Below, in pieces: positions 1 to 64,000 of a DNA stretch of 64,000 nucleotides. The first letter of the stretch is position 1. Each line of letters opens with the position of its first letter. The stretch covers positions 868,001 to 932,000 of the forward strand of contig NZ_CP050699.1 of the NCBI RefSeq assembly GCF_005116675.2, read 5' to 3'. The notes under the pieces were generated by a model. That model searched no databases, was not told where the DNA came from, and was given only the letters and a program-made list of their open reading frames with translations. Source of the stretch: Desulfosediminicola ganghwensis (lineage in GTDB: Bacteria; Desulfobacterota; Desulfobulbia; Desulfobulbales; Desulfocapsaceae). The translations under genes were made by a program, and so were the position numbers.

Positions 1-66
1 CGTGGTGAGGAAAAGAATCGTACACAGTGCGATAATCTTTACAGTGTGGTTTCGGTTGATGAGCAT
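1..66 (-). CDS. Start of a truncated exported-protein gene
   Basis: Reading leftward from an ATG at 66 gives 22 codons with a basic start followed by a hydrophobic run (KIIALCTILFL), the look of a signal peptide. The ATG is preceded by AAGGAG at good spacing (about 70-75 on the + strand as its complement). The gene runs off the left edge of the window, so nothing can be said about its product beyond probable export. Confidence rests on the ribosome site plus the hydrophobic segment. Confidence 0.6.
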   Translation of the reverse strand, partial: MLINRNHTVKIIALCTILFLTT

Positions 67-650
67 GGTATCTCCTTGCAATTGAGAAAAGGATACTTCG
101 TATCATAGTGTATGGCTGACACGGCTAGTAACACCATGCGAATTAATGGGATAAATGGCAAGAGCATGCGTATAACCAGCTTGAGGTAGAGCTTGGAACA
201 CGTTGGGATCAGGTCAGAATTTTGGTTTTGGCTATGTCGCAGGCCCGACCTGTATCTATACGGCTGAAACAGCAACATCCAGTTCAAATATCTCCAGTTG
301 AAACATCGAGAGAGGAGGTGAGTGGCTTTGGACACAGAACAGTGCCCAGGGAACATTTACCGGAAACAGGGCATCGTTGATGGAGCCTTCTCTCGCAGCG
401 CTTTTCAGGAAGAAAACCATGTACTTGGTTGCAATGGAAGGAGGTGATGGCAAAGCGCAGGTAGTAATTCAATCCCCGACCCAACAGCCATGTTAGGTGA
501 TGTGGTCCAACTATCCGAATCGCATCTGAAAAAGCACGCATTAACGACGCACTTAGCAAATTAACATGTTGACAAAAGGACTCACGTAAAAGTATCTTTC
601 CCGACTTTACAAGAAGCACTTGTTTTGTTTTTTCAAGGAGAAAGTTATTA
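67..650. other. Intergenic region with one copy of a dispersed repeat
   Basis: No convincing gene. It is the shared upstream region of the leftward partial gene and the rightward gene at 651. It contains a copy of a roughly 75-bp repeat (243-318) also found near 8260. Open frames on the minus strand here have no ribosome site and no recognisable protein features. Confidence 0.5.
243..318. repeat. Dispersed imperfect repeat, copy A
   Basis: The best-conserved core is acctgtatct-N-t-N-cggc-N-gaaacagcaa, shared with 8260-8337 with few substitutions over about 32 bases and weaker similarity on both sides. Both copies lie between genes. Neither copy is inside a convincing ORF. The copies diverge in a way that looks old. 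Function unknown. Confidence 0.5.
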
Positions 651-1577
651 ATGAGACTGTCAATAATCGCTCGATTGGCAATCACTGTCATGATGATAGT
701 GGCCATATCACTTCAATCTGCCAGGTTACAAGCCAGTGTGGCAGAAGAACTGCCAAGCAGCCTAACTAAATACATACCCCAAAAGCCAGATCACACCCTG
801 ACAGGTTCGGAGTTTGTAGCTCTGACCTCTAAAATGAGCGAGCAGCAGCGTGAGAAGGTAATTGGCGAACAAGTGCTCAGCGGTAACATCCCGGATTTTT
901 TGAGAGAACTTAAACCTGTCAAACTCCAGACAAGAGATACCAACGGACGCCTGATATCTGCGACAATATTTGTTACTCCGGACTACCTTGCCATTGGCTC
1001 TGAGAATGACTTTATCCGCACCCCGATGGATTTTCATACGGCAAGCCTGGTGGCCAGCCGGTTGGGCTTTATTTTACCGACGCGCAAGATGGTGGATGCC
1101 ATTTACAATCAGTCTGAAAATCACTTTACTCCTCAACCCATGCAGCCTGGCGCCCAGATGCGATCAACTGACTATTATCAGAGGCACAATCAGAAGATCG
1201 ACCAGCAACAGGAGTCGCTTGGCATTACTTCGGGGGAGCTTGTCTCAGGTCATAAAAAGGATGTTGTTATCACCAATAAGCTAATGAATAAGCCTGGAAG
1301 AATAGCTATTTATGGATGGCACCAGCCCAATGGTAAACCGATCCAGCCACTCAGTACTGTGCATGGCGCCGGATATGCAGATTACAGCCATGGTGTTCGC
1401 CTGGTGAGTGAGACAGTTATTGTCGATGGTGAGTTATGTTCAGTGTACGACATCTTAAAAGATCCGGACCTGGCGCCATTGTTGAGTGATGAAGGTCCGA
1501 TCGTTGCCGGTTACAGCCCTGATAAAGTTGCGCTGCCGGCGGGTAAAAAGAAGAGCTCTGCGACCGTTATCCACTAG
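651..1577 (+). CDS. Secreted protein of unknown function
   Basis: Encodes 308 residues. Residues 1-29 form a signal peptide with a cleavage site near LQA|SVAEE, so the product is periplasmic or secreted. The ATG at 651 follows AAGGAG. The mature protein has the segments VTPDYLAIGS, LPTRKMVDAIY and GYADYSHGVRLV, the last rich in the His/Asp/Ser/Arg residues often seen in active sites. I believe similar uncharacterised secreted proteins exist in many proteobacteria, but I cannot name the family. No membrane span after the signal. It converges with the next gene, whose end lies 31 bp away, so it is probably a single-gene unit. Confidence 0.85.
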   Translation: MRLSIIARLAITVMMIVAISLQSARLQASVAEELPSSLTKYIPQKPDHTLTGSEFVALTSKMSEQQREKVIGEQVLSGNIPDFLRELKPVKLQTRDTNGRLISATIFVTPDYLAIGSENDFIRTPMDFHTASLVASRLGFILPTRKMVDAIYNQSENHFTPQPMQPGAQMRSTDYYQRHNQKIDQQQESLGITSGELVSGHKKDVVITNKLMNKPGRIAIYGWHQPNGKPIQPLSTVHGAGYADYSHGVRLVSETVIVDGELCSVYDILKDPDLAPLLSDEGPIVAGYSPDKVALPAGKKKSSATVIH

Positions 1578-1608
1578 CCCTCTTCGATAAAACTGAGGTC
1601 GTATACTG

Positions 1609-2634
1609 TCACTCTGCGTCTTTCTCGCCTGTAAGCCCTTTGCAGCAACGGAACCCAAGATGGTAATTATGGTGGCTGTGTTCTGACATAACCCTGCTGC
1701 CATGCCAGTATGGTGCCCGCCATCGGCACCAATCTTCATGTGCCCTGTATGTATCAAAGATAAACCAGCTGCCTTTCATCTCGGTATAACCCAGGGTGGA
1801 ACTCCCTTTGCTGGCCATCTGTTCCTCTGCCAACGGCAGGTTCATATGCTCAGCCGCGTTTCCGTTAAGGTCGTAGACATCCAATGAACTTCGACATTCG
1901 GGAAAGAAACCGACAGGATAGGTGTTTGACCCGCACTGCTTCCAGCCTCCACCATTACAGCCGGAAGATTTCGAACTATTTGCCGCGCAGATGCCTTTTT
2001 GGTATCGAGGGCCATAGCTCCATGTCTTATCTGCTTTATTGGCATTATTGTGGGCAATGCGCATGCGACGGACAGCTTCATTGGCAGTGACTCCTTTCGC
2101 CAGATTAAACCGATAATCAGGAGGTGTTAATTCGCCTGCGCAACCACCCTCCCACTCATGGGCATCACATAACCGTTTTCCCATGGCAGAACAGATCTCG
2201 GCCGCTTCCCGGGTGCGTACCCAGACTACCGGATATTCGCAGGGTATATTGGGAAATTCGAACTGATCAATGCAGGCTTCAGCATCCTCTGCACGTTCAT
2301 GTTCCGGGTCGTAAAGTGGGGCCATATACTTGGCACCGCAGATCTTCTCGTAACGCATATTTTCATAATTGAGTGACAGGCTATCGAGCTTTGCCCTGCA
2401 TTCCTCCACTGAAGCGGGGTGCCTGCTGACAGCGGGGTTGCCCTGCCCTATATATGGAGAACCGGCAAAGATCGCACGTACCATTGCCGCCTGTGCAGCA
2501 GACAGGTTGTGGACCTCGATTAAACGGGTAAACATTCTCTCATTCTGCTCTTGCAATGACTGGGCTGCGCCAGATGTCTGCATTCCCGAAGCAACGAGAG
2601 CGATGACCAGCAGGATTGACCGAATATATTCCAT
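1609..2634 (-). CDS. Exported formylglycine-generating-enzyme-fold (SUMF1/FGE-sulfatase) protein
   Basis: Encodes 341 residues with a signal peptide (about 1-24). Middle and C-terminal segments follow the FGE-sulfatase domain: CIDQFEFPN, GKRLCDAHEWEGGC, DLNGNAAEH (a variant of the usual DLSGNVWEW) and a terminal LGFRCC. There are 14 cysteines, suggesting several disulfides in the periplasm. Canonical FGE uses a pair of cysteines shortly before the GFRC block; here only one (DWCRW) is near, so true sulfatase-activating oxidase activity is doubtful and a structural or sugar-binding role is possible. Start ATG has GGGGA upstream. It lies 44 bp downstream of the gene at 2679 on the same strand, likely co-transcribed. 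A sulfatase that would need activation is encoded far away at 24870. Confidence 0.75.
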   Translation of the reverse strand: MEYIRSILLVIALVASGMQTSGAAQSLQEQNERMFTRLIEVHNLSAAQAAMVRAIFAGSPYIGQGNPAVSRHPASVEECRAKLDSLSLNYENMRYEKICGAKYMAPLYDPEHERAEDAEACIDQFEFPNIPCEYPVVWVRTREAAEICSAMGKRLCDAHEWEGGCAGELTPPDYRFNLAKGVTANEAVRRMRIAHNNANKADKTWSYGPRYQKGICAANSSKSSGCNGGGWKQCGSNTYPVGFFPECRSSLDVYDLNGNAAEHMNLPLAEEQMASKGSSTLGYTEMKGSWFIFDTYRAHEDWCRWRAPYWHGSRVMSEHSHHNYHLGFRCCKGLTGEKDAE

Positions 2635-2678
2635 CGTATTTTCCCCGGAGAGTATTTTGGCAGATAAAAATGAAATAC

Positions 2679-4448
2679 CTAATCACGCCGCATCAGATAA
2701 AAAAAATCCCGATTATCCGGATACCCAATAAAGCGCGGAATATAAGCGCCTTTTCGGGTCTTGTCTAAAACGCTCATGCCCTGAATGAGGTGCTGTACCG
2801 CCAGGTGTGACTCTTTTTGCCGATAGAGCGCGAGGTAGGTATGTTCAAGAGCATTCATGTCGAGATGAAGAGCATAGGAACAACCGTAGGCCTGAAACAC
2901 CCTGGCCATTGCAGAAGGTGTCGCAGTTGAAAAATACCCGTAAATGAGGAACCGTTTACCGCCACTATCCTGCAATGCCGCACCGGACCGCAAGGTACGC
3001 AGTTTCATGTCATGGGAGCCGGACCAGTTACCTGCCCCCCACTTGGCGACAAGACTGCCGGGTACCGGCTGTTGGGATTCTGAATCCCATTCGAGAATCG
3101 GTACACCGTTTTGTCGCGCATGGACAATCCGGTCAAGATTGACGTTGTCCTCTTCCGACCAGGTCTTCAGGGCAACAGTTCCATCATCATAGACCAGCAC
3201 TGTTGCAAGTTCGGGTTGTAAGGTGCTGAGGACAACTCCTCTTTCAATAAAGCCATAATGGGAGCCCCTGTTGCGCTCAGCAAAGGCACCGTACTTAAAG
3301 GCGCCGTGGGCTCTTTTGAACCCTCCGGTAAATGTTGCCACAGTGCTCACGGAGTCAACAGGGCTGATCATGCCGTTGGCCACAATGGGTGCAATTGTTT
3401 CGATGCCGTCAGGCCCGGGTATACCTTTTATTTTCACAGAATCCCGTGTTCGGTTCGACCATCCCACCCGTGGGTGTTCTGTCCCGATTGTGAAGCCAAG
3501 GTCAAACCGGTCCAGGTCAAAAGCGATCAGGTAGGCAAGCGCTCCCGATTCGATGTTGTCGAGACGATTAACACGATTACGATGACTGTTGAGGATCGCC
3601 GGAGCAATGGCCTTGGGTTGAATGAGGCTGACAAAAATGCCTGGGTTATCTTGAACACTATACCATTGACCGGTGAGCACGCCCTTGGCCCGTCTCTTGA
3701 GCTGCAGGCCGAGCCCTGCGGGGAAGATCAGCTGATTGGCAAAGTCGGGATTGATGTCTGCCGGTGCGGGGAGACCTGGTTCGGACTCTGGTAGTGCAGA
3801 GTGAGAGGCTTCTTTTGTCTGAGCTTTTTCAAGAAAGGCGTCTTTGAAAAAATTGTCTTTTACAAACCCGACAACGCTCTCTCCACCGGGAAGCCTGTCG
3901 CGAAGAAAACCGGTAACAGTTTCTATGGTTGTCTGGTGCCCTCTGGTCGGATTACGAAGAAAAATGTTCCCGTTGCACAGGGGGGCATAGATTTGTCTGG
4001 ATTTTCTGGCTGTTTCGAGTTCACCCTTGACAATCAGTTGCAACGACGAACAGTCTTTCACCGCGACCCCCTTCCGGGTCAGGGCCAATCGAGGCTGTGA
4101 ATTCTCGTTAAGCGTCAGCCGTTGATCATGCGGATACGGGTTTTCGAGATGATACTCTTCAACCACCTTTTTGTGGTTGTCGCTCAGCTGGAGGATATAC
4201 CACTGATTGATATTCGAATTCAGATTGATCAGTGTTACCTCCGCCAGTTTGCCGTCTGGCATGTGAATCTCAGCTGATTGTACAGTTTTAAATGGCTGCA
4301 GGTCGACGACGGACGTGATCTGGTTGCCTGCACTTTGTGATCCACTGTCGGCTACAGCATTCACTTCTGTGAGAAGGACTGAAGTGAAGAGCAACAACAG
4401 CAGAGCGGGCAGTTCTGTTATCAGCCTGTGATGAGGTCTCAATAACAT
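2679..4448 (-). CDS. Exported protein, possible phosphodiester-glycosidase (NAGPA-like) fold
   Basis: Encodes 589 residues; signal peptide at about 1-33; GGAGGG ribosome site. The C-terminal half carries FTGGF, RTLRSGAAL, YGYFS and a late AYGCSYALHLDMNA segment. The order resembles the NAGPA (phosphodiester glycosidase) domain, in which a T/S-R-x-A-x-G motif precedes a final N/H-L-D-G/M block. The N-terminal part (about 35-200) matches nothing I recognise. Substrate unknown. It is the first gene of a leftward pair with the FGE-like gene. The domain call is tentative; certainty that it is an exported protein is high. Confidence 0.6.
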   Translation of the reverse strand: MLLRPHHRLITELPALLLLLFTSVLLTEVNAVADSGSQSAGNQITSVVDLQPFKTVQSAEIHMPDGKLAEVTLINLNSNINQWYILQLSDNHKKVVEEYHLENPYPHDQRLTLNENSQPRLALTRKGVAVKDCSSLQLIVKGELETARKSRQIYAPLCNGNIFLRNPTRGHQTTIETVTGFLRDRLPGGESVVGFVKDNFFKDAFLEKAQTKEASHSALPESEPGLPAPADINPDFANQLIFPAGLGLQLKRRAKGVLTGQWYSVQDNPGIFVSLIQPKAIAPAILNSHRNRVNRLDNIESGALAYLIAFDLDRFDLGFTIGTEHPRVGWSNRTRDSVKIKGIPGPDGIETIAPIVANGMISPVDSVSTVATFTGGFKRAHGAFKYGAFAERNRGSHYGFIERGVVLSTLQPELATVLVYDDGTVALKTWSEEDNVNLDRIVHARQNGVPILEWDSESQQPVPGSLVAKWGAGNWSGSHDMKLRTLRSGAALQDSGGKRFLIYGYFSTATPSAMARVFQAYGCSYALHLDMNALEHTYLALYRQKESHLAVQHLIQGMSVLDKTRKGAYIPRFIGYPDNRDFFYLMRRD

Positions 4449-4554
4449 TGTCCCTCCAGCTCGTTCTCCTCAGAAAACCACTCGTAAAAATCCAGGTTGC
4501 GCCTCGACCTTGAAAAGAATGCTGATTTTCAGGGTGAAAACGAATGCCAAAACG

Positions 4555-5292
4555 TTAAAGACGTAATCGCTTGAATATTGGTTCAGGAATAAGTCGGATA
4601 ATCCACATAATCAATGCCCAGAACCAGGGGAGATATACAATGTCTTTCTTTTTCTGAAGAGCATTATATATCCCTGATGCGATCTTCTCCGGTGTTGTCC
4701 ATAACATGTTTTTATCAAAGTCTCTGGTCATCGGGGTATCCACAAAGCCGGGTTTAACCGTCATGACATGAACCCCACAGGAACTCAGACGATTGCGAAG
4801 TCCCTGCAGAAAAACCGAAACCGCACCTTTGGCCGCCCCATACACGTAGTTGGACTGCCGGCCTCGGTCTCCGGCCACCGAGCTGATAACACATAAGGTT
4901 CCGCTTCCCTGTTGTACCAGCTGATTCGCTGCATGTGTGAGCAATGACATGACTGCCAGTCCATTTGTTTCAAATTCCTTCCGGAGTTCTTCAAAAGACG
5001 CTTCACATGATTTCTGGTCGGGCAACGTTCCATGGGCAATCAGGATGGTATCAATGGATTCCAGGGCGGTAAACGCATCTTCGAATAATTGCCGGTGGGT
5101 ATCAAATGCCCGTGCATCAACAACTGCTGTAAAGACCTTACCGGCACCTCGTACCCGTAAATCGTCCGCGATAATATGCAATTTGACCTGGTCTCTTGCG
5201 ACCAGAAAAAGATTATCGCCATCAACTGCAAACAGGCGCGCAGTAGCTTCGGCAATAGAAGAGGTAACTCCAAATATAAATCTATTGGCCAT
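4555..5292 (-). CDS. DprE2-like short-chain dehydrogenase (2'-keto reductase of polyprenyl-phosphoryl pentose)
   Basis: Encodes 245 residues from ATG at 5292, which has AGGGGGAGA upstream; a longer upstream frame overlaps DprE1 and is not used. It is a classical SDR: N-terminal GVTSSIAEATARLF cofactor loop, Ser in VISSVAGDRG, then YVYGAAKGA (Y-x3-K catalytic pair) and a hydrophobic C-terminus (WFWALIMWIIRLIP) that could touch the membrane. In mycobacteria DprE2 (Rv3791) reduces the 2'-keto intermediate made by DprE1 to decaprenyl-phosphoryl-arabinose. The start overlaps the DprE1-like stop by 11 bp, indicating translational coupling. The role is assigned from family and neighbours. Confidence 0.85.
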   Translation of the reverse strand: MANRFIFGVTSSIAEATARLFAVDGDNLFLVARDQVKLHIIADDLRVRGAGKVFTAVVDARAFDTHRQLFEDAFTALESIDTILIAHGTLPDQKSCEASFEELRKEFETNGLAVMSLLTHAANQLVQQGSGTLCVISSVAGDRGRQSNYVYGAAKGAVSVFLQGLRNRLSSCGVHVMTVKPGFVDTPMTRDFDKNMLWTTPEKIASGIYNALQKKKDIVYLPWFWALIMWIIRLIPEPIFKRLRL

Positions 5293-6610
5293 TCTCTCCC
5301 CCTGAGATTCGTCTCCAGAAACTGGAGTTGATTTTCGGATCACGCATGCGTTCCAACTCCGCAAACTGTGGATAATAGTTTCTGAAAGCAGTTCCGGACA
5401 TGCGGGCATCCTTGCAGGGATAAACTGCACCGCCAACAGTTTGAACAATGCTGTCAAAATCGTCCAGGAGTCGAAAAGTGTTATCTCCATCGATACAGAT
5501 ATCCAGTGCCAGGGTAATTCCAGGTCGAGGAAAAGAGAGGAGCCCGGGTGACAGCTTATTGCCGAAGACTTTCAAGACCCCGAGAAACGAGACAAGGCCT
5601 TGTTGTGCTCCTTTTGTCAGTAGTTCTTCAAGAGCATCTTTTCCTCTCGAGTCAGGAGGAAGCAGGCACTGGTATTGTAAAAAACCCTGGGAGCCATAAA
5701 TGCGATTCCAATGAAGAATTGAATCCAGAGGAAAAAAAAATGATTCATAATGTACAAGAGCTGTGCTGCGAACCCGGCCCTGTTTTTTGTAATACAATGA
5801 GTTGAATATCCGCGCCGTTGTTCGGTTCACCAGGGAAAAGGGCAGTTCGACCGGTATACTCAACCTGCGTTTAGGAGCTGCTATAGGTTTGGTGCAGCAC
5901 GCTGAATGGTTTCCACGGACAAAGTGGCCTCTGCCAAATTTTTTACCCCTGGCCATACTGTCAAGCCAGGCTACCGTATACTCATATTCCAGATCAGAAT
6001 ATTCTGAGATCTCAAAGAAATCGCCAAGATTTGCAAAACGAATGACCTCAACATCCATGACCTGGTTGTTGATACGCTTCAAACTGATTTCAGCCCAGAC
6101 AATGAGGCCTGTGAGGCCAAGCCCGCCAATTGTGGCATTGAACAGTTCCTGGTTCTCAGATCGGGAACAGCGCAATCTCCGTCCGTCGGAGCGAGCCAGT
6201 TCAAAGCGTCGCAAGTGGCAACCAAATGTGCCGGCGCTGTGATGGTTTTTGCCATGGATGTCATTGGCAATAGCACCACCCATCGTGACAAACCTGGTGC
6301 CGGGCACAACCGGGGGAAACCAGCCATGAGGGACGGTTACCGCAAGAATATCATCCAGCAACACCCCGCTTTCGCAACGGAGGATTCCCCTCTTTGGGTC
6401 AAATGAAATAAACCGGTCCAACGGTTTGGTATCAAGCAGCAAACCTTCCCTGTTCAGGCAAACATCACCATAGGAGCGTCCATTGCCAAATGGCAGCCAT
6501 GAAACCTCGGAGCCAGCAGGAATCGGCAGTGGTTGACAGCGCCAGTTCAACTGAGTTGCTGATTGTTGAAAACAGGGGTAACGCCCCCATGAATGGTAGT
6601 GTTTGTGCAT
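5282..6610 (-). CDS. DprE1-like FAD-dependent oxidase of polyprenyl-phosphoryl ribose
   Basis: Encodes 442 residues from ATG at 6610; a TTG at 6619 overlapping the previous stop by four bases is an alternative. FAD-binding signatures are GNGRSYGDV (42-50) and TMGGAIANDIHGKNHH (109-124), closely matching mycobacterial DprE1, which oxidises the 2'-hydroxyl of decaprenyl-phosphoryl-ribose. The catalytic-region lysine is kept (K400, in YPCKDAR, aligned with K418 of M. tuberculosis). The position of Cys387, the target of benzothiazinones, is Ala368. It lies between the prenyltransferase and the DprE2-like gene, giving the full oxidation-reduction epimerase pair. Confidence 0.88.
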   Translation of the reverse strand: MHKHYHSWGRYPCFQQSATQLNWRCQPLPIPAGSEVSWLPFGNGRSYGDVCLNREGLLLDTKPLDRFISFDPKRGILRCESGVLLDDILAVTVPHGWFPPVVPGTRFVTMGGAIANDIHGKNHHSAGTFGCHLRRFELARSDGRRLRCSRSENQELFNATIGGLGLTGLIVWAEISLKRINNQVMDVEVIRFANLGDFFEISEYSDLEYEYTVAWLDSMARGKKFGRGHFVRGNHSACCTKPIAAPKRRLSIPVELPFSLVNRTTARIFNSLYYKKQGRVRSTALVHYESFFFPLDSILHWNRIYGSQGFLQYQCLLPPDSRGKDALEELLTKGAQQGLVSFLGVLKVFGNKLSPGLLSFPRPGITLALDICIDGDNTFRLLDDFDSIVQTVGGAVYPCKDARMSGTAFRNYYPQFAELERMRDPKINSSFWRRISGGENGQ

Positions 6611-6615
6611 TGAAG

Positions 6616-8094
6616 TCAAGTTGCAAAAAGCATAATTATTGCCATCAAAAGAAGTATGATTCTGCTTGTTCGATCTCTTAAAGCAAAGATCATCGGGTCA
6701 TCATGCATTTTGCCGCGATGTGCGACCAGCCAGATATAACAGAGCCAATAGAGCAATAAAGGGCAGACCAACCAGATTACATTATGTCGCCCATACGAGA
6801 GCTGAGCAGATCCACTCATGATGTACAGCACCAGGACGAATGCGGAAACAAATGCACTGGCTACCCCCATAATAGCAAGCACTGTAGAGTCATTTACCAC
6901 ATAGCTACGTGCTGTAGCGGATGAACCATATTCAAGTCGCATGGTCGTAAGTTCTGAATAACGCTTAACCAGTGCAAGACTGATAAAGAGGAACATCGAA
7001 TGGGCCAGGAGCCAGGAAGACGGCCAGATATTGACTGCTGCCGATCCTGCCAGCATGCGTATTGTAAAAAGACCTGCAAGAACGATTACATCAAGGATGA
7101 CGACCTTCTTTAACCACAACGAATAGGCGAGAGTCGTCAGGTAATAAATGCTCAATATGTAGTAAAATTGAACAGGAAGAGCCAAGCCTACTAAAACGCT
7201 CAACACAAGCAGTATTATGCAGGTTGCGATACCGTTGGCCAGCGGCAAAGTACCCGAGGCAAATGGGCGAAATCGTTTTCGGGGGTGCCTTCGATCTTCA
7301 GTCAAGTCAATGAGATCATTTAATATATAGACACTGGAGGCACACAGCCCGAACGAGAAAAAGGCAACGAAGACAGAAAATAACAGCTGGACTTCAAGGA
7401 AGCGATGTGCCGCCAGCAAAGGGATAAAGACCAAAACGTTTTTTAGCCATTGATAGAGTCGGAGTGCCTGGGCCCATTCGAATATGCCTGCTCTTTCGAT
7501 TACAAAATTTCGTTCTACGTTTGTCAGGCTGGCGCCGATTTGCTGAATAAAGCTCTTTGAGCCAACCACCAGACTCTGTCGTGCTATCCGCCAGACATGA
7601 AGATCTTCTTTTTCGTTCCCCAGATAATCAAATCCCTGCGGCCCGAATTCTGCCAGAAGGCGTTCCTTTTTCTGTATGCCGGTCATGTTGGTTTTTCCGT
7701 CACTGGCAATGACGCTATCAAAAAAATGCAGATAGTTGAAAATTTGTTGAGCGATATGCTGGTCTGAACCCGTTACAAGAATAATTTTTCTATTTGATTG
7801 TTTTTGATCTCGAAGATATGACAATATATTGAAATTGTAGGGCAAACTGCTGACGTCTAGCGTTACACGCCTGCATACCTGTTGTTTTAGATACGCCTTT
7901 CCCTGAAACAACCAGAAGAACAATACCGGGAAAAACAAAGGATTAACCTTCAACAACTGGAGTAACGATTCAATCAGCGAATCTGTTTTGAGTAAACTTC
8001 CATCTAAATCAACAGCAAGTGGTACTGTATCTTCAGATGTCTTTGTCTCCTGCAGTGCACTGGTATTTGTAGTTAGGGTATGCGCATCAGCCAT
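6616..8094 (-). CDS. HAD phosphatase-UbiA prenyltransferase fusion (polyprenyl-phosphate phosphoribosyltransferase-like)
   Basis: Encodes 492 residues. The N-terminal HAD domain shows motif I AVDLDGSLL (nucleophile D29, D31), motif II LVTGSD (106-111), a lysine in QKKER and acidic motif IV GNEKEDLHVW. From about residue 205 a multi-span UbiA domain carries NDLIDLTEDRRH (259-270), the first Asp-rich, Mg2+/diphosphate site, as in mycobacterial Rv3806c, which transfers phosphoribose to decaprenyl phosphate. The HAD domain could remove the 5-phosphate, a step done by a separate PAP2 protein (Rv3807c) in mycobacteria; that is inference. First gene of the three-gene operon; no strong ribosome site upstream of the ATG. 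Confidence 0.87.
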   Translation of the reverse strand: MADAHTLTTNTSALQETKTSEDTVPLAVDLDGSLLKTDSLIESLLQLLKVNPLFFPVLFFWLFQGKAYLKQQVCRRVTLDVSSLPYNFNILSYLRDQKQSNRKIILVTGSDQHIAQQIFNYLHFFDSVIASDGKTNMTGIQKKERLLAEFGPQGFDYLGNEKEDLHVWRIARQSLVVGSKSFIQQIGASLTNVERNFVIERAGIFEWAQALRLYQWLKNVLVFIPLLAAHRFLEVQLLFSVFVAFFSFGLCASSVYILNDLIDLTEDRRHPRKRFRPFASGTLPLANGIATCIILLVLSVLVGLALPVQFYYILSIYYLTTLAYSLWLKKVVILDVIVLAGLFTIRMLAGSAAVNIWPSSWLLAHSMFLFISLALVKRYSELTTMRLEYGSSATARSYVVNDSTVLAIMGVASAFVSAFVLVLYIMSGSAQLSYGRHNVIWLVCPLLLYWLCYIWLVAHRGKMHDDPMIFALRDRTSRIILLLMAIIMLFAT

Positions 8095-8259
8095 AGGTAG
8101 TAATTAAGGAAATGGTTCCAACGATCAACTCGACTCTATTGCTTGAAATCTATTATACCACTTCACGGTTATAGCCTGTCAAAGTAAGCCATTCAGCGGA
8201 AAAGTGCAGTCACGGTAAAAGGGGGGCAGGCTTTGAGTTCGGGAGTAGTCTTTGCTACA

Positions 8260-8337
8260 GGTGCAACCTGTATCTGTGCGGCAGAAACAGCAATGTCAAA
8301 GTCGCATATCTATTGATATACACCTGAGAAAAGGAGT
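8260..8337. repeat. Dispersed imperfect repeat, copy B
   Basis: Shares the core acctgtatct..gcggcagaaacagcaa and weaker flanks with 243-318, in the same orientation and also between genes. Similarity continues into the following catatct...gag(a)aaaggag stretch. Confidence 0.5.
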
Positions 8338-8447
8338 GTGGAAATATAGGGGTATATACAGATCCCGAAGCCTTAAAGAAGGGCGGAGAAGAGAATTTCA
8401 GGCTTTGCAGAAATATCTCGTTCACTGTCGGGGAAAAAGCAATTTGG

Positions 8448-8479
8448 AAATAGGACTGGCTCATGAGTCAGCCCTATTT
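8448..8479 (-). terminator. Inverted repeat downstream of the enoyl-CoA gene
   Basis: A 32-nt near-perfect palindrome (AAATAGG-x-CTG-x-CTCATGAG-x-CAG-x-CCTATTT) 55 bp beyond the stop of the leftward gene at 8534. The minus-strand continuation includes CTTTTT a few bases later, so termination is plausible; a protein-binding site is also possible because the centre CTCATGAG is itself palindromic. Confidence 0.5.
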
Positions 8480-8533
8480 CTTGTGTTTGACCCAAAAATC
8501 TCTGGACGTTGATTTGCAAACCCTATCGCGCAA

Positions 8534-9283
8534 TTATCTCAATAGCGCCTTGATCCGGTCACTGGTTTCATCTGCCTGCAAGAGTTCCCCGAATATCTTG
8601 AGTTCTTCGTCAACAACGGTCTGAACGTCCGGCCGGGATGCGCGCATGAGTTCTTTGGTGGCCAGAAGGGAACTAAGCGGCTGCTTGAGCAGCGTATCAA
8701 GGTATTTTTCTGCAGCTTCTTCGGTACCACCCGGCTCCGTAACCTGGTTGATCAGCCCCCAGGAGAGTGCCTCCTCAGCGCTGAAGAACCTGCCGGTAAG
8801 CAGCACCTCGCGAGCTCGTTTTTGTCCTATTACCAGGGGGAGCAGCGAACTCGAGGCGCCTTCGGGGCAGACTCCGAGGTTGGCGAAAGGCACCCTGAAT
8901 CTGGAGCTTGAAGAAGCGACGACTATATCGCAATGAAGAAGAATCGTTGTGCCGATTCCGACGGCGACACCTTCCACAGCAGCGATGAGCACTTTCTTCA
9001 GTTGTGCGACTGTGTTGAAAATATCGCGGACGCAATTCATCACCTCATGCAGGTTCGGGCCGACCAGATCAGACAGGTCGTTGCCTGCAGTGAAATGCTC
9101 ACCTTCGCCCTGCAAAACGATAATGCGGCAATCCTCTGATGCATCTGCCGCCCGGAGCGCTGCAATGATTTCCCTGTAGGTGTTAATCCGGATGGCATTT
9201 AGCTTATCCGGCCTGCTGATGGTAATTCTGGCAACTCCGTTTTCATGCTTGACGCTGATATCCGTATATTCTTCTGCTGTCAT
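8534..9283 (-). CDS. Enoyl-CoA hydratase/isomerase family protein, ECI2-like
   Basis: Encodes 249 residues, a standard length for the crotonase family. The two oxyanion-hole segments are FTAGNDL (64-70) and GVAVGIGTT (105-113). The segment LGVCPEGASSSLLP (136-149) matches the Delta3,Delta2-enoyl-CoA isomerase (ECI2) pattern, where the glutamate, here E141, is the single catalytic base, rather than the two-Glu pattern of hydratases. Likely a cytoplasmic fatty-acid or related acyl-CoA isomerase. Start ATG has GGAGG. Apparently a single-gene unit, with the hairpin at 8448-8479 downstream. Confidence 0.88.
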   Translation of the reverse strand: MTAEEYTDISVKHENGVARITISRPDKLNAIRINTYREIIAALRAADASEDCRIIVLQGEGEHFTAGNDLSDLVGPNLHEVMNCVRDIFNTVAQLKKVLIAAVEGVAVGIGTTILLHCDIVVASSSSRFRVPFANLGVCPEGASSSLLPLVIGQKRAREVLLTGRFFSAEEALSWGLINQVTEPGGTEEAAEKYLDTLLKQPLSSLLATKELMRASRPDVQTVVDEELKIFGELLQADETSDRIKALLR

Positions 9284-9585
9284 TGTCTTCCTCCATTGTG
9301 TTGTGATATCAAATTAATACACTACTGATCATGGAAGAAAAAGTGTGAAAAGATAGCTGGTTGCTTGATCCTCTGATTTGACCTGTTGTTCCCGGGGCTT
9401 CAGGTAAAAGGAAAATATCTGTCGGAAATTAGGTGATTGTACCTATTGACTCAGCTTTGGTGTCAAGGTCTACTTCCTCCTGGTATATCTTGTGAATTCA
9501 ATACGATGAGAAGTACGTCGCGACATAGGTGTGTGTACTGGCGAGAGTGTACGCACCGGGGAAGTATTGCTACTGGGGTAATGCT
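9284..9585. other. Intergenic divergent promoter region
   Basis: About 300 bp separating the leftward enoyl-CoA gene from the rightward gene at 9586. It is AT-rich next to 9320. No gene, repeat or clear operator seen. Confidence 0.4.
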
Positions 9586-10119
9586 ATGAAACGGTTTCAA
9601 ATAGTGGCATTTGTAATGATGATGAGCCTGCTTGCTCAGGTGGCCTGGGGGGCGTCCGTTGGGGATACGATCGTACAGCTCTCCAAAACTATCGAGAGTG
9701 CGACATCGCCTACTGAAAAATCAAGATACCTTGTGTATCGTGGCCGTCACTACACAAAGCTCAGCCAGCATACTCCGGCCGAACGAGACTACCTTGCTGC
9801 ACTCAAGGCCAAAGAGCAGGGTTGGGTATGGGCGGAACTGGCAGCGCTCTATACCGGGCAGAAGCAATACGTAAAAGCCGCTAAGGTGATTGGGCACATC
9901 CAGAAAAACTTTCCACAACTTCATGACGATATAGCGAACATCGCCGCAACCGTCACAGCTGAGCAGGAAAAGCAATACCTCGCAGAAAATCCGCCGGAAA
10001 TCGTTTTTGATACAAAGGCCAACCGCAAGTATGTTTCAAGAGTGCAGCTGAAAAACCGGACAATGGTAAAAGCCGCTGCCGCAGCACCACCACAACCGAA
10101 AGCAGTCTACAGGAGCTGA
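9586..10119 (+). CDS. Small exported TPR-like protein
   Basis: Encodes 177 residues from ATG at 9586, which begins a clear signal peptide (MKRFQIVAFVMMM, cleavage near VAWGA). The mature part (about 30-130) is alpha-helical with a TPR-like rhythm (YLVYRGRHYTKLSQHTPAERDYLAALKAK, split by eye into helix pairs). The C-terminus is Ala/Pro rich (KAAAAAPPQPK). A start 19 codons upstream would bury the signal peptide and is rejected. Probably a periplasmic interaction protein; no function can be assigned. Confidence 0.8.
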   Translation: MKRFQIVAFVMMMSLLAQVAWGASVGDTIVQLSKTIESATSPTEKSRYLVYRGRHYTKLSQHTPAERDYLAALKAKEQGWVWAELAALYTGQKQYVKAAKVIGHIQKNFPQLHDDIANIAATVTAEQEKQYLAENPPEIVFDTKANRKYVSRVQLKNRTMVKAAAAAPPQPKAVYRS

Positions 10120-10290
10120 CCCCTCAAAAGGTAACCCTATGGTCATAGGGGCTGACTGACACGATCCCGGCGAGTTGATGAGGGCGAAGAGGTGGGGGGA
10201 ATGGCGCTGAGTTTCGAATGTCTCATGATCTCCCATGAACTCTATTGGAATGGGTCGCGACAAGGCTGGGCCAATGGGTGCAGATGCAGG

Positions 10291-10322
10291 TGCCGGGGAT
10301 TGAGAAAGGTCAATCCCCGGCA
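10291..10322. terminator. Strong GC-rich hairpin between convergent genes
   Basis: TGCCGGGGATTG and CAATCCCCGGCA form a perfect 12-bp stem around an 8-nt loop. It sits between the rightward gene ending at 10119 and the leftward gene ending at 10363. There is no T-run on either side, so it may act bidirectionally as a barrier or stabiliser rather than as a classic intrinsic terminator. Confidence 0.6.
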
Positions 10323-10362
10323 CCCGGGCCGTATATCTTACAGCAGATTGCTGCGTGTACAG

Positions 10363-10941
10363 CTATCTACGTATTATTTTCGGAGCCTTCGGCAGGATGA
10401 ACCTGGTTGAAGGGTTGATCTGCTCTTCTTTTGGGTGGCCCGCAGGGTACTGAACCACTTTTTTTCCCGCCAGTTGCGACAGTTCAACCAGGCGCAGGGC
10501 ATTGGTTGGGCATGACTGGGTGCAGGCCGGTTTATGGCCGGCGTCAATCCGCTCATGACAGAGGCTGCATTTTTCGGCCCGATCCTCAATTTCATTGAAC
10601 TGTGGCACGCCATAAGGGCAGGCGTCGAGACAGTTCCGACAACCGATGCATTTCTCCTGGTGATGGACCACAATACCATCCTTTTCACGCTTGGTGTAGG
10701 CGTCGGCAGGGCATTCGGCCAGACAGGCAGGGTTTTCGCAGTGGTTACAGGCCAGTGAGAAAAATGCGCGCTCGCGGTGCGGATAGCTCTCCTCCTGCAG
10801 CGGGTAAAGCTTTCTCCAGACCACACCTTGTTCATGGTGGTAGTAGTTGCGGCAGGCCATGGCACAGGAATAGCAACCTACGCAGTCTTCAGAATCTACC
10901 AGAAATGCGTACTGTTTTTTTGATTTATTTGGTGTCTTCAT
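10363..10941 (-). CDS. Four-cluster [4Fe-4S] ferredoxin subunit (DmsB/PsrB type)
   Basis: Encodes 192 residues with 16 cysteines in four groups: CVGCYSCAMAC, CNHCENPACLAEC, CIGCRNCLDAC and CSLC...C...C, the arrangement of electron-transfer subunits of the DMSO-reductase family. No own signal peptide, as expected for subunits exported with a twin-arginine catalytic partner. It lies 11 bp downstream of the molybdopterin subunit gene and has AAGGAG. It would pass electrons to or from the Mo site. A membrane anchor subunit (DmsC/NrfD type) is not encoded next to it. Confidence 0.93.
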   Translation of the reverse strand: MKTPNKSKKQYAFLVDSEDCVGCYSCAMACRNYYHHEQGVVWRKLYPLQEESYPHRERAFFSLACNHCENPACLAECPADAYTKREKDGIVVHHQEKCIGCRNCLDACPYGVPQFNEIEDRAEKCSLCHERIDAGHKPACTQSCPTNALRLVELSQLAGKKVVQYPAGHPKEEQINPSTRFILPKAPKIIRR

Positions 10942-10952
10942 TATATAGCTCC

Positions 10953-13202
10953 TTAGGCCTTCTCAATATCGGCAAATTGACCATGAATAGCAGCACCTGG
11001 GGCACCGGCTTTGTACGCTCCCATATCGGCAGACTCATCATCAACAAGATTCTGGACGTTAAAATCGGTATTTTTGCCATACCATGCCTCGTACATAATG
11101 AGACAATCCTTCGAAACGTTATCGGTCAGTTTAACTTTGACCTTTTGCTCACCGACCTTGTTGAAGACCCGGACCATATCGAGATCTTTTATGCCCTTTG
11201 CCGCGGCTGCTGCCGGGTGCATGTAGACGAATGGTTCTTTGTTGAATTCCTTCATCCAGTCGAGATTGGCGAACTGTGAGTGAAGGGCGAACTGAGTATG
11301 CGGGGTAAGCAGTTGGAACTTGTCGTATGCTTTGCGTCCCTCTTTAAACTCAGGCAGGGCTTTGTGACCGTGTTCGGCACAGATTTCAGACTTGAATTCA
11401 TACTTGCCCGAAGGGGTGCCGAATTTCTTATCACTCCAGGAGGCAGAAGATTTCAGCTTTGCCTTGACCGGACCATTTTTAAGATCTTTCCAGTCCTTTA
11501 TGCCGAAATAGTCATATATGCCCTGGTTGAACTCTTTTGCTGTCCAGTCTTCGGTGGTCAGTTCTTCCTGGAAGGTACATGAGCCGGGGGAGAGACTATT
11601 GAGTTTTTTGGAGAGAGCTGCAGCAATCTCGAGATTTGATTTCGCCTCATGCAGCGGCTTGATAGCCTGCTCATTGATGCCCATCCAGTAATGCCAGTAT
11701 GAGACGTTTACCGTCCATTCTTCAAAGAGAGTGGTTACAGGCAGCACGATATCGGAGTTGGCAACGGTTTCTGTAAAGAACTGCTCGGCAGAGACAACCA
11801 GGTCGATGGTATCGAAGGCTCTCTCCATCTTCGGTCGGTCAAAATCCTGTGCAAACGGGTTCTTACAGGCTACCCAGAACAGTTTGAGCGACGGGTCCTT
11901 GATATCGAGGATCTCCTGGGCCGTTTTGTTTATATTGACGGTGCGGTCAGAATAGCTCGATTTGTCACCCTCAGTGAAATCAAACTCGCCCCGTGCGGCA
12001 GCACCAGAGAAGCCTACAGAGCCCTCGGGTGGAGACTGAATCATGGCGTGGTAGTTGAATCCCCAGGTCTGGAGATGGCCGTAGCGTGCACCGCCACCTT
12101 CCTTGCCGACATTGCCGGTCATGGCCACCAGAGCGTCGATGGAGCGTACGGAGGCACCACCATTGGTATGACGTTGCATACCGTAGCCGATCCAGATGGT
12201 TGCGGGATCAGCGGTAGCGAATTCCTCAGCGATCTGTCTGATTTCCTGGGCAGGAATACCGCTCTCTTCGGCTGCCCATTCAACTGTAATGTTGTTATTG
12301 AGGTAGTCAGCAAATTCATTGAAGCCGACTGCATGGCTGTTTACGAAATCATTATCCACCAATCCTTTATCGAGGATATGCTTTGCCATACCGAGAGCAA
12401 GAGCACCGTCGCCTGCAGGCTTTGGTTGCCAGAATACATCGCCTTTTGCGGCTGTCTGGGTGAAAATCGGGTCAATAACGAGAACCTTGGCGCCCTGTCT
12501 CTTGGCCTCCTGAATATATTTCATGGAGTGCACTGCGCACCAGGCCGGGTTGACGCCCCAGAGGATGATGTATTTGGATTTCACCATATCCTCGGGATCG
12601 TTACACCACATATCGCCAAGATCATAGTTCTGGGCGTCAATACCTGCAGGCCAGCAGGGAGTGCCGACAAAGCGGGTGGTGTAACCGAGCGAAGACATCA
12701 TGCCCTCGACACCGTAACTGGTGATACTGAAATTGCCGGAATATTTGGTTAACCCCATTCCAAGCAGGTTGCCATCGGTTTCCTTGAGTTCGAGGATCTT
12801 TTTGGCAATACGGTCCAGGGCATCATCCCAGGATATCCGACGCCATTTGCCGGAACGACGGCCATCCTGGATCATCGGATATTTAATTCGATCCGGGCTG
12901 TAGACCCTGCGGGGATAGGAATAGCCTTTTACACAGAGTCCGCCCTTGGTGTAGGTGGACTCGGGGGCTCCTTCGATATACTTGATGACCCCGTCCTGAA
13001 CGTAAGTCTTGATGCTGCAGGTGTCATAACAGTTTCTCGGGCAGGCGTTGCGGAAGGTCTGATACTCATTTGGGTCAAAGCCCGCGGCAATAGCCTCTTT
13101 GGGGGTCAGCAGCCTGCAGGGTAAGATGGATGCGGCTCCGGCAGCTGCCATTCCTTTCAAAAGAGAGCGTCTGCTAAGTGTTAGGTTTGTCCTGTCTTTC
13201 AT
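10953..13202 (-). CDS. Molybdopterin oxidoreductase catalytic subunit with Tat signal
   Basis: Encodes 749 residues. Tat signal: SRRSLLKGMAAAGA (10-23). Cys54-x3-Cys58-x3-Cys62-x27-Cys90 binds a [4Fe-4S] cluster. The remainder follows the DMSO-reductase family (WGVNPAWCAVHS, MQRHTNGGASVRSIDAL, TGNVGKEGG). In the region where the Mo ligand sits the sequence is FVGTPCWPAG with Cys183, suggesting a Cys ligand as in polysulfide/thiosulfate-type or Nap-type enzymes rather than the Ser of DmsA; that alignment is by eye. Periplasmic. Operon with TorD chaperone upstream and ferredoxin subunit downstream. Substrate cannot be read from sequence. Confidence 0.93.
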   Translation of the reverse strand: MKDRTNLTLSRRSLLKGMAAAGAASILPCRLLTPKEAIAAGFDPNEYQTFRNACPRNCYDTCSIKTYVQDGVIKYIEGAPESTYTKGGLCVKGYSYPRRVYSPDRIKYPMIQDGRRSGKWRRISWDDALDRIAKKILELKETDGNLLGMGLTKYSGNFSITSYGVEGMMSSLGYTTRFVGTPCWPAGIDAQNYDLGDMWCNDPEDMVKSKYIILWGVNPAWCAVHSMKYIQEAKRQGAKVLVIDPIFTQTAAKGDVFWQPKPAGDGALALGMAKHILDKGLVDNDFVNSHAVGFNEFADYLNNNITVEWAAEESGIPAQEIRQIAEEFATADPATIWIGYGMQRHTNGGASVRSIDALVAMTGNVGKEGGGARYGHLQTWGFNYHAMIQSPPEGSVGFSGAAARGEFDFTEGDKSSYSDRTVNINKTAQEILDIKDPSLKLFWVACKNPFAQDFDRPKMERAFDTIDLVVSAEQFFTETVANSDIVLPVTTLFEEWTVNVSYWHYWMGINEQAIKPLHEAKSNLEIAAALSKKLNSLSPGSCTFQEELTTEDWTAKEFNQGIYDYFGIKDWKDLKNGPVKAKLKSSASWSDKKFGTPSGKYEFKSEICAEHGHKALPEFKEGRKAYDKFQLLTPHTQFALHSQFANLDWMKEFNKEPFVYMHPAAAAAKGIKDLDMVRVFNKVGEQKVKVKLTDNVSKDCLIMYEAWYGKNTDFNVQNLVDDESADMGAYKAGAPGAAIHGQFADIEKA

Positions 13203-13234
13203 TGAATGTACCTCTTGTGGTCTGATAAACGCGG

Positions 13235-13792
13235 TTATTTGTTCGGTGCTCTAAAAGCAGGGCAGTCGTTTTTGAGCCAGCTTGACAAGGCCATAATTGC
13301 TGTGGATACAGGAGAAGAGACGTTCTCCTGGCTCTCTACAGCATCAATGAACCTGGGTATCCAGCCACACATGTGGGTGGTGATGAATTCGTCGATATGC
13401 TGCTCCAGCTCCAGGTCACCGTGGAATTTGGCTGCATCGAGAACCGAGACTGCATCGAGTTCAAACGCGAGAAAGTCATCAGGGGTGCTTCCCTGGTCGG
13501 GGACAGCAACTCCAAGCCGCACGTAAAATTGCCTGACTTCCAGTGAGGGGGCTCCCATGAGTGTGGGCTCGTCGAGATAGGCGGAAGCATACGGTGGCGC
13601 AGGCACTGTGCCCGGGCCTACGAAGAGGCGGTTGAAATCGTATTCAACTTCTACCCAGTCGGTAGGCTCCTCGAAATCAATCTCGAAAAGTTCGGAAATC
13701 TGATCTGTTGCAGATCTGAGATGCTCCGAATGAATGGCGGAGAAGAAATTTCTCAAAGCTGCGGCCTTTTTGCAGGCAATGGTTCTGTTCAT
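13235..13792 (-). CDS. TorD/DmsD-family maturation chaperone
   Basis: Encodes 185 residues from ATG at 13792, chosen because GGAGG lies 9 bases upstream; a longer frame begins 21 codons earlier without one. Family hallmarks: EYDFNRLFVGPG followed by PAPPYASAYLD, and PDDFLAFELD in the second half. Such proteins bind the Tat leader of Mo enzymes and hold export until the cofactor is inserted. Gene order (chaperone, then catalytic subunit 32 bp downstream, then ferredoxin) supports a dedicated role for the 10953-13202 enzyme. Confidence 0.9.
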   Translation of the reverse strand: MNRTIACKKAAALRNFFSAIHSEHLRSATDQISELFEIDFEEPTDWVEVEYDFNRLFVGPGTVPAPPYASAYLDEPTLMGAPSLEVRQFYVRLGVAVPDQGSTPDDFLAFELDAVSVLDAAKFHGDLELEQHIDEFITTHMCGWIPRFIDAVESQENVSSPVSTAIMALSSWLKNDCPAFRAPNK

Positions 13793-13932
13793 TGAGCCTA
13801 ACCTCCAGGGTGGTTGGTCGAGTGTTGCTATCTCATGATGTCTCCGAGACAACATGGCCGGAGTTCAACATCAATCTTGATCCACTATACCGGGTTCGTG
13901 AAAGAGTCATAGACGAGAAGATGGGTAAAGAG

Positions 13933-13952
13933 TGGGTATGCCTATATACCCA
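13933..13952. promoter_or_regulatory. Candidate operator palindrome upstream of the TorD-Mo enzyme operon
   Basis: TGGGTAT-N6-ATACCCA is a perfect 7+7 palindrome about 140 bp upstream of the TorD start and just downstream of the LuxR-type regulator gene. LuxR/NarL-type regulators commonly bind such sites, so the neighbouring regulator is the obvious candidate; this is inference from spacing and symmetry. Confidence 0.45.
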
Positions 13953-14091
13953 GTGATGGAAAAGATGCTATGTTATCAATAGTGCTATCAAAAAGGATCT
14001 GATGATGGCAGAACAGAACCGGCACCGAATATACGTGACCTGTATGAAATGCTTGTGGAAAGCGGTCAGTTATGTCGGGTGAGATTATGGC

Positions 14092-15426
14092 TTAAAAGGT
14101 CAGGCCAATGGTCTTGAGGTGGGCGTAAAGGCTGACATTTTTTCCATGGAGCCCTAGTTTTCGCCGGATATTTTTTCTATGGGTCTGAATTGTTTCCAGT
14201 GAAAGGTTGAGGTTGTCTGCAATATCCTTGGAACTATGCCCGGCCTGGATAAACTGACATATCCGGGTTTCCATAAAGGTCAGCTTCAAAAGAACAGGGT
14301 TCGCCAGTTTACTTCCATGTACGAGTCGATCAAGCTGATCACGGATTATGGTGACATATCCTTTACGTATCGAACTGTCGGGCTCGGCATCGATCCGATC
14401 AAGTACAGGTAGTACGAAGGTGCTGATCTTGGATGAAATGTCGTCGATTATACCTTCCTGCTCCTTGTCTATACTTTTGAGTATGTTGCGCAGTGTGATG
14501 TTCATTTCCTCAAGCTGGGAGGTCTTGGTCAATAGGTCCTCTGTTCGCTCGGAGACAATTCGTTCCAGGGTTTCCCGTTGAAGGGCTTGTGGAGTGATAT
14601 TGGATAGAAGCAGGAGATATTCGTCGCTTGCGAGGCTTACATTACTGATTGGGCTGAGCTGCATTCTGTATATGTTGCCATCATTAAAGGGAGCTACCTC
14701 AAATGCAGTGGTGACAGGATAATATTTGAGAATTTCATCCATAGTCTGCCCCTCGATGGGCAGTGATTCCCAGATTGGAGCATTGAGAACTTCATTATTC
14801 GGTAATACCTGTTGCACAGCAATATTGATATTGGAGACGATCCCGTGACTGTCGATAACAAAGATCAGGTCCGAAGTGGTGTTGAGGATATTTTCGAAAC
14901 GGCATTTTTCCAGGGTTAGAAGTCTATTTACTTGGTCAAGCTGGTGTGATGCCGCCTCAGGTTGGCATTGAACCCAGTCTTTTACAAAGAGAACTTCCAG
15001 TGCATCACCATAGAGTCGAATATGGTTGCGAGCACCATGTTTTTCATCCTCCCCGGCTTTCAGAAGGTCGATCACATCGAACAGGCTATGGAGGAATGTT
15101 TTAAAACACCCAAGATACATATCCCAGGTTACACCCCTTCCCTGATGATTGCGGGCTGTCTCAATTTGCGGCTGAGCCCATTGGTCATGGTTTTGGATGA
15201 GCCAGGCAAAATCCGGAGAGGTCACCCCCAGGTGGTAATGTGATTGCATGGGTTTGATAAAACAATCCAGAGCGTTCATACAGTCATCGCGTTTAGCGGT
15301 GGTCAGGCTCAGGTAACCTGCCTGCTGCATACGCAGTGACCACCTTTCAAGATAATACTCTTCTTCTGATGGTAATTGTCGTAGAAGATCCCAAAACGGC
15401 TGACGGGTGGTGATATTCTGTTGCAA
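14092..15426 (-). CDS. PAS-domain LuxR-family transcriptional regulator
   Basis: Encodes 444 residues. The start is TTG at 15426, supported by GGAGG just upstream and absence of a nearby in-frame ATG. The N-terminal 180 residues are helical and unrecognised; about 185-295 look like a PAS sensor (FENILNTTSDLIFVIDSHG onward, read in two parts), followed by a coiled helix (ERIVSERTEDLLTKTSQLEE). The C-terminal helix-turn-helix (ICQFIQAGHSSKDIADNL, then IQTHRKNIRRKLGL) is a textbook LuxR/NarL output domain. No receiver domain, so it likely senses a ligand or redox state directly. It is located just upstream of the Mo-enzyme operon on the same strand and probably controls it. Confidence 0.87.
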   Translation of the reverse strand: MQQNITTRQPFWDLLRQLPSEEEYYLERWSLRMQQAGYLSLTTAKRDDCMNALDCFIKPMQSHYHLGVTSPDFAWLIQNHDQWAQPQIETARNHQGRGVTWDMYLGCFKTFLHSLFDVIDLLKAGEDEKHGARNHIRLYGDALEVLFVKDWVQCQPEAASHQLDQVNRLLTLEKCRFENILNTTSDLIFVIDSHGIVSNINIAVQQVLPNNEVLNAPIWESLPIEGQTMDEILKYYPVTTAFEVAPFNDGNIYRMQLSPISNVSLASDEYLLLLSNITPQALQRETLERIVSERTEDLLTKTSQLEEMNITLRNILKSIDKEQEGIIDDISSKISTFVLPVLDRIDAEPDSSIRKGYVTIIRDQLDRLVHGSKLANPVLLKLTFMETRICQFIQAGHSSKDIADNLNLSLETIQTHRKNIRRKLGLHGKNVSLYAHLKTIGLTF

Positions 15427-15782
15427 ATTTCCTCCATTCCATTTTTTTCGATGTCTTCTGCGGTTATTGAAGTTTGCTCAACAATTAAACACAACCACAC
15501 CTCTTCACTTATAATAACGTGTAGTCAGGCAATCAAACTGTATATGCATGATTTTTCCCAGAAGAATGAATCAGAGACAGTTAATAGGTCTGGGGTGCAC
15601 TCCTGCTGCAGTCTTGACCTTCCTTCAATTAACTGAAATTGAAAGATCTGAAGGTCGGTATCTGCACCTGAATAATCCAATGAGGGGAGGGGATTGAACC
15701 TTAAGTGCGGTCGTGCGTTCGGCAAAGGGTGGAATTCCAAATGCATAGCAGAGGAAATGGATAAACTGTGGGAGGCAGATGC
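15427..15782. other. Intergenic region with nested inverted repeat
   Basis: No gene found. GACCTTC (15616-15622) and GAAGGTC (15650-15656) enclose a further TCAATT/AATTGA pair, giving a nested hairpin about 130 bp downstream of the CheR-like stop, a weak terminator candidate. The right side of the LuxR-type start (15427 on) is AT-rich and presumably its promoter. Confidence 0.4.
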
Positions 15783-16574
15783 TCAGGCAACGAGCTGATA
15801 GACCATGCTGCAAAAATCTGTTTGGATAAGGTTGGATGACAGCTCCGGCAGTTTTTCATGGGAGCCTGTTATCAGAAACCCTTCCGGTTTTAATGTGCGC
15901 AGGATCCGGTCCAGGGCTTCTGCCTGTATGTGCGGAGAATGATAGGTGAGCAGGTTGTTGCGAAGCAGGATGAGATCAAACCTTTTGTCGGGCGGTGCTG
16001 TGAAGAAATCGTGCTGTTTCCAGATGATGCGATTTTTGAACAACGGTTTAATTACATATTCATTTCGCTTGTTCGAAGGTGAAAAGTATGTCGAGAATAT
16101 ACCTGCATCCACTTCCCGGAGGCTGCTTTTTTGATATATCCCTTTCCGGCCCCGTTCTAAACAGGTGTTGTTGGCATCGGTCGCCAGGATTTTAATTGAA
16201 CCTGAATCGGCAAAATGGAGATGGTGCAGGATGCACAGGCTATAGACCTCTTCACCGCAACTGCAGCCTGCGGACCAGATGTCAAGCGTATCCGTTCGTT
16301 GAAGCAGGGATGGAAAAACCATATCTTTGAGACTGGCCCAAAGTTGTCTATCTCTGAAAAACCTGGATATGGTTATACGCAGAAATGAAAGCAGTTCCTC
16401 TTCTTCAGCCGCATTTCCTGCAAGCTTATCCAGGTACTCATCAACAGATCTGCAGTCGAGTGACTCCATGTGTAAACTGATTCGTTTCTTAGGCCCTTTG
16501 CGGACTTTTCTATAACCTTTCCAGGGCCTGTTGTAGCGATCCAGTATCAGGTTGAACTCGGTGTCGTTGAGCAT
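15783..16574 (-). CDS. CheR-type SAM-dependent methyltransferase
   Basis: Encodes about 263 residues from ATG at 16574; a TTG four codons earlier is possible. CheR landmarks are in order: ITISRFFRD, the SAM loop IWSAGCSCGEEVYSL, ATDANNTCLERGRKGIY and FDLILLRNNLLTYHS (usual form RNVLIYF). The family methylates glutamates of chemoreceptors. No chemoreceptor, CheB or other chemotaxis gene is in the window, so it may act in a non-motility signalling pathway. The start lies 28 bp after the stop of the universal stress protein gene on the same strand, so the two are probably co-transcribed. Confidence 0.85.
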   Translation of the reverse strand: MLNDTEFNLILDRYNRPWKGYRKVRKGPKKRISLHMESLDCRSVDEYLDKLAGNAAEEEELLSFLRITISRFFRDRQLWASLKDMVFPSLLQRTDTLDIWSAGCSCGEEVYSLCILHHLHFADSGSIKILATDANNTCLERGRKGIYQKSSLREVDAGIFSTYFSPSNKRNEYVIKPLFKNRIIWKQHDFFTAPPDKRFDLILLRNNLLTYHSPHIQAEALDRILRTLKPEGFLITGSHEKLPELSSNLIQTDFCSMVYQLVA

Positions 16575-16601
16575 CACGTTGAGCAAACGTCCCGCGAGAC
16601 G

Positions 16602-17024
16602 TTATTTCACCACCAGCACCGGGCAGTGGGCGATATGCAGAACTTTGTGGGTGACGCTACCTATCAATAATCCCTCGATATTGGATAGTCCGCGTGAGCC
16701 CATGATTATAAGTTCGCACTGCTCACATTCGGCAATCTGGGGAATCATCGATCCTGCCGGTTCTTCCATGAATCGTTCCTCGAAAGGTACTTTGCTTTCG
16801 GTGAGTTTCTTCACGAATGGCGCTACCGTCTCATTGGTCTCGTCCATTATCGCGGAGATAATATGATCTCTGTAAGGGTGACCCAGAATTTTCGGAAATT
16901 TCCTGTGGCAGTAAATAAGAAGGATCCTGGCATCGAGCAGGCGAGCATATTCAATTGCTTTATCAACTACTTTATCCGAATAATCAGAGCCGTCTATTGC
17001 AGCTGCTATTTTTCTCTGGTCCAT
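16602..17024 (-). CDS. Universal stress protein (UspA family)
   Basis: Encodes 140 residues from ATG at 17024, preceded by AAGGAGGGA; a longer frame is rejected. UspA fold: IAAAIDGSDYSDKVVDKA at the start, and the ATP-binding-type glycine loop IIMGSRGLSNIEGLLIGS-V near the end (G-x2-G-x9-G-S type), finishing HCPVLVVK. Cytoplasmic nucleotide-binding stress protein. It is more distant in sequence from the two other stress proteins in this window (21759, 30195) than those are from each other. Likely co-transcribed with the CheR-like gene. Confidence 0.92.
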   Translation of the reverse strand: MDQRKIAAAIDGSDYSDKVVDKAIEYARLLDARILLIYCHRKFPKILGHPYRDHIISAIMDETNETVAPFVKKLTESKVPFEERFMEEPAGSMIPQIAECEQCELIIMGSRGLSNIEGLLIGSVTHKVLHIAHCPVLVVK

Positions 17025-17486
17025 GCGATTCCCTCCTTTTGGCCTTACTGCACTTTGCGGGGATAATGACGATCCGGTTATACCCAAGAGGTAACTTTAT
17101 TATAATCCCATGGGGAGCTGAACGGGCCAATAAAAAGTTGATCACGAGTCGGGATCCGGTAATTAAATTGTAATTTTATCATGAATAGCGAGCGCTACAA
17201 TATGCTTCAGGCGCTGCCATTATCTTTATGGTTAAAGTATTACAATACAGACCGGGTGATTCAGGCGTTGAAGCAGCAGGCTCTCCGACGAAAAAGGATG
17301 GGAGACTCGGTTGTGTTGCACCAGTGAGGCTGAGGAGATAGGGGATTTTTGGCGTAGTAACATCAGGCGCATGTGCCGTTAAGTATATGAGTTTAACGTA
17401 TACCGCCCATGCACCTGCCACGTAGGCCTGACTCCTTGCTGGTTCCTGTTGATTTCGTGACAGGAACCAGCTATTTCAAACGAACC
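17025..17486. other. Intergenic region with promoter of the stress gene and a hairpin
   Basis: No gene supported. Holds the promoter side of the leftward stress protein gene and, at 17438-17471, the terminator-like hairpin of the MscS gene. An open frame at 17179-17421 shows no ribosome site or protein features. Confidence 0.4.
17438..17471 (-). terminator. Hairpin downstream of the MscS-type gene
   Basis: GCTGGTTCCTGT and ACAGGAACCAGC form a perfect 12-bp stem with a 10-nt loop, 16 bp past the stop codon of the leftward gene. No T-run follows, so termination efficiency is uncertain. Confidence 0.6.
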
Positions 17487-19211
17487 CTACTGGGCAATGG
17501 TTGGTGTCGGGTCATTTTGACTGTCCGGCAGGTTTGCCTCATCTGCCTGGTGTACAGTCAATTGCGGGAAAGGGATCTCCCAGTCGTTTTCTGTACAGCA
17601 GTCGACACAATATTTCTGGATGGCTCGTTCGAGCCGTTTGCAGATATCTGCAACTTTGCCATCGAAGTCCGCCAGCACGATCAGATCAAGCGAGGAAGCG
17701 TTGGCCTGGAGAAACTCCACCTGAAGATTCAGACAATTCCCGGCGTAGCCGTCCTTTTCAAGCCTTTCCTGCAGATATTGATTGAATACAGCAGGAATTG
17801 TAGAGGTCACCTTATCCTGCAGTCCGTAACTGACGCCAAAAGGCACGCGCAGTCTGAAATTGCGGGAGAGATTGGCGGGACAGGCCTCGAGGAAAATTTC
17901 TGTCGGGTAGGTCAACCTGCGTCCGCCTCGTTCAACCACTTCGACCTGTTCATGGGAAAGACTCACGACTCTTGCGCGTGAACCTCCGTTAACCACAACC
18001 CAGTCTCCTTTACGGCAGGGAAACCAGGGTTCTTCCGGATGATAGGGACGGGAAACGAGACCGATGATTGTTTCAATAGGAACCCGGAGTTCCATATCCA
18101 GGGCTGGATTTTCCAGTTTGCAGAAAACATTGATGGAGGCAACCCGCCAGGGAACGCCGTGCAGAATGAGGCGTTCCTTTTCGCGAACAGAACCGATATT
18201 CAGCATCAGGCGGGCCTGCTGCCACATGCGGGGCAGGCCCTGGCGAATCGTCCAGGCAAGGCCAAGGAAAAAGATGATCGCCATGGAGAGCAGAAACCAG
18301 TCCTCGGCCAGGTAGAGAACAAAAAAGAGCCCCATTACTGCCAGGATGACGGACATTACCTGAAAGATGATATAGAGCATCCTGAACTGGTACGGCTGGC
18401 CATCACGTTTTTTGACCTTGAAATTCAGTCTGACAATGAGGCGGTATAACAAACGACAACCAAGCAGAATAGCGAAAAAGGTGGTGATGGCAACAATAAG
18501 GTACAGCCCTCTGGCCCGGAAAAAATCTCGTACAGATTTACTCGACGCTTCAACCAGGGAGACCTCCTGGGCACGGAGATTGGCGAGTTCGGCAATAGAG
18601 AGATCGAGTTTGTTTTGTAACCTGCTATGCACATTCTGCCACTCAGGCAGCAATGCACTCACCTCCCGTTGAACCCTCTTGTCGGTTGAAGTTTTCAAGG
18701 TCTCATCAAGGTGTAATACAGCGTCTTCCGCCTTTTGAGTCAGCAGTTCCAATTCCGAAATCTTTTCCTTGAGGTTGGACTTCTGCCTGGCCTTGACGGT
18801 AAATCGCTTCATTTCCTTGATGGCCGGCTCCACAAGACTCGCCAGTTCATCTTTCCAGCTGAAGCTCTGGGGCTTCTTTTGAATGAACAGTTCAAGCTCA
18901 ACGCCGGTGGCAATTCGTTCGAAATCGTTGGCTGTTTCAGATAGCTGCTTGTCGAGCTGGGCGATTTCAGCTTCCAGGGATTTTTTTTCTGCCTCGGAAG
19001 TGCTCTCCTGCAGTTTCTTTTTAGAAAGTTGAATCTGCTCGTTAAGATTTTTTTGCAGATCAAGCAGGGAGGCAAGCATGTTAGATGGTCCGTTCTCAAC
19101 TTTCGGGACATTTTCCGCTTCGGCTGTTGGCTGAACTGCTTCGGCGAAAAGAGTATGCGGAACAAGGAAAAGAGTGAACAACAGTATGGAAGTAAAGAGA
19201 AACTTTTGCAT
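17487..19211 (-). CDS. MscS-family mechanosensitive channel with periplasmic coiled coil
   Basis: Encodes 574 residues. Signal peptide 1-23, then a long charged alpha-helical region (about 40-210) of coiled-coil type, as in the large YbdG/MscK-like relatives. Several membrane spans follow (LIVAITTFFAILLGC; IIFQVMSVILAVMGLFFVLY; MAIIFFLGLAW). Then comes the MscS soluble beta domain (FPCRKGDWVVVNGG, RARVVSLSHEQVEVVERGG, YPTEIFL, FRLRVPFGVSYG). Expected to open under membrane tension during hypo-osmotic shock, in the inner membrane. ATG start with weak ribosome site. Single-gene unit. Confidence 0.87.
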   Translation of the reverse strand: MQKFLFTSILLFTLFLVPHTLFAEAVQPTAEAENVPKVENGPSNMLASLLDLQKNLNEQIQLSKKKLQESTSEAEKKSLEAEIAQLDKQLSETANDFERIATGVELELFIQKKPQSFSWKDELASLVEPAIKEMKRFTVKARQKSNLKEKISELELLTQKAEDAVLHLDETLKTSTDKRVQREVSALLPEWQNVHSRLQNKLDLSIAELANLRAQEVSLVEASSKSVRDFFRARGLYLIVAITTFFAILLGCRLLYRLIVRLNFKVKKRDGQPYQFRMLYIIFQVMSVILAVMGLFFVLYLAEDWFLLSMAIIFFLGLAWTIRQGLPRMWQQARLMLNIGSVREKERLILHGVPWRVASINVFCKLENPALDMELRVPIETIIGLVSRPYHPEEPWFPCRKGDWVVVNGGSRARVVSLSHEQVEVVERGGRRLTYPTEIFLEACPANLSRNFRLRVPFGVSYGLQDKVTSTIPAVFNQYLQERLEKDGYAGNCLNLQVEFLQANASSLDLIVLADFDGKVADICKRLERAIQKYCVDCCTENDWEIPFPQLTVHQADEANLPDSQNDPTPTIAQ

Positions 19212-19523
19212 AGCAACCTAAATATTTATCGTTATGATGGATAAAAGACAGCAGTACCAGGTTTCAAACCATTGCATTCTACTCAACCTGACGGTTAAAT
19301 CGATCTCAAAATTTAAGATATTGAGGTGATATTCTCCCATGATAGCCTGCAGAAATTGCATGAACCGGGGTTGGTGTGATATGCAGGATTGGCTAAAGAG
19401 TCTTGTTGGCAATACATTCTTTCTGATCAACTCAACTTCCAATTTTTTGTGGGAATTTAAAAATGATGAGCCCGTGCCTGAATCAATAAAAAAATGCGGG
19501 CTGAAAGTACACCTGAGGCATCC

Positions 19524-20141
19524 ATGAACATGAAGAACGAAGTATTCGACAAAACGTACACCGAGTATCTGACTCAGCTTGAGAATGTTGATTTTGCTGC
19601 TGTGGCTGCCACACTGAATCTGAGGAGTTCAGGTGAAGAGTTGCAGGTTAACCTGCTGGGCGATGAGTATCGGGCGTCGAAAGCCGGGATTGTCGATACT
19701 GAAGGTCGGCGGGCCAGGTTTGAGGTGTGTATTGCGATCTTTAAATACCTGCTGATGTGTCCCGCTGAAATACCGGAAGAGGGTGGCTGGACGGCCTACC
19801 ATTCGTTTAGGGATGCACAGCCTCTCCTGCACTATTTCGCCAGGGAAACAACCGGCCCGATAGAGCGTTGCTTTGCTGGAAGGCTACAGGAACTGCGGCA
19901 GGCGTGCCTGGCGATAGACGGGGGTGTCAGCACAGAAGCTGGAGCTTTCGATCTCTCCATCCAGTTTCAGTTGCTGTCGCGAATACCACTGTTTTTACGT
20001 TTCAACGATGCCGATGACGAGTTTCCTGCCCAATGTTCAATCCTGTTCCGGGAGTCAGTTGAACACTATATAGATATGGAATCTCTTGGGATTCTGGGAG
20101 CCCTGTTTGCCAGGGAGTTGGTCAAATCAGGAAGCGTATAA
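19524..20141 (+). CDS. DUF3786 protein
   Basis: Encodes about 205 residues from ATG at 19524 (GAGG upstream); an ATG at 19494 is possible. Recognisable as DUF3786 by the order of blocks: LLGDEYRAS early, a helical FKYLLMC, GGWTAYHSFRDAQP, FAGRLQELR, FDLSIQFQLLSRIPLFLRFN and a C-terminal DDEFPAQCSILF..SVEHYIDMESLG. The family is common in anaerobes (Desulfobacterota, Clostridia) and often near corrinoid or redox genes; function unknown. A second copy of the C-terminal block survives as a fragment at 29388-29476. Confidence 0.85.
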   Translation: MNMKNEVFDKTYTEYLTQLENVDFAAVAATLNLRSSGEELQVNLLGDEYRASKAGIVDTEGRRARFEVCIAIFKYLLMCPAEIPEEGGWTAYHSFRDAQPLLHYFARETTGPIERCFAGRLQELRQACLAIDGGVSTEAGAFDLSIQFQLLSRIPLFLRFNDADDEFPAQCSILFRESVEHYIDMESLGILGALFARELVKSGSV

Positions 20142-20224
20142 CATGCCTCCAGGATTCGTATAATACATCCCACCTTAAAAGTATTTGCCGAGGGCCTGTT
20201 TAACAGTGCATATCCAGGCATCTT

Positions 20225-20689
20225 TTATGGCTTATCCACCACAACGTATACCACCTCGTTCCCTTGGTAATACGGCCGATAATAGACGCCATTGCAATTG
20301 TGATAGGTCACAGTGTTGGCCACGACTCTGGTGCAGCTTCCTGGCAGGGTCGCTACCCTGGTCCCGACCAAGGCGGCCCCTACGGCAACAGCACCGACTG
20401 CGGGACGGCGGTCAACGTCGATATCCACATTACGATGGCGGCCGTAACGATCCACATCCACATCGACATTGCGGGCGCGACCGCGGCCATCAACATCCAC
20501 ATCGACTCTGGTTCGCCCTCTGACCGGACGCGCGGTCCTGTGTGCGCGCCGATGCACTGCCGGACGAGCGGCGTAGGCGACATCGAGGAAAGAGAGTTCC
20601 TGGATCGGTTTGAAGGGAAGTTCAACCAGCATTGGTCCACACAGGCAAAAGGACGCTGCGATGGCAATGGTTGTCATATGCTTGATCAT
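20225..20689 (-). CDS. Small exported protein with VDVDVD tandem repeats
   Basis: Encodes 154 residues. Signal peptide about 1-41 (ends near VAYAA). Residues 62-93 are near-exact 13-residue tandem repeats, VDVDVDGRGRARN then VDVDVDRYGRHRN then VDIDVD, flanked by Arg-rich sequence. After a hydrophobic Ala/Val/Gly stretch comes a tyrosine-rich end with two cysteines (CTRVVANTVTYHNCNGVYY). The ATG overlaps the DUF2092 stop by four bases (ATGA), so translation is coupled. Alternating Asp could bind Ca2+, and the Arg arms could bind polyanions; both are guesses. I recall similar C-termini beside DUF2092 genes elsewhere. Confidence 0.82.
   Translation of the reverse strand: MIKHMTTIAIAASFCLCGPMLVELPFKPIQELSFLDVAYAARPAVHRRAHRTARPVRGRTRVDVDVDGRGRARNVDVDVDRYGRHRNVDIDVDRRPAVGAVAVGAALVGTRVATLPGSCTRVVANTVTYHNCNGVYYRPYYQGNEVVYVVVDKP
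20411..20506. repeat. In-gene tandem repeat of 39 bp
   Basis: Two full and one partial copy of a 39-bp unit encode the VDVDVD-type repeats of the protein at 20225-20689. The units differ by several substitutions, so the repeat is not recent. Confidence 0.6.
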
Positions 20690-21474
20690 TGGGCACCTCC
20701 AGTATTGGCTCCGGGGCGGCGGCGTAGCTGGATAAAGCCGATCTCTTCAGCCTCTGGGGGCGGCGAAAAGGAGAAGTGGGAGTCATCCACCTCGGCCGAG
20801 GTATTCCAGTCAGAAAGCACCGCAGTATACTGGGGCGCGCCGGCTACCCACTTCGAGGTGATCAGATACTTTCTCGGCAGCGGTTTTTCTCCTTTTTCCA
20901 CCCAGAGCTGCCAGTCCACCTCACTGCCCCGAAAAGCCAGATGGTGCACCTCCACCCCATCAACAACGCTAGAGCCGACCACCATTCCGGACTGTACATC
21001 TTCCAGGAGTTCCAGGTGGGCGTCATGATAGACAAGGTCAGAGCCGGGTATTGAGAGCCCGACTTCCTCCTGGGCCAGCTCGAGTGCGGTGTTTATATCG
21101 ACGGTTTTCGACAGCTTCATGGAAGCGTAGTAGTTTATTGTCTTGCCATATAAGGTCATCGCTTGGCCGTCGAAATAAAACTCCTGGTCGAAATCGTCTC
21201 CTTGCCGGTAGACCCGGAACTGGTTTGGCCGCTTGATCGTTACCTCCGCCCGGGCGCTCATTTGGATCTGCTGCCCCGACTGCAGCACGGTATCGATGGT
21301 ATTGTCGGAATGGAAAGTGAATTGCTGAAGCGAATTAAGGTAATCGCTCATCTGGTGCAGTATTTCCAACGCTTCGGGCTGGATGGCCGGCGACTGAGCG
21401 CTGTTTTGAGAGCTATTCGCTACACCCAGGGCAAGAAGTGGCGCCAATATTCCCAAGAGAATCTGTCTGATCAT
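20686..21474 (-). CDS. DUF2092 periplasmic protein (LolA/LppX-like fold)
   Basis: Encodes 262 residues from ATG at 21474 (GGAGGG upstream), which begins a signal peptide (MIRQILLGILAPLLALGV). Features fit DUF2092: FTFHSDNTIDTVLQSGQQ, RPNQFRVYRQGD, FDGQAMTLY, YYASMKLSKTVD, and WQLWVEKGEKPLPRKYLIT near the end. The fold is related to lipoprotein carriers LolA/LppX, so it may bind a lipid or other hydrophobic ligand in the periplasm. First gene of a coupled pair with the VDVDVD protein. Confidence 0.85.
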   Translation of the reverse strand: MIRQILLGILAPLLALGVANSSQNSAQSPAIQPEALEILHQMSDYLNSLQQFTFHSDNTIDTVLQSGQQIQMSARAEVTIKRPNQFRVYRQGDDFDQEFYFDGQAMTLYGKTINYYASMKLSKTVDINTALELAQEEVGLSIPGSDLVYHDAHLELLEDVQSGMVVGSSVVDGVEVHHLAFRGSEVDWQLWVEKGEKPLPRKYLITSKWVAGAPQYTAVLSDWNTSAEVDDSHFSFSPPPEAEEIGFIQLRRRPGANTGGAQ

Positions 21475-21758
21475 GGTGTAATTCCCTCCAGGCAAGGTTG
21501 GTGTGACCGCAGTCATCGAACTCGCTCAAAACTTCTTTGTTTGTAGACGAATGATTAGAGATATCATCGGAAATTTGAAATTGGAGTAAGGCCTCTATTG
21601 GTGGGCAATATTTCGCCTTGCGCAATTTACGCTGATCCATCATCTTGTCGAACCTCCATCCCCCTTGCATGGAGATCGGGCACTACCGGATAAAGTCATC
21701 TGCACATGGCTGCTGGATGTTCACAGATATGATTGAGTGCTCCACCTGGGATCCGGGG

Positions 21759-22190
21759 TTACGGAACAACCATGATCGGGCAGTAAATGGTATTGAGCAC
21801 CTTGTGGGTGACGCTTCCCAAAAACAGCCCGGCAATGTCGGAGTGGCCATGGGAACCCATGATGATCAGATCATACTGCTTCGATTTTGAGCGGTTCGCA
21901 AGCACGTGACCTGGTTCACCGTCGACGCATTCCAGGGAATATTCAATGCCCTGATTCTTGAATAATTCTTCCGTTCTTTGCAACAGGGCTTCAGCTTCTC
22001 TTCTGGCGTTGGCTCTGATTTCCATAATCAGTTTTTCCGGAATCTCTGCGACGCTGGCGTTCCATTCTTCATAACAGTGGATGATGCTGACGTGGGCGGA
22101 ATAGCGTTTGGCCAGGTCAAGGCCAAACTTCGCAGCATTTTGGGAATGGACGGAATCGTCGAAGGGAAGGAGAATTTTTTCGATTTTCAT
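21759..22190 (-). CDS. Universal stress protein, paralogue A
   Basis: Encodes 143 residues from ATG at 22190 (GAGGAGG upstream). UspA fold with KILLPFDDSVHSQNAAKFGL at the start and the nucleotide loop IIMGSHGHSDIAGLFLGSVT (G-x2-G-x9-G-S/T). Ends IYCPIMVVP. It is strikingly close to the stress protein at 30195-30626: same length, same C-terminal 40 residues with few changes, and clear nucleotide similarity. About 175 bp upstream is the motif TGATATACTATT, also present upstream of that paralogue. Confidence 0.93.
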   Translation of the reverse strand: MKIEKILLPFDDSVHSQNAAKFGLDLAKRYSAHVSIIHCYEEWNASVAEIPEKLIMEIRANARREAEALLQRTEELFKNQGIEYSLECVDGEPGHVLANRSKSKQYDLIIMGSHGHSDIAGLFLGSVTHKVLNTIYCPIMVVP

Positions 22191-22364
22191 GCCGAGTCCT
22201 CCTCTAGCGAGAATGAGAGTGCGCATCTTGCGAAACCGAAGCAAGCGCCCGGCCCGGTGTCGCAGGGATGGCGGCTGCAAATTCCACAACGGTTTCCACC
22301 GTTGGGCAATTCATAAAGAGCCTGCTATCGGGGATAGTGCCGAATTTCCGACAAACCCCTTACA

Positions 22365-22376
22365 AATAGTATATCA
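22365..22376 (-). promoter_or_regulatory. Promoter-like motif of stress paralogue A
   Basis: On the minus strand the sequence is TGATATACTATT, an extended -10-like element (TATACT). The identical 12-mer occurs at 30797-30808, at nearly the same distance (about 170-175 bp) upstream of the other paralogue, while intervening sequence differs. That conservation is the evidence for function. Confidence 0.5.
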
Positions 22377-22529
22377 TTTTCCGGGTCGACACTAAAATGG
22401 GGTTAGGGGATTAGGAGCTAGGAGGCTGGGATATTGAGAAGTAATTTATCTAGATCTCAGCGGGATGAATTTGTCATAAGGTTGGAGGGCAGGGCCGGCT
22501 GGTCTCTGGTGGCTCAGGTGCCAGCCGTA

Positions 22530-22570
22530 GAAAAACCTCCCGCCCGGCTCGAAAAAGAGCGGACAGGAGG
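22530..22570 (-). terminator. Intrinsic terminator of the FadL-like gene
   Basis: On the minus strand CCTCCTGTCCGCTC pairs imperfectly with GAGCCGGGCGGGAGG, and the hairpin is followed directly by TTTTT, the pattern of a Rho-independent terminator, about 60 bp after the stop codon. Confidence 0.7.
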
Positions 22571-22629
22571 CTGCGGGGGCCAGCTACCTATGAATCAGAC
22601 GCTGGCAAGCTAACTGCCAAGTATTCGAT

Positions 22630-23865
22630 CTAAAATTTCCAGCTCACATTCATGGAGAGAAAATATAGATCGTTATCTTTGAATTCGCCTATGAGCAGAT
22701 TGTTTTCAATCTCTGCCTCCCCGTAATAGGCATAGGTAAAGGCGCCCCCGACGTTGATATTCTCGCTCCAGGCATAGTTGAACCCGCAAGCCAGGCGAAT
22801 TTGTTCATCAAACGGCATGTCGACGGTTCTGTCCTTGGGATCATCAATGGGGTTGGTGTCGTAGGCGGCGCCAAATCGTAAGATCCAATCTTCGCCCATG
22901 GTGTACTGGAAGCCTGCGCCGAAATACCAGGTATCATCAAAATTCCGTGGCAGGCGCTGATCCCCTCTGGCGGTTGAGATGATAACATTTTCAAAAGCAC
23001 TCCAGTTCTCCCAGCCGATGGTGCCAAGAAAAGCCCAGTCTTCATTTATCTCATGAAAGAGGCCGAGTTTAATAAATTGTGGGAAGGTGATGGTGGCATC
23101 TATTCCGGCGGAGAGCGAAATCGGATCCAAGGTGACGTCGCCCCCAAAAGAGGGCTCTATCTCATAGGCATAGGATAAACCAATACGGGTTCTATCGGTA
23201 AACTCATACAGGGCATTGAGGTTGAAGGTGAACTCGGTATCATCGCCATCAATGTTCACCGAGCCGTCTTCCTGACCTTGTATTGGCACCGCAACTGTTT
23301 CGTCCAGGCTGCCGTACATCATGGCAACACCGCCACCGATGGAGAGTTTTTTGTTGACCCTGTAGGCGATTGACGGGTTTAAGCTGATTGTGAAAATTGT
23401 CACCTCCTCAAGCAGGTAGCGACCGGTCCAGTCGTCTTGAAAATCCAAAATGGCTGCGGAGATGGATATTACATTCAGACCAAGCTTCAGGTCATCGCTC
23501 AGGCTGTGCACATAAAAGCCGCCGAGAATAGGCCCCGGGCCACCCGCCTGGCCGCCGTCATTGCCAGGCACCGGGGTGTTGGGATCCGGATCAAATCGAA
23601 TATCGGTGTAGACAAGACCGCCGGAAAGCATGAGTTGGTTGCCTTCAAGACGAGTCATGCCTGCGGCGTTATGAAATGAGGTGGAGGCGTCGTCGGCAAG
23701 GGCTTGCGCCCCTGCGCCGGCAGTGGCCATGGTCGGTGTACCAAATTCGTTGAGGTACAAGCCTGCCGCTCCGGCCAAAGATGCCAAAACTAACTGTATG
23801 GCTAACTGTATGGCAATAGCCCCACAAAAATAACAGCTGATCACGAACGTTGTTGATTTCTGCAT
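22630..23865 (-). CDS. FadL/OmpP1-family outer-membrane transporter
   Basis: Encodes 411 residues with an N-terminal hydrophobic signal (to about residue 35). The mature start GLYLNEFGTPTMATAGAG, then ALADDASTSFHNAAGMTRLEGN, is the classic FadL hatch region (N-P/A-A-G-M/L). The rest alternates as beta strands, ending with an aromatic residue (NVSWKF) as outer-membrane barrels do. The family moves long-chain fatty acids or hydrophobic compounds across the outer membrane. AGGAGA ribosome site; own terminator; single-gene unit. Confidence 0.9.
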   Translation of the reverse strand: MQKSTTFVISCYFCGAIAIQLAIQLVLASLAGAAGLYLNEFGTPTMATAGAGAQALADDASTSFHNAAGMTRLEGNQLMLSGGLVYTDIRFDPDPNTPVPGNDGGQAGGPGPILGGFYVHSLSDDLKLGLNVISISAAILDFQDDWTGRYLLEEVTIFTISLNPSIAYRVNKKLSIGGGVAMMYGSLDETVAVPIQGQEDGSVNIDGDDTEFTFNLNALYEFTDRTRIGLSYAYEIEPSFGGDVTLDPISLSAGIDATITFPQFIKLGLFHEINEDWAFLGTIGWENWSAFENVIISTARGDQRLPRNFDDTWYFGAGFQYTMGEDWILRFGAAYDTNPIDDPKDRTVDMPFDEQIRLACGFNYAWSENINVGGAFTYAYYGEAEIENNLLIGEFKDNDLYFLSMNVSWKF

Positions 23866-24869
23866 ACTCTTCTCCTGTTTTTCTCTAGCACGGGTAGAAT
23901 TGTAGAGCCGAAATACAGATTGTAATCGGTGTTCTTACCACGAAACCTTGCTCGACGGTATTGCCGGATATGTATGGCGCAATACCGCACTGAGTTTACA
24001 TTCTGAATGTAGATCGAATGGCCGCGGTTATGGCGTGCTTGGCGGCCAGTGTGTTTCTGCGTGTAACTAAAAAACTTCTGGGTAATGAACGATGGACGAA
24101 GCGATAAAAAATCAAGAATACGCCTAATTCTTTCACAAAATCAGATTGGAAGAAAGTGATTTTTTCCAATCTCAAAAGCGGGTATGAAACCGCTGACAGC
24201 TCTTGTCAGGCCAGCGTGTTTGAGTCCATCCCTGGCAATGGGCCTAGCCGAAACATGAACCATGAATCATGATGAATTTCTTAATTATCTCTAATGGCTC
24301 TTCAACATTTGCAGTCGTTCAGCTTCTATGAATTATCTTAGGAGACTGAGATGTTGCATAGCGTTTTGGCTCAGTATTTTGGCTAGGCATGCGATGGCAT
24401 TATTGAATCTGATTCCCCCTCCCTCCTTGCTCCTCACGGCTTACTTCGTGAAGTTTAGCTTTGGTATTTAGAAGAAGATTATTGAAACTGTTGAGCCTCC
24501 AGTCTGCCCTCACCTACTTTAAGTAAGATTGGCTCTAAGTGACTAACGTCGAATGGTTTTGACTGGAGATAACTGAAACGGGGGCTACCTGTTTTCTGAG
24601 TATGCATTGGATACCAGGAACGGCAGCAATAACGCGCGGTGGTGGTAAAGAACCACCTTTTACAATAGTTTTTGACCAGAGGAGCGATGGGGGAGGTGTT
24701 GGTTGGCATGATTCTGTGAGTGGCTCCGGCGAGGAGAGCTATGCCTGTGATGCACTCCAGCAGGGCCCCCTGGCCGGTTTACAGATTTACTGGTAGCCAT
24801 ACGGCAGTTTACGGAATCACTCATCGTTTCATGGATATTCTCTATGAAACGATGAGTGATCGCAACAGC
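23866..24869. other. One-kilobase stretch without a recognisable gene
   Basis: Between the FadL-like promoter and the end of the sulfatase gene I see no ORF with a ribosome site and protein-like composition. Left part must carry the FadL-like promoter. The right edge holds the perfect hairpin at 24816-24860. Short open frames near 24479-24796 are not supported. Confidence 0.4.
24816..24860 (-). terminator. Perfect 17-bp hairpin at the end of the sulfatase operon
   Basis: ATCACTCATCGTTTCAT and ATGAAACGATGAGTGAT are exact reverse complements around an 11-nt loop, 10 bp past the sulfatase stop. There is no T-run, but the length and position make a transcription end or mRNA-stabilising structure likely. 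Confidence 0.65.
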
Positions 24870-26576
24870 TTAGTTGCCAGCTGATTCCACACCAAGTACC
24901 ACATCTTTGGCATCTCCATATATTTGGAGCCAGGTTTCAACCATTTTTTTAGATTCTGGTCGAATATTTTCAACATCTTCGTATGGCATGCCCCGGGCAG
25001 GTTTCCAGTCAGGGAACTTGTCCTTCATTCGCAGGTGCTGGACGCGCATGCGCACGAATGACGTACCTGCCCAGACGCCACCAGTCCTGAGCGGGTTTTC
25101 CTCGCGCGGATCCCAATACAGATTATAAATTCCGGCCAGGGCAGGATTGGTCCCCGGGCCCGGCCAGTGAATTTTCAACTGCTGCTTCACCGTCGCCCGT
25201 AATTGATCCATCTCGTAGAGATGGATGTAGTCTCTGCGGCCATGGGTGTCTCCCTTCAGCAGCAGAGGGGTCTGGTCGATACCATCCACGATCCTGTCTC
25301 GTGGGATGCCGTCGGTGTTACCTGCGATGCGGGCAAAAGTGGTGTACAGATCCCCAACGAAGATCATGTCACCGATCATCGAACCAGGCTCAATGACACC
25401 CGGCCACCTGGCAAAAGCGCCGACACGGTGGCCCCCCTCCAGCGAACTGCCCTTATGACCGCGAAAAATCCATTCAGAATAGCCGGACGTGCCGAGCTCC
25501 TGATACATCACACCATTGTCGCCCATCACGATGACCAGGGTATTGTTATCGACACCGAGATTCTCCAATTCAGCGATGAGCTCGCCAACGTAACCATCGA
25601 CAACCGCCATGGCGTTTACCCAGCGGCCGCCATTGGGGGTCTGGTTCTCATCATCGGTGGAACGAAGAACGGCGACGGGAATTTGTGGCCAGTAATTCAG
25701 GAAGAACGGTTTGTCTCCCTGGGCCAGTGTTCGCAGTGAATCGAGCGCCTGCTCCTGGAGCCGATCGTTGACACGCTTGTAGAATTCCATGTCAGGCCGT
25801 TGACCGGGCTCGATCCCCCATTCACGCAGTTTTCCACCTTTTTGGCCCTCGACCTGGGTCACCCAGTCGTATAAACGAAAGGTCTTGTCGAGTCCATATT
25901 CAGGGTCGATAGCCTCGGGCGTGAAGGCCGTGGTTTTTCCATCAAGTTCAGCGTCACGTGTGGTGAAACTGTATGAGACCTGATTGTGCATCGGGAACGA
26001 GGCGTAATCGAAACCCTGATTGATTGGATAGGCTTCCTTGATATCCCCCAGATGCCATTTGCCGATATGATGTGTGGCGTAGCCTGCCGCAGACAGCAGC
26101 TCAGCTATTGTGATCTCCTTACCGTTGAGGCCAACTCCCTCCGGTGGTGTGACCTTGGTGACTTCCATACCGGTTCGGACAGCGAGTCGGCCGGTCATGA
26201 ATGCTGCTCTGGTCGGAGTGCAAATGTTTTCCGCGTACATCCGCGTAAAGGTAACACCCTCGCTGGCAAGTTTGTCGATGCTGGGTGTTCTGCCTCCGCG
26301 GACCTTGGTCAATGCCGGAATTCCGTACTCACCAAAGCCCATGTCATCAAGCAGAATGTATATGATATTAGGCCGTTTGCCACCGTTTGCGCTGCGGATT
26401 TCAGCGAGCATGTCGTCGATTTCCTTATCCTCCGCCGCCCATTGATCCTGGTACTGGTGGAGAAGAACATAATGCTCAGAATCATGCTGGATGGGTGCTG
26501 CCTGTTCTGCCGGGGAGGGAGCCGGCAGGAGCAGCCAAACCAGTAAAGCGGGTAACAGCAACGTTCTGGATCTCAT
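24870..26576 (-). CDS. Type I (formylglycine) sulfatase, exported
   Basis: Encodes 568 residues from ATG at 26576 (AAGGAG), which opens a signal peptide (MRSRTLLLPALLVWLLL). Metal ligands N70...D77-D78 (NIIYILLDDMG). The maturation motif C119-T-P-T-R carries the cysteine converted to formylglycine. Further conserved pieces are IGKWHLGD, FFLNYWPQIP and VMGDNG. It hydrolyses sulfate esters in the periplasm; substrate unknown. Because C119 is a Cys-type site, it needs an FGE or anSME enzyme; the FGE-like gene at 1609 lacks the usual cysteine pair and anSME is not in the window. Downstream of the outer-membrane protein gene at 26695 in one operon. Confidence 0.93.
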   Translation of the reverse strand: MRSRTLLLPALLVWLLLPAPSPAEQAAPIQHDSEHYVLLHQYQDQWAAEDKEIDDMLAEIRSANGGKRPNIIYILLDDMGFGEYGIPALTKVRGGRTPSIDKLASEGVTFTRMYAENICTPTRAAFMTGRLAVRTGMEVTKVTPPEGVGLNGKEITIAELLSAAGYATHHIGKWHLGDIKEAYPINQGFDYASFPMHNQVSYSFTTRDAELDGKTTAFTPEAIDPEYGLDKTFRLYDWVTQVEGQKGGKLREWGIEPGQRPDMEFYKRVNDRLQEQALDSLRTLAQGDKPFFLNYWPQIPVAVLRSTDDENQTPNGGRWVNAMAVVDGYVGELIAELENLGVDNNTLVIVMGDNGVMYQELGTSGYSEWIFRGHKGSSLEGGHRVGAFARWPGVIEPGSMIGDMIFVGDLYTTFARIAGNTDGIPRDRIVDGIDQTPLLLKGDTHGRRDYIHLYEMDQLRATVKQQLKIHWPGPGTNPALAGIYNLYWDPREENPLRTGGVWAGTSFVRMRVQHLRMKDKFPDWKPARGMPYEDVENIRPESKKMVETWLQIYGDAKDVVLGVESAGN

Positions 26577-26694
26577 TATAAATCTCCTTGTGTTGTCGTC
26601 CACCTGCCCAGCCTGACCAGGGGTGCCAGTATTCGTAATGAACCGATGGCAGGCACCATAAGTTCCACAGATACCCATGCATTTGGGACAGGTT

Positions 26695-27765
26695 TTATTG
26701 CATCCAGCTGAATAATGCCGACGGGGCTGCGGGGATAATCATAAAACGGACATCCCATTCAGCCCCGACCACATCGTCGGGTGTAATGACCGAATAGTGT
26801 GCTTCAAGCGCGAATCGAACCGGTATCTTGCCGAATTGGATTGTTTTGTTGACGCCAAAGCCGACAGGGACTGTCCACTCGTTCCCGCTGCTCTGCTCCC
26901 AGTTGGCGATGATATTCGGCCCGGCACCGAGTGATGTTGTATCGTCCAGCGCGTAGTAGACGAAATACTGCAGGTTGGTCAGATTGACATCATTACGGTC
27001 ATCATCATCAAAACTCCAGTATTGCTGCAACAGCCCTCCGATTTTCCATTTGGGGCCAAGATAGGCGTAAAGAGCAGAGGGCCCCGCAGACCAACGGCCT
27101 GTGCCGAGCACATCCTCCGTTGCTGTTGGCAGCCCAAGATCGAAGCCGAGTCCCCAGACAGAGGTGCCGCCGGTTTCATGCTTTATCCCTGCTTTCGGGG
27201 AAAGGAGCCCCACGTAATACATGTCTCCAAAACCTGTGGTGCGACCATCAAAGGCCTGAACCGGAAGCAAGGGGCCGTTGCTGTCGGGGGGGAGGATCGG
27301 GCCCTGGCCCTCACCATAGTCGCTACCTGCCCCGGCGGCGTCGATTTTATCCTGATCCAATGGCATGCTCGGGACTGTAAAAACAACCCTGTTGATGATG
27401 TTCCATTCTCTTCCGATTCCTTTGGGAAATTGCAGGATACCGGTATAGCCACTTTTTACTTCGTCTATACCGGTGGCTGGGTCTTCCATGAAATAGACGT
27501 CGAACTGGTTGATGAACATGGCCACATTGCCAAGCGGGTTGTCCATGAGCTTGGACATCTGGCCGGTCGTAGGTTCACAGCCGGCCCCGAGAATCTCTCC
27601 CAGATCAGCGTTAATGTCGGAACGGAGGCGCCGACATTCTTCGGTCAGGTTGGGATCATCCATACTTGTGGCAGTACTTTCCGCGTAGCTGGTGTGAGTG
27701 ATTAAGATTGACAATATCAGAAGCGATGATGTTCCTAACCAATTCAAGACTTCCCATTTTGTCAT
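26695..27765 (-). CDS. Outer-membrane protein of the sulfatase operon
   Basis: Encodes 356 residues with signal peptide (about 1-28) and a GGAGGGG ribosome site. The C-terminal two-thirds alternate hydrophobic and polar residues with many Gly/Tyr/Trp (GFGDMYYVGLLSPK, WGLGFDLGLPTATEDVLGTG, FGVNKTIQFGKIPVRFALEA), as in MetA-pathway/porin-like barrels. Such proteins often sit next to sulfatases and may import the sulfated compound. The N-terminal segment has a Cys pair (EECRR, GAGCEP). It is followed by the sulfatase after 118 bp. Exact family uncertain. Confidence 0.75.
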   Translation of the reverse strand: MTKWEVLNWLGTSSLLILSILITHTSYAESTATSMDDPNLTEECRRLRSDINADLGEILGAGCEPTTGQMSKLMDNPLGNVAMFINQFDVYFMEDPATGIDEVKSGYTGILQFPKGIGREWNIINRVVFTVPSMPLDQDKIDAAGAGSDYGEGQGPILPPDSNGPLLPVQAFDGRTTGFGDMYYVGLLSPKAGIKHETGGTSVWGLGFDLGLPTATEDVLGTGRWSAGPSALYAYLGPKWKIGGLLQQYWSFDDDDRNDVNLTNLQYFVYYALDDTTSLGAGPNIIANWEQSSGNEWTVPVGFGVNKTIQFGKIPVRFALEAHYSVITPDDVVGAEWDVRFMIIPAAPSALFSWMQ

Positions 27766-28172
27766 GCCCCCCCTCCTTTGATGCAGGCGTAATTACCTGG
27801 TAATGATTACTTTTATCTGAGTGCTTCCTTTGGTGATGACTTTGGCCCGGAGTGGCTTCAAGTAGGAAAAGCTGCCAAATAACCGGTTAATGCGACTCCA
27901 TGCTCTTTATTATCAAGTTGCAGCGTTTCATTTGCTATCCGATTTCTGCCAGAAAGTGGCGGGGAATGGACTCGGGGGACCCCGGTGTTCGTCGAACTGG
28001 AGCGGTAGCTCAAGCTGTTTATCTCCATGAATGTGCGCTATAGGAAAACACCATGCCGATCCTTTAGCTTGTCATCTTGCTGGCAGGTTTAAAAGATGAG
28101 GGTGATTGACAGTTAGGCTGGGTTGTGGGTAAATGATACGAACAGCATTCTACCTTTCCCTTACAACCACTG
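27766..28172. other. Divergent promoter region of the sulfatase operon and AraC gene
   Basis: About 400 bp between two divergent genes; presumably contains both promoters and the AraC operators. I did not find a clear direct repeat or palindrome by eye. Confidence 0.4.
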
Positions 28173-29195
28173 ATGATAGCTATGGAAACCTTAGGTTTTG
28201 CCGGAACACCGCTTTCACAATTTCCAGTATTGCAAAAAGCTGGTGTAGAAGGTACCAGGCGTTTTTTAACTGATGTGTTTGAGCAGAAAGTAGTCATCGA
28301 ACCGGGGAAAGGGGAGCGGCCATTCATAGCGCACAGCTACGCACGAAATCTGTCGAAAATGACGATCATTTCAAATTGCTTTACCAAAGAGATTGCAACT
28401 GGCGGTCCGGAGGGGGCATTAGGGAAGCTGGCTTTTCAATTCTGCATAAGGGGGAGCCTGTTCTGTACCATTAATGGCACCAGAGTCTCAAGAGCTGACC
28501 ATAGCAGGGTAAGCGTATTGTCCCCCAATCAAAAAGTGGAGTATTATTCCGGAGACGATACTCTGTCCGTGGTCTGTTTTCTGGATGAAAGTAAGCTGAG
28601 GGATTTTCTTTTCGATTGGAGTGGAGAAAAATTTACAGAAAAGATTCTTTTCAAGCCTGAGCTCAACCTGCAGTCACCGAAAGTCAGCTCATTTGTTGCT
28701 ATTTTCTCTAATTTTATCAACGAATTGAACAGAAAAAACGGCATGCTTGATTCACCGGTTGCCCAGGAGAGTTTCCAGCAGGCACTCTATTCTTTTATTT
28801 TACTGGAATTGCCTTCCAGCATTTCGAAAATAATGGAGAAGCAGACAAGGTTTGCAAGCTTGCAAGAGGTGCGGAAAGTTGAAGAGTTTCTGGAGGCAAA
28901 CGCCGGGAACCCATTGGATATGAAAACTGTCGCCTTGGCAACCGGGCACAGTCTTCGTTCAATATACAGGTCTTTCCAGAGGGAAAGGGGATATACCCCT
29001 TCGGAGTTTCTAAGGAAGGTACGCTTGGAAAATGCCCGACAGCGTCTGTTGTGCCCAGCTCCGGATGATTCGGTTACACGGATTGCTTATGAATTTGGAT
29101 TTGCCCATCTTGGTCGCTTTGCCGGGCTTTATAAAAAAGCGTACGGTGAGTCGCCCGGTGACACCATCAAGGCATCAATGAGGCACAGAAGATAA
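28173..29195 (+). CDS. AraC-family transcriptional regulator
   Basis: Encodes 340 residues (ATG at 28173 or three codons later). The N-terminal part (about 50-190) looks like the AraC_binding_2 sensor (FQFCIRGSLFCTINGT, LSVVCFLDESKL). The C-terminal 100 residues are a two-HTH AraC domain: MKTVALATGHSLRSIYRSF and ARQRLL, then VTRIAYEFGFAHLGRFAGLYKKA, with the standard G-x-SPG-x3 end. Divergent from the sulfatase/outer-membrane operon, which it most likely controls in response to a small ligand. No ribosome site is obvious. Confidence 0.88.
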   Translation: MIAMETLGFAGTPLSQFPVLQKAGVEGTRRFLTDVFEQKVVIEPGKGERPFIAHSYARNLSKMTIISNCFTKEIATGGPEGALGKLAFQFCIRGSLFCTINGTRVSRADHSRVSVLSPNQKVEYYSGDDTLSVVCFLDESKLRDFLFDWSGEKFTEKILFKPELNLQSPKVSSFVAIFSNFINELNRKNGMLDSPVAQESFQQALYSFILLELPSSISKIMEKQTRFASLQEVRKVEEFLEANAGNPLDMKTVALATGHSLRSIYRSFQRERGYTPSEFLRKVRLENARQRLLCPAPDDSVTRIAYEFGFAHLGRFAGLYKKAYGESPGDTIKASMRHRR

Positions 29196-29387
29196 GATTT
29201 GCACGTTAGCTGAATATCCAATCTATTACATACACTTGATCGTCGTCGATCAACTGGAAAAAATGCCTGCTTTAGAATCGTCGCCGGCCCCGTCATGTCG
29301 AGCATTTCTCATTCGAATTATTCCTCACTCATCAAGCCATAACATTGATACAGCAGGTGCAATAAAGCCGTGGCTGTGATGTGTCAA

Positions 29388-29476
29388 TTCGGTTTGAACA
29401 CTATCTCAAGATGGAGTCTCTTGGGATTATTACTGCTCTGTTTGTAAAAACAGGATTAACAGATTGTAATTTATAG
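29388..29476 (+). pseudogene. C-terminal remnant of a DUF3786 gene
   Basis: A short frame reads VSIRFEHYLKMESLGIITAL then FVKTG, which aligns with SVEHYIDMESLGILGALF of the intact DUF3786 protein at 19524-20141, and the nucleotides also match (gaacactat..agatatggaatctcttgggatt). An upstream stop codon and the lack of the other domain blocks show it is only the 3' end. Probably a relic of duplication or rearrangement. Confidence 0.7.
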
Positions 29477-29599
29477 ACTTTACATGGTTTCAGAACCGCC
29501 GGCCAAATTTGACAACCTGCCGCCAGCTATTACTTTTTAATTATGATCGGAGGCTAATCTTCCGATTGAAGGGAAAAGTTTTTTCCACGGAGGTTTGTT

Positions 29600-29959
29600 A
29601 TGGGACAGTTACATGTTGGAAATGTTGATATAGAGATAGATGTGGAAGGATTTCTCTGCCACGCCGAGGATTGGAACGAGGATGTTGCCGAGGCCCTGGC
29701 GGCACAGGAAGGAATAGACCATTTGGGGAGAGAGCAACGAGACATCATCATGTTTATGAGGGCGTATCACCGGAAATTCGATAACTTTCCGATTATGAGA
29801 TATGTGTGCAAAAATGTTCATGCTTCCACGGCGGACTGTGTAACGGAGCAGTTCTGCAATCCGATGGTTGCCTGGAAAATAGCCGGATTGCCGAAACCGC
29901 CAAACGTTTTTTTCAACAGTTTCGACGGCAAGAAATATTTCCCAAACCCATTTTACTGA
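29600..29959 (+). CDS. DsrC/TusE-family protein lacking both redox cysteines
   Basis: Encodes 119 residues. The DsrC/TusE pattern is clear: DVEGFLCHAEDW (14-25), LAAQEGIDHLGREQRDII (33-50), FMRAYHRKF, and AWKIAGLPKPPNV (91-103). In DsrC two cysteines 11 residues apart in the C-terminal arm form the trisulfide substrate; here these positions are W92 and V103, and the chain continues to FNSFDGKKYFPNPFY. It therefore cannot carry sulfur as DsrC or TusE does. Related cysteine-poor homologues have been proposed to be regulatory (RspA type), which I mention as known, not shown here. No dsr genes are near; the stress gene at 30195 converges with it. Confidence 0.88.
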   Translation: MGQLHVGNVDIEIDVEGFLCHAEDWNEDVAEALAAQEGIDHLGREQRDIIMFMRAYHRKFDNFPIMRYVCKNVHASTADCVTEQFCNPMVAWKIAGLPKPPNVFFNSFDGKKYFPNPFY

Positions 29960-30194
29960 TGGGGTTGGGCGAATTGCAATTTCTGCTCAACTCAATCCGG
30001 AAAAGCGGGTAAAGCTGGACTGCGCACAGAGGAGTTTTTCCGACAGGCCCTTTGGGCAGATCTCAGGTCGATTACGGTTGACTGCGAAAGGTAGAAGGCC
30101 TGTATTTCTGTTCATTCTACATCGAGGCCGAACTCATCTTGAGAGTACGGTCTCGATGTTTGCCTTGAGGAGATCTGATATCCGGCTCTGCAGC

Positions 30195-30626
30195 TTATGG
30201 CACAACCAATACCGGGCAGTAAATGGTGTTGAGCACCTTATGGGTGACACTTCCCAGGAATAACCCGGCGATGTCGGAATGGCCATGAGAGCCCATAATA
30301 ATCAGATCATACTTCTTGGATTTTGATCGGTTTGACAGCACGTGGCCGGGTTCACCGCTGATTGTTTCCAGAGAGTAGCCAACACCTTGGTCTTTAAAAA
30401 GCTCCTCGGCTTTTTGCAACATTTTGTCCGCCTCTCTTTTCCTGTTTGCCTTGATTTCCAGGATCAGGTTTTCAGGAATTTCCGTTAAATTTGCATCCCA
30501 CTCGTCATAGCAGTGAAGAATGTTGATGTGCGCTTTGTAAAACTTAGCCAAATCAAGTGCATACCTTGCAGCATTTACTGAATGGGTGGAGCCGTCAAAC
30601 GGCAGGAGAATGTTTTCAATTTTCAT
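30195..30626 (-). CDS. Universal stress protein, paralogue B
   Basis: Encodes 143 residues from ATG at 30626 (GGAGGGA upstream). UspA fold with KIENILLPFDGSTHSVNAAR and the nucleotide loop IIMGSHGHSDIAGLFLGSVT, identical over this stretch to paralogue A at 21759. Ends IYCPVLVVP. The two genes are recent paralogues by DNA similarity, with matching upstream motif TGATATACTATT. The sequences upstream of the ATG are not conserved between them, which supports the chosen start. Confidence 0.93.
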   Translation of the reverse strand: MKIENILLPFDGSTHSVNAARYALDLAKFYKAHINILHCYDEWDANLTEIPENLILEIKANRKREADKMLQKAEELFKDQGVGYSLETISGEPGHVLSNRSKSKKYDLIIMGSHGHSDIAGLFLGSVTHKVLNTIYCPVLVVP

Positions 30627-30949
30627 GGCAATCCCTCCATGGTCGAGAATGGCTGCCTGGCCGATGCATTGATTACATGTCGATGGCGATGCAACGGAGA
30701 TGGCGGCAGCAGTATTATTAACGGCAGATCTCACCGCTGAACTGTTTTGAATTGCATTCTCTCAAAGCCCCTGCGTATCTCTGACGGTCTTCGTACTAAT
30801 AGTATATCACTTAGGCCAGATACATTGAAACAGTTGAAGGGGCTGACACCCTAAATGAAGTTTCGCCGTAAAATCATCGGTTGCTAGCTGAAAACAGAAC
30901 ACACCATAATCCTTTTGAACGAGTGCTGGTTGGTGAATGGCAGGGCTGG
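30627..30949. other. Promoter region of stress paralogue B
   Basis: No gene. Contains the conserved motif at 30797-30808. The rest shows nothing recognisable. Confidence 0.4.
30797..30808 (-). promoter_or_regulatory. Promoter-like motif of stress paralogue B
   Basis: Minus-strand TGATATACTATT, identical to 22365-22376, about 170 bp upstream of the start codon. Likely an extended -10 element. Confidence 0.5.
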
Positions 30950-31561
30950 TTATTGGCCCAGGCCTTGAAAGGAAGCTAAAGTGTTTTGAAAGCGGGTGTA
31001 AATTTGAGGGATAACTTTGTCGTGGAAAACCTCATTCAAGGCAATAAATTTCACCAGCTGGGTTGAGTGGTCCCGGCTGGTGAATTCATCGACAAGGTAA
31101 CCTTTCTTTGACCAGTGGCACATTTCGCGCAAATTAGCAGTTTTGTCTGCACAGCTCAGGTTCAGCGCGTCGATCGGTGCCCGTTTGATTCGTTCCAGAT
31201 AATTGCTGTTGCGTATTTCCAAGGCGGGTTTAAGGCGGTCTGGGGCTGTTGCGTTCGGCCGTGAAACCCACTCAACCAGCTCTGCTACGTAGGTGTTGCC
31301 GATTTCATCGGCAAGTTGTTCGGTTGTATAACCACAGTCCTCGATGACGTCATGGAGGTAACCAGCAGCGACAACTTCATGGCTGCAGCCGGCATCGGCG
31401 AGCAGCCAGGCAACTTCGGCTGGATGGACGAAATAACAGGCGCGATCCTGCCTTGGCGGGGCCTTGCGAAAATGAGGGCCTTGTGGCCGGTTTCTGTGGG
31501 CGTATTCCGCCAGCCGGATAACGTTCAATACAAGGTCAATTTTTGTGTCTGCGGGCATCAT
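30950..31561 (-). CDS. HD-domain phosphohydrolase, SpoT/MESH1-like
   Basis: Encodes about 203 residues from ATG at 31561 (a second ATG follows immediately). HD-superfamily metal motifs: FVHPAEVAWLL (H), AGYLHDVIEDCG (HD plus E-D), and LSCADKTANLREM (D), with spacing typical of RelA/SpoT hydrolase domains. The synthetase and TGS domains of full SpoT are absent, so it is a small alarmone hydrolase-like protein that may degrade (p)ppGpp or another nucleotide. Cytoplasmic. Single-gene unit with no obvious ribosome site. Confidence 0.85.
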   Translation of the reverse strand: MMPADTKIDLVLNVIRLAEYAHRNRPQGPHFRKAPPRQDRACYFVHPAEVAWLLADAGCSHEVVAAGYLHDVIEDCGYTTEQLADEIGNTYVAELVEWVSRPNATAPDRLKPALEIRNSNYLERIKRAPIDALNLSCADKTANLREMCHWSKKGYLVDEFTSRDHSTQLVKFIALNEVFHDKVIPQIYTRFQNTLASFQGLGQ

Positions 31562-31856
31562 GTAGTCCAATGGCTTTGTCCGTTCAGGTTATATGTTGCA
31601 GGTCAAAGTGAATTTTTCTCCAAGGGGAAATACTATCTAAATCAGCTGGATTTGTTTCAAGGCCAGAGAGTTATGGAGACGGTAAGCTCATTCAGTGATG
31701 AGTTTGGCGGGTCACCTCTTCAGCCACAAACCACCTCGCTGCAGACAGCGATGGTTATCTTCCCAGAGGAAGTGCCGGCGGGACCTCCTCTGAGAAGATA
31801 GTACACTTGTAATAATATATCTGTTTGGCGGTGCTGAATAGGCCTGTCAGTGAGTT

Positions 31857-32747
31857 CTACAGCATTTCGCCGCTCATGCTGCGAATGCGTATAAATGAAG
31901 GAAACCTCGGTTTGCCGGATTTATAGAAGCCCGTATGCTTAAAGGTGACCAGCGCGCCAACTGGTGGGGGGATGCTTCTTTGTTGATCGGAGAAACCGGT
32001 GCCGATTTTAAACCGTATATTTCTATTCTGGTACAGCTCGACCACAAGTGAGCCCATTCGTCCTTCATGTTTCCCTTTCCCGGGAACGTAGCCGATTACC
32101 ACTCCCTCTGTATCAGTGAAATTCTTGACTTTGAGTATATCGACTGATCGCCCTCGCTGGTATTTTGAGCCCTTGCGGATCAGTACAATACCTTCGCCGC
32201 CTCCTGCCTCGATCTCTTTGAGCAGTGATTGTAGATGCTCTTCTCCATGCACAGGGGATTGTTGTATAACGAAGGCATATCGGGAAGGGTGTTTGGCAAA
32301 CCATTCACGGGCCCTGTTGATACGCTTTTCGATGGGCTGTGTGGAGTCTTTTGCATCGAAGATTCCAAATTTCAAGCTGTTCCAGCCTTTATCCTCGCCG
32401 GAGGTGGCGACTATACCTGCGGTACTCTCGAAAGTCTGTCTTCCGCCCCATATCTCACCGGATAGCGGAAAAGGTGGAAAGTTCTCAGTAAAATATGCAG
32501 GCACGTCTATTGGGTTACCCTTCTTGGTCAACATCCTGCTGCCGTTCCATTCCCCCCGGATTCCATCCAGCTTTTCACTCCAGAGCCACTGTTCATCCAA
32601 TACCTGTCCCTGGTAGGTTTTGGCTAACATCAGTGTATTGTCTGGCTGGGCCGCATAAAGGTGCTGACTGAAGGCAAGCACCAGGAGAAGGGAAATGAGT
32701 GCAGAATGGAGTCGCGTGCTCATTGGTCTGAAGTCGGTGTAGGTCAT
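31857..32747 (-). CDS. Exported minimal ATP-dependent DNA ligase (Lig E type)
   Basis: Encodes 296 residues. The ATG at 32747 has GGGGGAG upstream and begins a signal peptide ending near YAAQ (about 33). Nucleotidyltransferase motifs: I SEKLDGIRGEW (Lys adenylated by ATP), III-IIIa FGIFD, IV GGEGIVLI, V ILKVK, then an OB domain (GALVTFKHTGFYKSGKPRFP). No DNA-binding or polymerase domains. This is the pattern of Lig E enzymes, predicted to be periplasmic and discussed in relation to DNA uptake in competent proteobacteria. No competence genes are seen nearby. Confidence 0.9.
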   Translation of the reverse strand: MTYTDFRPMSTRLHSALISLLLVLAFSQHLYAAQPDNTLMLAKTYQGQVLDEQWLWSEKLDGIRGEWNGSRMLTKKGNPIDVPAYFTENFPPFPLSGEIWGGRQTFESTAGIVATSGEDKGWNSLKFGIFDAKDSTQPIEKRINRAREWFAKHPSRYAFVIQQSPVHGEEHLQSLLKEIEAGGGEGIVLIRKGSKYQRGRSVDILKVKNFTDTEGVVIGYVPGKGKHEGRMGSLVVELYQNRNIRFKIGTGFSDQQRSIPPPVGALVTFKHTGFYKSGKPRFPSFIRIRSMSGEML

Positions 32748-33515
32748 GAGGTGCTCCCCCTTTCTAAAAAAGGATCGGAATTATGAAAGAAAAATAACAC
32801 GTTTTGCGGGTAAATCAGTTCGGGTTGGCCACGGGACAAGCGTTTCTACCTTTCAATGAACGCCATGGATAATCAGTTGTCCTGAAAGTAGATGAAGTAT
32901 ACCTGTAGAGACGGACGATTCTCTTAAATATCTATATTCAATAGTATTAATTCGTGTATTTCGTGCAGGGGCCGGCGTTTTGTGATCCGCCTATAGAAGA
33001 CTTTGGGTATTCAACCAGAATGATTCTGTTGTTCGGCGCTTATGAAAAACTGCCGGGATTGAGAACCTGAGTCGAACTTTCATAGCCGACCCCACATCGA
33101 AAAATACGGGGTTTGCTCGCTCACCTTGAGTACGATTTTCTCAACGGTCTTTGCCGCAAGTCAGTTTACTGTGATTTACAGTAAACCCTTTGATATGGAT
33201 GCTTTATTTTATCTTTCAAAGTGTTACATGTTGCCGGTCAGGCAATTTGCTGTTTTGTGCTTTTTCAGATTCGAAATAGATTGCCAGTGAAGTGCAAAAC
33301 AGCTAGAGTCACGCCCTCAGATGTCGTGCAGGATCTTTCATTTATCGGCTAAAAGAGCCGTGTCAATGCAGTTTCGGTTTGTTTCCGTACGTTTATCCTC
33401 TTAAGACTTTGTTATTATAAATTATTTGCAGCCGCTGCCGTTGTGTCGTTATGACTGTGCAGTTCGGTTCAGCCTGATTGCGCCAGCAATTTCATCTGGT
33501 GTGTGAGTTGAAAAA
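32748..33515. other. Intergenic region without recognisable content
   Basis: About 770 bp between a leftward and a rightward gene. AT-rich; no ORF, tRNA, repeat or terminator identified. It must contain two divergent promoters. A stretch near 33090-33180 is locally GC-rich but matched nothing I know. Confidence 0.35.
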
Positions 33516-34938
33516 ATGAAGAAATTACTGCTGGTTCTTTGCTTTTTGTTTTTCGGCAATGTTGCTCTAGCCAGTGAGGAGCTTTCGGAAATAGACGATG
33601 TGCAGGAGCGATTCGTTTATGATCGCATGTTCCCGATCTGGGGACAGGAAGCATACGATCGTGGGCATGAATTACCGAAACCTTATGTTTTATCAGGGAT
33701 GTAGGCATAAACCTCGATGGCAGTTTCGAGGTGGAGCAACGCCTCACCAATAAGTGGAATACTATCACCGGTGGCCAGGTAGGAGTGACGGATAACATAG
33801 ATCTCCTCATTGAAGCCGGCTTCGGTGATCGCCGCAGCCTGATGCTTGGACTTGGCTATCGGTTATACCCGAGGCTGTGCGCCCTTGCTGCGCTGTGGGC
33901 AATTCACAGAAGGTTCAGGTCGCAGGTCTTCAGGTACCGCTGTTTCGATACGCAAACACCCTGGAGTTAGACAGCCTTGGCGCTCATGCATATGAGGCAG
34001 GTGTTTTAAGTTACCAGCGAAAAGAGCCCGGGGGGCGCCGCGCCACTGAGGGCAACGGGCAGATCTATACCTTGCGCGGCGGCTTTATTGACCTTGCCCA
34101 TGTGCGGGATACAGCGGATAACACTATCGCCCTTTTTCAAAGAATATTTCGGGATCTGGGTGAATCACAGACTATCTCCCTACCTGAAGAAATTGGCCCC
34201 AGAGAGATCCGGCTCACCGCATTTGACAGCAGTGAGTTGAGTTCGCAGCAACGATTGGAGATCAGTGCGCAACTGGCAGCACGGCAGGCGTATTTCATGG
34301 CTGAAGCTCATGAACTGGCCCAGTGGCATGGTTATCGCAGCTGGAAACCCTGGTCGGAAGCTGTATCAGCGTACTCATTCGAGGATCTGTATTCAAATAT
34401 GCTGGGCGCCAAAATCGCCTATGCCCTGATCGTCAATAACCTCACCACAACCCGTGACCAGTATAACCAGCACATGACCAGTTGGCTGTATGCTGTCCTT
34501 GAGCAGCTCGGAGCGGTTGAACAGGACAGGACAGACTTGCTCTGGGATGTTGTCGATGGTCATTGGTGGGACTCCCGTAAGCCGCTGCCGGAAAAGTTTA
34601 TGCTGCTGAAGCGTCATTACCAGATGGGAGACAGTCAAAGTCCCTATCTGGTACCGAGATCTCTCGCCGAAATTCACAATGGCTGGTCTGAGTTGACGGA
34701 TTTTTATCTCGAACCAGCGGCTCCACTGCATTTGCGCTTGCCCCGGCAGGTGCATGGTTACCAACTGGATACTTTGGCGGTCCAATGGCTTTGGGTCGAG
34801 GCCGGGTATCAACTCTCCTTTTCCCATATTCCGAAAGATATCTGGCGTAATGGTTTTACCCAGGAGGCGTTTGGCCGAATAGCGAAAGAAAACAGGAGAG
34901 TTGACCAGATGGAACTACAAAAACAACAGAATGATTGA
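33516..34938 (+). pseudogene. Frameshifted gene(s): signal peptide/barrel-like segment followed by DUF4056
   Basis: Three reading frames in succession hold protein-like sequence. 33516-33685: signal peptide (MKKLLLVLCFLFFGNVALA) and ERFVYDRMFPIWGQEAYDRG. From about 33690 in another frame: GINLDGSFEVEQRLTNKW, then VGVTDNIDLLIEAGFGDRR and LMLGLGYR, a beta-strand-like stretch. From about 33860 in a third frame: PEAVRPCCAVGN, VQVAGLQVPLFRYANT and GGFIDLAHVRDTADNT, which is DUF4056, to the stop at 34938. Each change equals loss of one base. It may be one gene, or two adjacent genes, with either real mutations or sequencing errors. DUF4056 function unknown; N-terminal signal implies a periplasmic product. 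Confidence 0.65.
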
Positions 34939-36102
34939 AATGAAAGTATTTAAAAACGCAATGTTATCGGCAGCGTTCGGGGTAAGTGTTCTGGTGTTTT
35001 TACCGGGTAACACCTTTGCATTCGGTGAAGAGGAGATGAGTGAAGGGTTTGTTTCCGACTTGCTTGAGCGGCTGGGTGCGGATGGGGAGTATGACCCTGA
35101 CAAAACAATCGACTTCAGTTTTCTGCCGGGTCCATTTTACAGCCCGGATAAAGAGTTCGGCCTGGCCCTGGTCGCGGTAGGCGCCTATCAGCCGGGTGCC
35201 TATGACCCCAATACACAGCTCTCATCGCTTGTTATCACCAGTTTGGCATCAACCAACGGCTCCTATGGTCTGGAAGTATCCAACAAGAGCTTTCTCAACT
35301 CTGACAGACAGCGGCTCTATTTTGATGTGGAAATAGCCAATGAAGCCCGGGATTATTATGGAATCGGCTACGACCAGAATCGTAGCGGTGGTAATCAGAC
35401 ATCGATCGATAACCAGCTGTTTCATGTGCCCCCTATGTTCATGCAACGGGTTGCCCGGGACACCTATCTGGTTTTGGCTATGACTTCAATTACCAGAAGG
35501 CCAAGGGGGTTGAGGAGAGCGGAACGGATCTGGATTTGAGTGAGCTTATGAGTTCTGGTACCAGTTCGGGACTGACCGTGCTCTTATCCCATGACAGTCG
35601 AGACATGGTCACTAACGCGCATAGCGGTAGATTGATTCAACTGGAAGGCTCCCTTTACCGCAAAGATCTCGGAAGTGACAGTAACTTTGAAGTCGTCAGG
35701 GCTGAATACAGCGATTATCAGCGGGTCGGCCGGGGCGATGATGTCGTTGCCTGGCAGGCCTTTGGCCGTTTTACCATGGGTGATGTCCCTTGGTACCAGT
35801 TTTCTACCGCATGTGGCTCAGACCATCTTCGAGCATATCAGCAGTCACGTTACAGGGATAAACACTTCGTCATGGCCCAGGCTGAATACAGATATAATCC
35901 TGCCGGTCGACATGGACTGGTTGCCTGGGCGGGAGCGGGAGCCATTGCGCCGAGCCTTGATGAATTCCATGCAGACGAGATATTACCGACAGCAGGAGTC
36001 GGTTATCGCTTTGAAGTGAAGCCAAGAATGAATCTGCGCCTCGATCTGGGTTTCGGTGATGGGGAGAGTGGGTTCTACTTCAATATCAACGAAGCGTTTT
36101 AA
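34931..36102 (+). pseudogene. D15/Omp85-type outer-membrane protein with one frameshift
   Basis: Starts at ATG 34931 or 34940, with signal peptide (KNAMLSAAFGVSVLVFLPG) and then FLPGPFYSPDKEFGLAL and GYGIG-type strands typical of bacterial surface antigen (D15) barrels. Reading breaks at about 35470-35472 (ctggttttggc): adding one G gives YLGFGYDFNYQKAKGVEES, which runs smoothly into the second half (SELMSSG, LSHDSRDMVTNAHSG, CGSDHLRAYQQSRYRDKHF, LDLGFGDGESGFYFNINEAF). The corrected protein is about 390 residues, ending in an aromatic residue. It overlaps the DUF4056 stop by 8 bp, so the two were co-transcribed. Confidence 0.75.
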
Positions 36103-36236
36103 CCCGAGCTGGTAGACTCTATTGGAACGGTTCCGTTTCAACCCCGCACTGCACTGCCGCTGGTTGTGCTGGTAAATGGTTGATTCGGGATTTTTTCGAC
36201 TTCAAGGCGGAGAGCCGGATTCTGAGACAAAAGGTG

Positions 36237-37079
36237 TTATTCTGGCCGGGGAGCTTTCTCCAGATGAGTAAATTCGTTACGGCCTATATACTTGCCGGGA
36301 GTGATTCCCATGTGCTTTCTGAACATGGCGACAAAGGCGCTGACGCTGTTATAGCCAAGATTCAAGGCAATGAGATTGACTGATTCTCCCGAGGTCAGGC
36401 GGACGATTGCTTCCATGAGTCGCGCCTGTTGACGCCACTGTTTGAAACTCATACCGGTCTCCTGGCGAAAGAGGCGGCTCAGCGTCCTGCTGGTCGCACC
36501 CGCTTTCTGGCCCCATTCTTCAAGTGTTCGAGTGTCACCTGGGTTATCGAGTAAAGCTGAGGTGATAACCTGCAACCGCCTGTCCTGGGGAGAGGGGAGC
36601 AGGAAAGGAACGGTTTCCAGTTGCTGGAGCAGGTCCAGGATAATCCCGATAACCCTTTCTTCATGACTGTCGGTGCTGTATTCAGTTGCAAAGTCAGCTG
36701 CATAAACAGTGAGTTCGCGGAGCAGGGGCGGCATTGTGACGACGGCGCATTTGTTGAGCAGGTTTGGTGCAGCCCCGGGCCGGATATAGATATTTCGGAG
36801 AGTCAGGTGGTGGGGAGATAATACCTGATGGCTGGTATTGGAAGGTATCCAGACTGCGTGCGATTGCGGCACGATCCAGGTGCCCTTTTCGGTTTTGACG
36901 GTGAGCACCCCCCTGGAGGCGTAGAAAAACTGGCAGGGGAGGTGATGGTGCATGGAGTAGTACAATCCGTCGGGATAATCTGCATACATCGACATGACCT
37001 GCCTGGAACTGCGCATCAGGATATCCGGAAAGTCGGCCCCATAAACATCTGTCTGAAAATCGATATTTTTTGTCGTCAT
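36237..37079 (-). CDS. AraC-family regulator with N-terminal cupin
   Basis: Encodes 280 residues. The N-terminal half is cupin-like (HHHLPCQFFYASRGVLTVKT, WIVPQSHAVWIPSNTSHQV), with His residues fit for metal or ligand binding. The C-terminal half has two HTH motifs (LEEWGQKAGATSRTLSRLF; VNLIALNLGYNSVSAFVAMF followed by MGITPGKY). It is divergent from the MFS pump gene with only 81 bp between the starts, the common arrangement for a repressor/activator and the pump it controls. No ribosome site seen. Confidence 0.9.
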   Translation of the reverse strand: MTTKNIDFQTDVYGADFPDILMRSSRQVMSMYADYPDGLYYSMHHHLPCQFFYASRGVLTVKTEKGTWIVPQSHAVWIPSNTSHQVLSPHHLTLRNIYIRPGAAPNLLNKCAVVTMPPLLRELTVYAADFATEYSTDSHEERVIGIILDLLQQLETVPFLLPSPQDRRLQVITSALLDNPGDTRTLEEWGQKAGATSRTLSRLFRQETGMSFKQWRQQARLMEAIVRLTSGESVNLIALNLGYNSVSAFVAMFRKHMGITPGKYIGRNEFTHLEKAPRPE

Positions 37080-37160
37080 AGCGTTAAGGGGATCTGTGGT
37101 TTTTTGCTACAGTCAACATACTTTGTGGAAATCCTCAATCCAATTTTTTGGAAAAATGCT

Positions 37161-38360
37161 ATGAATACAAGAATATTAAGCTTTCTTTTCGCCGGCCACA
37201 TGGTGAACGACCTGCATCAGGGCGCGATCCCCGCCTTGTTACCGTTCTTGATCCTGCGGCACGATATGTCCTATTCCGCTGCGGCCGTTATTGTCTTTGC
37301 CTTCACCGGCACCGCCACCATCATGCAGCCGTTGTTCGGATATCTGTCGGACAGGTTTGGCGGGACGTGGACCATCTCCGCAGGGGTGATGCTGACCAGC
37401 CTGGGGTTTGCCCTGATAGGAGTAGCCCCGGATTATGGTTTGCTCATTGCCGCCGTGATTGTGAGCGGTCTGGGGAGTGCCCTGTTTCACCCGGATGCCG
37501 CCGGCATGGTCAATTATGCCAGCGGTGAGGCAAAGGCCACTGCCATGAGTATTTTCGGTGTGGGAGGTGTCCTGGGCTTTCTGATCGGACCGTTCGCGAT
37601 AACCGCAGCGGTACTGGCATTTGGGTTGAAGGGAGTGGCGATCACCATGCTGCCCGCTTCCCTGGTGGCGGTACTCATTATCCTGCAGCATGATCGGCTG
37701 CGGCAGCTGCGGGGAGCAGTCGGCACCACCGATCAGGAGGGTGAGAGCTGCAGAAACGATAACTGGCTTGCGTTTACGGCGTTGTCGCTCACCATCATCG
37801 GCAAGTCTGTTATCTATTATGGTCTGTTTACCTTTATTCCGCTTTATTGGACCGATGTGCTCCAGCAATCGCAGATTGCAGGTGCTGCGGCGCTCACCGT
37901 TTTTTCTGCGGGTGGTGTTTTCGGCAACCTGTTGGGGGGCCGTCTTGCAGATCTGTTCGGCCACAAGAAAATCGTTGTTGGGGGGTGCTGTCTGCTGATA
38001 CCTTTGCTTCCCGCACTGCTTTTGGTAGAAAATGTTTTTGTGGCAAATGTGCTGATCGCAACGGTTGGTGCGCTGCTCCTGTTCACCTATGGGCCAACTG
38101 TTGTGCTGGGACAGGAGTACCTCCCCAACCATATTGGCTTCTCGTCAGGCATGACCCTGGGGGTGGCATTTTCCATAGGTGGGATGGTGGCCCCTCTGCT
38201 GGGGAACCTGGCGGATCAGGAGGGGTTGTCCACGGCATTGAAGTCGATCATTTTCCTTCCGATCCTGGTCACGGCCATTGCCAGCACCTTGCCGACACGT
38301 AGGTCGTCACGGAAAATCTCACTTGATGGCAGGACAGGGCAAGGAGCTGTGAAGTCATGA
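37161..38360 (+). CDS. MFS efflux pump, fosmidomycin-resistance (Fsr) like
   Basis: Encodes 399 residues from ATG at 37161; the long open frame upstream of it crosses the divergent promoter and is not coding. Twelve hydrophobic spans are visible. Motifs match the Fsr subgroup: HMVNDLHQGAIPALLPFLI at the start, GYLSDRFGG (MFS loop 2-3), GSALFHPDAAGM, and LGQEYLPNHIGFSSGMTLG in the second half. Proton-driven export of small drugs or metabolites across the inner membrane. Probably controlled by the divergent AraC gene. Confidence 0.9.
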   Translation: MNTRILSFLFAGHMVNDLHQGAIPALLPFLILRHDMSYSAAAVIVFAFTGTATIMQPLFGYLSDRFGGTWTISAGVMLTSLGFALIGVAPDYGLLIAAVIVSGLGSALFHPDAAGMVNYASGEAKATAMSIFGVGGVLGFLIGPFAITAAVLAFGLKGVAITMLPASLVAVLIILQHDRLRQLRGAVGTTDQEGESCRNDNWLAFTALSLTIIGKSVIYYGLFTFIPLYWTDVLQQSQIAGAAALTVFSAGGVFGNLLGGRLADLFGHKKIVVGGCCLLIPLLPALLLVENVFVANVLIATVGALLLFTYGPTVVLGQEYLPNHIGFSSGMTLGVAFSIGGMVAPLLGNLADQEGLSTALKSIIFLPILVTAIASTLPTRRSSRKISLDGRTGQGAVKS

Positions 38361-38474
38361 TGCCTGACGGGGAAAAGGTTCATGTCTGTCGGCTATTTTG
38401 GCTTTTCCTGACAAGCTGATATACTCATCGTAATTCATCCAATTAACCTCTAAGAGTACAGATAGCATCGAAAA

Positions 38475-40301
38475 TTGAGAACCACCATTCGAACTTTTTT
38501 GCTGCTTGTAACTTTGTTGCATTCCGCACCCTATGCCAATGCGGACTGGGTGAATTTTACCGGTGCGGAAAATGCGAGGAATATTGCGGAAATTTACGTG
38601 AACCGGGATCACGTAAAAATCAAGCTGGAGATATTTGTTGAAGATTTACTGCTTTTTAAAGAGCTTATCCCAGACGAGCTGTTCCGAAAAGCTTCCCATG
38701 ACAGGCCCGACCTTGGCGAACGGCTGCAGCGATTTTCCGAAAAACGGTTGCAGATTTCAACCGGCAGCGGTGGCAGGCTGATACCCCGGCTCGATCTGGT
38801 TGAACCGAGATTGCGGGTGAAACGCACCTCGCTCTTTGCCGGTAAGCTCAACCCTTATACCCGGCGGCCGATCCCCGGCCCGCCTGACGATAAACGGGTG
38901 CTCTATGTGGAATTGACCTATCCCTTCACCCGGCGTCCGGATTCACTGACCATCATCCCTGAGCTGGATTCAAGAGGGCTTCCAACTGCCTCGATCGGTT
39001 TCATCTGTTATCACCAGGGGGTACCGGTGGTCGATTTTCGCAACCTGACGTCCAGCAACACTGTCAATCTCGACTGGGATGATCCCTGGTATTCGGCTTT
39101 TGAAAAGCGTCAGCTCAAGCGTGCGCTGCAGGCCGGTGTTCGCACCTATCTCTATATCGAGCCGTACGAAGTGCGCCACGAGATACTGGTGCGCGTCAAG
39201 GACATGATGAGCTGGCTCGACTTCAGCCTCAAGGGGAATGAGTTTATCGAAGAAGAGGAGTTCGACCGGGTTCGGCAGCAGGTCGCAAAGTTTTTCCTGG
39301 AGCGGGAAAATGTGCTGATCGACGGCAAGAGGCTCAAGCCGATACTCGACCGGACCGCCTTTGTGGAATCTTCGCCGACCTGGAGCCGTTTTATCGAGAT
39401 CCCCGAGCGGTTAACGCTCAACACCGCCATGGTTGGTGTGGTCATCACCTACCTTACCGAAGGGATTCCCCAGGAAGTGGTTACCAGCTGGGATCTGTTT
39501 TCCGAGCGTGTCAATATGGTGGCTGCAGGCATGACCGATCCGGCGGGCCCCTTTCCATACTCTCTCACGCCGGATGACAATATTCTGAGGTGGAGAAACC
39601 ACCTGAAGCAATACCGGATACCCACAGTGAATAGCGTTGCTGTGGCCGACAAACACAGAGGTTTCAGGCTGTCTGTAGTAAGCCTGGTCTGCGGTTTGCT
39701 GGTCATTGTGCTCTTGATTGTCGCTGTTATCAGATACCGGCAGGAGAAGAGGATCAAATATCACCTTGCTGTGATAGCTCTACTTTTACTCATCGGCGGC
39801 ATCATGCTGCCCCATTTTCGAATTTCCATCGGCTCCCAGGCGCGGGCGGGCTGGATCGGTTCGGAAGATGCCAGGCTGATAACCCAAAGCCTCTTGAAGA
39901 ACATCTATCGGGCCTTTGATTTCAGAGACGAGGAGGATGTTTACGACAAGCTGGCAATCAGTGTCAGCGGTGAGATGCTCTCGAAGATCTATCTCGAGAG
40001 CAGAAAATCGATGGTGATAGAGCAGGCCGGAGGTGCCCAGGCGAAGATAAAGCAGGTGAAGGTGCTTGCTGCTGAGGTGGTTGAGGCAGTCAGGCAGGAA
40101 GGTGAACTTGATGTCAGGACAAGGTGGGCCGCCCTGGGGAAGGTGGGGCACTGGGGACATGTGCACATGAGGCAGAACGTTTATGAGGCGATCCTCACCA
40201 TCGGTGCGGTGAATGGGTCCTGGAAAATCATTGGCATCGAAGTGCTGGGGGAGGAGCGGGTTGCTCCCGGGTCAACAGGCTATGAAAGACCAACGGATTG
40301 A
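38475..40301 (+). CDS. Large inner-membrane protein of unknown function, first gene of ABC/TroA-like operon
   Basis: Encodes 608 residues. The only start consistent with the signal peptide (MRTTIRTFLLLVTLL, ends near ANA) is TTG at 38475. Residues 24-395 form a large periplasmic domain with no family I recognise; two membrane spans follow (about 398-419 and 429-445) with a short basic loop; residues 446-608 are a second periplasmic domain (YDKLAISVSGEML, AKIKQVKVLAAEVVEAV) with an alpha+beta, NTF2-like look, which is only an impression. Overlaps the ABC ATPase start by 15 bp. As it leads the operon, it may be a periplasmic partner or substrate receptor of the transporter. Confidence 0.75.
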   Translation: MRTTIRTFLLLVTLLHSAPYANADWVNFTGAENARNIAEIYVNRDHVKIKLEIFVEDLLLFKELIPDELFRKASHDRPDLGERLQRFSEKRLQISTGSGGRLIPRLDLVEPRLRVKRTSLFAGKLNPYTRRPIPGPPDDKRVLYVELTYPFTRRPDSLTIIPELDSRGLPTASIGFICYHQGVPVVDFRNLTSSNTVNLDWDDPWYSAFEKRQLKRALQAGVRTYLYIEPYEVRHEILVRVKDMMSWLDFSLKGNEFIEEEEFDRVRQQVAKFFLERENVLIDGKRLKPILDRTAFVESSPTWSRFIEIPERLTLNTAMVGVVITYLTEGIPQEVVTSWDLFSERVNMVAAGMTDPAGPFPYSLTPDDNILRWRNHLKQYRIPTVNSVAVADKHRGFRLSVVSLVCGLLVIVLLIVAVIRYRQEKRIKYHLAVIALLLLIGGIMLPHFRISIGSQARAGWIGSEDARLITQSLLKNIYRAFDFRDEEDVYDKLAISVSGEMLSKIYLESRKSMVIEQAGGAQAKIKQVKVLAAEVVEAVRQEGELDVRTRWAALGKVGHWGHVHMRQNVYEAILTIGAVNGSWKIIGIEVLGEERVAPGSTGYERPTD

Positions 40302-40977
40302 AACGATGATCAGGCTGAACGATGTTGAATTTTTCTATCCCGGCGGAGATTTTCAGCTCTCTGTAGCTGAATTGCGTATTGATCGGGGAGAGAAACTTGC
40401 CATCATTGGGCCAAGCGGTTCGGGCAAAACTACGCTGCTGAACCTGGTTGCCGGCATCCTGCTTCCCGGGGCGGGAATGGTCACGGTAAACGGTTTTGAA
40501 ACGGTTGGTGCTTCGATTTCGACGAGAAGGAATTTCCGTATAACCAATATCGGTTTTATCTTCCAGGATTTTGGACTTATCGACTATCTGAGGGTGATGG
40601 ACAATATCCTTCACCCCTTTCGGGTGAGCAGTGCGCTCAAGCTGAATGCCGAGGTGCGGCAAAGAGCCCACTGGTATGCGGAGCAGTTGGGAATTGCGAC
40701 AAGGCTTCATCATCACCCGGCCGATCTCTCCCATGGTGAGCGGCAGCGGGTTGCCATCTGCAGGGCACTGTTGCCGGGCCCTGAGGTAATTCTGGCCGAT
40801 GAGGCGACGGGAAATCTCGATCCAGAAAATAAAAGACAGATCCTGCAGCTGTTGTTTCAGGCCGTGGACGAGCAGGGTGCCACGGTCCTGGCTGTAACCC
40901 ATGATCATGAGCTGCTCCAATACTTTGACCGGGTAGTCGATTTTCGGGACTTTTTTGCCGCTAAGGAGGAGGTATGA
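40287..40977 (+). CDS. ABC transporter ATPase, LolD/MacB type
   Basis: Encodes about 229 residues; ATG at 40284 or 40308 are alternatives close by (internal start in MKDQRIETMIRL). Walker A GPSGSGKTT, Q-loop FIFQDFGLIDYL, signature LSHGERQRVA, Walker B VILADEAT, and H-loop VTHDHE. The short single-domain form and the FtsX-like partner place it in the type VII (MacB/LolCDE/FtsE) group, which uses ATP to drive periplasmic conformational work rather than classic import. The stop overlaps the permease ATG by four bases. Confidence 0.9.
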
Positions 40978-42149
40978 ACAGCTTCTATCTTGCCTGGCAA
41001 TATCTGAAGTTCAACGCCTCCAAGTCGCTGGTTATCCTGGCTTGCATCACCATCATTGCCGTATTGCCTCTGGCGCTCGAAATTCTTCTCCAGGAGAGCG
41101 AGCGGCAGCTGGCTCTGCGCGCTGAAGCGAGCCCCCTGCTGCTCGGCATGAAGGGCAGCGCCCTGGATCTGGTGATGAATTCCCTCTATTTCAGCGATGA
41201 AGCCCCTGAGGCGATGAGCATGTCCGCAGTGGAGGAGGTGGCAGACAGCGGCCTGGCCGGCCCCATCCCGATGCATGTGATGTTTGAGGCCCGTGACTTT
41301 CCCATTGTCGGTACCTCTGTCGATTACTTTTCCTTCAGGAAGCTTGAGCTCGCCGCAGGGGATATGTTTACCATGCTGGGGCAATGCGTTATCGGCGCCG
41401 AGGTGGCCAAAAGCCTGAATCTGGCTGTGGGAGACAGCCTGGTCAGCTCCCCGGAGACCATGTTCGATATCGCCGGTGTCTATCCCCTGAAGATGCAGAT
41501 CACCGGTGTGCTGGAGCCGGCCCACAGCCCAGATGACCGGGCTGTCTTCGTCGATGTCAAGACCGCCTGGGTGATCCAGGGACTTTCCCACGGCCATAAG
41601 GACGTCACCCGTACCGACGACAGCACGGTAATCCTGAAGCGTGAGGAGCAAAACGTCACCGCCAACGCCAAGCTCATCGAGTTTACCGAGATCACGGAGG
41701 CAAACATCGGTTCATTTCATCTGCACGGCAAGCCGGACTCCCTGCCTCTCACCGCCGTGCTGGTGGTGCCCAATGACGAAAAATCGGGCACCATCCTCCG
41801 CGGCAGGTATCTGGAGCAGGAGACAACACTGCAACTGATACGCCCCAAGGATGTGGTCGATACCCTGCTGGCCACGATCTTCAAGATCCGCAATGTGCTC
41901 GATGCGGTTATTCTGCTGGTCGGATTCGCGACCATGCTGGCGCTGCTCCTCGTTTTTTCACTGTCGTTGAGGCTGCGCGAAAAAGAGATCGAGGTCATAT
42001 CCAAACTTGGCTGCAGCAGGATGACCACCGTGAAGTTGCTGGGCGCCGAGATAGTTTTACTGATTCTGGGCAGTTCTCTGGTCAGTGCAGTTATCCTGGC
42101 GGCGATCAGACAGTATGACCGGTTACTGGTAACCAGTATGTTCATTTAA
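40974..42149 (+). CDS. FtsX-like ABC permease
   Basis: Encodes 391 residues. One N-terminal span (about 17-39: LVILACITIIAVLPLALEIL), a long periplasmic domain (about 40-300) and a C-terminal bundle beginning ILLVGFATMLALLLVFSLSLRLREKEIEVISKLG, which is the conserved FtsX/MacB cytoplasmic turn. Only two spans follow, giving three in all; MacB-type proteins normally have four, so the last span seems missing or atypical. ATG overlaps the ATPase stop (ATGA), and AAGGAGG lies just upstream. Transported or extracted substrate unknown. Confidence 0.87.
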   Translation: MNSFYLAWQYLKFNASKSLVILACITIIAVLPLALEILLQESERQLALRAEASPLLLGMKGSALDLVMNSLYFSDEAPEAMSMSAVEEVADSGLAGPIPMHVMFEARDFPIVGTSVDYFSFRKLELAAGDMFTMLGQCVIGAEVAKSLNLAVGDSLVSSPETMFDIAGVYPLKMQITGVLEPAHSPDDRAVFVDVKTAWVIQGLSHGHKDVTRTDDSTVILKREEQNVTANAKLIEFTEITEANIGSFHLHGKPDSLPLTAVLVVPNDEKSGTILRGRYLEQETTLQLIRPKDVVDTLLATIFKIRNVLDAVILLVGFATMLALLLVFSLSLRLREKEIEVISKLGCSRMTTVKLLGAEIVLLILGSSLVSAVILAAIRQYDRLLVTSMFI

Positions 42150-42174
42150 TAATAGCTCAAAGAGGAACAACGCC

Positions 42175-43077
42175 ATGGCCAAAGCATGTACTCTGCTCTT
42201 GTTTCTGTTTTCCGTGTTGTTGCCTGTTGCAGGTTACGCCGAATCACGACTGCAGGTTTATGTCGTCAACTATCCGCTCGCCTATTTTGCCGAGCGGATC
42301 GGCGGCGCCAATGTCGAGGTCGTGTTTCCGGCACCTGCCGGAATCGATCCGGCTTTCTGGCTGCCGGATAAGGCGACAATCAGTGGCTACCAGAATGCCG
42401 ATCTCATTATTATAAACGGCGCGGGGTATGCGAAGTGGCTTGATAATGTCAGCCTGCCGATGCTGCGCACCATCGACAGTTCCAGGCAATTCCGGGACAA
42501 GCTCATCGAGACCGAGTCCACGGTCACTCACAGCCATGGCCCGGGAGGCGAGCATTCCCACACCGGCATAGCGTTTACCACCTGGCTCGATTTCTTCCAG
42601 GCGGTGATGCAGGCAGAGTCGGTTTACCAGGCTTTCGTCCGCAAAGATCCGGCGAATACGGCAGAATATGCGGCGAATTTTGGCAGCTTGAAAGAGGATT
42701 TGCAGGAGCTGGACCGGCGCATGACCGCCGCCTGTGCGAAAAGCGATGGGGTTCCGTTACTCGGCTCCCATCCGGTCTACCAGTACCTTGCCCGACGCTA
42801 TGAGCTGAACCTGGAGATGGTGATGTGGGAGCCGGGCGAGGAGCCTGGGGCTGGAGAATGGCAAAAGCTCGAACAGCTGCTTGCGCATCATCCGGCGAAA
42901 GCGATGCTCTGGGAAGATACGCCCCTGGCGGAGTCGGGGCAGCGGCTGGCGGAGCTGGGGGTTGAAAGTCTGGTATTTTGCCCCTGTTTTGCCCGACCGG
43001 TAGAGGGGGATTTTCTTTCGGTTATGAGCAGCAATGTGGCAAATATCGAATGGTCGTTTGGTGTGGCAGCTGAGTGA
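42175..43077 (+). CDS. TroA/ZnuA-fold periplasmic protein with degenerate metal site
   Basis: Encodes 300 residues with a signal peptide (1-22). The order of blocks follows metal-binding proteins of the TroA/ZnuA family: VVNYPLAYFAERIGG, IDPAFWLPDKATI, ADLIIINGAGYAKWL, a His-rich loop HSHGPGGEHSH (119-129), FTTWLDFF, GSHPVYQYLARRY (H199), and LWEDTPLAES. Compared with ZnuA, the first His (DPH) is A60, the second (DPHxWLD) is T135, and the final Asp region is replaced by CPC (269-271). Only H199 of the core ligands is evident. It may bind a different ligand or metal. Last gene of the operon; 25 bp after the permease. Confidence 0.85.
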   Translation: MAKACTLLLFLFSVLLPVAGYAESRLQVYVVNYPLAYFAERIGGANVEVVFPAPAGIDPAFWLPDKATISGYQNADLIIINGAGYAKWLDNVSLPMLRTIDSSRQFRDKLIETESTVTHSHGPGGEHSHTGIAFTTWLDFFQAVMQAESVYQAFVRKDPANTAEYAANFGSLKEDLQELDRRMTAACAKSDGVPLLGSHPVYQYLARRYELNLEMVMWEPGEEPGAGEWQKLEQLLAHHPAKAMLWEDTPLAESGQRLAELGVESLVFCPCFARPVEGDFLSVMSSNVANIEWSFGVAAE

Positions 43078-43105
43078 CTCGTGTTTCTGTCGGTTCACCT
43101 TACGA

Positions 43106-43146
43106 AACTGGCATCAAGCCTTGAGGAAGGAAGCTTGATGCCAGTT
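43106..43146. terminator. Perfect 14-bp hairpin between convergent genes
   Basis: AACTGGCATCAAGC and GCTTGATGCCAGTT are exact complements around a 13-nt loop, lying between the end of the rightward ABC/TroA-like operon (43077) and the end of the leftward gene at 43166. Likely a bidirectional terminator although T-runs are short. Confidence 0.65.
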
Positions 43147-43165
43147 ACTTGTCGTTGATTATACG

Positions 43166-44488
43166 CTATTTCTTCACATCAGCGGGATAGGTGAACTCCC
43201 GTCCCAGTTTCTTGCTTGCCTCCTGGTAAATCGGCCGCAGTACATCGTCCACGTCCCACACCCCTTCGGCGATAAAAGGGCTGAAGTCCAGACTGTCCAC
43301 ACCCAGCTTTTGGGCCTGCGCTTGCCTGTCTTCAGGTTTTGGTGGTTCGGCCGGGCTGGCCAGGGGCGGTGCCCAGGTATGGTGGTCGACTTCGGCCATA
43401 CGCACCCGGATCTCATCCTTGGTCACATTCCACACCATGTAGTCTTCGGCCAGGCTTAACGGTCCATCGTAGGTTTTGCGGATGCGCTCGTATACGGCGG
43501 CGGTGGTGTCGTAATCCTTGAAGAAGTGGTAGGCGATCGCCATGCGCGGCTTCACCTCGCTCATGATTTTGCCGAAAGCCTCCGGCGCGGTATGTACCTG
43601 GGTGCCGACCATCAGCGCCGATTCAGGCGTGAAGAACATCTTGGTTACCAGGTCGGGCACCGCGACGAAGCACTCGTGCACCACCAGGTCGGCATCTTGG
43701 GCGTACTCGATAAACCACTTGTTGGGGTAGGTATCGCTGGAAAAGACAAACTTCAATCCGTTCCATTCCAGACTGTAACTGACCGAGCCGTCTATTGCGT
43801 GGATGGCAGGGAAAGAACGTATCGTCACCCCGTTATCTTCATAGACCACAGTGTATTCGCCTTTATAATCGAACTCATTCACCTCAAGCTTGTAACCACG
43901 AAAATCGATTAATCCGACTCTGCCGGCCAGATCCCAGGTGAGCATTTTCAGCATACTGTCCATGGCATACTGGGTACCCAGTTCGGGTGAGGCACCGTTT
44001 GGGCCCCATATTTGCAATGGCACGTTGCGACCCATCAAGGCACCGCCGATGAACAGGTCATGCAGCGCACCGAAATGGTCGGTGTGCAGATGACCTATGA
44101 AGACCTTGTCGAGATAGTTGTAGGGGATCTGCAGGGAGCTGATCCGCTCGGCGGAGCCGGAGCCGATATCAAACAGGAACTTGTCGCCGTTGCCCAACTC
44201 CACCAGGAAGCAGGCGGCCGCCTGGGCGGCGCGGGTGGTGGGCATACCTGTACCGCAGGCTACGACCCGCATTTCATCAGGGGCCAGATCTTCGCTATTC
44301 GGGTAGTACGTGTCCCGCTCCCGGGCCTTGGTCGGTGATACTTCCACCTCATTTCCCTGTGTTTCTTCCGCAAGCGCATGTTGTGGTCCCATGCGGGGGG
44401 AAGTTCTGTTGATGCCGTCTGAATGGCCGAACCAATAGCCGATCGAGATGAGAAATAGGGCTATGGTTGGTAGCAGGAACTTTTTCAT
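43166..44488 (-). CDS. Exported metallo-beta-lactamase-fold hydrolase
   Basis: Encodes 440 residues with N-terminal signal or anchor (about 1-22). MBL metal motif GHLHTDHFG (H-x-H-x-D-H), upstream LFDIGSGS, then HECF and AYHFF with further ligands. The length and segments such as VPLQIWGPNG and SSDTYPNKW resemble RNase Z-like MBL proteins that automated pipelines label GntH (guanitoxin pathway); I see no other guanitoxin gene, so that name would overreach. Periplasmic location is unusual for RNase Z relatives. GGAGATAAC ribosome site. Single gene. Confidence 0.82.
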   Translation of the reverse strand: MKKFLLPTIALFLISIGYWFGHSDGINRTSPRMGPQHALAEETQGNEVEVSPTKARERDTYYPNSEDLAPDEMRVVACGTGMPTTRAAQAAACFLVELGNGDKFLFDIGSGSAERISSLQIPYNYLDKVFIGHLHTDHFGALHDLFIGGALMGRNVPLQIWGPNGASPELGTQYAMDSMLKMLTWDLAGRVGLIDFRGYKLEVNEFDYKGEYTVVYEDNGVTIRSFPAIHAIDGSVSYSLEWNGLKFVFSSDTYPNKWFIEYAQDADLVVHECFVAVPDLVTKMFFTPESALMVGTQVHTAPEAFGKIMSEVKPRMAIAYHFFKDYDTTAAVYERIRKTYDGPLSLAEDYMVWNVTKDEIRVRMAEVDHHTWAPPLASPAEPPKPEDRQAQAQKLGVDSLDFSPFIAEGVWDVDDVLRPIYQEASKKLGREFTYPADVKK

Positions 44489-44945
44489 GGCCTGTTATCT
44501 CCCTATTTTTAGTGTAAAAACATTTTCCTGGTCCAGGTCATGTCACCAAGGTGAGAAAGTTGCCAGGCAGCGGTGCCTGACCTCAGGGACTATGAAATAC
44601 AGATAAAACTGTATGCTTCAGTTTAGCAATGGGAGTGAGAAATGGCAAATGTGGGGAGGGGTGCGGGGAGGTGTATTCATACGACGCATCGACTATGGAG
44701 CAATAGCTGATGCCTTGCTTTAAGGAGAGGAATATTTTGAATAATGACAAAACCTGATGGTATATTTGGTTGTCAGGTTGTCAGGTTGTCAGGTTGTCAG
44801 GTTGTCAGGTTGTCAGGTTGTTGTGGAGAAAGTGGGTTCGGCAAAACGTGGTGATTGGCGGATGAACTGGTTTGTTCCAACAGATGCCTGTAGAAATAGT
44901 GTCACCATTTCAGGATATTCTATCAAATGAGGCTGGAGGAGAGAA
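44489..44945. other. Intergenic region with octanucleotide repeat
   Basis: Holds the promoter side of the leftward MBL gene and, on the right, the tandem repeat at 44771-44818 about 130 bp before the truncated barrel gene. No other gene seen. Confidence 0.5.
44771..44818. repeat. Tandem octanucleotide repeat (TGTCAGGT x6)
   Basis: Six exact copies of TGTCAGGT in a row, then partial TGTTGT. Perfect copies imply recent slippage, so copy number is probably variable between strains. It lies upstream of 44946, where it could alter promoter spacing, or may be neutral. Confidence 0.9.
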
Positions 44946-45164
44946 ATGAAGCGGATTATTTTGGGACTTTTGGCGCCGCTATTGATCTGGTGCGGCAGCA
45001 CAGCCTCGGTACAGGCAGGCTCCGACCGACGCTCGAACGAATGGCACTACATGTTGGCGCCGATGTTTCTTTGGGGCATAAGTGTCGACGGTACCGCCCA
45101 GATCGGGCCGGTGGAGGCACCTCTTGACCAGGCTTTATTTTGCACACCTCATTTTGCTTGTTAA
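44946..45164 (+). pseudogene. Truncated 5' end of an outer-membrane protein gene
   Basis: ATG at 44946 follows GGAGGAGAG. It encodes a signal peptide (KRIILGLLAPLLIW) and the mature start NEWHYMLAPMFLWGIS with DGTAQIGPVEAPLD, typical of a barrel family I have seen as proteins of about 250 residues. After APLD the frame reads unrelated residues and stops at 72 codons. The rest of the barrel is absent from the following DNA, which instead is open on the minus strand (NFIGDGQWIPAINKQ) without a recognisable product. Consistent with a deletion or recombination junction near 45124. Confidence 0.65.
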
Positions 45165-45293
45165 TAGCCGGAATCCATTGGCCATCTCCGATAAAGTTCA
45201 TGGCGGGAGCAATGGCCGGGTGAAAACAAGGGAGTACATCATTCGGTAAGGAGGGGTGTCGTAAAACAGCCCCCTCCAGTCGGTATGTCTGAA

Positions 45294-45926
45294 TCAGCCG
45301 CAGCTCAATATTTTCGTTTCGCAAACTCCGGTGAGTTTGTCGGCGAATTGTTCTGCGTCGTCCCTGGTACCCACAAGTGAATCATAATGCATGGGGATAG
45401 CCACCTGAGGCTTTATCAACATTGCTGCGGCTACAGCCTCTTCAGCTGTCATCACATATGTGCCGGAGACGGGAAGCAGGGCGATGTCGATATTTTTGAG
45501 GTCGGCCATCTCATCAATCAGGTCGGTATCGCCCGCATGATATATTCTGCAGCCCCCGACCGTGATCACAAAACCGAGCCAGTTGTTCTTTTTGGGGTGA
45601 AACTTCTTGTTGATGTTGTAGGCGGGGACAGCTTCTATAGTTACTCCGTTCAATTCCAGTGAATCTCCAGGTTGCATTACCCTGATGTCGCCGGAGAGCT
45701 TTTTGGCGGATGCCGGCTCCGTGACAATTATCGTGCTATCATCCTGGATTTTGGCGATGTCTTCGGGTGAGCAGTGATCGTAATGGTCATGGGTGATCAG
45801 GATGATATCGGCCGGTTCCCCGCCTGATATCTGATAGGGATCTATAACGATGGTTCTGGTGTCATCCCTGATCATGAAGCCATCATGTCCAAGCCAGGTA
45901 ATGCTCTCCAATATCTTCGAAATCAT
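45294..45926 (-). CDS. MBL-fold metal-dependent hydrolase, UPF0173-like
   Basis: Encodes 210 residues, no signal peptide, so cytoplasmic. Start ATG has GGAGGTG. Motifs: ESITWLGHDGFMI, IDPYQISGG, ITHDHYDHCS (H-x-H-x-D-H), YHAGDTDL and PMHYDS provide the two-metal site of the UPF0173/UlaG-like group. Substrate unknown. Its stop lies beside the truncated barrel remnant and may mark the right edge of the rearrangement there. Confidence 0.9.
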   Translation of the reverse strand: MISKILESITWLGHDGFMIRDDTRTIVIDPYQISGGEPADIILITHDHYDHCSPEDIAKIQDDSTIIVTEPASAKKLSGDIRVMQPGDSLELNGVTIEAVPAYNINKKFHPKKNNWLGFVITVGGCRIYHAGDTDLIDEMADLKNIDIALLPVSGTYVMTAEEAVAAAMLIKPQVAIPMHYDSLVGTRDDAEQFADKLTGVCETKILSCG

Positions 45927-46210
45927 GGTTCACCTCCAGCGCATTTTTAAATTCTTTCAACCCTACGCTCACTTTATTTGATGGGAGAGGTACAGGTCAA
46001 GGACGCTGTGCTGAGAAGCTGGAGTATCTGAAAATGTTTGCCCAAAAGACAGGCCGCGTGAGTTTTAGGGTATAATCCAATCAAGGGTGGAACTGAAAGA
46101 TGTGGCCTGCTGGTATGAGTAACAATTTGACAAACCGTGTATTAATTATTTTAATTAAATAATTAAATAGAGGTCGCAAAAGGAGAGTACCAGTATTCAG
46201 AGGTATTGTT

Positions 46211-47416
46211 ATGGGTACCAGGAAGTTAGCAGGGAAGGAATCTCGGCAGGGGGTTGTGATCGGTGGTTCGGGCCTGGTCGGGGGTACCATTGTCAACTAT
46301 TTCAAGTCGAAGTGTCCGGAGCCCATCGATGTGCTGGCACCGTCGAGCAAAAAGCTCTCAATACGCGAACCTGCAGATATTCATAACTATCTGCAGGAGA
46401 AAAAACCCGATTTTATAATTAATGCGGCAATTGCCAATATCAACTCGGATGAACAGCTCTCGTATGAGGTGAATTATCTTGGTCCGCTCACTCTTGCCAG
46501 AGCATCGATTAAGCTGCAGATCCCATATATTCATATCAGTTCTGCGGCGACGCTGGAACTGGGTATGGACATTGGGGAGGACCGCAAGAAGCAGTTCACA
46601 ACGGGGATGAGCAATTACACCCGCTCCAAGCTGATGGCGGAGAAGACCCTTGAGTATCTTTTCCGACAGGAGGGCTTGGACTATACACTCATCAGGCTGG
46701 CAGCGGTTTATGGTAATCACGATCACAAGATCCAGGGCATTCATCGTATGTTGTTTTCTGTGGCCGATGAATCGATGCCCGTTCTTTTTACCAAAAGAGG
46801 GGTGCTCCACTCGTATTCAAATTGCCGGAAACTTCCCTATTTCATCCATCATACACTGAATCACCGCCGGGAGTTTGCCGGGGGGGATTATAATTTTGTG
46901 GATAAGGACCCGGTGGAGCTGGTTGATCTGATAATGACCATCAAGTCCTACCTGCAACTCAATATACCTAAAGAAATCTGTGTACCATACGTGTTGGCCA
47001 GAAGTGGCCAGAAGAGTGTGGGGGTGCTGCTGAAGCTGCTGAGAAAGTTTGGGCTTAAAGCGCAGCTGCCGTCTGAGCTGGTTTTTCTGAAACAGTTTTA
47101 TGTCAGCCAGACCCTGAACTCTGACCGCCTGCGGAATTCGAGTTTCGCTGATCCGGCCCCCGATGAGACAATCTATAGCCGTTTGCCGGAAATGATTCTG
47201 TACTATATCGATCGTTGGAGCCACCAGAATCTGATCTCCACCTATAACGAGGAAATGAAGTTGGATAAGGATTTTATTGAAACTTTTCAACACAATCCCG
47301 AAGCGCTTATGGGGGCAGCACATCAGGGTGCTGTTCGAACTGTCGGTGGCGAAGTGGGGTGGCGCAGTGAACAACAGGCTGACAGTGATGCCAGACCAGA
47401 GGAAGCCCATGGCTGA
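46211..47416 (+). CDS. NAD(P)-dependent extended SDR (epimerase/RmlD-like)
   Basis: Encodes 401 residues; ATG with GAGG upstream. Rossmann glycine motif GGSGLVGGTIV (18-28), INAAIANIN, SSAATLE and catalytic YTRSKLMAEK (Y-x3-K). The arrangement is closest to dTDP-4-dehydrorhamnose reductase/sugar-nucleotide enzymes, but it is about 100 residues longer, with an extended C-terminal region (FLKQFYVSQTLNSDRLRNSS) ending in a polar tail. Likely acts on a nucleotide sugar. No polysaccharide genes flank it, so the pathway is unknown. Confidence 0.85.
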   Translation: MGTRKLAGKESRQGVVIGGSGLVGGTIVNYFKSKCPEPIDVLAPSSKKLSIREPADIHNYLQEKKPDFIINAAIANINSDEQLSYEVNYLGPLTLARASIKLQIPYIHISSAATLELGMDIGEDRKKQFTTGMSNYTRSKLMAEKTLEYLFRQEGLDYTLIRLAAVYGNHDHKIQGIHRMLFSVADESMPVLFTKRGVLHSYSNCRKLPYFIHHTLNHRREFAGGDYNFVDKDPVELVDLIMTIKSYLQLNIPKEICVPYVLARSGQKSVGVLLKLLRKFGLKAQLPSELVFLKQFYVSQTLNSDRLRNSSFADPAPDETIYSRLPEMILYYIDRWSHQNLISTYNEEMKLDKDFIETFQHNPEALMGAAHQGAVRTVGGEVGWRSEQQADSDARPEEAHG

Positions 47417-47964
47417 ACCCTGTAATTTTTATCCCGGCCGAAAAAAAATTACAGGCGGGTGTATGGAACTACGGGTAAGGCTGTAGTTATCATGATCAAT
47501 ATTTTGGAATTATGATTATTCCAGGTCGGTTATCACGTTTGGCCAATTTCGAAGTCTGTTCGCATGATTTCCGCAAAATACTATTCGTATTAATCCATTA
47601 CGGCAGTTCAAGTGTGTGGCAGGTGCATTGGTGCGGCAGGCAGGTCGGGTTGAAAATGAGTTGTAGCAATTTTTCCTGTCAAACCAATGCCTAATGGAGT
47701 TGCTTAGCAGGAAGTTGCCGGACGTCTCCGCAATTCCGTCGATGTTGAGAAAAGACCTGACACGGCAGCTCCCCCGAAATCCCTATTGATTCAAAGTGCA
47801 ATCTCTTGTAGAAACCCCCACGTTGTACTGTGTTATTTCATTTCTGACGTGAACCCTTCAAGTGCTCGCATCCGGCGGGCCTGTCAAATAGTTCGAGGCA
47901 GAATAACAACAGAAACTTTCTGTAATCACCAGATGTTTCTGAAAAACATGAACAGGATATAACT
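47417..47964. other. Intergenic region between the SDR and AbgT genes
   Basis: Starts with the hairpin at 47419-47455 and ends with the AbgT promoter. No gene found in between; a frame at 47512-47694 has no supporting signals. Confidence 0.4.
47419..47455 (+). terminator. AT-rich hairpin after the SDR gene
   Basis: CCTGTAATTTTT and AAAAATTACAGG are exact complements (12 bp) with a 13-nt loop, immediately after the stop codon. Likely transcription end or 3' mRNA structure. Confidence 0.6.
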
Positions 47965-49509
<1,545 letters not shown>

Positions 49510-49543
49510 TTGAGACTACGTAACAGGCGAATTTTTACCAGTT

Positions 49544-49581
49544 CATTCAGGAGGATGCAGCTATCTGTATTCTCCTGAATG
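49544..49581. terminator. Hairpin between convergent AbgT and hemerythrin genes
   Basis: CATTCAGGAG and CTCCTGAATG are exact complements (10 bp) with an 18-nt loop. Placed between convergent stops, so a shared terminator is likely. Confidence 0.55.
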
Positions 49582-49603
49582 ATAACTCCTTGAAAAACGA
49601 GCT

Positions 49604-50080
49604 TTACCCGAAAAACTTCCTGGTCATTCTGGCTATCCAGCCATGATTTTCTTCTTTTTCCTCTGCCGGTGCTTCGTCTTCAAGTTTGAAATGGGCGCTG
49701 ACCGAGGCCACATAGGCTTTATCGTCACGCTGAATATGGTTTATCAACCATCTCCGCAAAAAAGAGTGGAGTTCTTCGGAAATTGCTTCGCCCGCAGCTA
49801 ACTTCTCTTTGAATGCTGTGACCCGCTGAATCAGCGTCTTGTGAACGTGTTTATGGGGGCCGCTGTAGGGGTAACCGGCCTCTTCCATTAACGCTTCCTC
49901 AAAAGCAAAGTGAGATACGGTGTATTCGCTTAATCCCTCAAGGATTTCAGCTGTCTTCCGGTTATCACGGGATGCTGTTTCTTTGCCGAGTTCGTTTAGG
50001 AATTCGAGCAATTGTCTGTGTTGGTTGTCTATCTCCTCAATACCGGTATCGTAGGATTTTTTCCACTCGAGTAGTTCCAT
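49604..50080 (-). CDS. Bacteriohemerythrin
   Basis: Encodes 158 residues from ATG at 50080; a TTG seven codons upstream is an alternative. Di-iron ligands in the order of the family: IEEIDNQHRQLLEF, VSHFAFEEALM (H-x3-E), HKHVHKTLI (H-x3-H), and LINHIQRDDKAY (H-x4-D). The four-helix protein binds O2 and is thought to detoxify or sense oxygen in anaerobes and microaerophiles. The C-terminal 40 residues are a charged tail (DEAPAEEKEEN) ending in a basic amphipathic stretch. Confidence 0.93.
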   Translation of the reverse strand: MELLEWKKSYDTGIEEIDNQHRQLLEFLNELGKETASRDNRKTAEILEGLSEYTVSHFAFEEALMEEAGYPYSGPHKHVHKTLIQRVTAFKEKLAAGEAISEELHSFLRRWLINHIQRDDKAYVASVSAHFKLEDEAPAEEKEENHGWIARMTRKFFG

Positions 50081-50346
50081 AATGCTATGCTGTTTTTCCA
50101 AAGTTTACATGGTGAATAATAATTAATTTCATATATTTAAGGTGATATTAATAATCAGCAGCTGGAGGAAAAGTCAACATCTATCGGTGCTGCAGTACAG
50201 GAAAGTTGGTAAGGGGAGATCGGCTGAAAGGAGCTTTACCGAACACGCGGGCATATGCCGGGGAAAGCGCTGAGGCCCGGCATGGCAGAACATGAAAACG
50301 TGCTGATTTTCTGGGCTGGAAGCAGGGTTGCCGCCAGCCCCGGGTG

Positions 50347-51336
50347 TTATGATTCCTGGTGGGCAGGCAAGGGACCAAAGAACGTATCTGTGAATCGTAC
50401 ATACCAGGCAGCGGACTGGACCTGGATGATATAGGCCAGTGCAATGACCAGTGCCGCATTGGCGCCCGCTTCACCGAAGGCGTTGATTGCTATGGCCAGG
50501 GCTATTGAGAGGTTACGCATTACTGTGCCATATACCAGGGCGATGCCGTCCCCTCTTGAAAAGAACGCTTTGCCGATCAGGGTCGAAAGTAGAAAATTAA
50601 CCAGATAAAGCATTAAAAGAGGCAAAAAGATAAATAATAACGCGCCGGGTGCAGCCACTATGGTTTTGGCTTTGAGAGCCATCGCTACGAACACTATTCC
50701 GAGCACGCCAATTGTGGAAAGAGCTGGAAAGCGTGGGGCGATCCGTTTTTTGAATTCCGGCATCGGGAATTTTTTGAGCAGCATCTTCCGGGTGAGATAG
50801 CCGAGTCCCATAGGCAGGAAGACGATGAACATTATCTGTCTGATTACTTTGCCGAATTCAACTTCAACTGTGGCACCGAGCAACCAGTTGACATAAAAGG
50901 GTGTCGCCAGGGAGCCAATGGTAAGGCCGATCACTGTCATATTGATGGCTGCTCCCATATTGCCTTTAGCGAATCCGGTCCAGGAGATAGTCATGCCGCT
51001 GGTGGGGAGCAATGAAGCAAGCAGGAGACCAAGTGCCATGTAAGGTTCGGTTGGGAAAAACGCTTTGCCGAGAGCATAGGCAATGAAAGGGATAATTGCG
51101 AAGTTGATCAGAATAGCGCTCCCTTGCAGACGGGGCTCAAGGCCTTTTTTAAGGTTGTCGATGTTCAGGGTGACCATCATCGGGTAGACCATCAGGATAG
51201 TGAGCGGGAGGATCAATGCCTTCAGCTGGCTGATGAGGTTTTGATTCATGAGAACACCGACGGCAAGGCCGGCAAGCATCATTGCCGGGATCGCGTACAC
51301 CAGATTTTTATTCATTCTGACCAGCAGCTTCCACAT
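50347..51336 (-). CDS. Bile acid:sodium symporter / ACR3-family transporter
   Basis: Encodes 329 residues from ATG at 51336 (GGAGGG upstream; an earlier GTG is rejected). Ten hydrophobic spans. Segments such as LLASLLPTSGMTISWTGFAKGN and ALVYGTVMRNLSIALAIAINAFG fit the BART superfamily; the wording is closer to the arsenite-efflux ACR3 relatives than to bile-acid carriers. I do not see the ACR3 cysteine that binds arsenite, so substrate stays open. No ars genes nearby. Confidence 0.85.
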   Translation of the reverse strand: MWKLLVRMNKNLVYAIPAMMLAGLAVGVLMNQNLISQLKALILPLTILMVYPMMVTLNIDNLKKGLEPRLQGSAILINFAIIPFIAYALGKAFFPTEPYMALGLLLASLLPTSGMTISWTGFAKGNMGAAINMTVIGLTIGSLATPFYVNWLLGATVEVEFGKVIRQIMFIVFLPMGLGYLTRKMLLKKFPMPEFKKRIAPRFPALSTIGVLGIVFVAMALKAKTIVAAPGALLFIFLPLLMLYLVNFLLSTLIGKAFFSRGDGIALVYGTVMRNLSIALAIAINAFGEAGANAALVIALAYIIQVQSAAWYVRFTDTFFGPLPAHQES

Positions 51337-51562
51337 ATTTCCCTCCACAGAAAGATAGACGGTATTGAATGTTTAGTTGTGCATATGCCCAGTTTGCTCA
51401 TTCGCGGGGCTGATGTCAACATTTTAGTTAAAGAATTTTACTAAAAGCTTTAGTTGTTGAAAATATATGAGGATAGTTTCCTTGTGCCCAGAGCGGCAGG
51501 AGTGAAAAAGAGGGGTTTCAGAAAGGTTGTGTTGTGATGGGGTGCTTCTTGACGGGGTAAAG

Positions 51563-52084
51563 CTATTTCTGAAAGACTATGGTGACCTCTCCAACCTTAA
51601 AGCCAAATTTAGTAAGTATCGCCTTGTTGATCAGCAGTTGCTCGCTTACCAGGAACATCCAGTCATCAAAGTGAATTTTCCAGGTGGAGTCATCGACAGT
51701 CAGGTTTACAACATATTGCCAGTTCAGCACATTGCCGTATGCTATTCCATCAGCACGGCCGATGACGTCTTCGGCTGTTCCTGAATAGCTGTGCTGATCT
51801 GCCCGGGTGAGAATCCAGATCCGCTGGGATTTTTCACCGTCACTCCAGTCAAAGTCTTCTGTCAGGACCAGCTCACCCCGATCGTTAACTTCTCCCGCGA
51901 TGTCAACTGTGAATTGGCGGGTAAGCTCTCCACTTCTGTTCTGGACGATCCCGTAACCTGTTGTTGGCCCGGTGAAATACTCAAAAAGATCGAGTTGCGG
52001 TGTGTTGCTTTCATACTGTTGCAGATCTATTCCGGAACAGCTGGAGAGTACAATGAGTATCAAGAGAGAGTAGAGTGATTTCAT
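51563..52084 (-). CDS. DUF3833 lipoprotein
   Basis: Encodes 173 residues. Lipobox LSSC with Cys16 after a hydrophobic signal, so anchored to a membrane on the periplasmic side. Conserved DUF3833 segments: LFEYFTGPTTGYGIVQNRSG, DFDWSDGEKSQRIW, GRADGIAYGNVLNW and DDWMFLVSEQLLINKA. Family function unknown. It lies 33 bp downstream of the NodT-like gene on the same strand, so may belong to the efflux operon's transcript. Confidence 0.9.
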   Translation of the reverse strand: MKSLYSLLILIVLSSCSGIDLQQYESNTPQLDLFEYFTGPTTGYGIVQNRSGELTRQFTVDIAGEVNDRGELVLTEDFDWSDGEKSQRIWILTRADQHSYSGTAEDVIGRADGIAYGNVLNWQYVVNLTVDDSTWKIHFDDWMFLVSEQLLINKAILTKFGFKVGEVTIVFQK

Positions 52085-52117
52085 AATTCATATCCATCTT
52101 TTTTTTAAGTTTGGCTG

Positions 52118-53548
52118 TCAGGGCAGGTCAGCGTCTGCGACAGGATCAGAATCCTGCAACATGTCGTCGGCCACATTCACCCAGCCGCCTCCCAGTGCTC
52201 TGTAAACATCGATCAGGCTGACCAGGGTCGATGTCTGGTTTTGAACGTAATCGAGCTGGCTTGAGAAAAGACTGCGGTTGGCGTCAAGAACCTGGAGATA
52301 GCTGGTGGTTCCGGCATCGTACTGATATTTGGCCAGCCGTGAGTAGGTTTCCAGGGTACGGGTGCGACGACCTTGGGCCTCCTGACGCTCACGCCCCTTG
52401 GTGGTGGCTATCAGGGCATCCTCCACTTCCCGAAAAGCTGATAGTATCGATTGCCGATAGTTGTAGAGCGCTTCCTGCTGTGCAGCTTCGCTGGTCATGA
52501 CCTGCCCTTCGATATCGCCAAAGGTGAAAATTGGGCCGAGTATATCGCCACCAATTTGCCAGATGGCAGAATCGCTGTCGAAGAGCCGATCCGAGTCGAT
52601 ACTTGATTGCCCAAAGGCTCCGGTGAGAGAGATGGTCGGGAAATAGAGCGATTTGGCGACACCGATCCGGGCATTGGCTGCAATCAGCTGCTGTTCTGCC
52701 TGAATGATATCCGGTCGCTGTTCAAGAAGTTCTGCCGGAAGCCCTGCGGGAATAGCAGGAACGGTGAGCTGGCTGATGGTGTTACCCCTGGAGATCGGGC
52801 CTGGATTCTGACCGAGCAGAACAGAGAGCAGATGCTGCTGTTGAATTATCTGTGATTCGATTTCGGGTATGGTTTGCAGGGCGTCTTCGTACTCAGATTC
52901 AACCTGACTCACTTCAACCTGTGAAACGGTGCCATAGGTATGGCGATAATTAAAGATACGGAGTGAATCCCGGTAAGTATCAGCAGTCTCAATAGAGATT
53001 TCAAGTTGCCGGTCGAGCCCGCGCAAGATGATATAGTTGCTGGCGACATTGGTGACCAGACTGAGCAGTACGCTGCGACGGCCTGCTTCACTCGCCAGCA
53101 ACTCTGCCCTGGCTGCTTCGTTTGAGCGGCGTATGCGACCCCAGAGATCAAGTTCCCAGCTGGCGCTGATAAGGCCTTGATAGTCACTGTACTCACCACG
53201 TGGCGGCGACAGGCCGGTATCTGTGTCATCCTGGCGGAAGGCGCTGCCAGAGTAACCTATCTGCGGAAAGAATTCTGAGCGGGTCGTGCGCAGTTGCCCG
53301 AGAAACTGATCGACCCTGGCCATCGCTGCCCTGAGGTCGAGGTTGTTGGTAATTGCGGTCGCTATCAAATCATCCAGTACCGGATCATTGAATTGTCGCC
53401 ACCAGGCTGTATCTATCAGTGCAGTTGCTGCCTTATAGGAAACTGTCCAGTCGGCAGGAGTATATACCTCGGGGCGTTCATAATCAGGGCCGACCGTGCA
53501 GGCAGCGGAAATGGTCAGCAGAAAAGCTGCAATGAGAAGGTTACGCAT
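52118..53548 (-). CDS. RND efflux outer-membrane factor (NodT/OprM family)
   Basis: Encodes 476 residues from ATG at 53548 (AAGGAGG), which begins a lipoprotein signal (SAAC, Cys17). Family blocks are CTVGPDYERP, then a helical repeat: FPQIGYSGSA, ELDLWGRIRRSNEAARAEL, LEQRPDIIQAEQQLIAANA, and YDAGTTSYLQVLDANRSLF. Trimers form the TolC-like exit duct. The start overlaps the inner-membrane pump stop by 8 bp, making a coupled operon. Confidence 0.95.
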   Translation of the reverse strand: MRNLLIAAFLLTISAACTVGPDYERPEVYTPADWTVSYKAATALIDTAWWRQFNDPVLDDLIATAITNNLDLRAAMARVDQFLGQLRTTRSEFFPQIGYSGSAFRQDDTDTGLSPPRGEYSDYQGLISASWELDLWGRIRRSNEAARAELLASEAGRRSVLLSLVTNVASNYIILRGLDRQLEISIETADTYRDSLRIFNYRHTYGTVSQVEVSQVESEYEDALQTIPEIESQIIQQQHLLSVLLGQNPGPISRGNTISQLTVPAIPAGLPAELLEQRPDIIQAEQQLIAANARIGVAKSLYFPTISLTGAFGQSSIDSDRLFDSDSAIWQIGGDILGPIFTFGDIEGQVMTSEAAQQEALYNYRQSILSAFREVEDALIATTKGRERQEAQGRRTRTLETYSRLAKYQYDAGTTSYLQVLDANRSLFSSQLDYVQNQTSTLVSLIDVYRALGGGWVNVADDMLQDSDPVADADLP

Positions 53549-56500
53549 TGGGGGCACCTCCTTCCGGGCTTGCTGCCGTTGTCGTTGCTGGCTCAGGGTG
53601 CTTTTTTTTGCGACTGAACATCCCGGAAACATTTTCGATAATCACGAAAAACATGGGCACAAAGAATGAGGCCACCAACGTTGAGGCGAGCATTCCTCCA
53701 ATCACGCCGGTGCCTATTGCATGCAGGCTGTTGGCACCGGCCCCGCTGGCAATGGCCATCGGTACGCAACCGAGAATGAAGGCCATGGAAGTCATGACGA
53801 TTGGGCGAAGCCTCAGCCTGGCAGCTTCCACAGCTGAATCGACCACACTCATACCGGAGTGCAGGTTATCGACCGCAAATTCGATAATGAGAATTGCATT
53901 TTTGGCGGAGAGCCCGATCAGAGTTACCAGGCCAACCTGGAAATAGACGTCATTTTCCAGTCCACGTATCATGGTAATCAGCAGTGCGCCGCAGATGGCA
54001 AAGGGGACGGCCATCATCACACCGATGGGCAGAGACCATTTTTCATACTGGGCTGCCAGGATGAGAAAAACCATGATCAGGCCGAACCCGAAGGCGGAGG
54101 CGGAGGTACCACCGGCCTTTTTCTCTTCAAACGCCTGCCCGGACCATGAGTAGCTGTAACCGTTGGGCAGGACTTCATCTGCAAGCGCCTCCATGGCTGA
54201 AATAGCTTGGCCGGTACTGTAACCGGGGGCCTGGCTACCGGTGAGTTTAGCCGCAGGAAAGCCATTGAAGCGCGGCATCAATCCGGGGCCAGGTACGTAG
54301 CGAAGTGTTGCCAGAGCAGACAGGGGGATCATATCCCCGGTCTTGTTTGAGCGAACGTAGATCTGGTCGAAATCAGTCGGGTCATCGCGATATTGAGGTT
54401 CGGCCTGGATGATGACCTGCCAGATCCTGCCGAATTGCACATACTGGGCGACGTATGAGGAACCGAAGTAGGACTGCAGGGTATCATAGACATCGGAAAC
54501 GGGCACGCCGAGCAGTTCTGCATGATCGCGATCGAGATCAAAGAAGAGCTGCTGCTGGGAGGCGGAGAACGTTGTGGCCACGCCAGTCAACTCCTTTCGC
54601 TCATAGGCCTTGGCAATAAAACCTTTGGTTACCCTTTCGAGATCCTGGGAGCTGCCGCTGCCCATATTCTGGATGTAGAACTCAAAGCCACCAGTGGTAC
54701 CAAGGCCCGGTATGGACGGTGGGTTCAACGGTACCACAATGCTATCCTTTATCTGAGTGAATTGCATCATCAGCTGGTGAATGACGGTAAATGCACTGAG
54801 TTCCTCCGTCTGTCGCTCTTCATAGGGCTTCAGCGACGGAAATATGGCCGAGGCGTTGGTCTTGTTCTGGCTGTCTATCAGGCTGTAGCCGTCGACCTGG
54901 AACACCGAATCCACCGCAGGATTGGCGCGGAGAATTTCAGTCGCCCGGTTGGAGACCAGGGTGGTTCGCTCCTGGCTGGCCGCATCGGGCATGATATTGA
55001 TGGTAAAGAAATAGCCCTGATCCTCTTCCGGCACAAAACTACTGGGCAGAGTTTTGAATAAAAAGACCGTCGCCGCGACAACGCAGCAGAAAAGAGCAAT
55101 ACCTATGAATGTATGGTTAATGAGGAATTTCACCCCATTAATGTACAGATTGGTGATCTTGGTGAAGGTGTCGTTAAACCATTTGGCGAAGCCTTTTTTC
55201 TCCTTGTGTTTGTCTTTGAGGATCAGGGTGCAGAGTGTGGGGGACAGGGTAATGGCGACAACCCCTGAGATCACCATGGAGATGGCGATGGTAATGGCGA
55301 ACTGTTTATAGAGCGTTCCTGTAAGCCCACCCAGAAAGGCGACCGGCAAAAAAACCGAGACCAACACCAGCACGATGGCAACCAGCGCGCCTGTGAGTTC
55401 TTTCATAGTCTTGCGGGCTGATTCCTTGGGCGAGAGTTGGTACTCTTCCATGTTATGCTCAACACCTTCCACAACGATGATCGCATCGTCGACCACCAGG
55501 CCGATAGCCAGGATCATGCCGAACAGGGTGAGCATATTGGTGGAAAAGCCGAGGGCGTAGATACCTGTGTAGGTGCCGATTATGCAGATCGGTACCGCCA
55601 GGATCGGAATGACGGTGGCACGCACGCTCTGCAGAAATAGCAATACCACCAGTACCACCAGGACAACAGCCTCGAAAAAGGTGTGGACTACTTTTTCAAT
55701 GGAGGCCTCGGTAAAGGTGCTGGTGTCGATAACCAGTTTGTACTCCATGCCATCCGGAAACCCTGGTGCGAGTTCTTTCAGCAGTGTTCGTACTTTTTCG
55801 GAAGTGGCGATGGCGTTGGCACCCGGCTGCTGATAAACGATAATGCCTGCGGCCTTCTTCCCTTCGAACTGGGTGACGAGAGAGTAATCCCTCGAACCGA
55901 GTTCGGCGTAGCCGACATCTCGCAGGTGGACGATGGCCGATTCCTCTGATTCGGTACGGATGATTATGTTATCAAACTCTTCCGGGGCGGTGAGCATTCC
56001 CTGGGTGGTGACAACGAAACTCTGTTGAACACCTTTGGTCGTAGGCGCCTGGGCAATCTGGCCAATGCCGAAGGCCTGGTTCTGGCTCTGGATGGCGTTG
56101 CGCACATCCGTGGCCGTGAGCCCCAGCTGGGCCAGACGATCAGGACGCAGCCAGATCCGCATGGCAATATCGGGCAGCGGAAACATACTGGAGAGGTTTG
56201 CACCCTGTATGCGTTTGACCTGTTCCAGCACGTAGAGATTTGTGTAGTTGGAGAGATAGGTCTGATCGTAGCGATCATCCTCTGCATAGAAAGCGACCAC
56301 CATCATGAAGGCAGAGGAGCGTGTCTCGACAATAACGCCTTGTTTGGTTACCACTTCGGGCAGGGTTGGATTTGCCTGGCTCACCCTGTTCTGCACGTCC
56401 ACCTGGGCCTGGTCCGGGTCGGTTCCCGGCTCGAAGGTGACGGTAAGGGTCATGTTGCCCGAGGATGAGCTGGTGGAAAGCATATAGCTCATGTTGTCGA

Positions 56501-56714
56501 CGCCGTTTATCTGTGACTCCAGCGGTGCCGCGACAGTGTTGGCAATGACCTCGGCGGTGGCGCCGGGATAGGTCGCGGTAACCTGCACCGTGGGTGGCGC
56601 TATCTCAGGGTACTGGGCAATAGGTGTGGCACTCATTGAGACCAAACCGCCCAGCACGATGATGATGGAGATGACCATGGCGAAAACCGGCCGGTCAATG
56701 AAAAAATTCGCCAT
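53541..56714 (-). CDS. RND multidrug efflux pump, HAE1 (AcrB-type)
   Basis: Encodes 1057 residues, the standard length. ANFFIDRPVFAMVISIIIV at the start, porter/pore domains with two large periplasmic loops, and GLVVDDAIIVVEGVEHNMEE, where the D-D pair of TM4 forms the proton relay. Also GLSAKNAILIIEFA in TM10-11. It extrudes hydrophobic compounds using proton motive force. Middle gene of the leftward MFP-RND-OMF operon; 12 bp after the MFP. Ends in a short Ala/Pro-rich tail. Confidence 0.96.
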   Translation of the reverse strand: MANFFIDRPVFAMVISIIIVLGGLVSMSATPIAQYPEIAPPTVQVTATYPGATAEVIANTVAAPLESQINGVDNMSYMLSTSSSSGNMTLTVTFEPGTDPDQAQVDVQNRVSQANPTLPEVVTKQGVIVETRSSAFMMVVAFYAEDDRYDQTYLSNYTNLYVLEQVKRIQGANLSSMFPLPDIAMRIWLRPDRLAQLGLTATDVRNAIQSQNQAFGIGQIAQAPTTKGVQQSFVVTTQGMLTAPEEFDNIIIRTESEESAIVHLRDVGYAELGSRDYSLVTQFEGKKAAGIIVYQQPGANAIATSEKVRTLLKELAPGFPDGMEYKLVIDTSTFTEASIEKVVHTFFEAVVLVVLVVLLFLQSVRATVIPILAVPICIIGTYTGIYALGFSTNMLTLFGMILAIGLVVDDAIIVVEGVEHNMEEYQLSPKESARKTMKELTGALVAIVLVLVSVFLPVAFLGGLTGTLYKQFAITIAISMVISGVVAITLSPTLCTLILKDKHKEKKGFAKWFNDTFTKITNLYINGVKFLINHTFIGIALFCCVVAATVFLFKTLPSSFVPEEDQGYFFTINIMPDAASQERTTLVSNRATEILRANPAVDSVFQVDGYSLIDSQNKTNASAIFPSLKPYEERQTEELSAFTVIHQLMMQFTQIKDSIVVPLNPPSIPGLGTTGGFEFYIQNMGSGSSQDLERVTKGFIAKAYERKELTGVATTFSASQQQLFFDLDRDHAELLGVPVSDVYDTLQSYFGSSYVAQYVQFGRIWQVIIQAEPQYRDDPTDFDQIYVRSNKTGDMIPLSALATLRYVPGPGLMPRFNGFPAAKLTGSQAPGYSTGQAISAMEALADEVLPNGYSYSWSGQAFEEKKAGGTSASAFGFGLIMVFLILAAQYEKWSLPIGVMMAVPFAICGALLITMIRGLENDVYFQVGLVTLIGLSAKNAILIIEFAVDNLHSGMSVVDSAVEAARLRLRPIVMTSMAFILGCVPMAIASGAGANSLHAIGTGVIGGMLASTLVASFFVPMFFVIIENVSGMFSRKKKHPEPATTTAASPEGGAPNA

Positions 56715-56726
56715 AAAGGACCTCTT

Positions 56727-57929
56727 CTAGTCCGATTTGGTTTTAGGAGCAGGAGCTGCTTCCGGTTTAGAGGCAGGAGGCTCACTGGCTATGACTTTCA
56801 CCTGCATCCCGGGGGCGAGTCGCATGAAGCCATCGGTTATTACTACTTCACCTTCTGCCAGGCCACTTTCGATGATCCAGTCATCACCGGCCCATGGGCC
56901 AACAATTACTGGTCGCACCTCAGCGACTCCCTCCTCATCTACCAGAAAGACCACATGGCCGTTGGAGGTCTGCTGAACTGCGCGCTGGGGAACGACCAGG
57001 GCATTGGCACGCTTTGACCCATGCAGTTCCGCTGTAACGAACATGCCCGGGCGCAACAATCTGTCCGGATTTGGCAGTTCCGCCCTGATCAGGAATGTCC
57101 CCGTATCCGGATTAAATGTGGGATCAATGAAGTTAAGTGTGCCGGTGTGGGGATATTTGCTGTCGTCACCGAGAAAGAGCTGAATGGTGAACTCATCGTT
57201 GGGCGGAGGAATGATTTTACCCGAACCAACATCGGTGTTAAATTTGGCAACCTGATTCTGGGAAATGCTGAAATTAACCCAGATCGGATCAAGCAGGGCG
57301 ACATAGGTTAAATACCCTCCAGCACCAACACTCAGATAGGCACCTTCTCTCACTTTAGCTTCACCGCTCACCCCGGTCACCGGGGACTTGATCTCGGTAT
57401 AACTGAGATTGAGATTTGCCTGTAGCAGCTGTGCCTCTGCCTGATGAACATCGGCGCTGGCCGATTTAACAGCGCCCAACGCCTGGTCCAGATCAGATTT
57501 GCTTGCTGCATCCAGCTCGACAAGGGGCTGGATGCGTTTCAGGTTGACCTCAGCTGTCCATAACTGAGCCTGATTGTTTTCCAGAGCGCCCTTGGCCGAT
57601 TCCACCTGGGCGAGGAATGGTTTCTGGTCGATCAGGAACAGGTCCTGACCCTCCTTGACCACTTCACCTTCCTCGTAGAGTATTTTTTCTAAGAATCCGT
57701 TGACCCTGGCGACAATATCGACCTGGTGGGCACTCTCGATCTGGGCCACAAAGGAGGCGCTTACCGGCACTGTTTTGGGCTTGAGGGTGATGGCATGCAC
57801 TTCTGCCGGCGGCGTGGGGGCTGGGGGTTCTTCCTTTTCACAACCCAGCAACCCCAATGAGATTATGGCAGTGAAAAACACGCTGGAGGTTGTCCGGAAA
57901 AGCTTGGAGAATTCTCTCTCCGCAATCAT
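56727..57929 (-). CDS. RND efflux periplasmic adaptor (AcrA-type lipoprotein)
   Basis: Encodes 400 residues; lipobox LLGC (Cys30) after the signal. Barrel-sandwich half motifs VDIVARVNGFLEKILYEEGE and IKSPVTGVSGEAKVREGAYL, with an alpha-hairpin between, then beta-barrel and membrane-proximal domains (PGMFVTAELHG, GDDWIIESGLAEGEVVITDG). C-terminal Pro/Ala/Lys tail. First gene of the efflux operon, bridging pump and outer-membrane duct. AGGAG upstream of the ATG. Confidence 0.95.
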   Translation of the reverse strand: MIAEREFSKLFRTTSSVFFTAIISLGLLGCEKEEPPAPTPPAEVHAITLKPKTVPVSASFVAQIESAHQVDIVARVNGFLEKILYEEGEVVKEGQDLFLIDQKPFLAQVESAKGALENNQAQLWTAEVNLKRIQPLVELDAASKSDLDQALGAVKSASADVHQAEAQLLQANLNLSYTEIKSPVTGVSGEAKVREGAYLSVGAGGYLTYVALLDPIWVNFSISQNQVAKFNTDVGSGKIIPPPNDEFTIQLFLGDDSKYPHTGTLNFIDPTFNPDTGTFLIRAELPNPDRLLRPGMFVTAELHGSKRANALVVPQRAVQQTSNGHVVFLVDEEGVAEVRPVIVGPWAGDDWIIESGLAEGEVVITDGFMRLAPGMQVKVIASEPPASKPEAAPAPKTKSD

Positions 57930-58589
57930 GGCATGGCTCCTGGGATGAATCGATTCTTGTGAGATGTTGTGTCAGGCAGGTTGAGGGTGAGATTGCGGGC
58001 AATCCTTGTCATCCATTGTTTCACTCCACATCTGCCATATTGTACGCGCCTGATTTGTAATGCCCTGTCATTTTGCTGCATGGTATACGCTCTGATAGAT
58101 TTCCTGTTCAGGGCCGGGGTAGCGGATTGGCAGTTCTGCATTGATATGGCTGGGTCGTTGCAGCAGGCACTTCAACGACGCATCCACGTTATGCAAAGGC
58201 TGCTTAATGTTGATGTTTCAACACAGTCTGAACGGAAAATCATCAATACTTTTGTCTGTTGTACTCAGTGGGGACAGGTCGCTTCCCTGTTAGGTGAAAC
58301 AGGTGGGAGAGTTTAAAATACAGGAGGTTCTCCCTCTTGAAGTATGCGTTAAAAAGGGGGGTAAATGCAAACGATGGATTGGGGGAGATTTGAGCCGGGC
58401 TTTGATTTTCTCCATGAGGCTGGTAAAAGAAGGTGGAACGATTGCAGTGAAGCCGGGGATGTAGATGATACGGGCGGAACTGCAGTGAGTGGCAGCGGAG
58501 CGCAGGGTTTGTGCTACGTGTATTCACTGTTCGGTGACCGACCGGCTGGGCAGAGCAATAATTGCATAAACCATGGAACAGGAGGGGTT
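57930..58589. other. Intergenic divergent promoter region
   Basis: 660 bp between the leftward efflux operon and the LpdD-like gene. No regulator gene for the efflux operon is present, which is unusual since such operons are often next to a TetR or MarR gene. No repeat or palindrome found by eye. Confidence 0.4.
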
Positions 58590-58973
58590 ATGGCACTGCT
58601 TTTTGCAACCGAAGAGTATGGCATCCCGATTACACTTGAGGCAGTCAGACTTGGAACAGATATCAATATATCAATACATGGTGGTGATAAGGGGCATATC
58701 GGTGCAGTTGCCCTGGCACAACCCCGGCCAAGCCTGGCGGACCCGGAGGTAACGCGTGCTTCAACTTCAGTTATCACCATTTGCGGCCACAAGGAAGACC
58801 GCCTTGCCTATGGTGTGGCCGAACAGATTGCTTCAGCGACCAACTGTGTGGTTGCAGTGGCCTGCGGTATTCATGTCGATAATGCAGATGCTGAGCAGAT
58901 TCGGGCCATAGGCGAGTCGGTACGGAACCTGGTAGGGAAATTGCTGAATAGTCTGGGCGGTGCTGCCAGCTAA
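58590..58973 (+). CDS. LpdD-like domain protein (prenylated-flavin chaperone family)
   Basis: Encodes 127 residues from ATG at 58590 (GGAGGGG). Segments match the LpdD family: ISIHGGDKGHIGAVALAQPRPSL, TSVITICGHKEDRLAYGVAEQIA, CVVAVACGIHVDNAD. In UbiD-type gallate/phenolic decarboxylases LpdD helps hold prenylated FMN; here no ubiD or ubiX gene is adjacent. Conserved His/Gly residues are intact. Cytoplasmic; function alone unclear. Converges with the lipase gene at 59014. Confidence 0.8.
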   Translation: MALLFATEEYGIPITLEAVRLGTDINISIHGGDKGHIGAVALAQPRPSLADPEVTRASTSVITICGHKEDRLAYGVAEQIASATNCVVAVACGIHVDNADAEQIRAIGESVRNLVGKLLNSLGGAAS

Positions 58974-58980
58974 AGCGCGG

Positions 58981-59002
58981 CTGCTGAAGCGTTTTTCAGC
59001 AG
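58981..59002. terminator. Hairpin with T-run between convergent genes
   Basis: CTGCTGAA and TTCAGCAG (8 bp stem) with GCGTTT between them, immediately after the LpdD-like stop. The loop T-run weakens a classical interpretation, but placement between convergent genes supports termination. Confidence 0.45.
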
Positions 59003-59013
59003 GATAAGTGTGG

Positions 59014-60042
59014 TTATTCGCACAGAAACTCCATGTCCTGCCGGGCAATTTTCCCGCCCTGGTCCTCCCCATGGTTCTGTTTTTGTATCCAGTTTTCTAT
59101 GTCGTCATATACCTGCCGGGCCTGCAGATCTCTGGTAAGCATGTGGTAGCCGTTTTCGTATAGAATAAAATGGTGTTCCGAGCTGCTGTCTGCCGGGAGA
59201 GCCCTGAGCATCTCACAGGTTGGGCTTTTCGGCACAATTTCGTCGTTTTTCCCATAGAGTATCAGGGCGGGCACGTCCAGCTGCGCAGAGGCTTCAAGGG
59301 CATCGGACATCAACAGGGTCAGGCCGTATATTGCATCCGCCCGCGCCCCTTTGATGACCAGCGGGTCTCTTCCCAGTGCGATCAGCATCTCGATATTGTC
59401 GGAAGGCATGATGTCCATCCCTTTATTGGAAAGGTGGAACCAGGGGAGGGTATGGGCGAAAAACCACAGAGGGCAACGCTGATACCAGGGCATGGTGTTA
59501 TAAGCCCAGATAGCGGGTGCCACCAGGATTATCCCGCGAACCGTACCTTCCTGCCGCAGTGCTTTAGCTGCCACCAGAGTGACAGCTCCACCCATGCTCT
59601 CCCCCAGGATGTAGAGAGGAATATCAGGGTATCTGGTGTTGATCAGATGAACCATGTTCAACAGATCCTGTACCATGGAGTCCGTACCATGCCAGTAGCC
59701 ACGCCCTTCAGTTTCGCCGAATCCTCGTTGGTCATAGGCAATAAGACTGATATTTCTGCTTACGAGGTAATTGCCAATGTCATGAAAGGCGTTTCTGTAG
59801 TCATTGAAGCCATGTAGGGCAAGAACGATGGCTGCCGGGGGGGAGCTGCCGCTTTGAACAGCAACAGGCAGCAGGTACCCGTCCGGCATGATAGCTTGAC
59901 CCATAAGGAATCTGGGCGGGGCCATAGATTCGCTGATATGTTCCTGGTATACGTATGGGCCAAGGCACCCAGAGAGGATCAGGCAACTCAAGGTGGGGAG
60001 CAACAGGTTTCTCAACACGCAGGAAATGATTGTGGCCATCAT
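59014..60042 (-). CDS. Lipoprotein alpha/beta hydrolase (monoacylglycerol-lipase-like)
   Basis: Encodes 342 residues. Lipobox LSGC (Cys26) places it in a membrane. Hydrolase fold: LALHGFNDY oxyanion region, AYDQRGFGETEG, nucleophile elbow GESMGGAV, then LILYGKNDEIVP (Asp) and YENGYHMLTRD (His), completing the Ser-Asp-His triad. The serine-hydrolase subgroup of monoacylglycerol lipases fits best. C-terminus has an Arg/Gln/Asp/Glu-rich tail. TGGAGAC before the ATG. Confidence 0.92.
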   Translation of the reverse strand: MMATIISCVLRNLLLPTLSCLILSGCLGPYVYQEHISESMAPPRFLMGQAIMPDGYLLPVAVQSGSSPPAAIVLALHGFNDYRNAFHDIGNYLVSRNISLIAYDQRGFGETEGRGYWHGTDSMVQDLLNMVHLINTRYPDIPLYILGESMGGAVTLVAAKALRQEGTVRGIILVAPAIWAYNTMPWYQRCPLWFFAHTLPWFHLSNKGMDIMPSDNIEMLIALGRDPLVIKGARADAIYGLTLLMSDALEASAQLDVPALILYGKNDEIVPKSPTCEMLRALPADSSSEHHFILYENGYHMLTRDLQARQVYDDIENWIQKQNHGEDQGGKIARQDMEFLCE

Positions 60043-60330
60043 GTCTCCAGACGCTTGCGGGCATACACTTAGAATAGAATCCTGGGGAGGGTTTACAGCT
60101 AGAATTATGTCCTAAAAGATACAGGCATTGCAAGGTAATGGCGAATTATGTGAAACGTTAATCCCAGGGAGGGCAGGACTGGCTGGTGAAATCTAATCGG
60201 CAATAAAGTGTGGAATGAAGGGGGAAGTATCTTGAGTGATACGGCTCCGCTCAATTTTCCTTCGATGCCTCGATTTGAGTGAAAATCGCAAGAGTCCGAC
60301 AGGCTCCCAGAATGGGGATACTCGCTACAG

Positions 60331-60723
60331 CTATTCTTCCACTCCTTTAATGCAGTTGGTAAGTGTTTGCCAGTAAATGGGTTCCCTCTCTTTTTTATTT
60401 GCTTTTTCAGCGGCGATGTCTGCCTGTATTACGCAGGATTGAAGCTGTTTTGCCTGTTGGTCGTCAGGGCTGGCTCCAAGTCCTGTAATGGTGGCGATAT
60501 GGTGGATGGCATCCTGCATCGATTTGTTGGAACGTTGGATGCAGAGTTGATAGTCGTCACTGTTTTTGGTATTTCGCAGGCATCTGACGCTGAGTTGAGT
60601 TTGAAAGAGTGTTATGGCCGGTATGGTCAGATCGGGCTTGCTGACTTCATCAACCTCTGCTGCCAGGGTAACAGGGGCTGACAATAGAAGAAAAGCGGTC
60701 AGCAGTAAGCGGAAGGAAGACAT
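60331..60723 (-). CDS. Small exported four-cysteine protein
   Basis: Encodes 130 residues from ATG at 60723 (GGGGATT upstream; an earlier TTG is rejected). Signal peptide to about residue 22 (VTLAAE). The mature part is helical with cysteines in SVRCLRN, QLCIQRS, QSCVIQ and TNCIKG, which could form two disulfides. No family recognised. Confidence 0.75.
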   Translation of the reverse strand: MSSFRLLLTAFLLLSAPVTLAAEVDEVSKPDLTIPAITLFQTQLSVRCLRNTKNSDDYQLCIQRSNKSMQDAIHHIATITGLGASPDDQQAKQLQSCVIQADIAAEKANKKEREPIYWQTLTNCIKGVEE

Positions 60724-60902
60724 AGTAATCCCCAATAACTATGGTCATTTTAGACAGCCTGTGTCGTAACTGGAAAAGATGCTGAACTTAGTTCAGCATA
60801 CTTGAAAATAAAGTTGAACTGAAGCGGGAGAACAGCCGGGCGTGAAGCCGCGGTAGATTGATGATGTTTAAATAGTATGGTCTCCAGGCTTGAAATGGAT
60901 TG

Positions 60903-61115
60903 TTATACATGTGCCGTCAAATACCAATAGCTGCCCGCTGTGACAGCGACTGGCAAAAGAAGTATCAACAGAGTGGCAAGACAACCTGATTTCCCGCCAG
61001 GGTCATGGTCGGGCGGCCTTTTGTCGCCAAAAAGAAATTCATCCTCTCCGGCAGCATCAGGGATATTGTCCAGAATATCGTCATGTTCAGACTTGGGCAG
61101 TTTTTGCTCTGACAT
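60903..61115 (-). CDS. Small single-span membrane protein
   Basis: Encodes 70 residues; AAGGAG before the ATG. The first 42 residues are acidic (HDDILDNIPDAAGEDEF), then a Cys-containing hydrophobic span (about 45-65: LATLLILLLPVAVTAGSYW). Probably an inner-membrane microprotein with the N-terminus in the cytoplasm. Function unknown. Confidence 0.7.
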   Translation of the reverse strand: MSEQKLPKSEHDDILDNIPDAAGEDEFLFGDKRPPDHDPGGKSGCLATLLILLLPVAVTAGSYWYLTAHV

Positions 61116-61241
61116 GGGAACACTCCTTGAAGTGATGAATTTGGCAGAGGCAATTTAAAAAGCACATCCTGTCACGTTATTATAGCTGTTCGTGGGGACG
61201 AATCAACATCCCCATATGGAAAATGTTTGCACCAAGAGATG

Positions 61242-61697
61242 TCATGGAATCATCTTCGCTGAGATTTGGCTCGCCTCTCTACTGCTATTTGCATAGGCGT
61301 TACTAAGAACCGCTGATTCATAGGCATCTAAAGAATCGGGTTGGCGCCGAAGCAGCTTCATTGCCAGCCTTGTCACATCAGGGAAGAAGCGGGTGTCACC
61401 GAGTGGCTTGATGGTATCCAGTGCCACCTGATATTGGTTGTTTCTCATAACTAACAGGGAGAGATCGATTCGCAGAACGATGTTTTCCGGATACTCGGTT
61501 TTGAATTCCTGTAGCTGTTGAATGGCTTCATCAGTTCTGCCGGTGCGTGGGAGTTGAATCGCACTGTCTATCCTGCTATTGAGGGTATCTGATGCTTCGA
61601 GCCGGCAAGACTGGATAATTTGCGACAGACAGCAGATGAAGAACAGAAGGTGGGCTGAACGTTGAAGATATAATCTTCCTGCCTCTGTATTTGTCAT
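61242..61697 (-). CDS. TPR-like exported protein
   Basis: Encodes 151 residues from ATG at 61697. Hydrophobic N-terminal segment LLFFICCLSQIIQSC could be a lipoprotein signal. The rest is a short TPR-like region (AIQQLQEFKTEYPENIVLR, DLSLLVMRNNQYQVALDTI). Alternative start 24 codons upstream lacks a ribosome site. Function unknown. Confidence 0.65.
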   Translation of the reverse strand: MTNTEAGRLYLQRSAHLLFFICCLSQIIQSCRLEASDTLNSRIDSAIQLPRTGRTDEAIQQLQEFKTEYPENIVLRIDLSLLVMRNNQYQVALDTIKPLGDTRFFPDVTRLAMKLLRRQPDSLDAYESAVLSNAYANSSREASQISAKMIP

Positions 61698-62002
61698 GTA
61701 ATTCTCTTTATCCCGGTTGTGGAAGGATGACCCGAAGCGACAGGTAATAGAGATTGAATAGCGAGCCAAAAACGTATATAACTCAAAAAATATCCTGTAT
61801 TACCAGTCTGTTCGCTTTTTTGAGAGTTCCATGGCGATGGTGGGGCTGAGAAACCCAGGTTGGAAATGAATGTTATGAGTTGTGCCCTGCAGTACCCGAC
61901 GTTGTCCGTATAGGAAGAAAAACAGGCGTTTTTTCGAAGCTGGCGGCCAAGTATTGTACAGGTGCGTTATTTGTTAGGTCAGATCGAAATATAGCCATTG
62001 TT

Positions 62003-62698
62003 ATGAAACGAATTTCCTCTATCGTCGTTCCTGTTCTCATTCTTTGTCTTTTTGTCATTCCCTTCTCATATGCGAGTGTAATTATCGGCAAGGTCACACA
62101 TGTGGCTGATGGTGATACCATAACCGTCCGGGATTCGCTGAACCAGAAACACAGAATTCGCCTTTACGGGATTGATTGCCCGGAGAGTGGCCAGGAGTTT
62201 GGCCGGGAGGCAACCCGTTATGCCGCCCGACTGACTGCCGGTAAAAAGGCCGAAGTGATCAAGTATGATAAGGATCGGTATGGGCGTGTTGTCGGTGTGG
62301 TGATGGTTGACGGGGTGAATGTCAATCAGCGTCTCATAGAACAGGGTTATGCCTGGAAATACGGAAGGTATTGCAAAGAGCCTTTTTGCCGGGATTGGCG
62401 CAGGCTGGAAGAAAAAGCCAGAAATGAAAAAATCGGTCTCTGGAACGATGATACCGCGGTCGCGCCCTGGGACTGGCGCAGAAATAAACGGGATGGAAAA
62501 TCTGGTGTTTCCAAATTTTTCAACCGTGTTGTAAGCAAAGGTGAGGCAAACCGAAGTTATAGCGGCAATGTGAACAGCCGGGTATTTCATGGTTCGGATT
62601 GTAAACATTATGACTGCAAGAATTGCCTGGAGAGTTTTACTGATCGTAATCAGGCGAAGAATAAGGGCTACAAACCCTGTAAGATATGCTCGCCCTGA
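62003..62698 (+). CDS. Exported thermonuclease with Cys-rich C-terminal module
   Basis: Encodes 231 residues from ATG at 62003; signal peptide to about residue 24. Staphylococcal-nuclease fold: VADGDTITV, RIRLYGIDCPESGQEFGREAT, DRYGRVVG and LIEQGYAWKYGRY, with the catalytic Arg/Glu/Arg set apparently present. The last 40 residues carry VFHGSDCKHYDCKNCLESF and CKICSP, resembling a small Zn-binding module of the Ada N-terminal type. A secreted or periplasmic DNA/RNA nuclease. Four cysteines could bind one Zn. Confidence 0.88.
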   Translation: MKRISSIVVPVLILCLFVIPFSYASVIIGKVTHVADGDTITVRDSLNQKHRIRLYGIDCPESGQEFGREATRYAARLTAGKKAEVIKYDKDRYGRVVGVVMVDGVNVNQRLIEQGYAWKYGRYCKEPFCRDWRRLEEKARNEKIGLWNDDTAVAPWDWRRNKRDGKSGVSKFFNRVVSKGEANRSYSGNVNSRVFHGSDCKHYDCKNCLESFTDRNQAKNKGYKPCKICSP

Positions 62699-62860
62699 CC
62701 GGGATGGCACAGGGTTATGGTGTTTAAATAGAGAAAGACTCTGTATTTTTCGGATGTATGCTGAATACGCCGCTCCAGCATGAACCGATGAGAATTTCAC
62801 CTCACGTGTTTGTAACTGAATCGGCTAGAAATGTTTTTTTGACTTTATATGAGAGGGATT

Positions 62861-63640
62861 ATGTTATCAGCTGTGACCCATGTTCCATCACCCGCCCTGC
62901 AGGATTGTGAGCTGACTTTTGTCGAAAGTGAACGTATCGATTATGAACAGGCAGTGCTTCAACACCGCAACTATTGCAAGATGCTTGAGCGCTGTGGGGT
63001 TCGCGTAATAATATTAGAGGAAAACAGCGTGCTTCCGGACAGTGTCTTTGTGGAGGATCCGGTTATCGTTTTTGATGAGGTTGCAGTTCTCACTTCCATG
63101 GGGGTTGAGTCACGCCGCAAGGAACGGGCCACCCTGAAAGAATTTTTCAGCCGCCATCGACGGGTTGAGGAAATTAATCTGCCCGCCAGGATAGAGGGTG
63201 GAGATGTGCTGAAGATCGGTAAACGGGTATTTGTCGGCGAATCGCCCCGAACGAATATCGCAGGTATCCGGGCCCTGGAGCACATTATTGCTGGTTATGG
63301 TTATAGCGTGACCCCGGTAAAAGTGTCTGGCTGTCTGCATCTTAAAACTGGTTGCACCGCCCTGGACGAGTCGACAATTATCATCAACCCTGCCTGGGTT
63401 GACAGCAGCGCTTTTGCTGAGTTTAAACATATCAATACCTTGCCCGGGGAACCGTTTGGGGCTAACGTGTTGCGTCTGAGTGGTAATGGCTCTGACACAC
63501 TGTGTATGAATGAGGCCTTTCCGCAAACTATCGATCTGGTTGGCTCTGGCGGGTATAGTCTGGTTACTACGGATATATCTGAGTTTGTAAAGGCCGAGGC
63601 GGGGCTTACCTGTATGAGTGTACCGTTTCTTGCAATGTGA
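62861..63640 (+). CDS. DDAH-like dimethylarginine hydrolase / amidinotransferase-fold enzyme
   Basis: Encodes 259 residues from ATG at 62861 (GAGAGGG upstream; ATG at 62849 possible). Guanidine-modifying fold: FVEDPVIVF (Asp), LPARIEGGDVL, the catalytic His in SGCLHLKTGCTAL, and the nucleophilic Cys near the C-terminus (EAGLTCMSVPF). Size and motifs fit dimethylarginine dimethylaminohydrolase, which releases citrulline and dimethylamine, but other amidinohydrolases share them. Cytoplasmic. Converges with the small ORF at 63668. Confidence 0.9.
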   Translation: MLSAVTHVPSPALQDCELTFVESERIDYEQAVLQHRNYCKMLERCGVRVIILEENSVLPDSVFVEDPVIVFDEVAVLTSMGVESRRKERATLKEFFSRHRRVEEINLPARIEGGDVLKIGKRVFVGESPRTNIAGIRALEHIIAGYGYSVTPVKVSGCLHLKTGCTALDESTIIINPAWVDSSAFAEFKHINTLPGEPFGANVLRLSGNGSDTLCMNEAFPQTIDLVGSGGYSLVTTDISEFVKAEAGLTCMSVPFLAM

Positions 63641-63667
63641 GCTGATTTGGCCCCCTGCAGGATGCCC

Positions 63668-63931
63668 TTAATTCCCGTTTAGCAGCAATGTCAGTAGCAG
63701 CGCTCTGTCTATCACGCTTCGCCGTAAAATAAATTCAGATTTCAGACCATTGAACCCACCCATGGGGCCGAGTCCGTCTATTCGGGGGATATCTATGGGG
63801 ATATTACAGATATCCGCGGAGTTCCAGCGGTGCTCTTCGATGATCGTGCTGTCGATACTTTTAGAAATCCTCGATAAGCGGGAGAGTAGTTCTTTGCTCT
63901 GGTCACTGGCGGATAGTGGTTGACGGTTCAT
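63668..63931 (-). CDS. Small hypothetical protein
   Basis: Encodes 87 residues; ATG at 63931 has AAGGTGGA upstream. A helical N-terminal part (LSRLSRISKSIDST) and a C-terminal basic/hydrophobic end (RRSVIDRALLLTLLLN). No family recognised. Moderate support because of the ribosome site and the convergent arrangement. Confidence 0.5.
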   Translation of the reverse strand: MNRQPLSASDQSKELLSRLSRISKSIDSTIIEEHRWNSADICNIPIDIPRIDGLGPMGGFNGLKSEFILRRSVIDRALLLTLLLNGN

Positions 63932-64000
63932 TCCACCTTCAAGTTGACTCTGTAAAATCTTTGTGAGCTTCCTTGGTAATGTTGTAATTTTTCGTATACG

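Follow-up and report, generated by a model that had tools for sequence, protein, structure and literature searches.

Organization and conservation of the four-gene unit

Within the window (the whole stretch of 64,000 nucleotides that was analysed), four genes named A608, B, C and D follow each other on the forward strand and converge with a gene encoding a putative hydrolase. All four were found intact and where the original prediction had placed them:

38475-40301, forward strand: A608, 608 residues, TTG start
40282..40977, forward strand: B, ABC ATPase of the FtsE/LolD/MacB class (longest open reading frame from 40213, 254 residues)
40974-42149, forward strand: C, MacB/ZrgB-like permease, 391 residues, three spans
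42175-43077, forward strand: D, TroA/ZnuA-family periplasmic protein, 300 residues
43106..43146, no strand assigned: perfect inverted repeat with 14-bp arms, read by eye in the sequence
43166..44488, reverse strand: GntH-like metallo-beta-lactamase-fold hydrolase (profile match)
44940..45125, forward strand: short truncated copy from a presumed outer-membrane-protein family (31% identity, about 60 residues)

The 4-bp overlap between B and C and the 25-bp gap between C and D agree with the junctions first described, but the 15-bp overlap announced for A608 and B was not reproduced: B may start at ATG 40282, overlapping A608 by 20 bp, or at ATG 40306, 4 bp past its stop codon, the latter being indicated by alignment with relatives. 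The inverted repeat, which sits between the convergent genes for D and the hydrolase, is possibly a two-way terminator. The family of the truncated copy has another member between A and B in locus L049, and one near the operon in L077.

The linkage of the four genes is not due to chance, since the same order is found in Desulfobacterota and Gammaproteobacteria and partly in Alphaproteobacteria, and the check in other genomes suggested with the original prediction thus came out in favor of a unit. Among 28 permease loci, the ATPase gene adjoins that of C in 25, a TroA-like gene lies 3' in 21 and an A608 gene, whole or in part, lies 5' in 18; many of these neighborhood counts are limited by contig ends, the loci L047 and L086 are degraded or incomplete, and coverage beyond the phylum of the window consisted of one genome-contig scan, for close relatives only, and plasmid records. 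The distances of A, B, C and D correlate at 0.84-0.96 across 11 loci. The Planctomycetes loci (L012-L014) hold B and C only, and L014 ends 47 bases past C. Additional genes are met in several neighborhoods: the L008 operon carries a NikL-type gene between C and D, that of L026 is flanked by one NikL-type and two DUF4198 (NikK-type) genes, and NikR and a TonB receptor are encoded on the opposite strand, 3' of the operon in L016.

A search for regulatory sites found no NikR site at the operon, and control by NikR was rejected for this reason. Exact NikR sites occur in the genome upstream of a nik-type ECF locus and at 1274 kb, and only these two count, because the pattern allowing up to 2 mismatches returned 9 sites against 8 for the reversed-pattern control. 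A single Zur-like match at 38506, with 2 mismatches, may be due to chance and was not seen at the start of the relatives, and no common palindrome was recognizable upstream of A. Elsewhere the genome has loci of the ZnuA and TroA types in which the canonical ligands are kept, as well as a nickel-type ECF locus at 255 kb.

Sequence features of the encoded proteins

The N-terminus of A608 was read by eye as a signal sequence and the region of about 370 residues that follows as periplasmic; two spans are predicted (401-419 and 427-445), and the C-terminal domain contains an HxxHxH motif (HWGHVH) kept in all 18 alignment rows that cover it. The window protein gave no match in NCBIfam and chance-level matches only in Pfam (best E 0.077), 17 members of the family gave weak Pfam matches only (best E 0.012), and the A608 profile had no match in the PDB at E up to 1. 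Judged by searches of Pfam (17 members), NCBIfam (window protein) and PDB (profile), A608 represents a family that has not been described before. Kinship of its N-terminal region with DUF4198/NikK (hhalign probability 0.5%) or with NikL (0.2%), and of its C-terminal domain with DUF3299 (0.1% against a five-protein set that includes two DUF3299 proteins), was considered and rejected. Some copies of A are imperfect, that of L008 being split by an apparent frameshift, that of L043 containing N stretches and that of L077 being a remnant.

B matches ABC_tran (E 2e-28), and C matches MacB_PCD (E 2.4e-8) and, below threshold, positions 3-70 of the 120 of the FtsX profile (E 0.0064), with no match to an ABC-3 family in the Pfam profile search and weak matches in the PDB to FtsX and YbbP (E 0.11 and 0.49). 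The claim that the permease has one span fewer than MacB was borne out, as little sequence follows the third span in any of the 21 core permeases. By hydropathy, three segments were counted in 18 of these and four in L008, L016 and L079, in which the extra segment is split or periplasmic and none lies beyond the third span; four segments were counted in all five Zrg-like permeases and in each of the four proteins scored among the six other MacB_PCD matches of the same genome. Residues Asp187, Asp188, His206, His208, His249 and His251 of C are invariant in all 21 members. When compared by hhalign with five Zrg-like permeases, a set in which one member (L051) belongs to a ZrgA operon and Vibrio ZrgB itself is not included, C aligned over 343 columns (C residues 10-378) with 99.8% probability, E 3.3e-28 and 21% identity; the operon of L051 also encodes ZrgA (8e-54) and a DUF3299 protein (3e-46). 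By this profile alignment, C is a distant relative of ZrgB-like permeases, and consequently an FtsX/MacB-type permease in metal uptake has a precedent. The traits of type VII ABC systems are present, namely a MacB-like periplasmic domain after the first span, FtsX-like spans and an FtsE/LolD-type ATPase, and C departs from this pattern in having no fourth span.

D belongs to the Pfam family ZnuA (PF01297, E 4.3e-37, 128.5 bits against a cut-off of 29), and its profile matched 53 distinct sequences in the PDB, from E 1.6e-39. This match, together with that of C to MacB_PCD, upholds the uncommon combination on which the original prediction was built, in which a TroA-family protein goes with a permease of the FtsX/MacB type. 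In the D of the window, the first canonical His is replaced by Ala and the second by Thr, while the third His and a His-rich loop (HSHGPGGEHSH) are retained. None of the 11 D proteins scored keeps more than one of the three canonical metal-ligand His residues, the first being lost in 11, the second in 10 and the third kept in 9, and the loop is present in 10 of them, placed where the ZnuA of the same genome carries one. All three His residues are present in the two other ZnuA-family proteins of this genome.

A metallo-hydrolase linked to the unit

The convergent gene encodes the only GntH-like protein of the genome above the curated cut-off (NF041257, 490.2 bits against 333), with an intact HxHxDH motif (HLHTDH) and, by eye, an N-terminal signal or anchor; the match does not imply that the protein takes part in making guanitoxin. 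Among 257 genomes of the class, such a hydrolase (E 1e-80 or better) was found in 8, all of them within the 14 genomes that bear the permease, a co-occurrence with a chance of 7e-12 by genome and 6e-8 by genus if relatedness is ignored; the remaining 6 permease-bearing genomes have no hydrolase. At 23 of the 28 permease loci no GntH-like hydrolase was found within 12 kb in the sequence examined, including all those of Gammaproteobacteria, Methylomagnum and Paracoccus, and L044 and L083 of Desulfobacterota. Seven hydrolase copies lie within 12 kb of C, of which those of the window, L008 and L076 and one of the three in L048 cluster with that of L114 (support 90/92), and the other three copies (two from L048 and one from L077) are not part of this clade. 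The hydrolase is also met where A608 is encoded away from ABC genes: five of six lone A608 copies (L027, L101, L102, L103 and L104) lie at most 3.4 kb from one, and none was found in the 8.9 kb examined around the sixth (L113), one A608 fragment of G553 and the second of two in G427 having been left out of this set. Urea-uptake and urease genes are found near the lone A608 of L027. Genes for TetR, arylsulfatase, FadL-type, patatin and presumed outer-membrane proteins recur near the hydrolase and A608, and the Zrg-like kin of Shinella and Paracoccus are located after an alkaline phosphatase gene.

Possible function and relation to known systems

We tentatively hypothesize, granting it a little less than an even chance, that the four proteins form a periplasmic machine of the Zrg kind, powered by ATP and acting on a divalent metal, for instance zinc or nickel. 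What the sequences show directly is the order of the genes, their families, the conserved residues, the absent span, the lost ligands, the kinship with Zrg-like permeases and the association with the hydrolase; that a metal is bound, which metal it would be, how the parts assemble and in which direction they work are inferences. Judging from its class, the core would consist of two copies each of B and C, B hydrolyzing ATP and C turning this into motion of its own periplasmic domain, in which the invariant His and Asp residues may form a metal relay. D, devoid of the standard deep metal site, would gather the metal or a metal complex via its His-rich loop, and A608, a periplasm-facing protein anchored by its two spans, would hand metal to C through its HxxHxH domain. 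The Zrg-like kinship of C, the conserved His residues in C, A608 and D, the NikK- and NikL-type genes, the NikR and TonB-receptor genes by the L016 operon, the urea-uptake and urease genes by the lone A608 of L027, the zinc phenotype of zrgA in V. cholerae and the co-varying distances are all in favor of this reading. Against it, the loss of two of three His residues in D is odd for a metal-binding member of its family, the genome already has ZnuA-, TroA- and ECF nickel-type loci, no NikR site is found at the operon and the lone Zur-like match is compatible with chance, and the TetR regulators and sulfatase or FadL-type genes by the linked hydrolase are suggestive of an organic substrate. Furthermore, the cited passages on type VII machines describe mechanical work outside the membrane rather than substrate transfer across it (PMC12646458).

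The association with the hydrolase raises the somewhat unlikely alternative that secreted metallo-enzymes, above all the GntH-like hydrolase, have their metal supplied, loaded or regulated by the machine, which would then not serve cytoplasmic import, with B2C2 driving A608 and D by ATP in the manner of FtsEX with EnvC and YbbAP with TesA. The confinement of the hydrolase to permease-bearing genomes, the four clustered copies, the lone A608 copies beside it and the alkaline phosphatase gene preceding the Zrg-like kin agree with such a role, which nevertheless rests on gene linkage and has to accommodate the many loci and six genomes devoid of the enzyme, the three copies outside the clade, and NikK- and NikL-type genes in two operons that fit uptake. 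An improbable but more specific version is a three-span type VII ABC system spending ATP to deliver or control metal in secreted metallo-hydrolases, where A608 would be a dedicated partner of the GntH-like enzyme and D a His-loop metal carrier or chelate receptor; if so, the kin paired with alkaline phosphatase would follow the same principle with another enzyme. The absence of canonical ligands in D and the genes recurring around the hydrolase and A608 may also be read as signs of an organic or lipid substrate or breakdown product, for example a hydrophobic compound pulled from the membrane for the hydrolase, D then binding an organic ligand or a metal chelate and not a bare ion. A precedent is found in YbbAP-TesA, described as a type VII ABC system whose hydrolase acts on hydrophobic compounds (PMC12646458), yet the invariant groups of His residues in A608, C and D, the relationship of C to Zrg-like permeases and the same NikK- and NikL-type genes make this unlikely. 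Finally, membership of D in ZnuA could suggest an ordinary ZnuABC/TroABCD-type importer with a misjudged permease, or else a MacAB-type exporter, which is highly improbable: the family matches (MacB_PCD and no ABC-3 family), the lost ligands of D and the three spans of C contradict it, no MacA-type gene is found among the four, and ZnuA- and TroA-type loci exist separately in the genome.

The Zrg-like metal system that we favor shares the class of its permease and ATPase with MacAB-TolC, LolCDE, FtsEX-EnvC and YbbAP-TesA, which differ in having the usual four spans; to our knowledge, none of these is paired with a TroA-family protein or with A608. Unlike in MacAB-TolC, the ATPase is encoded here by a separate gene. 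The FpvCDEF system for pyoverdine iron release and uptake in P. aeruginosa also combines a metal-binding periplasmic protein with partners; FpvC is of the TroA family, and as far as we know FpvDE is an ordinary importer and the system includes neither A608 nor an MBL hydrolase. FpvC acts with membrane and periplasmic partners once the metal is freed (PMC6954188). ZnuABC, TroABCD and MntABC, which combine a cluster A-I binding protein with an ABC-3 permease, resemble the unit in the TroA/ZnuA-family sequence of D and its His-rich loop, but D is devoid of at least two canonical His residues and C is of another class than the ABC-3 permeases. The nickel-cobalt importer NikMLKQO/NikKMLQO has its NikK- and NikL-type proteins in common with two FtsX-type operons related to that of the window, but its core transporter is of the ECF type.

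The closest parallel is ZrgABCDE, a zinc-uptake operon with a MacB-like ZrgB described as having four transmembrane segments, in which zrgA is required for growth and survival of V. cholerae at limiting zinc when znuA is absent; in the cited passages, the part of the MacB-like permease in metal uptake is an open question (PMC9820375). The system, which is under Zur control, is known from Vibrio cholerae and V. parahaemolyticus, and PA4063 of P. aeruginosa is a ZrgA homologue. Both systems combine a MacB-like permease and an ATPase with periplasmic partners, and C is homologous to Zrg-like permeases and a metal role is likely, but the Zrg permease has four spans against three in C, and A608 and the TroA-family D have no counterpart in Zrg; the zinc-binding protein ZrgA (PF10986) had no match in the whole genome, the positive control G376 being found, and ZrgE (DUF3299) none up to E 1 among the products of the four genes. 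No description of the four-gene set was found in an open-access library, most subscription papers lying outside the search. The statement that no known family has this set overlooked ZrgABCDE, to whose type of permease C is detectably related, and the original prediction did not note the loss of most of the canonical metal site in D or the tie of the unit to the GntH-like hydrolase. Handling of a metal in the periplasm remains likely, given the conserved groups of His residues in A608, C and D. The family may constitute a second metal-linked branch of MacB-like permeases, with partners of its own, a permease of three spans and a TroA-family protein that has lost its usual site. Comparison with Zrg could tell what the permease needs apart from the contribution of ZrgA, and the link to the hydrolase makes metallation of periplasmic enzymes by such machines testable. 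A MacB-like permease in zinc uptake is already known from Zrg, and what is unusual here is A608, the three-span permease, the TroA-family partner without most of its canonical ligands and the tie to the hydrolase.

The four-gene operon and its proteins

In bases 868001-932000 of the one-contig 5.65-Mb genome of D. ganghwensis, the four open reading frames of the original prediction were all found intact, with the 4-bp overlap of B and C and the 25-bp gap between C and D as claimed. The 15-bp overlap proposed for A608 and B has to be corrected to 20 bp (B starting at the ATG at 40282) or to none with B starting at 40306, the position favoured by alignment with relatives. The features of the region are:

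22630-27765, minus strand: FadL-type outer-membrane protein, arylsulfatase-like protein and unnamed 356-aa protein
34901-36102, plus strand: two adjacent short ORFs (212 and 188 aa)
38475-40301, plus strand: A608, a 608-aa protein (A)
40282-40977, plus strand: B, an ABC ATPase
40974-42149, plus strand: C, a MacB/ZrgB-like permease
42175-43077, plus strand: D, a TroA/ZnuA-family protein
Between D and the convergent hydrolase gene: perfect 14-bp inverted repeat, read by eye
43166-44488, minus strand: GntH-like metallo-beta-lactamase (MBL)-fold hydrolase
About 44770-44840: tandem array of short GGTTGTCA-type repeats, directly before a truncated outer-membrane gene

Profile searches placed B in the FtsE/LolD/MacB group of ABC ATPases and D in the ZnuA/TroA family; in C they detected a periplasmic domain of MacB type together with a partial FtsX match below threshold. 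A608 gave no match in an NCBIfam search and no credible one in Pfam. Judged by eye, a frameshift may have split one outer-membrane barrel gene into the 212- and 188-aa ORFs, the first of which has no Pfam or NCBIfam match.

The permease was claimed to have one span fewer than MacB and, in fact, all 21 core permeases (members of C's own branch) end soon after the third span. Hydropathy counts gave three segments in 18 of them. The remaining three, L008, L016 and L079, scored four, the additional segment being either a split or a periplasmic one; four were also counted in 5/5 Zrg-like permeases (relatives resembling ZrgB of the ZrgABCDE zinc system) and in the 4/4 scored MacB-like permeases of the source genome, which has six others besides C, L002 and L007 being omitted from scoring. 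In C, residues His206, His208, His249, His251, Asp187 and Asp188 show no variation (21/21). Of the canonical His ligands of D, the first is replaced by Ala in 10/11 sequences and by Val in one, the second is Thr in 10/11 and His in one (L026), and the third is retained in 9/11 (exceptions L015 and L026), so that at least two of the three are lost in all 11. All three are retained in the two other ZnuA-family proteins of the source genome, and the five best PDB matches of D have His at the first two ligand places. A loop of D with four His is retained in 10/11 (absent in L047). An HxxHxH motif is present in the 18 rows covering that region of a 20-row A608 alignment, two rows being N-terminal pieces, and in three of four further copies, that of L103 being cut before the motif. 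The L016 A608 is without the two spans, and that of L026 has one N-terminal span.

Distribution and association with a GntH-like hydrolase

A single genome-contig scan yielded eight relatives of C, from Desulfobacterota, Gammaproteobacteria and Planctomycetes MAGs; those of Methylomagnum and Paracoccus came from plasmid records and further ones from whole-genome searches. The same gene order recurs elsewhere: among 28 C-bearing loci (L085 excluded because it duplicates L015, and longer stretches used in place of L017-L019 and other search loci), B adjoins C in 25, D follows in 21 and A608, whole or partial, precedes in 18. D is missing in seven, five with less than 200 bases beyond C, and was not found in L012 and L013 despite 8 kb there. 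A608 was not found upstream in L012-L014, L044, L045, L047 and L083 (about 8-9 kb each) or in L084 and L086 (2-4 kb); L015, with zero upstream sequence, is also counted among the ten loci without it. It is reduced to its C-terminal domain in L026 and to a remnant in L077. In the Planctomycetes loci L012, L013 and L014, ATPase and permease stand alone, beside a divergent gene that by eye resembles one for a sialidase-type repeat protein. Pairwise distances of the four proteins correlate at 0.84-0.96 over 11 loci (in two of which a contig end truncates A608; L008, L043, L077 and L082, with a broken or cut gene, left out), which fits joint inheritance but is also compatible with shared species history.

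The distribution of C is patchy: 14/257 class genomes at E 1e-30, three being partial matches at contig ends, and 11/395 genomes of a phylum sample at E 1e-20. Six of these 11 are of core type; the other five are weaker and over the N-terminal half, both inspected ones being Zrg-like. Three same-genus genomes gave no core-type match, two having distant matches only.

The hydrolase gene lies 3' of D and convergent with it (490 bits, cut-off 333), and its product has an intact HxHxDH motif and, by eye, a signal or anchor sequence. It is the single copy over the cut-off in the source genome, a weaker, interrupted match lying at 2.2 Mb. At E 1e-80 or better it occurs in 8/257 class genomes, all eight among the 14 bearing C; the six others are mostly incomplete assemblies. 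The probability of this overlap by chance is 7e-12 when genomes are counted and 6e-8 when genera are, uncorrected for relatedness. A hydrolase lies within 12 kb of C in 5/28 loci (the window, L008, L048 with three copies, L076 and L077), and in 5 of the 14 whose available sequence extends 5 kb or more to each side of C. Four of these seven copies, those of the window, L008 and L076 and one from L048, cluster with that of L114 (support 90/92); the other two from L048 and the L077 copy fall outside. A608 is found in 11/257 class genomes, ten of which have C. Of six A608 copies that do not adjoin the ABC genes (in L104 the distance is about 12 kb on a single contig), five have a hydrolase within 3.4 kb, four of these five loci with a TetR gene. 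Within the class, system and hydrolase are strongly associated by gene content; no earlier report of one with a secreted metallo-hydrolase was found in open-access literature.

A repeated set of TetR, GntH-like hydrolase gene(s) and A608, with no adjoining ABC genes, was observed in L101, L102, L104 and L027, from Desulfobacterota genomes and one Rhodobacteraceae plasmid. Hydrolase and A608 copies repeatedly have arylsulfatase, FadL-type, patatin and presumed outer-membrane genes nearby; two of the three kinds at 22630-27765 recur in each of L103, L104 and L109, loci of other genomes with GntH-like and A608 genes, and the 356-aa protein is 62% like L048:1420-2253.

Proposed working and candidate metals

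Type VII ABC machines are described as coupling ATP use to periplasmic-side work (PMC12646458), but as Zrg shows, MacB-like members may also take part in acquiring zinc. We hypothesize that B and C would form a motor, with three His-bearing periplasmic parts passing a divalent metal along, which the sequence evidence fits; the destination of the metal could be the cytoplasm or a secreted metallo-enzyme. Metal acquisition is tentatively preferred, at somewhat under even chances. Supply of metal to a secreted metallo-enzyme appears unlikely, at roughly one chance in four, and organic substrates would be less probable still.

Zinc and nickel/cobalt are about level as candidates for the metal. NikL-type genes lie between C and D in L008 (E 4e-19, 69 bits) and at the end of the L026 operon (E 4e-14, 53 bits), both short of the family cut-off of 100 bits, and L026 has two DUF4198 (NikK-type) genes. 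NikK and NikL are reported as additional periplasmic components of nickel importers (PMC545781, PMC2667541); the latter paper also describes orphan copies and cases in which cobalt is the likely metal. NikR and TonB-receptor genes neighbour L016, and the lone A608 of L027 is near urea-uptake and urease genes. Against nickel, the published NikR site GTAACAC-N13-GTGTTAC was not found at the four-gene operon; it occurs, exact, at 1274 kb and upstream of the ECF nickel-type locus of the source genome, at the latter as an inverted site in the form published for Desulfotalea psychrophila. That locus (L052, G000:C1:250000-262000) also carries NikL (185 bits) and a NikK-type gene.

Relation to the Zrg system

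The observation behind the original prediction was confirmed, and its interpretation held in part. Judged by its sequences, the system belongs to the type VII (Zrg-like) ABC machines and includes as a partner an undescribed protein, A608. Zrg operons are described as taking up zinc via ZrgA, a non-TroA binding protein (PMC9820375; gene list in PMC9817125). A profile of nine core permeases aligned with five Zrg-like ones at 99.8% probability (E 3.3e-28). Among these five, that of L051 neighbours ZrgA and DUF3299 and that of L050 DUF3299, and those of Shinella and Paracoccus are preceded by an alkaline phosphatase gene. In L028, L029 and L030 the Zrg-like ATPase and permease genes come after genes for an alkaline phosphatase and a small CPxC protein, none of the neighbours being annotated ZrgA; this may possibly be another ABC-metalloenzyme pairing.

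The permease matches the Zrg-like ones, but a search with positive control did not find ZrgA anywhere in the D. ganghwensis genome, and therefore the four-gene system is placed, by these comparisons, as a separate branch close to Zrg and distinct from it. The permeases also differ, since ZrgB is described with 4 spans and a large MacB-like periplasmic domain (PMC9820375), whereas the core permeases end soon after the third.
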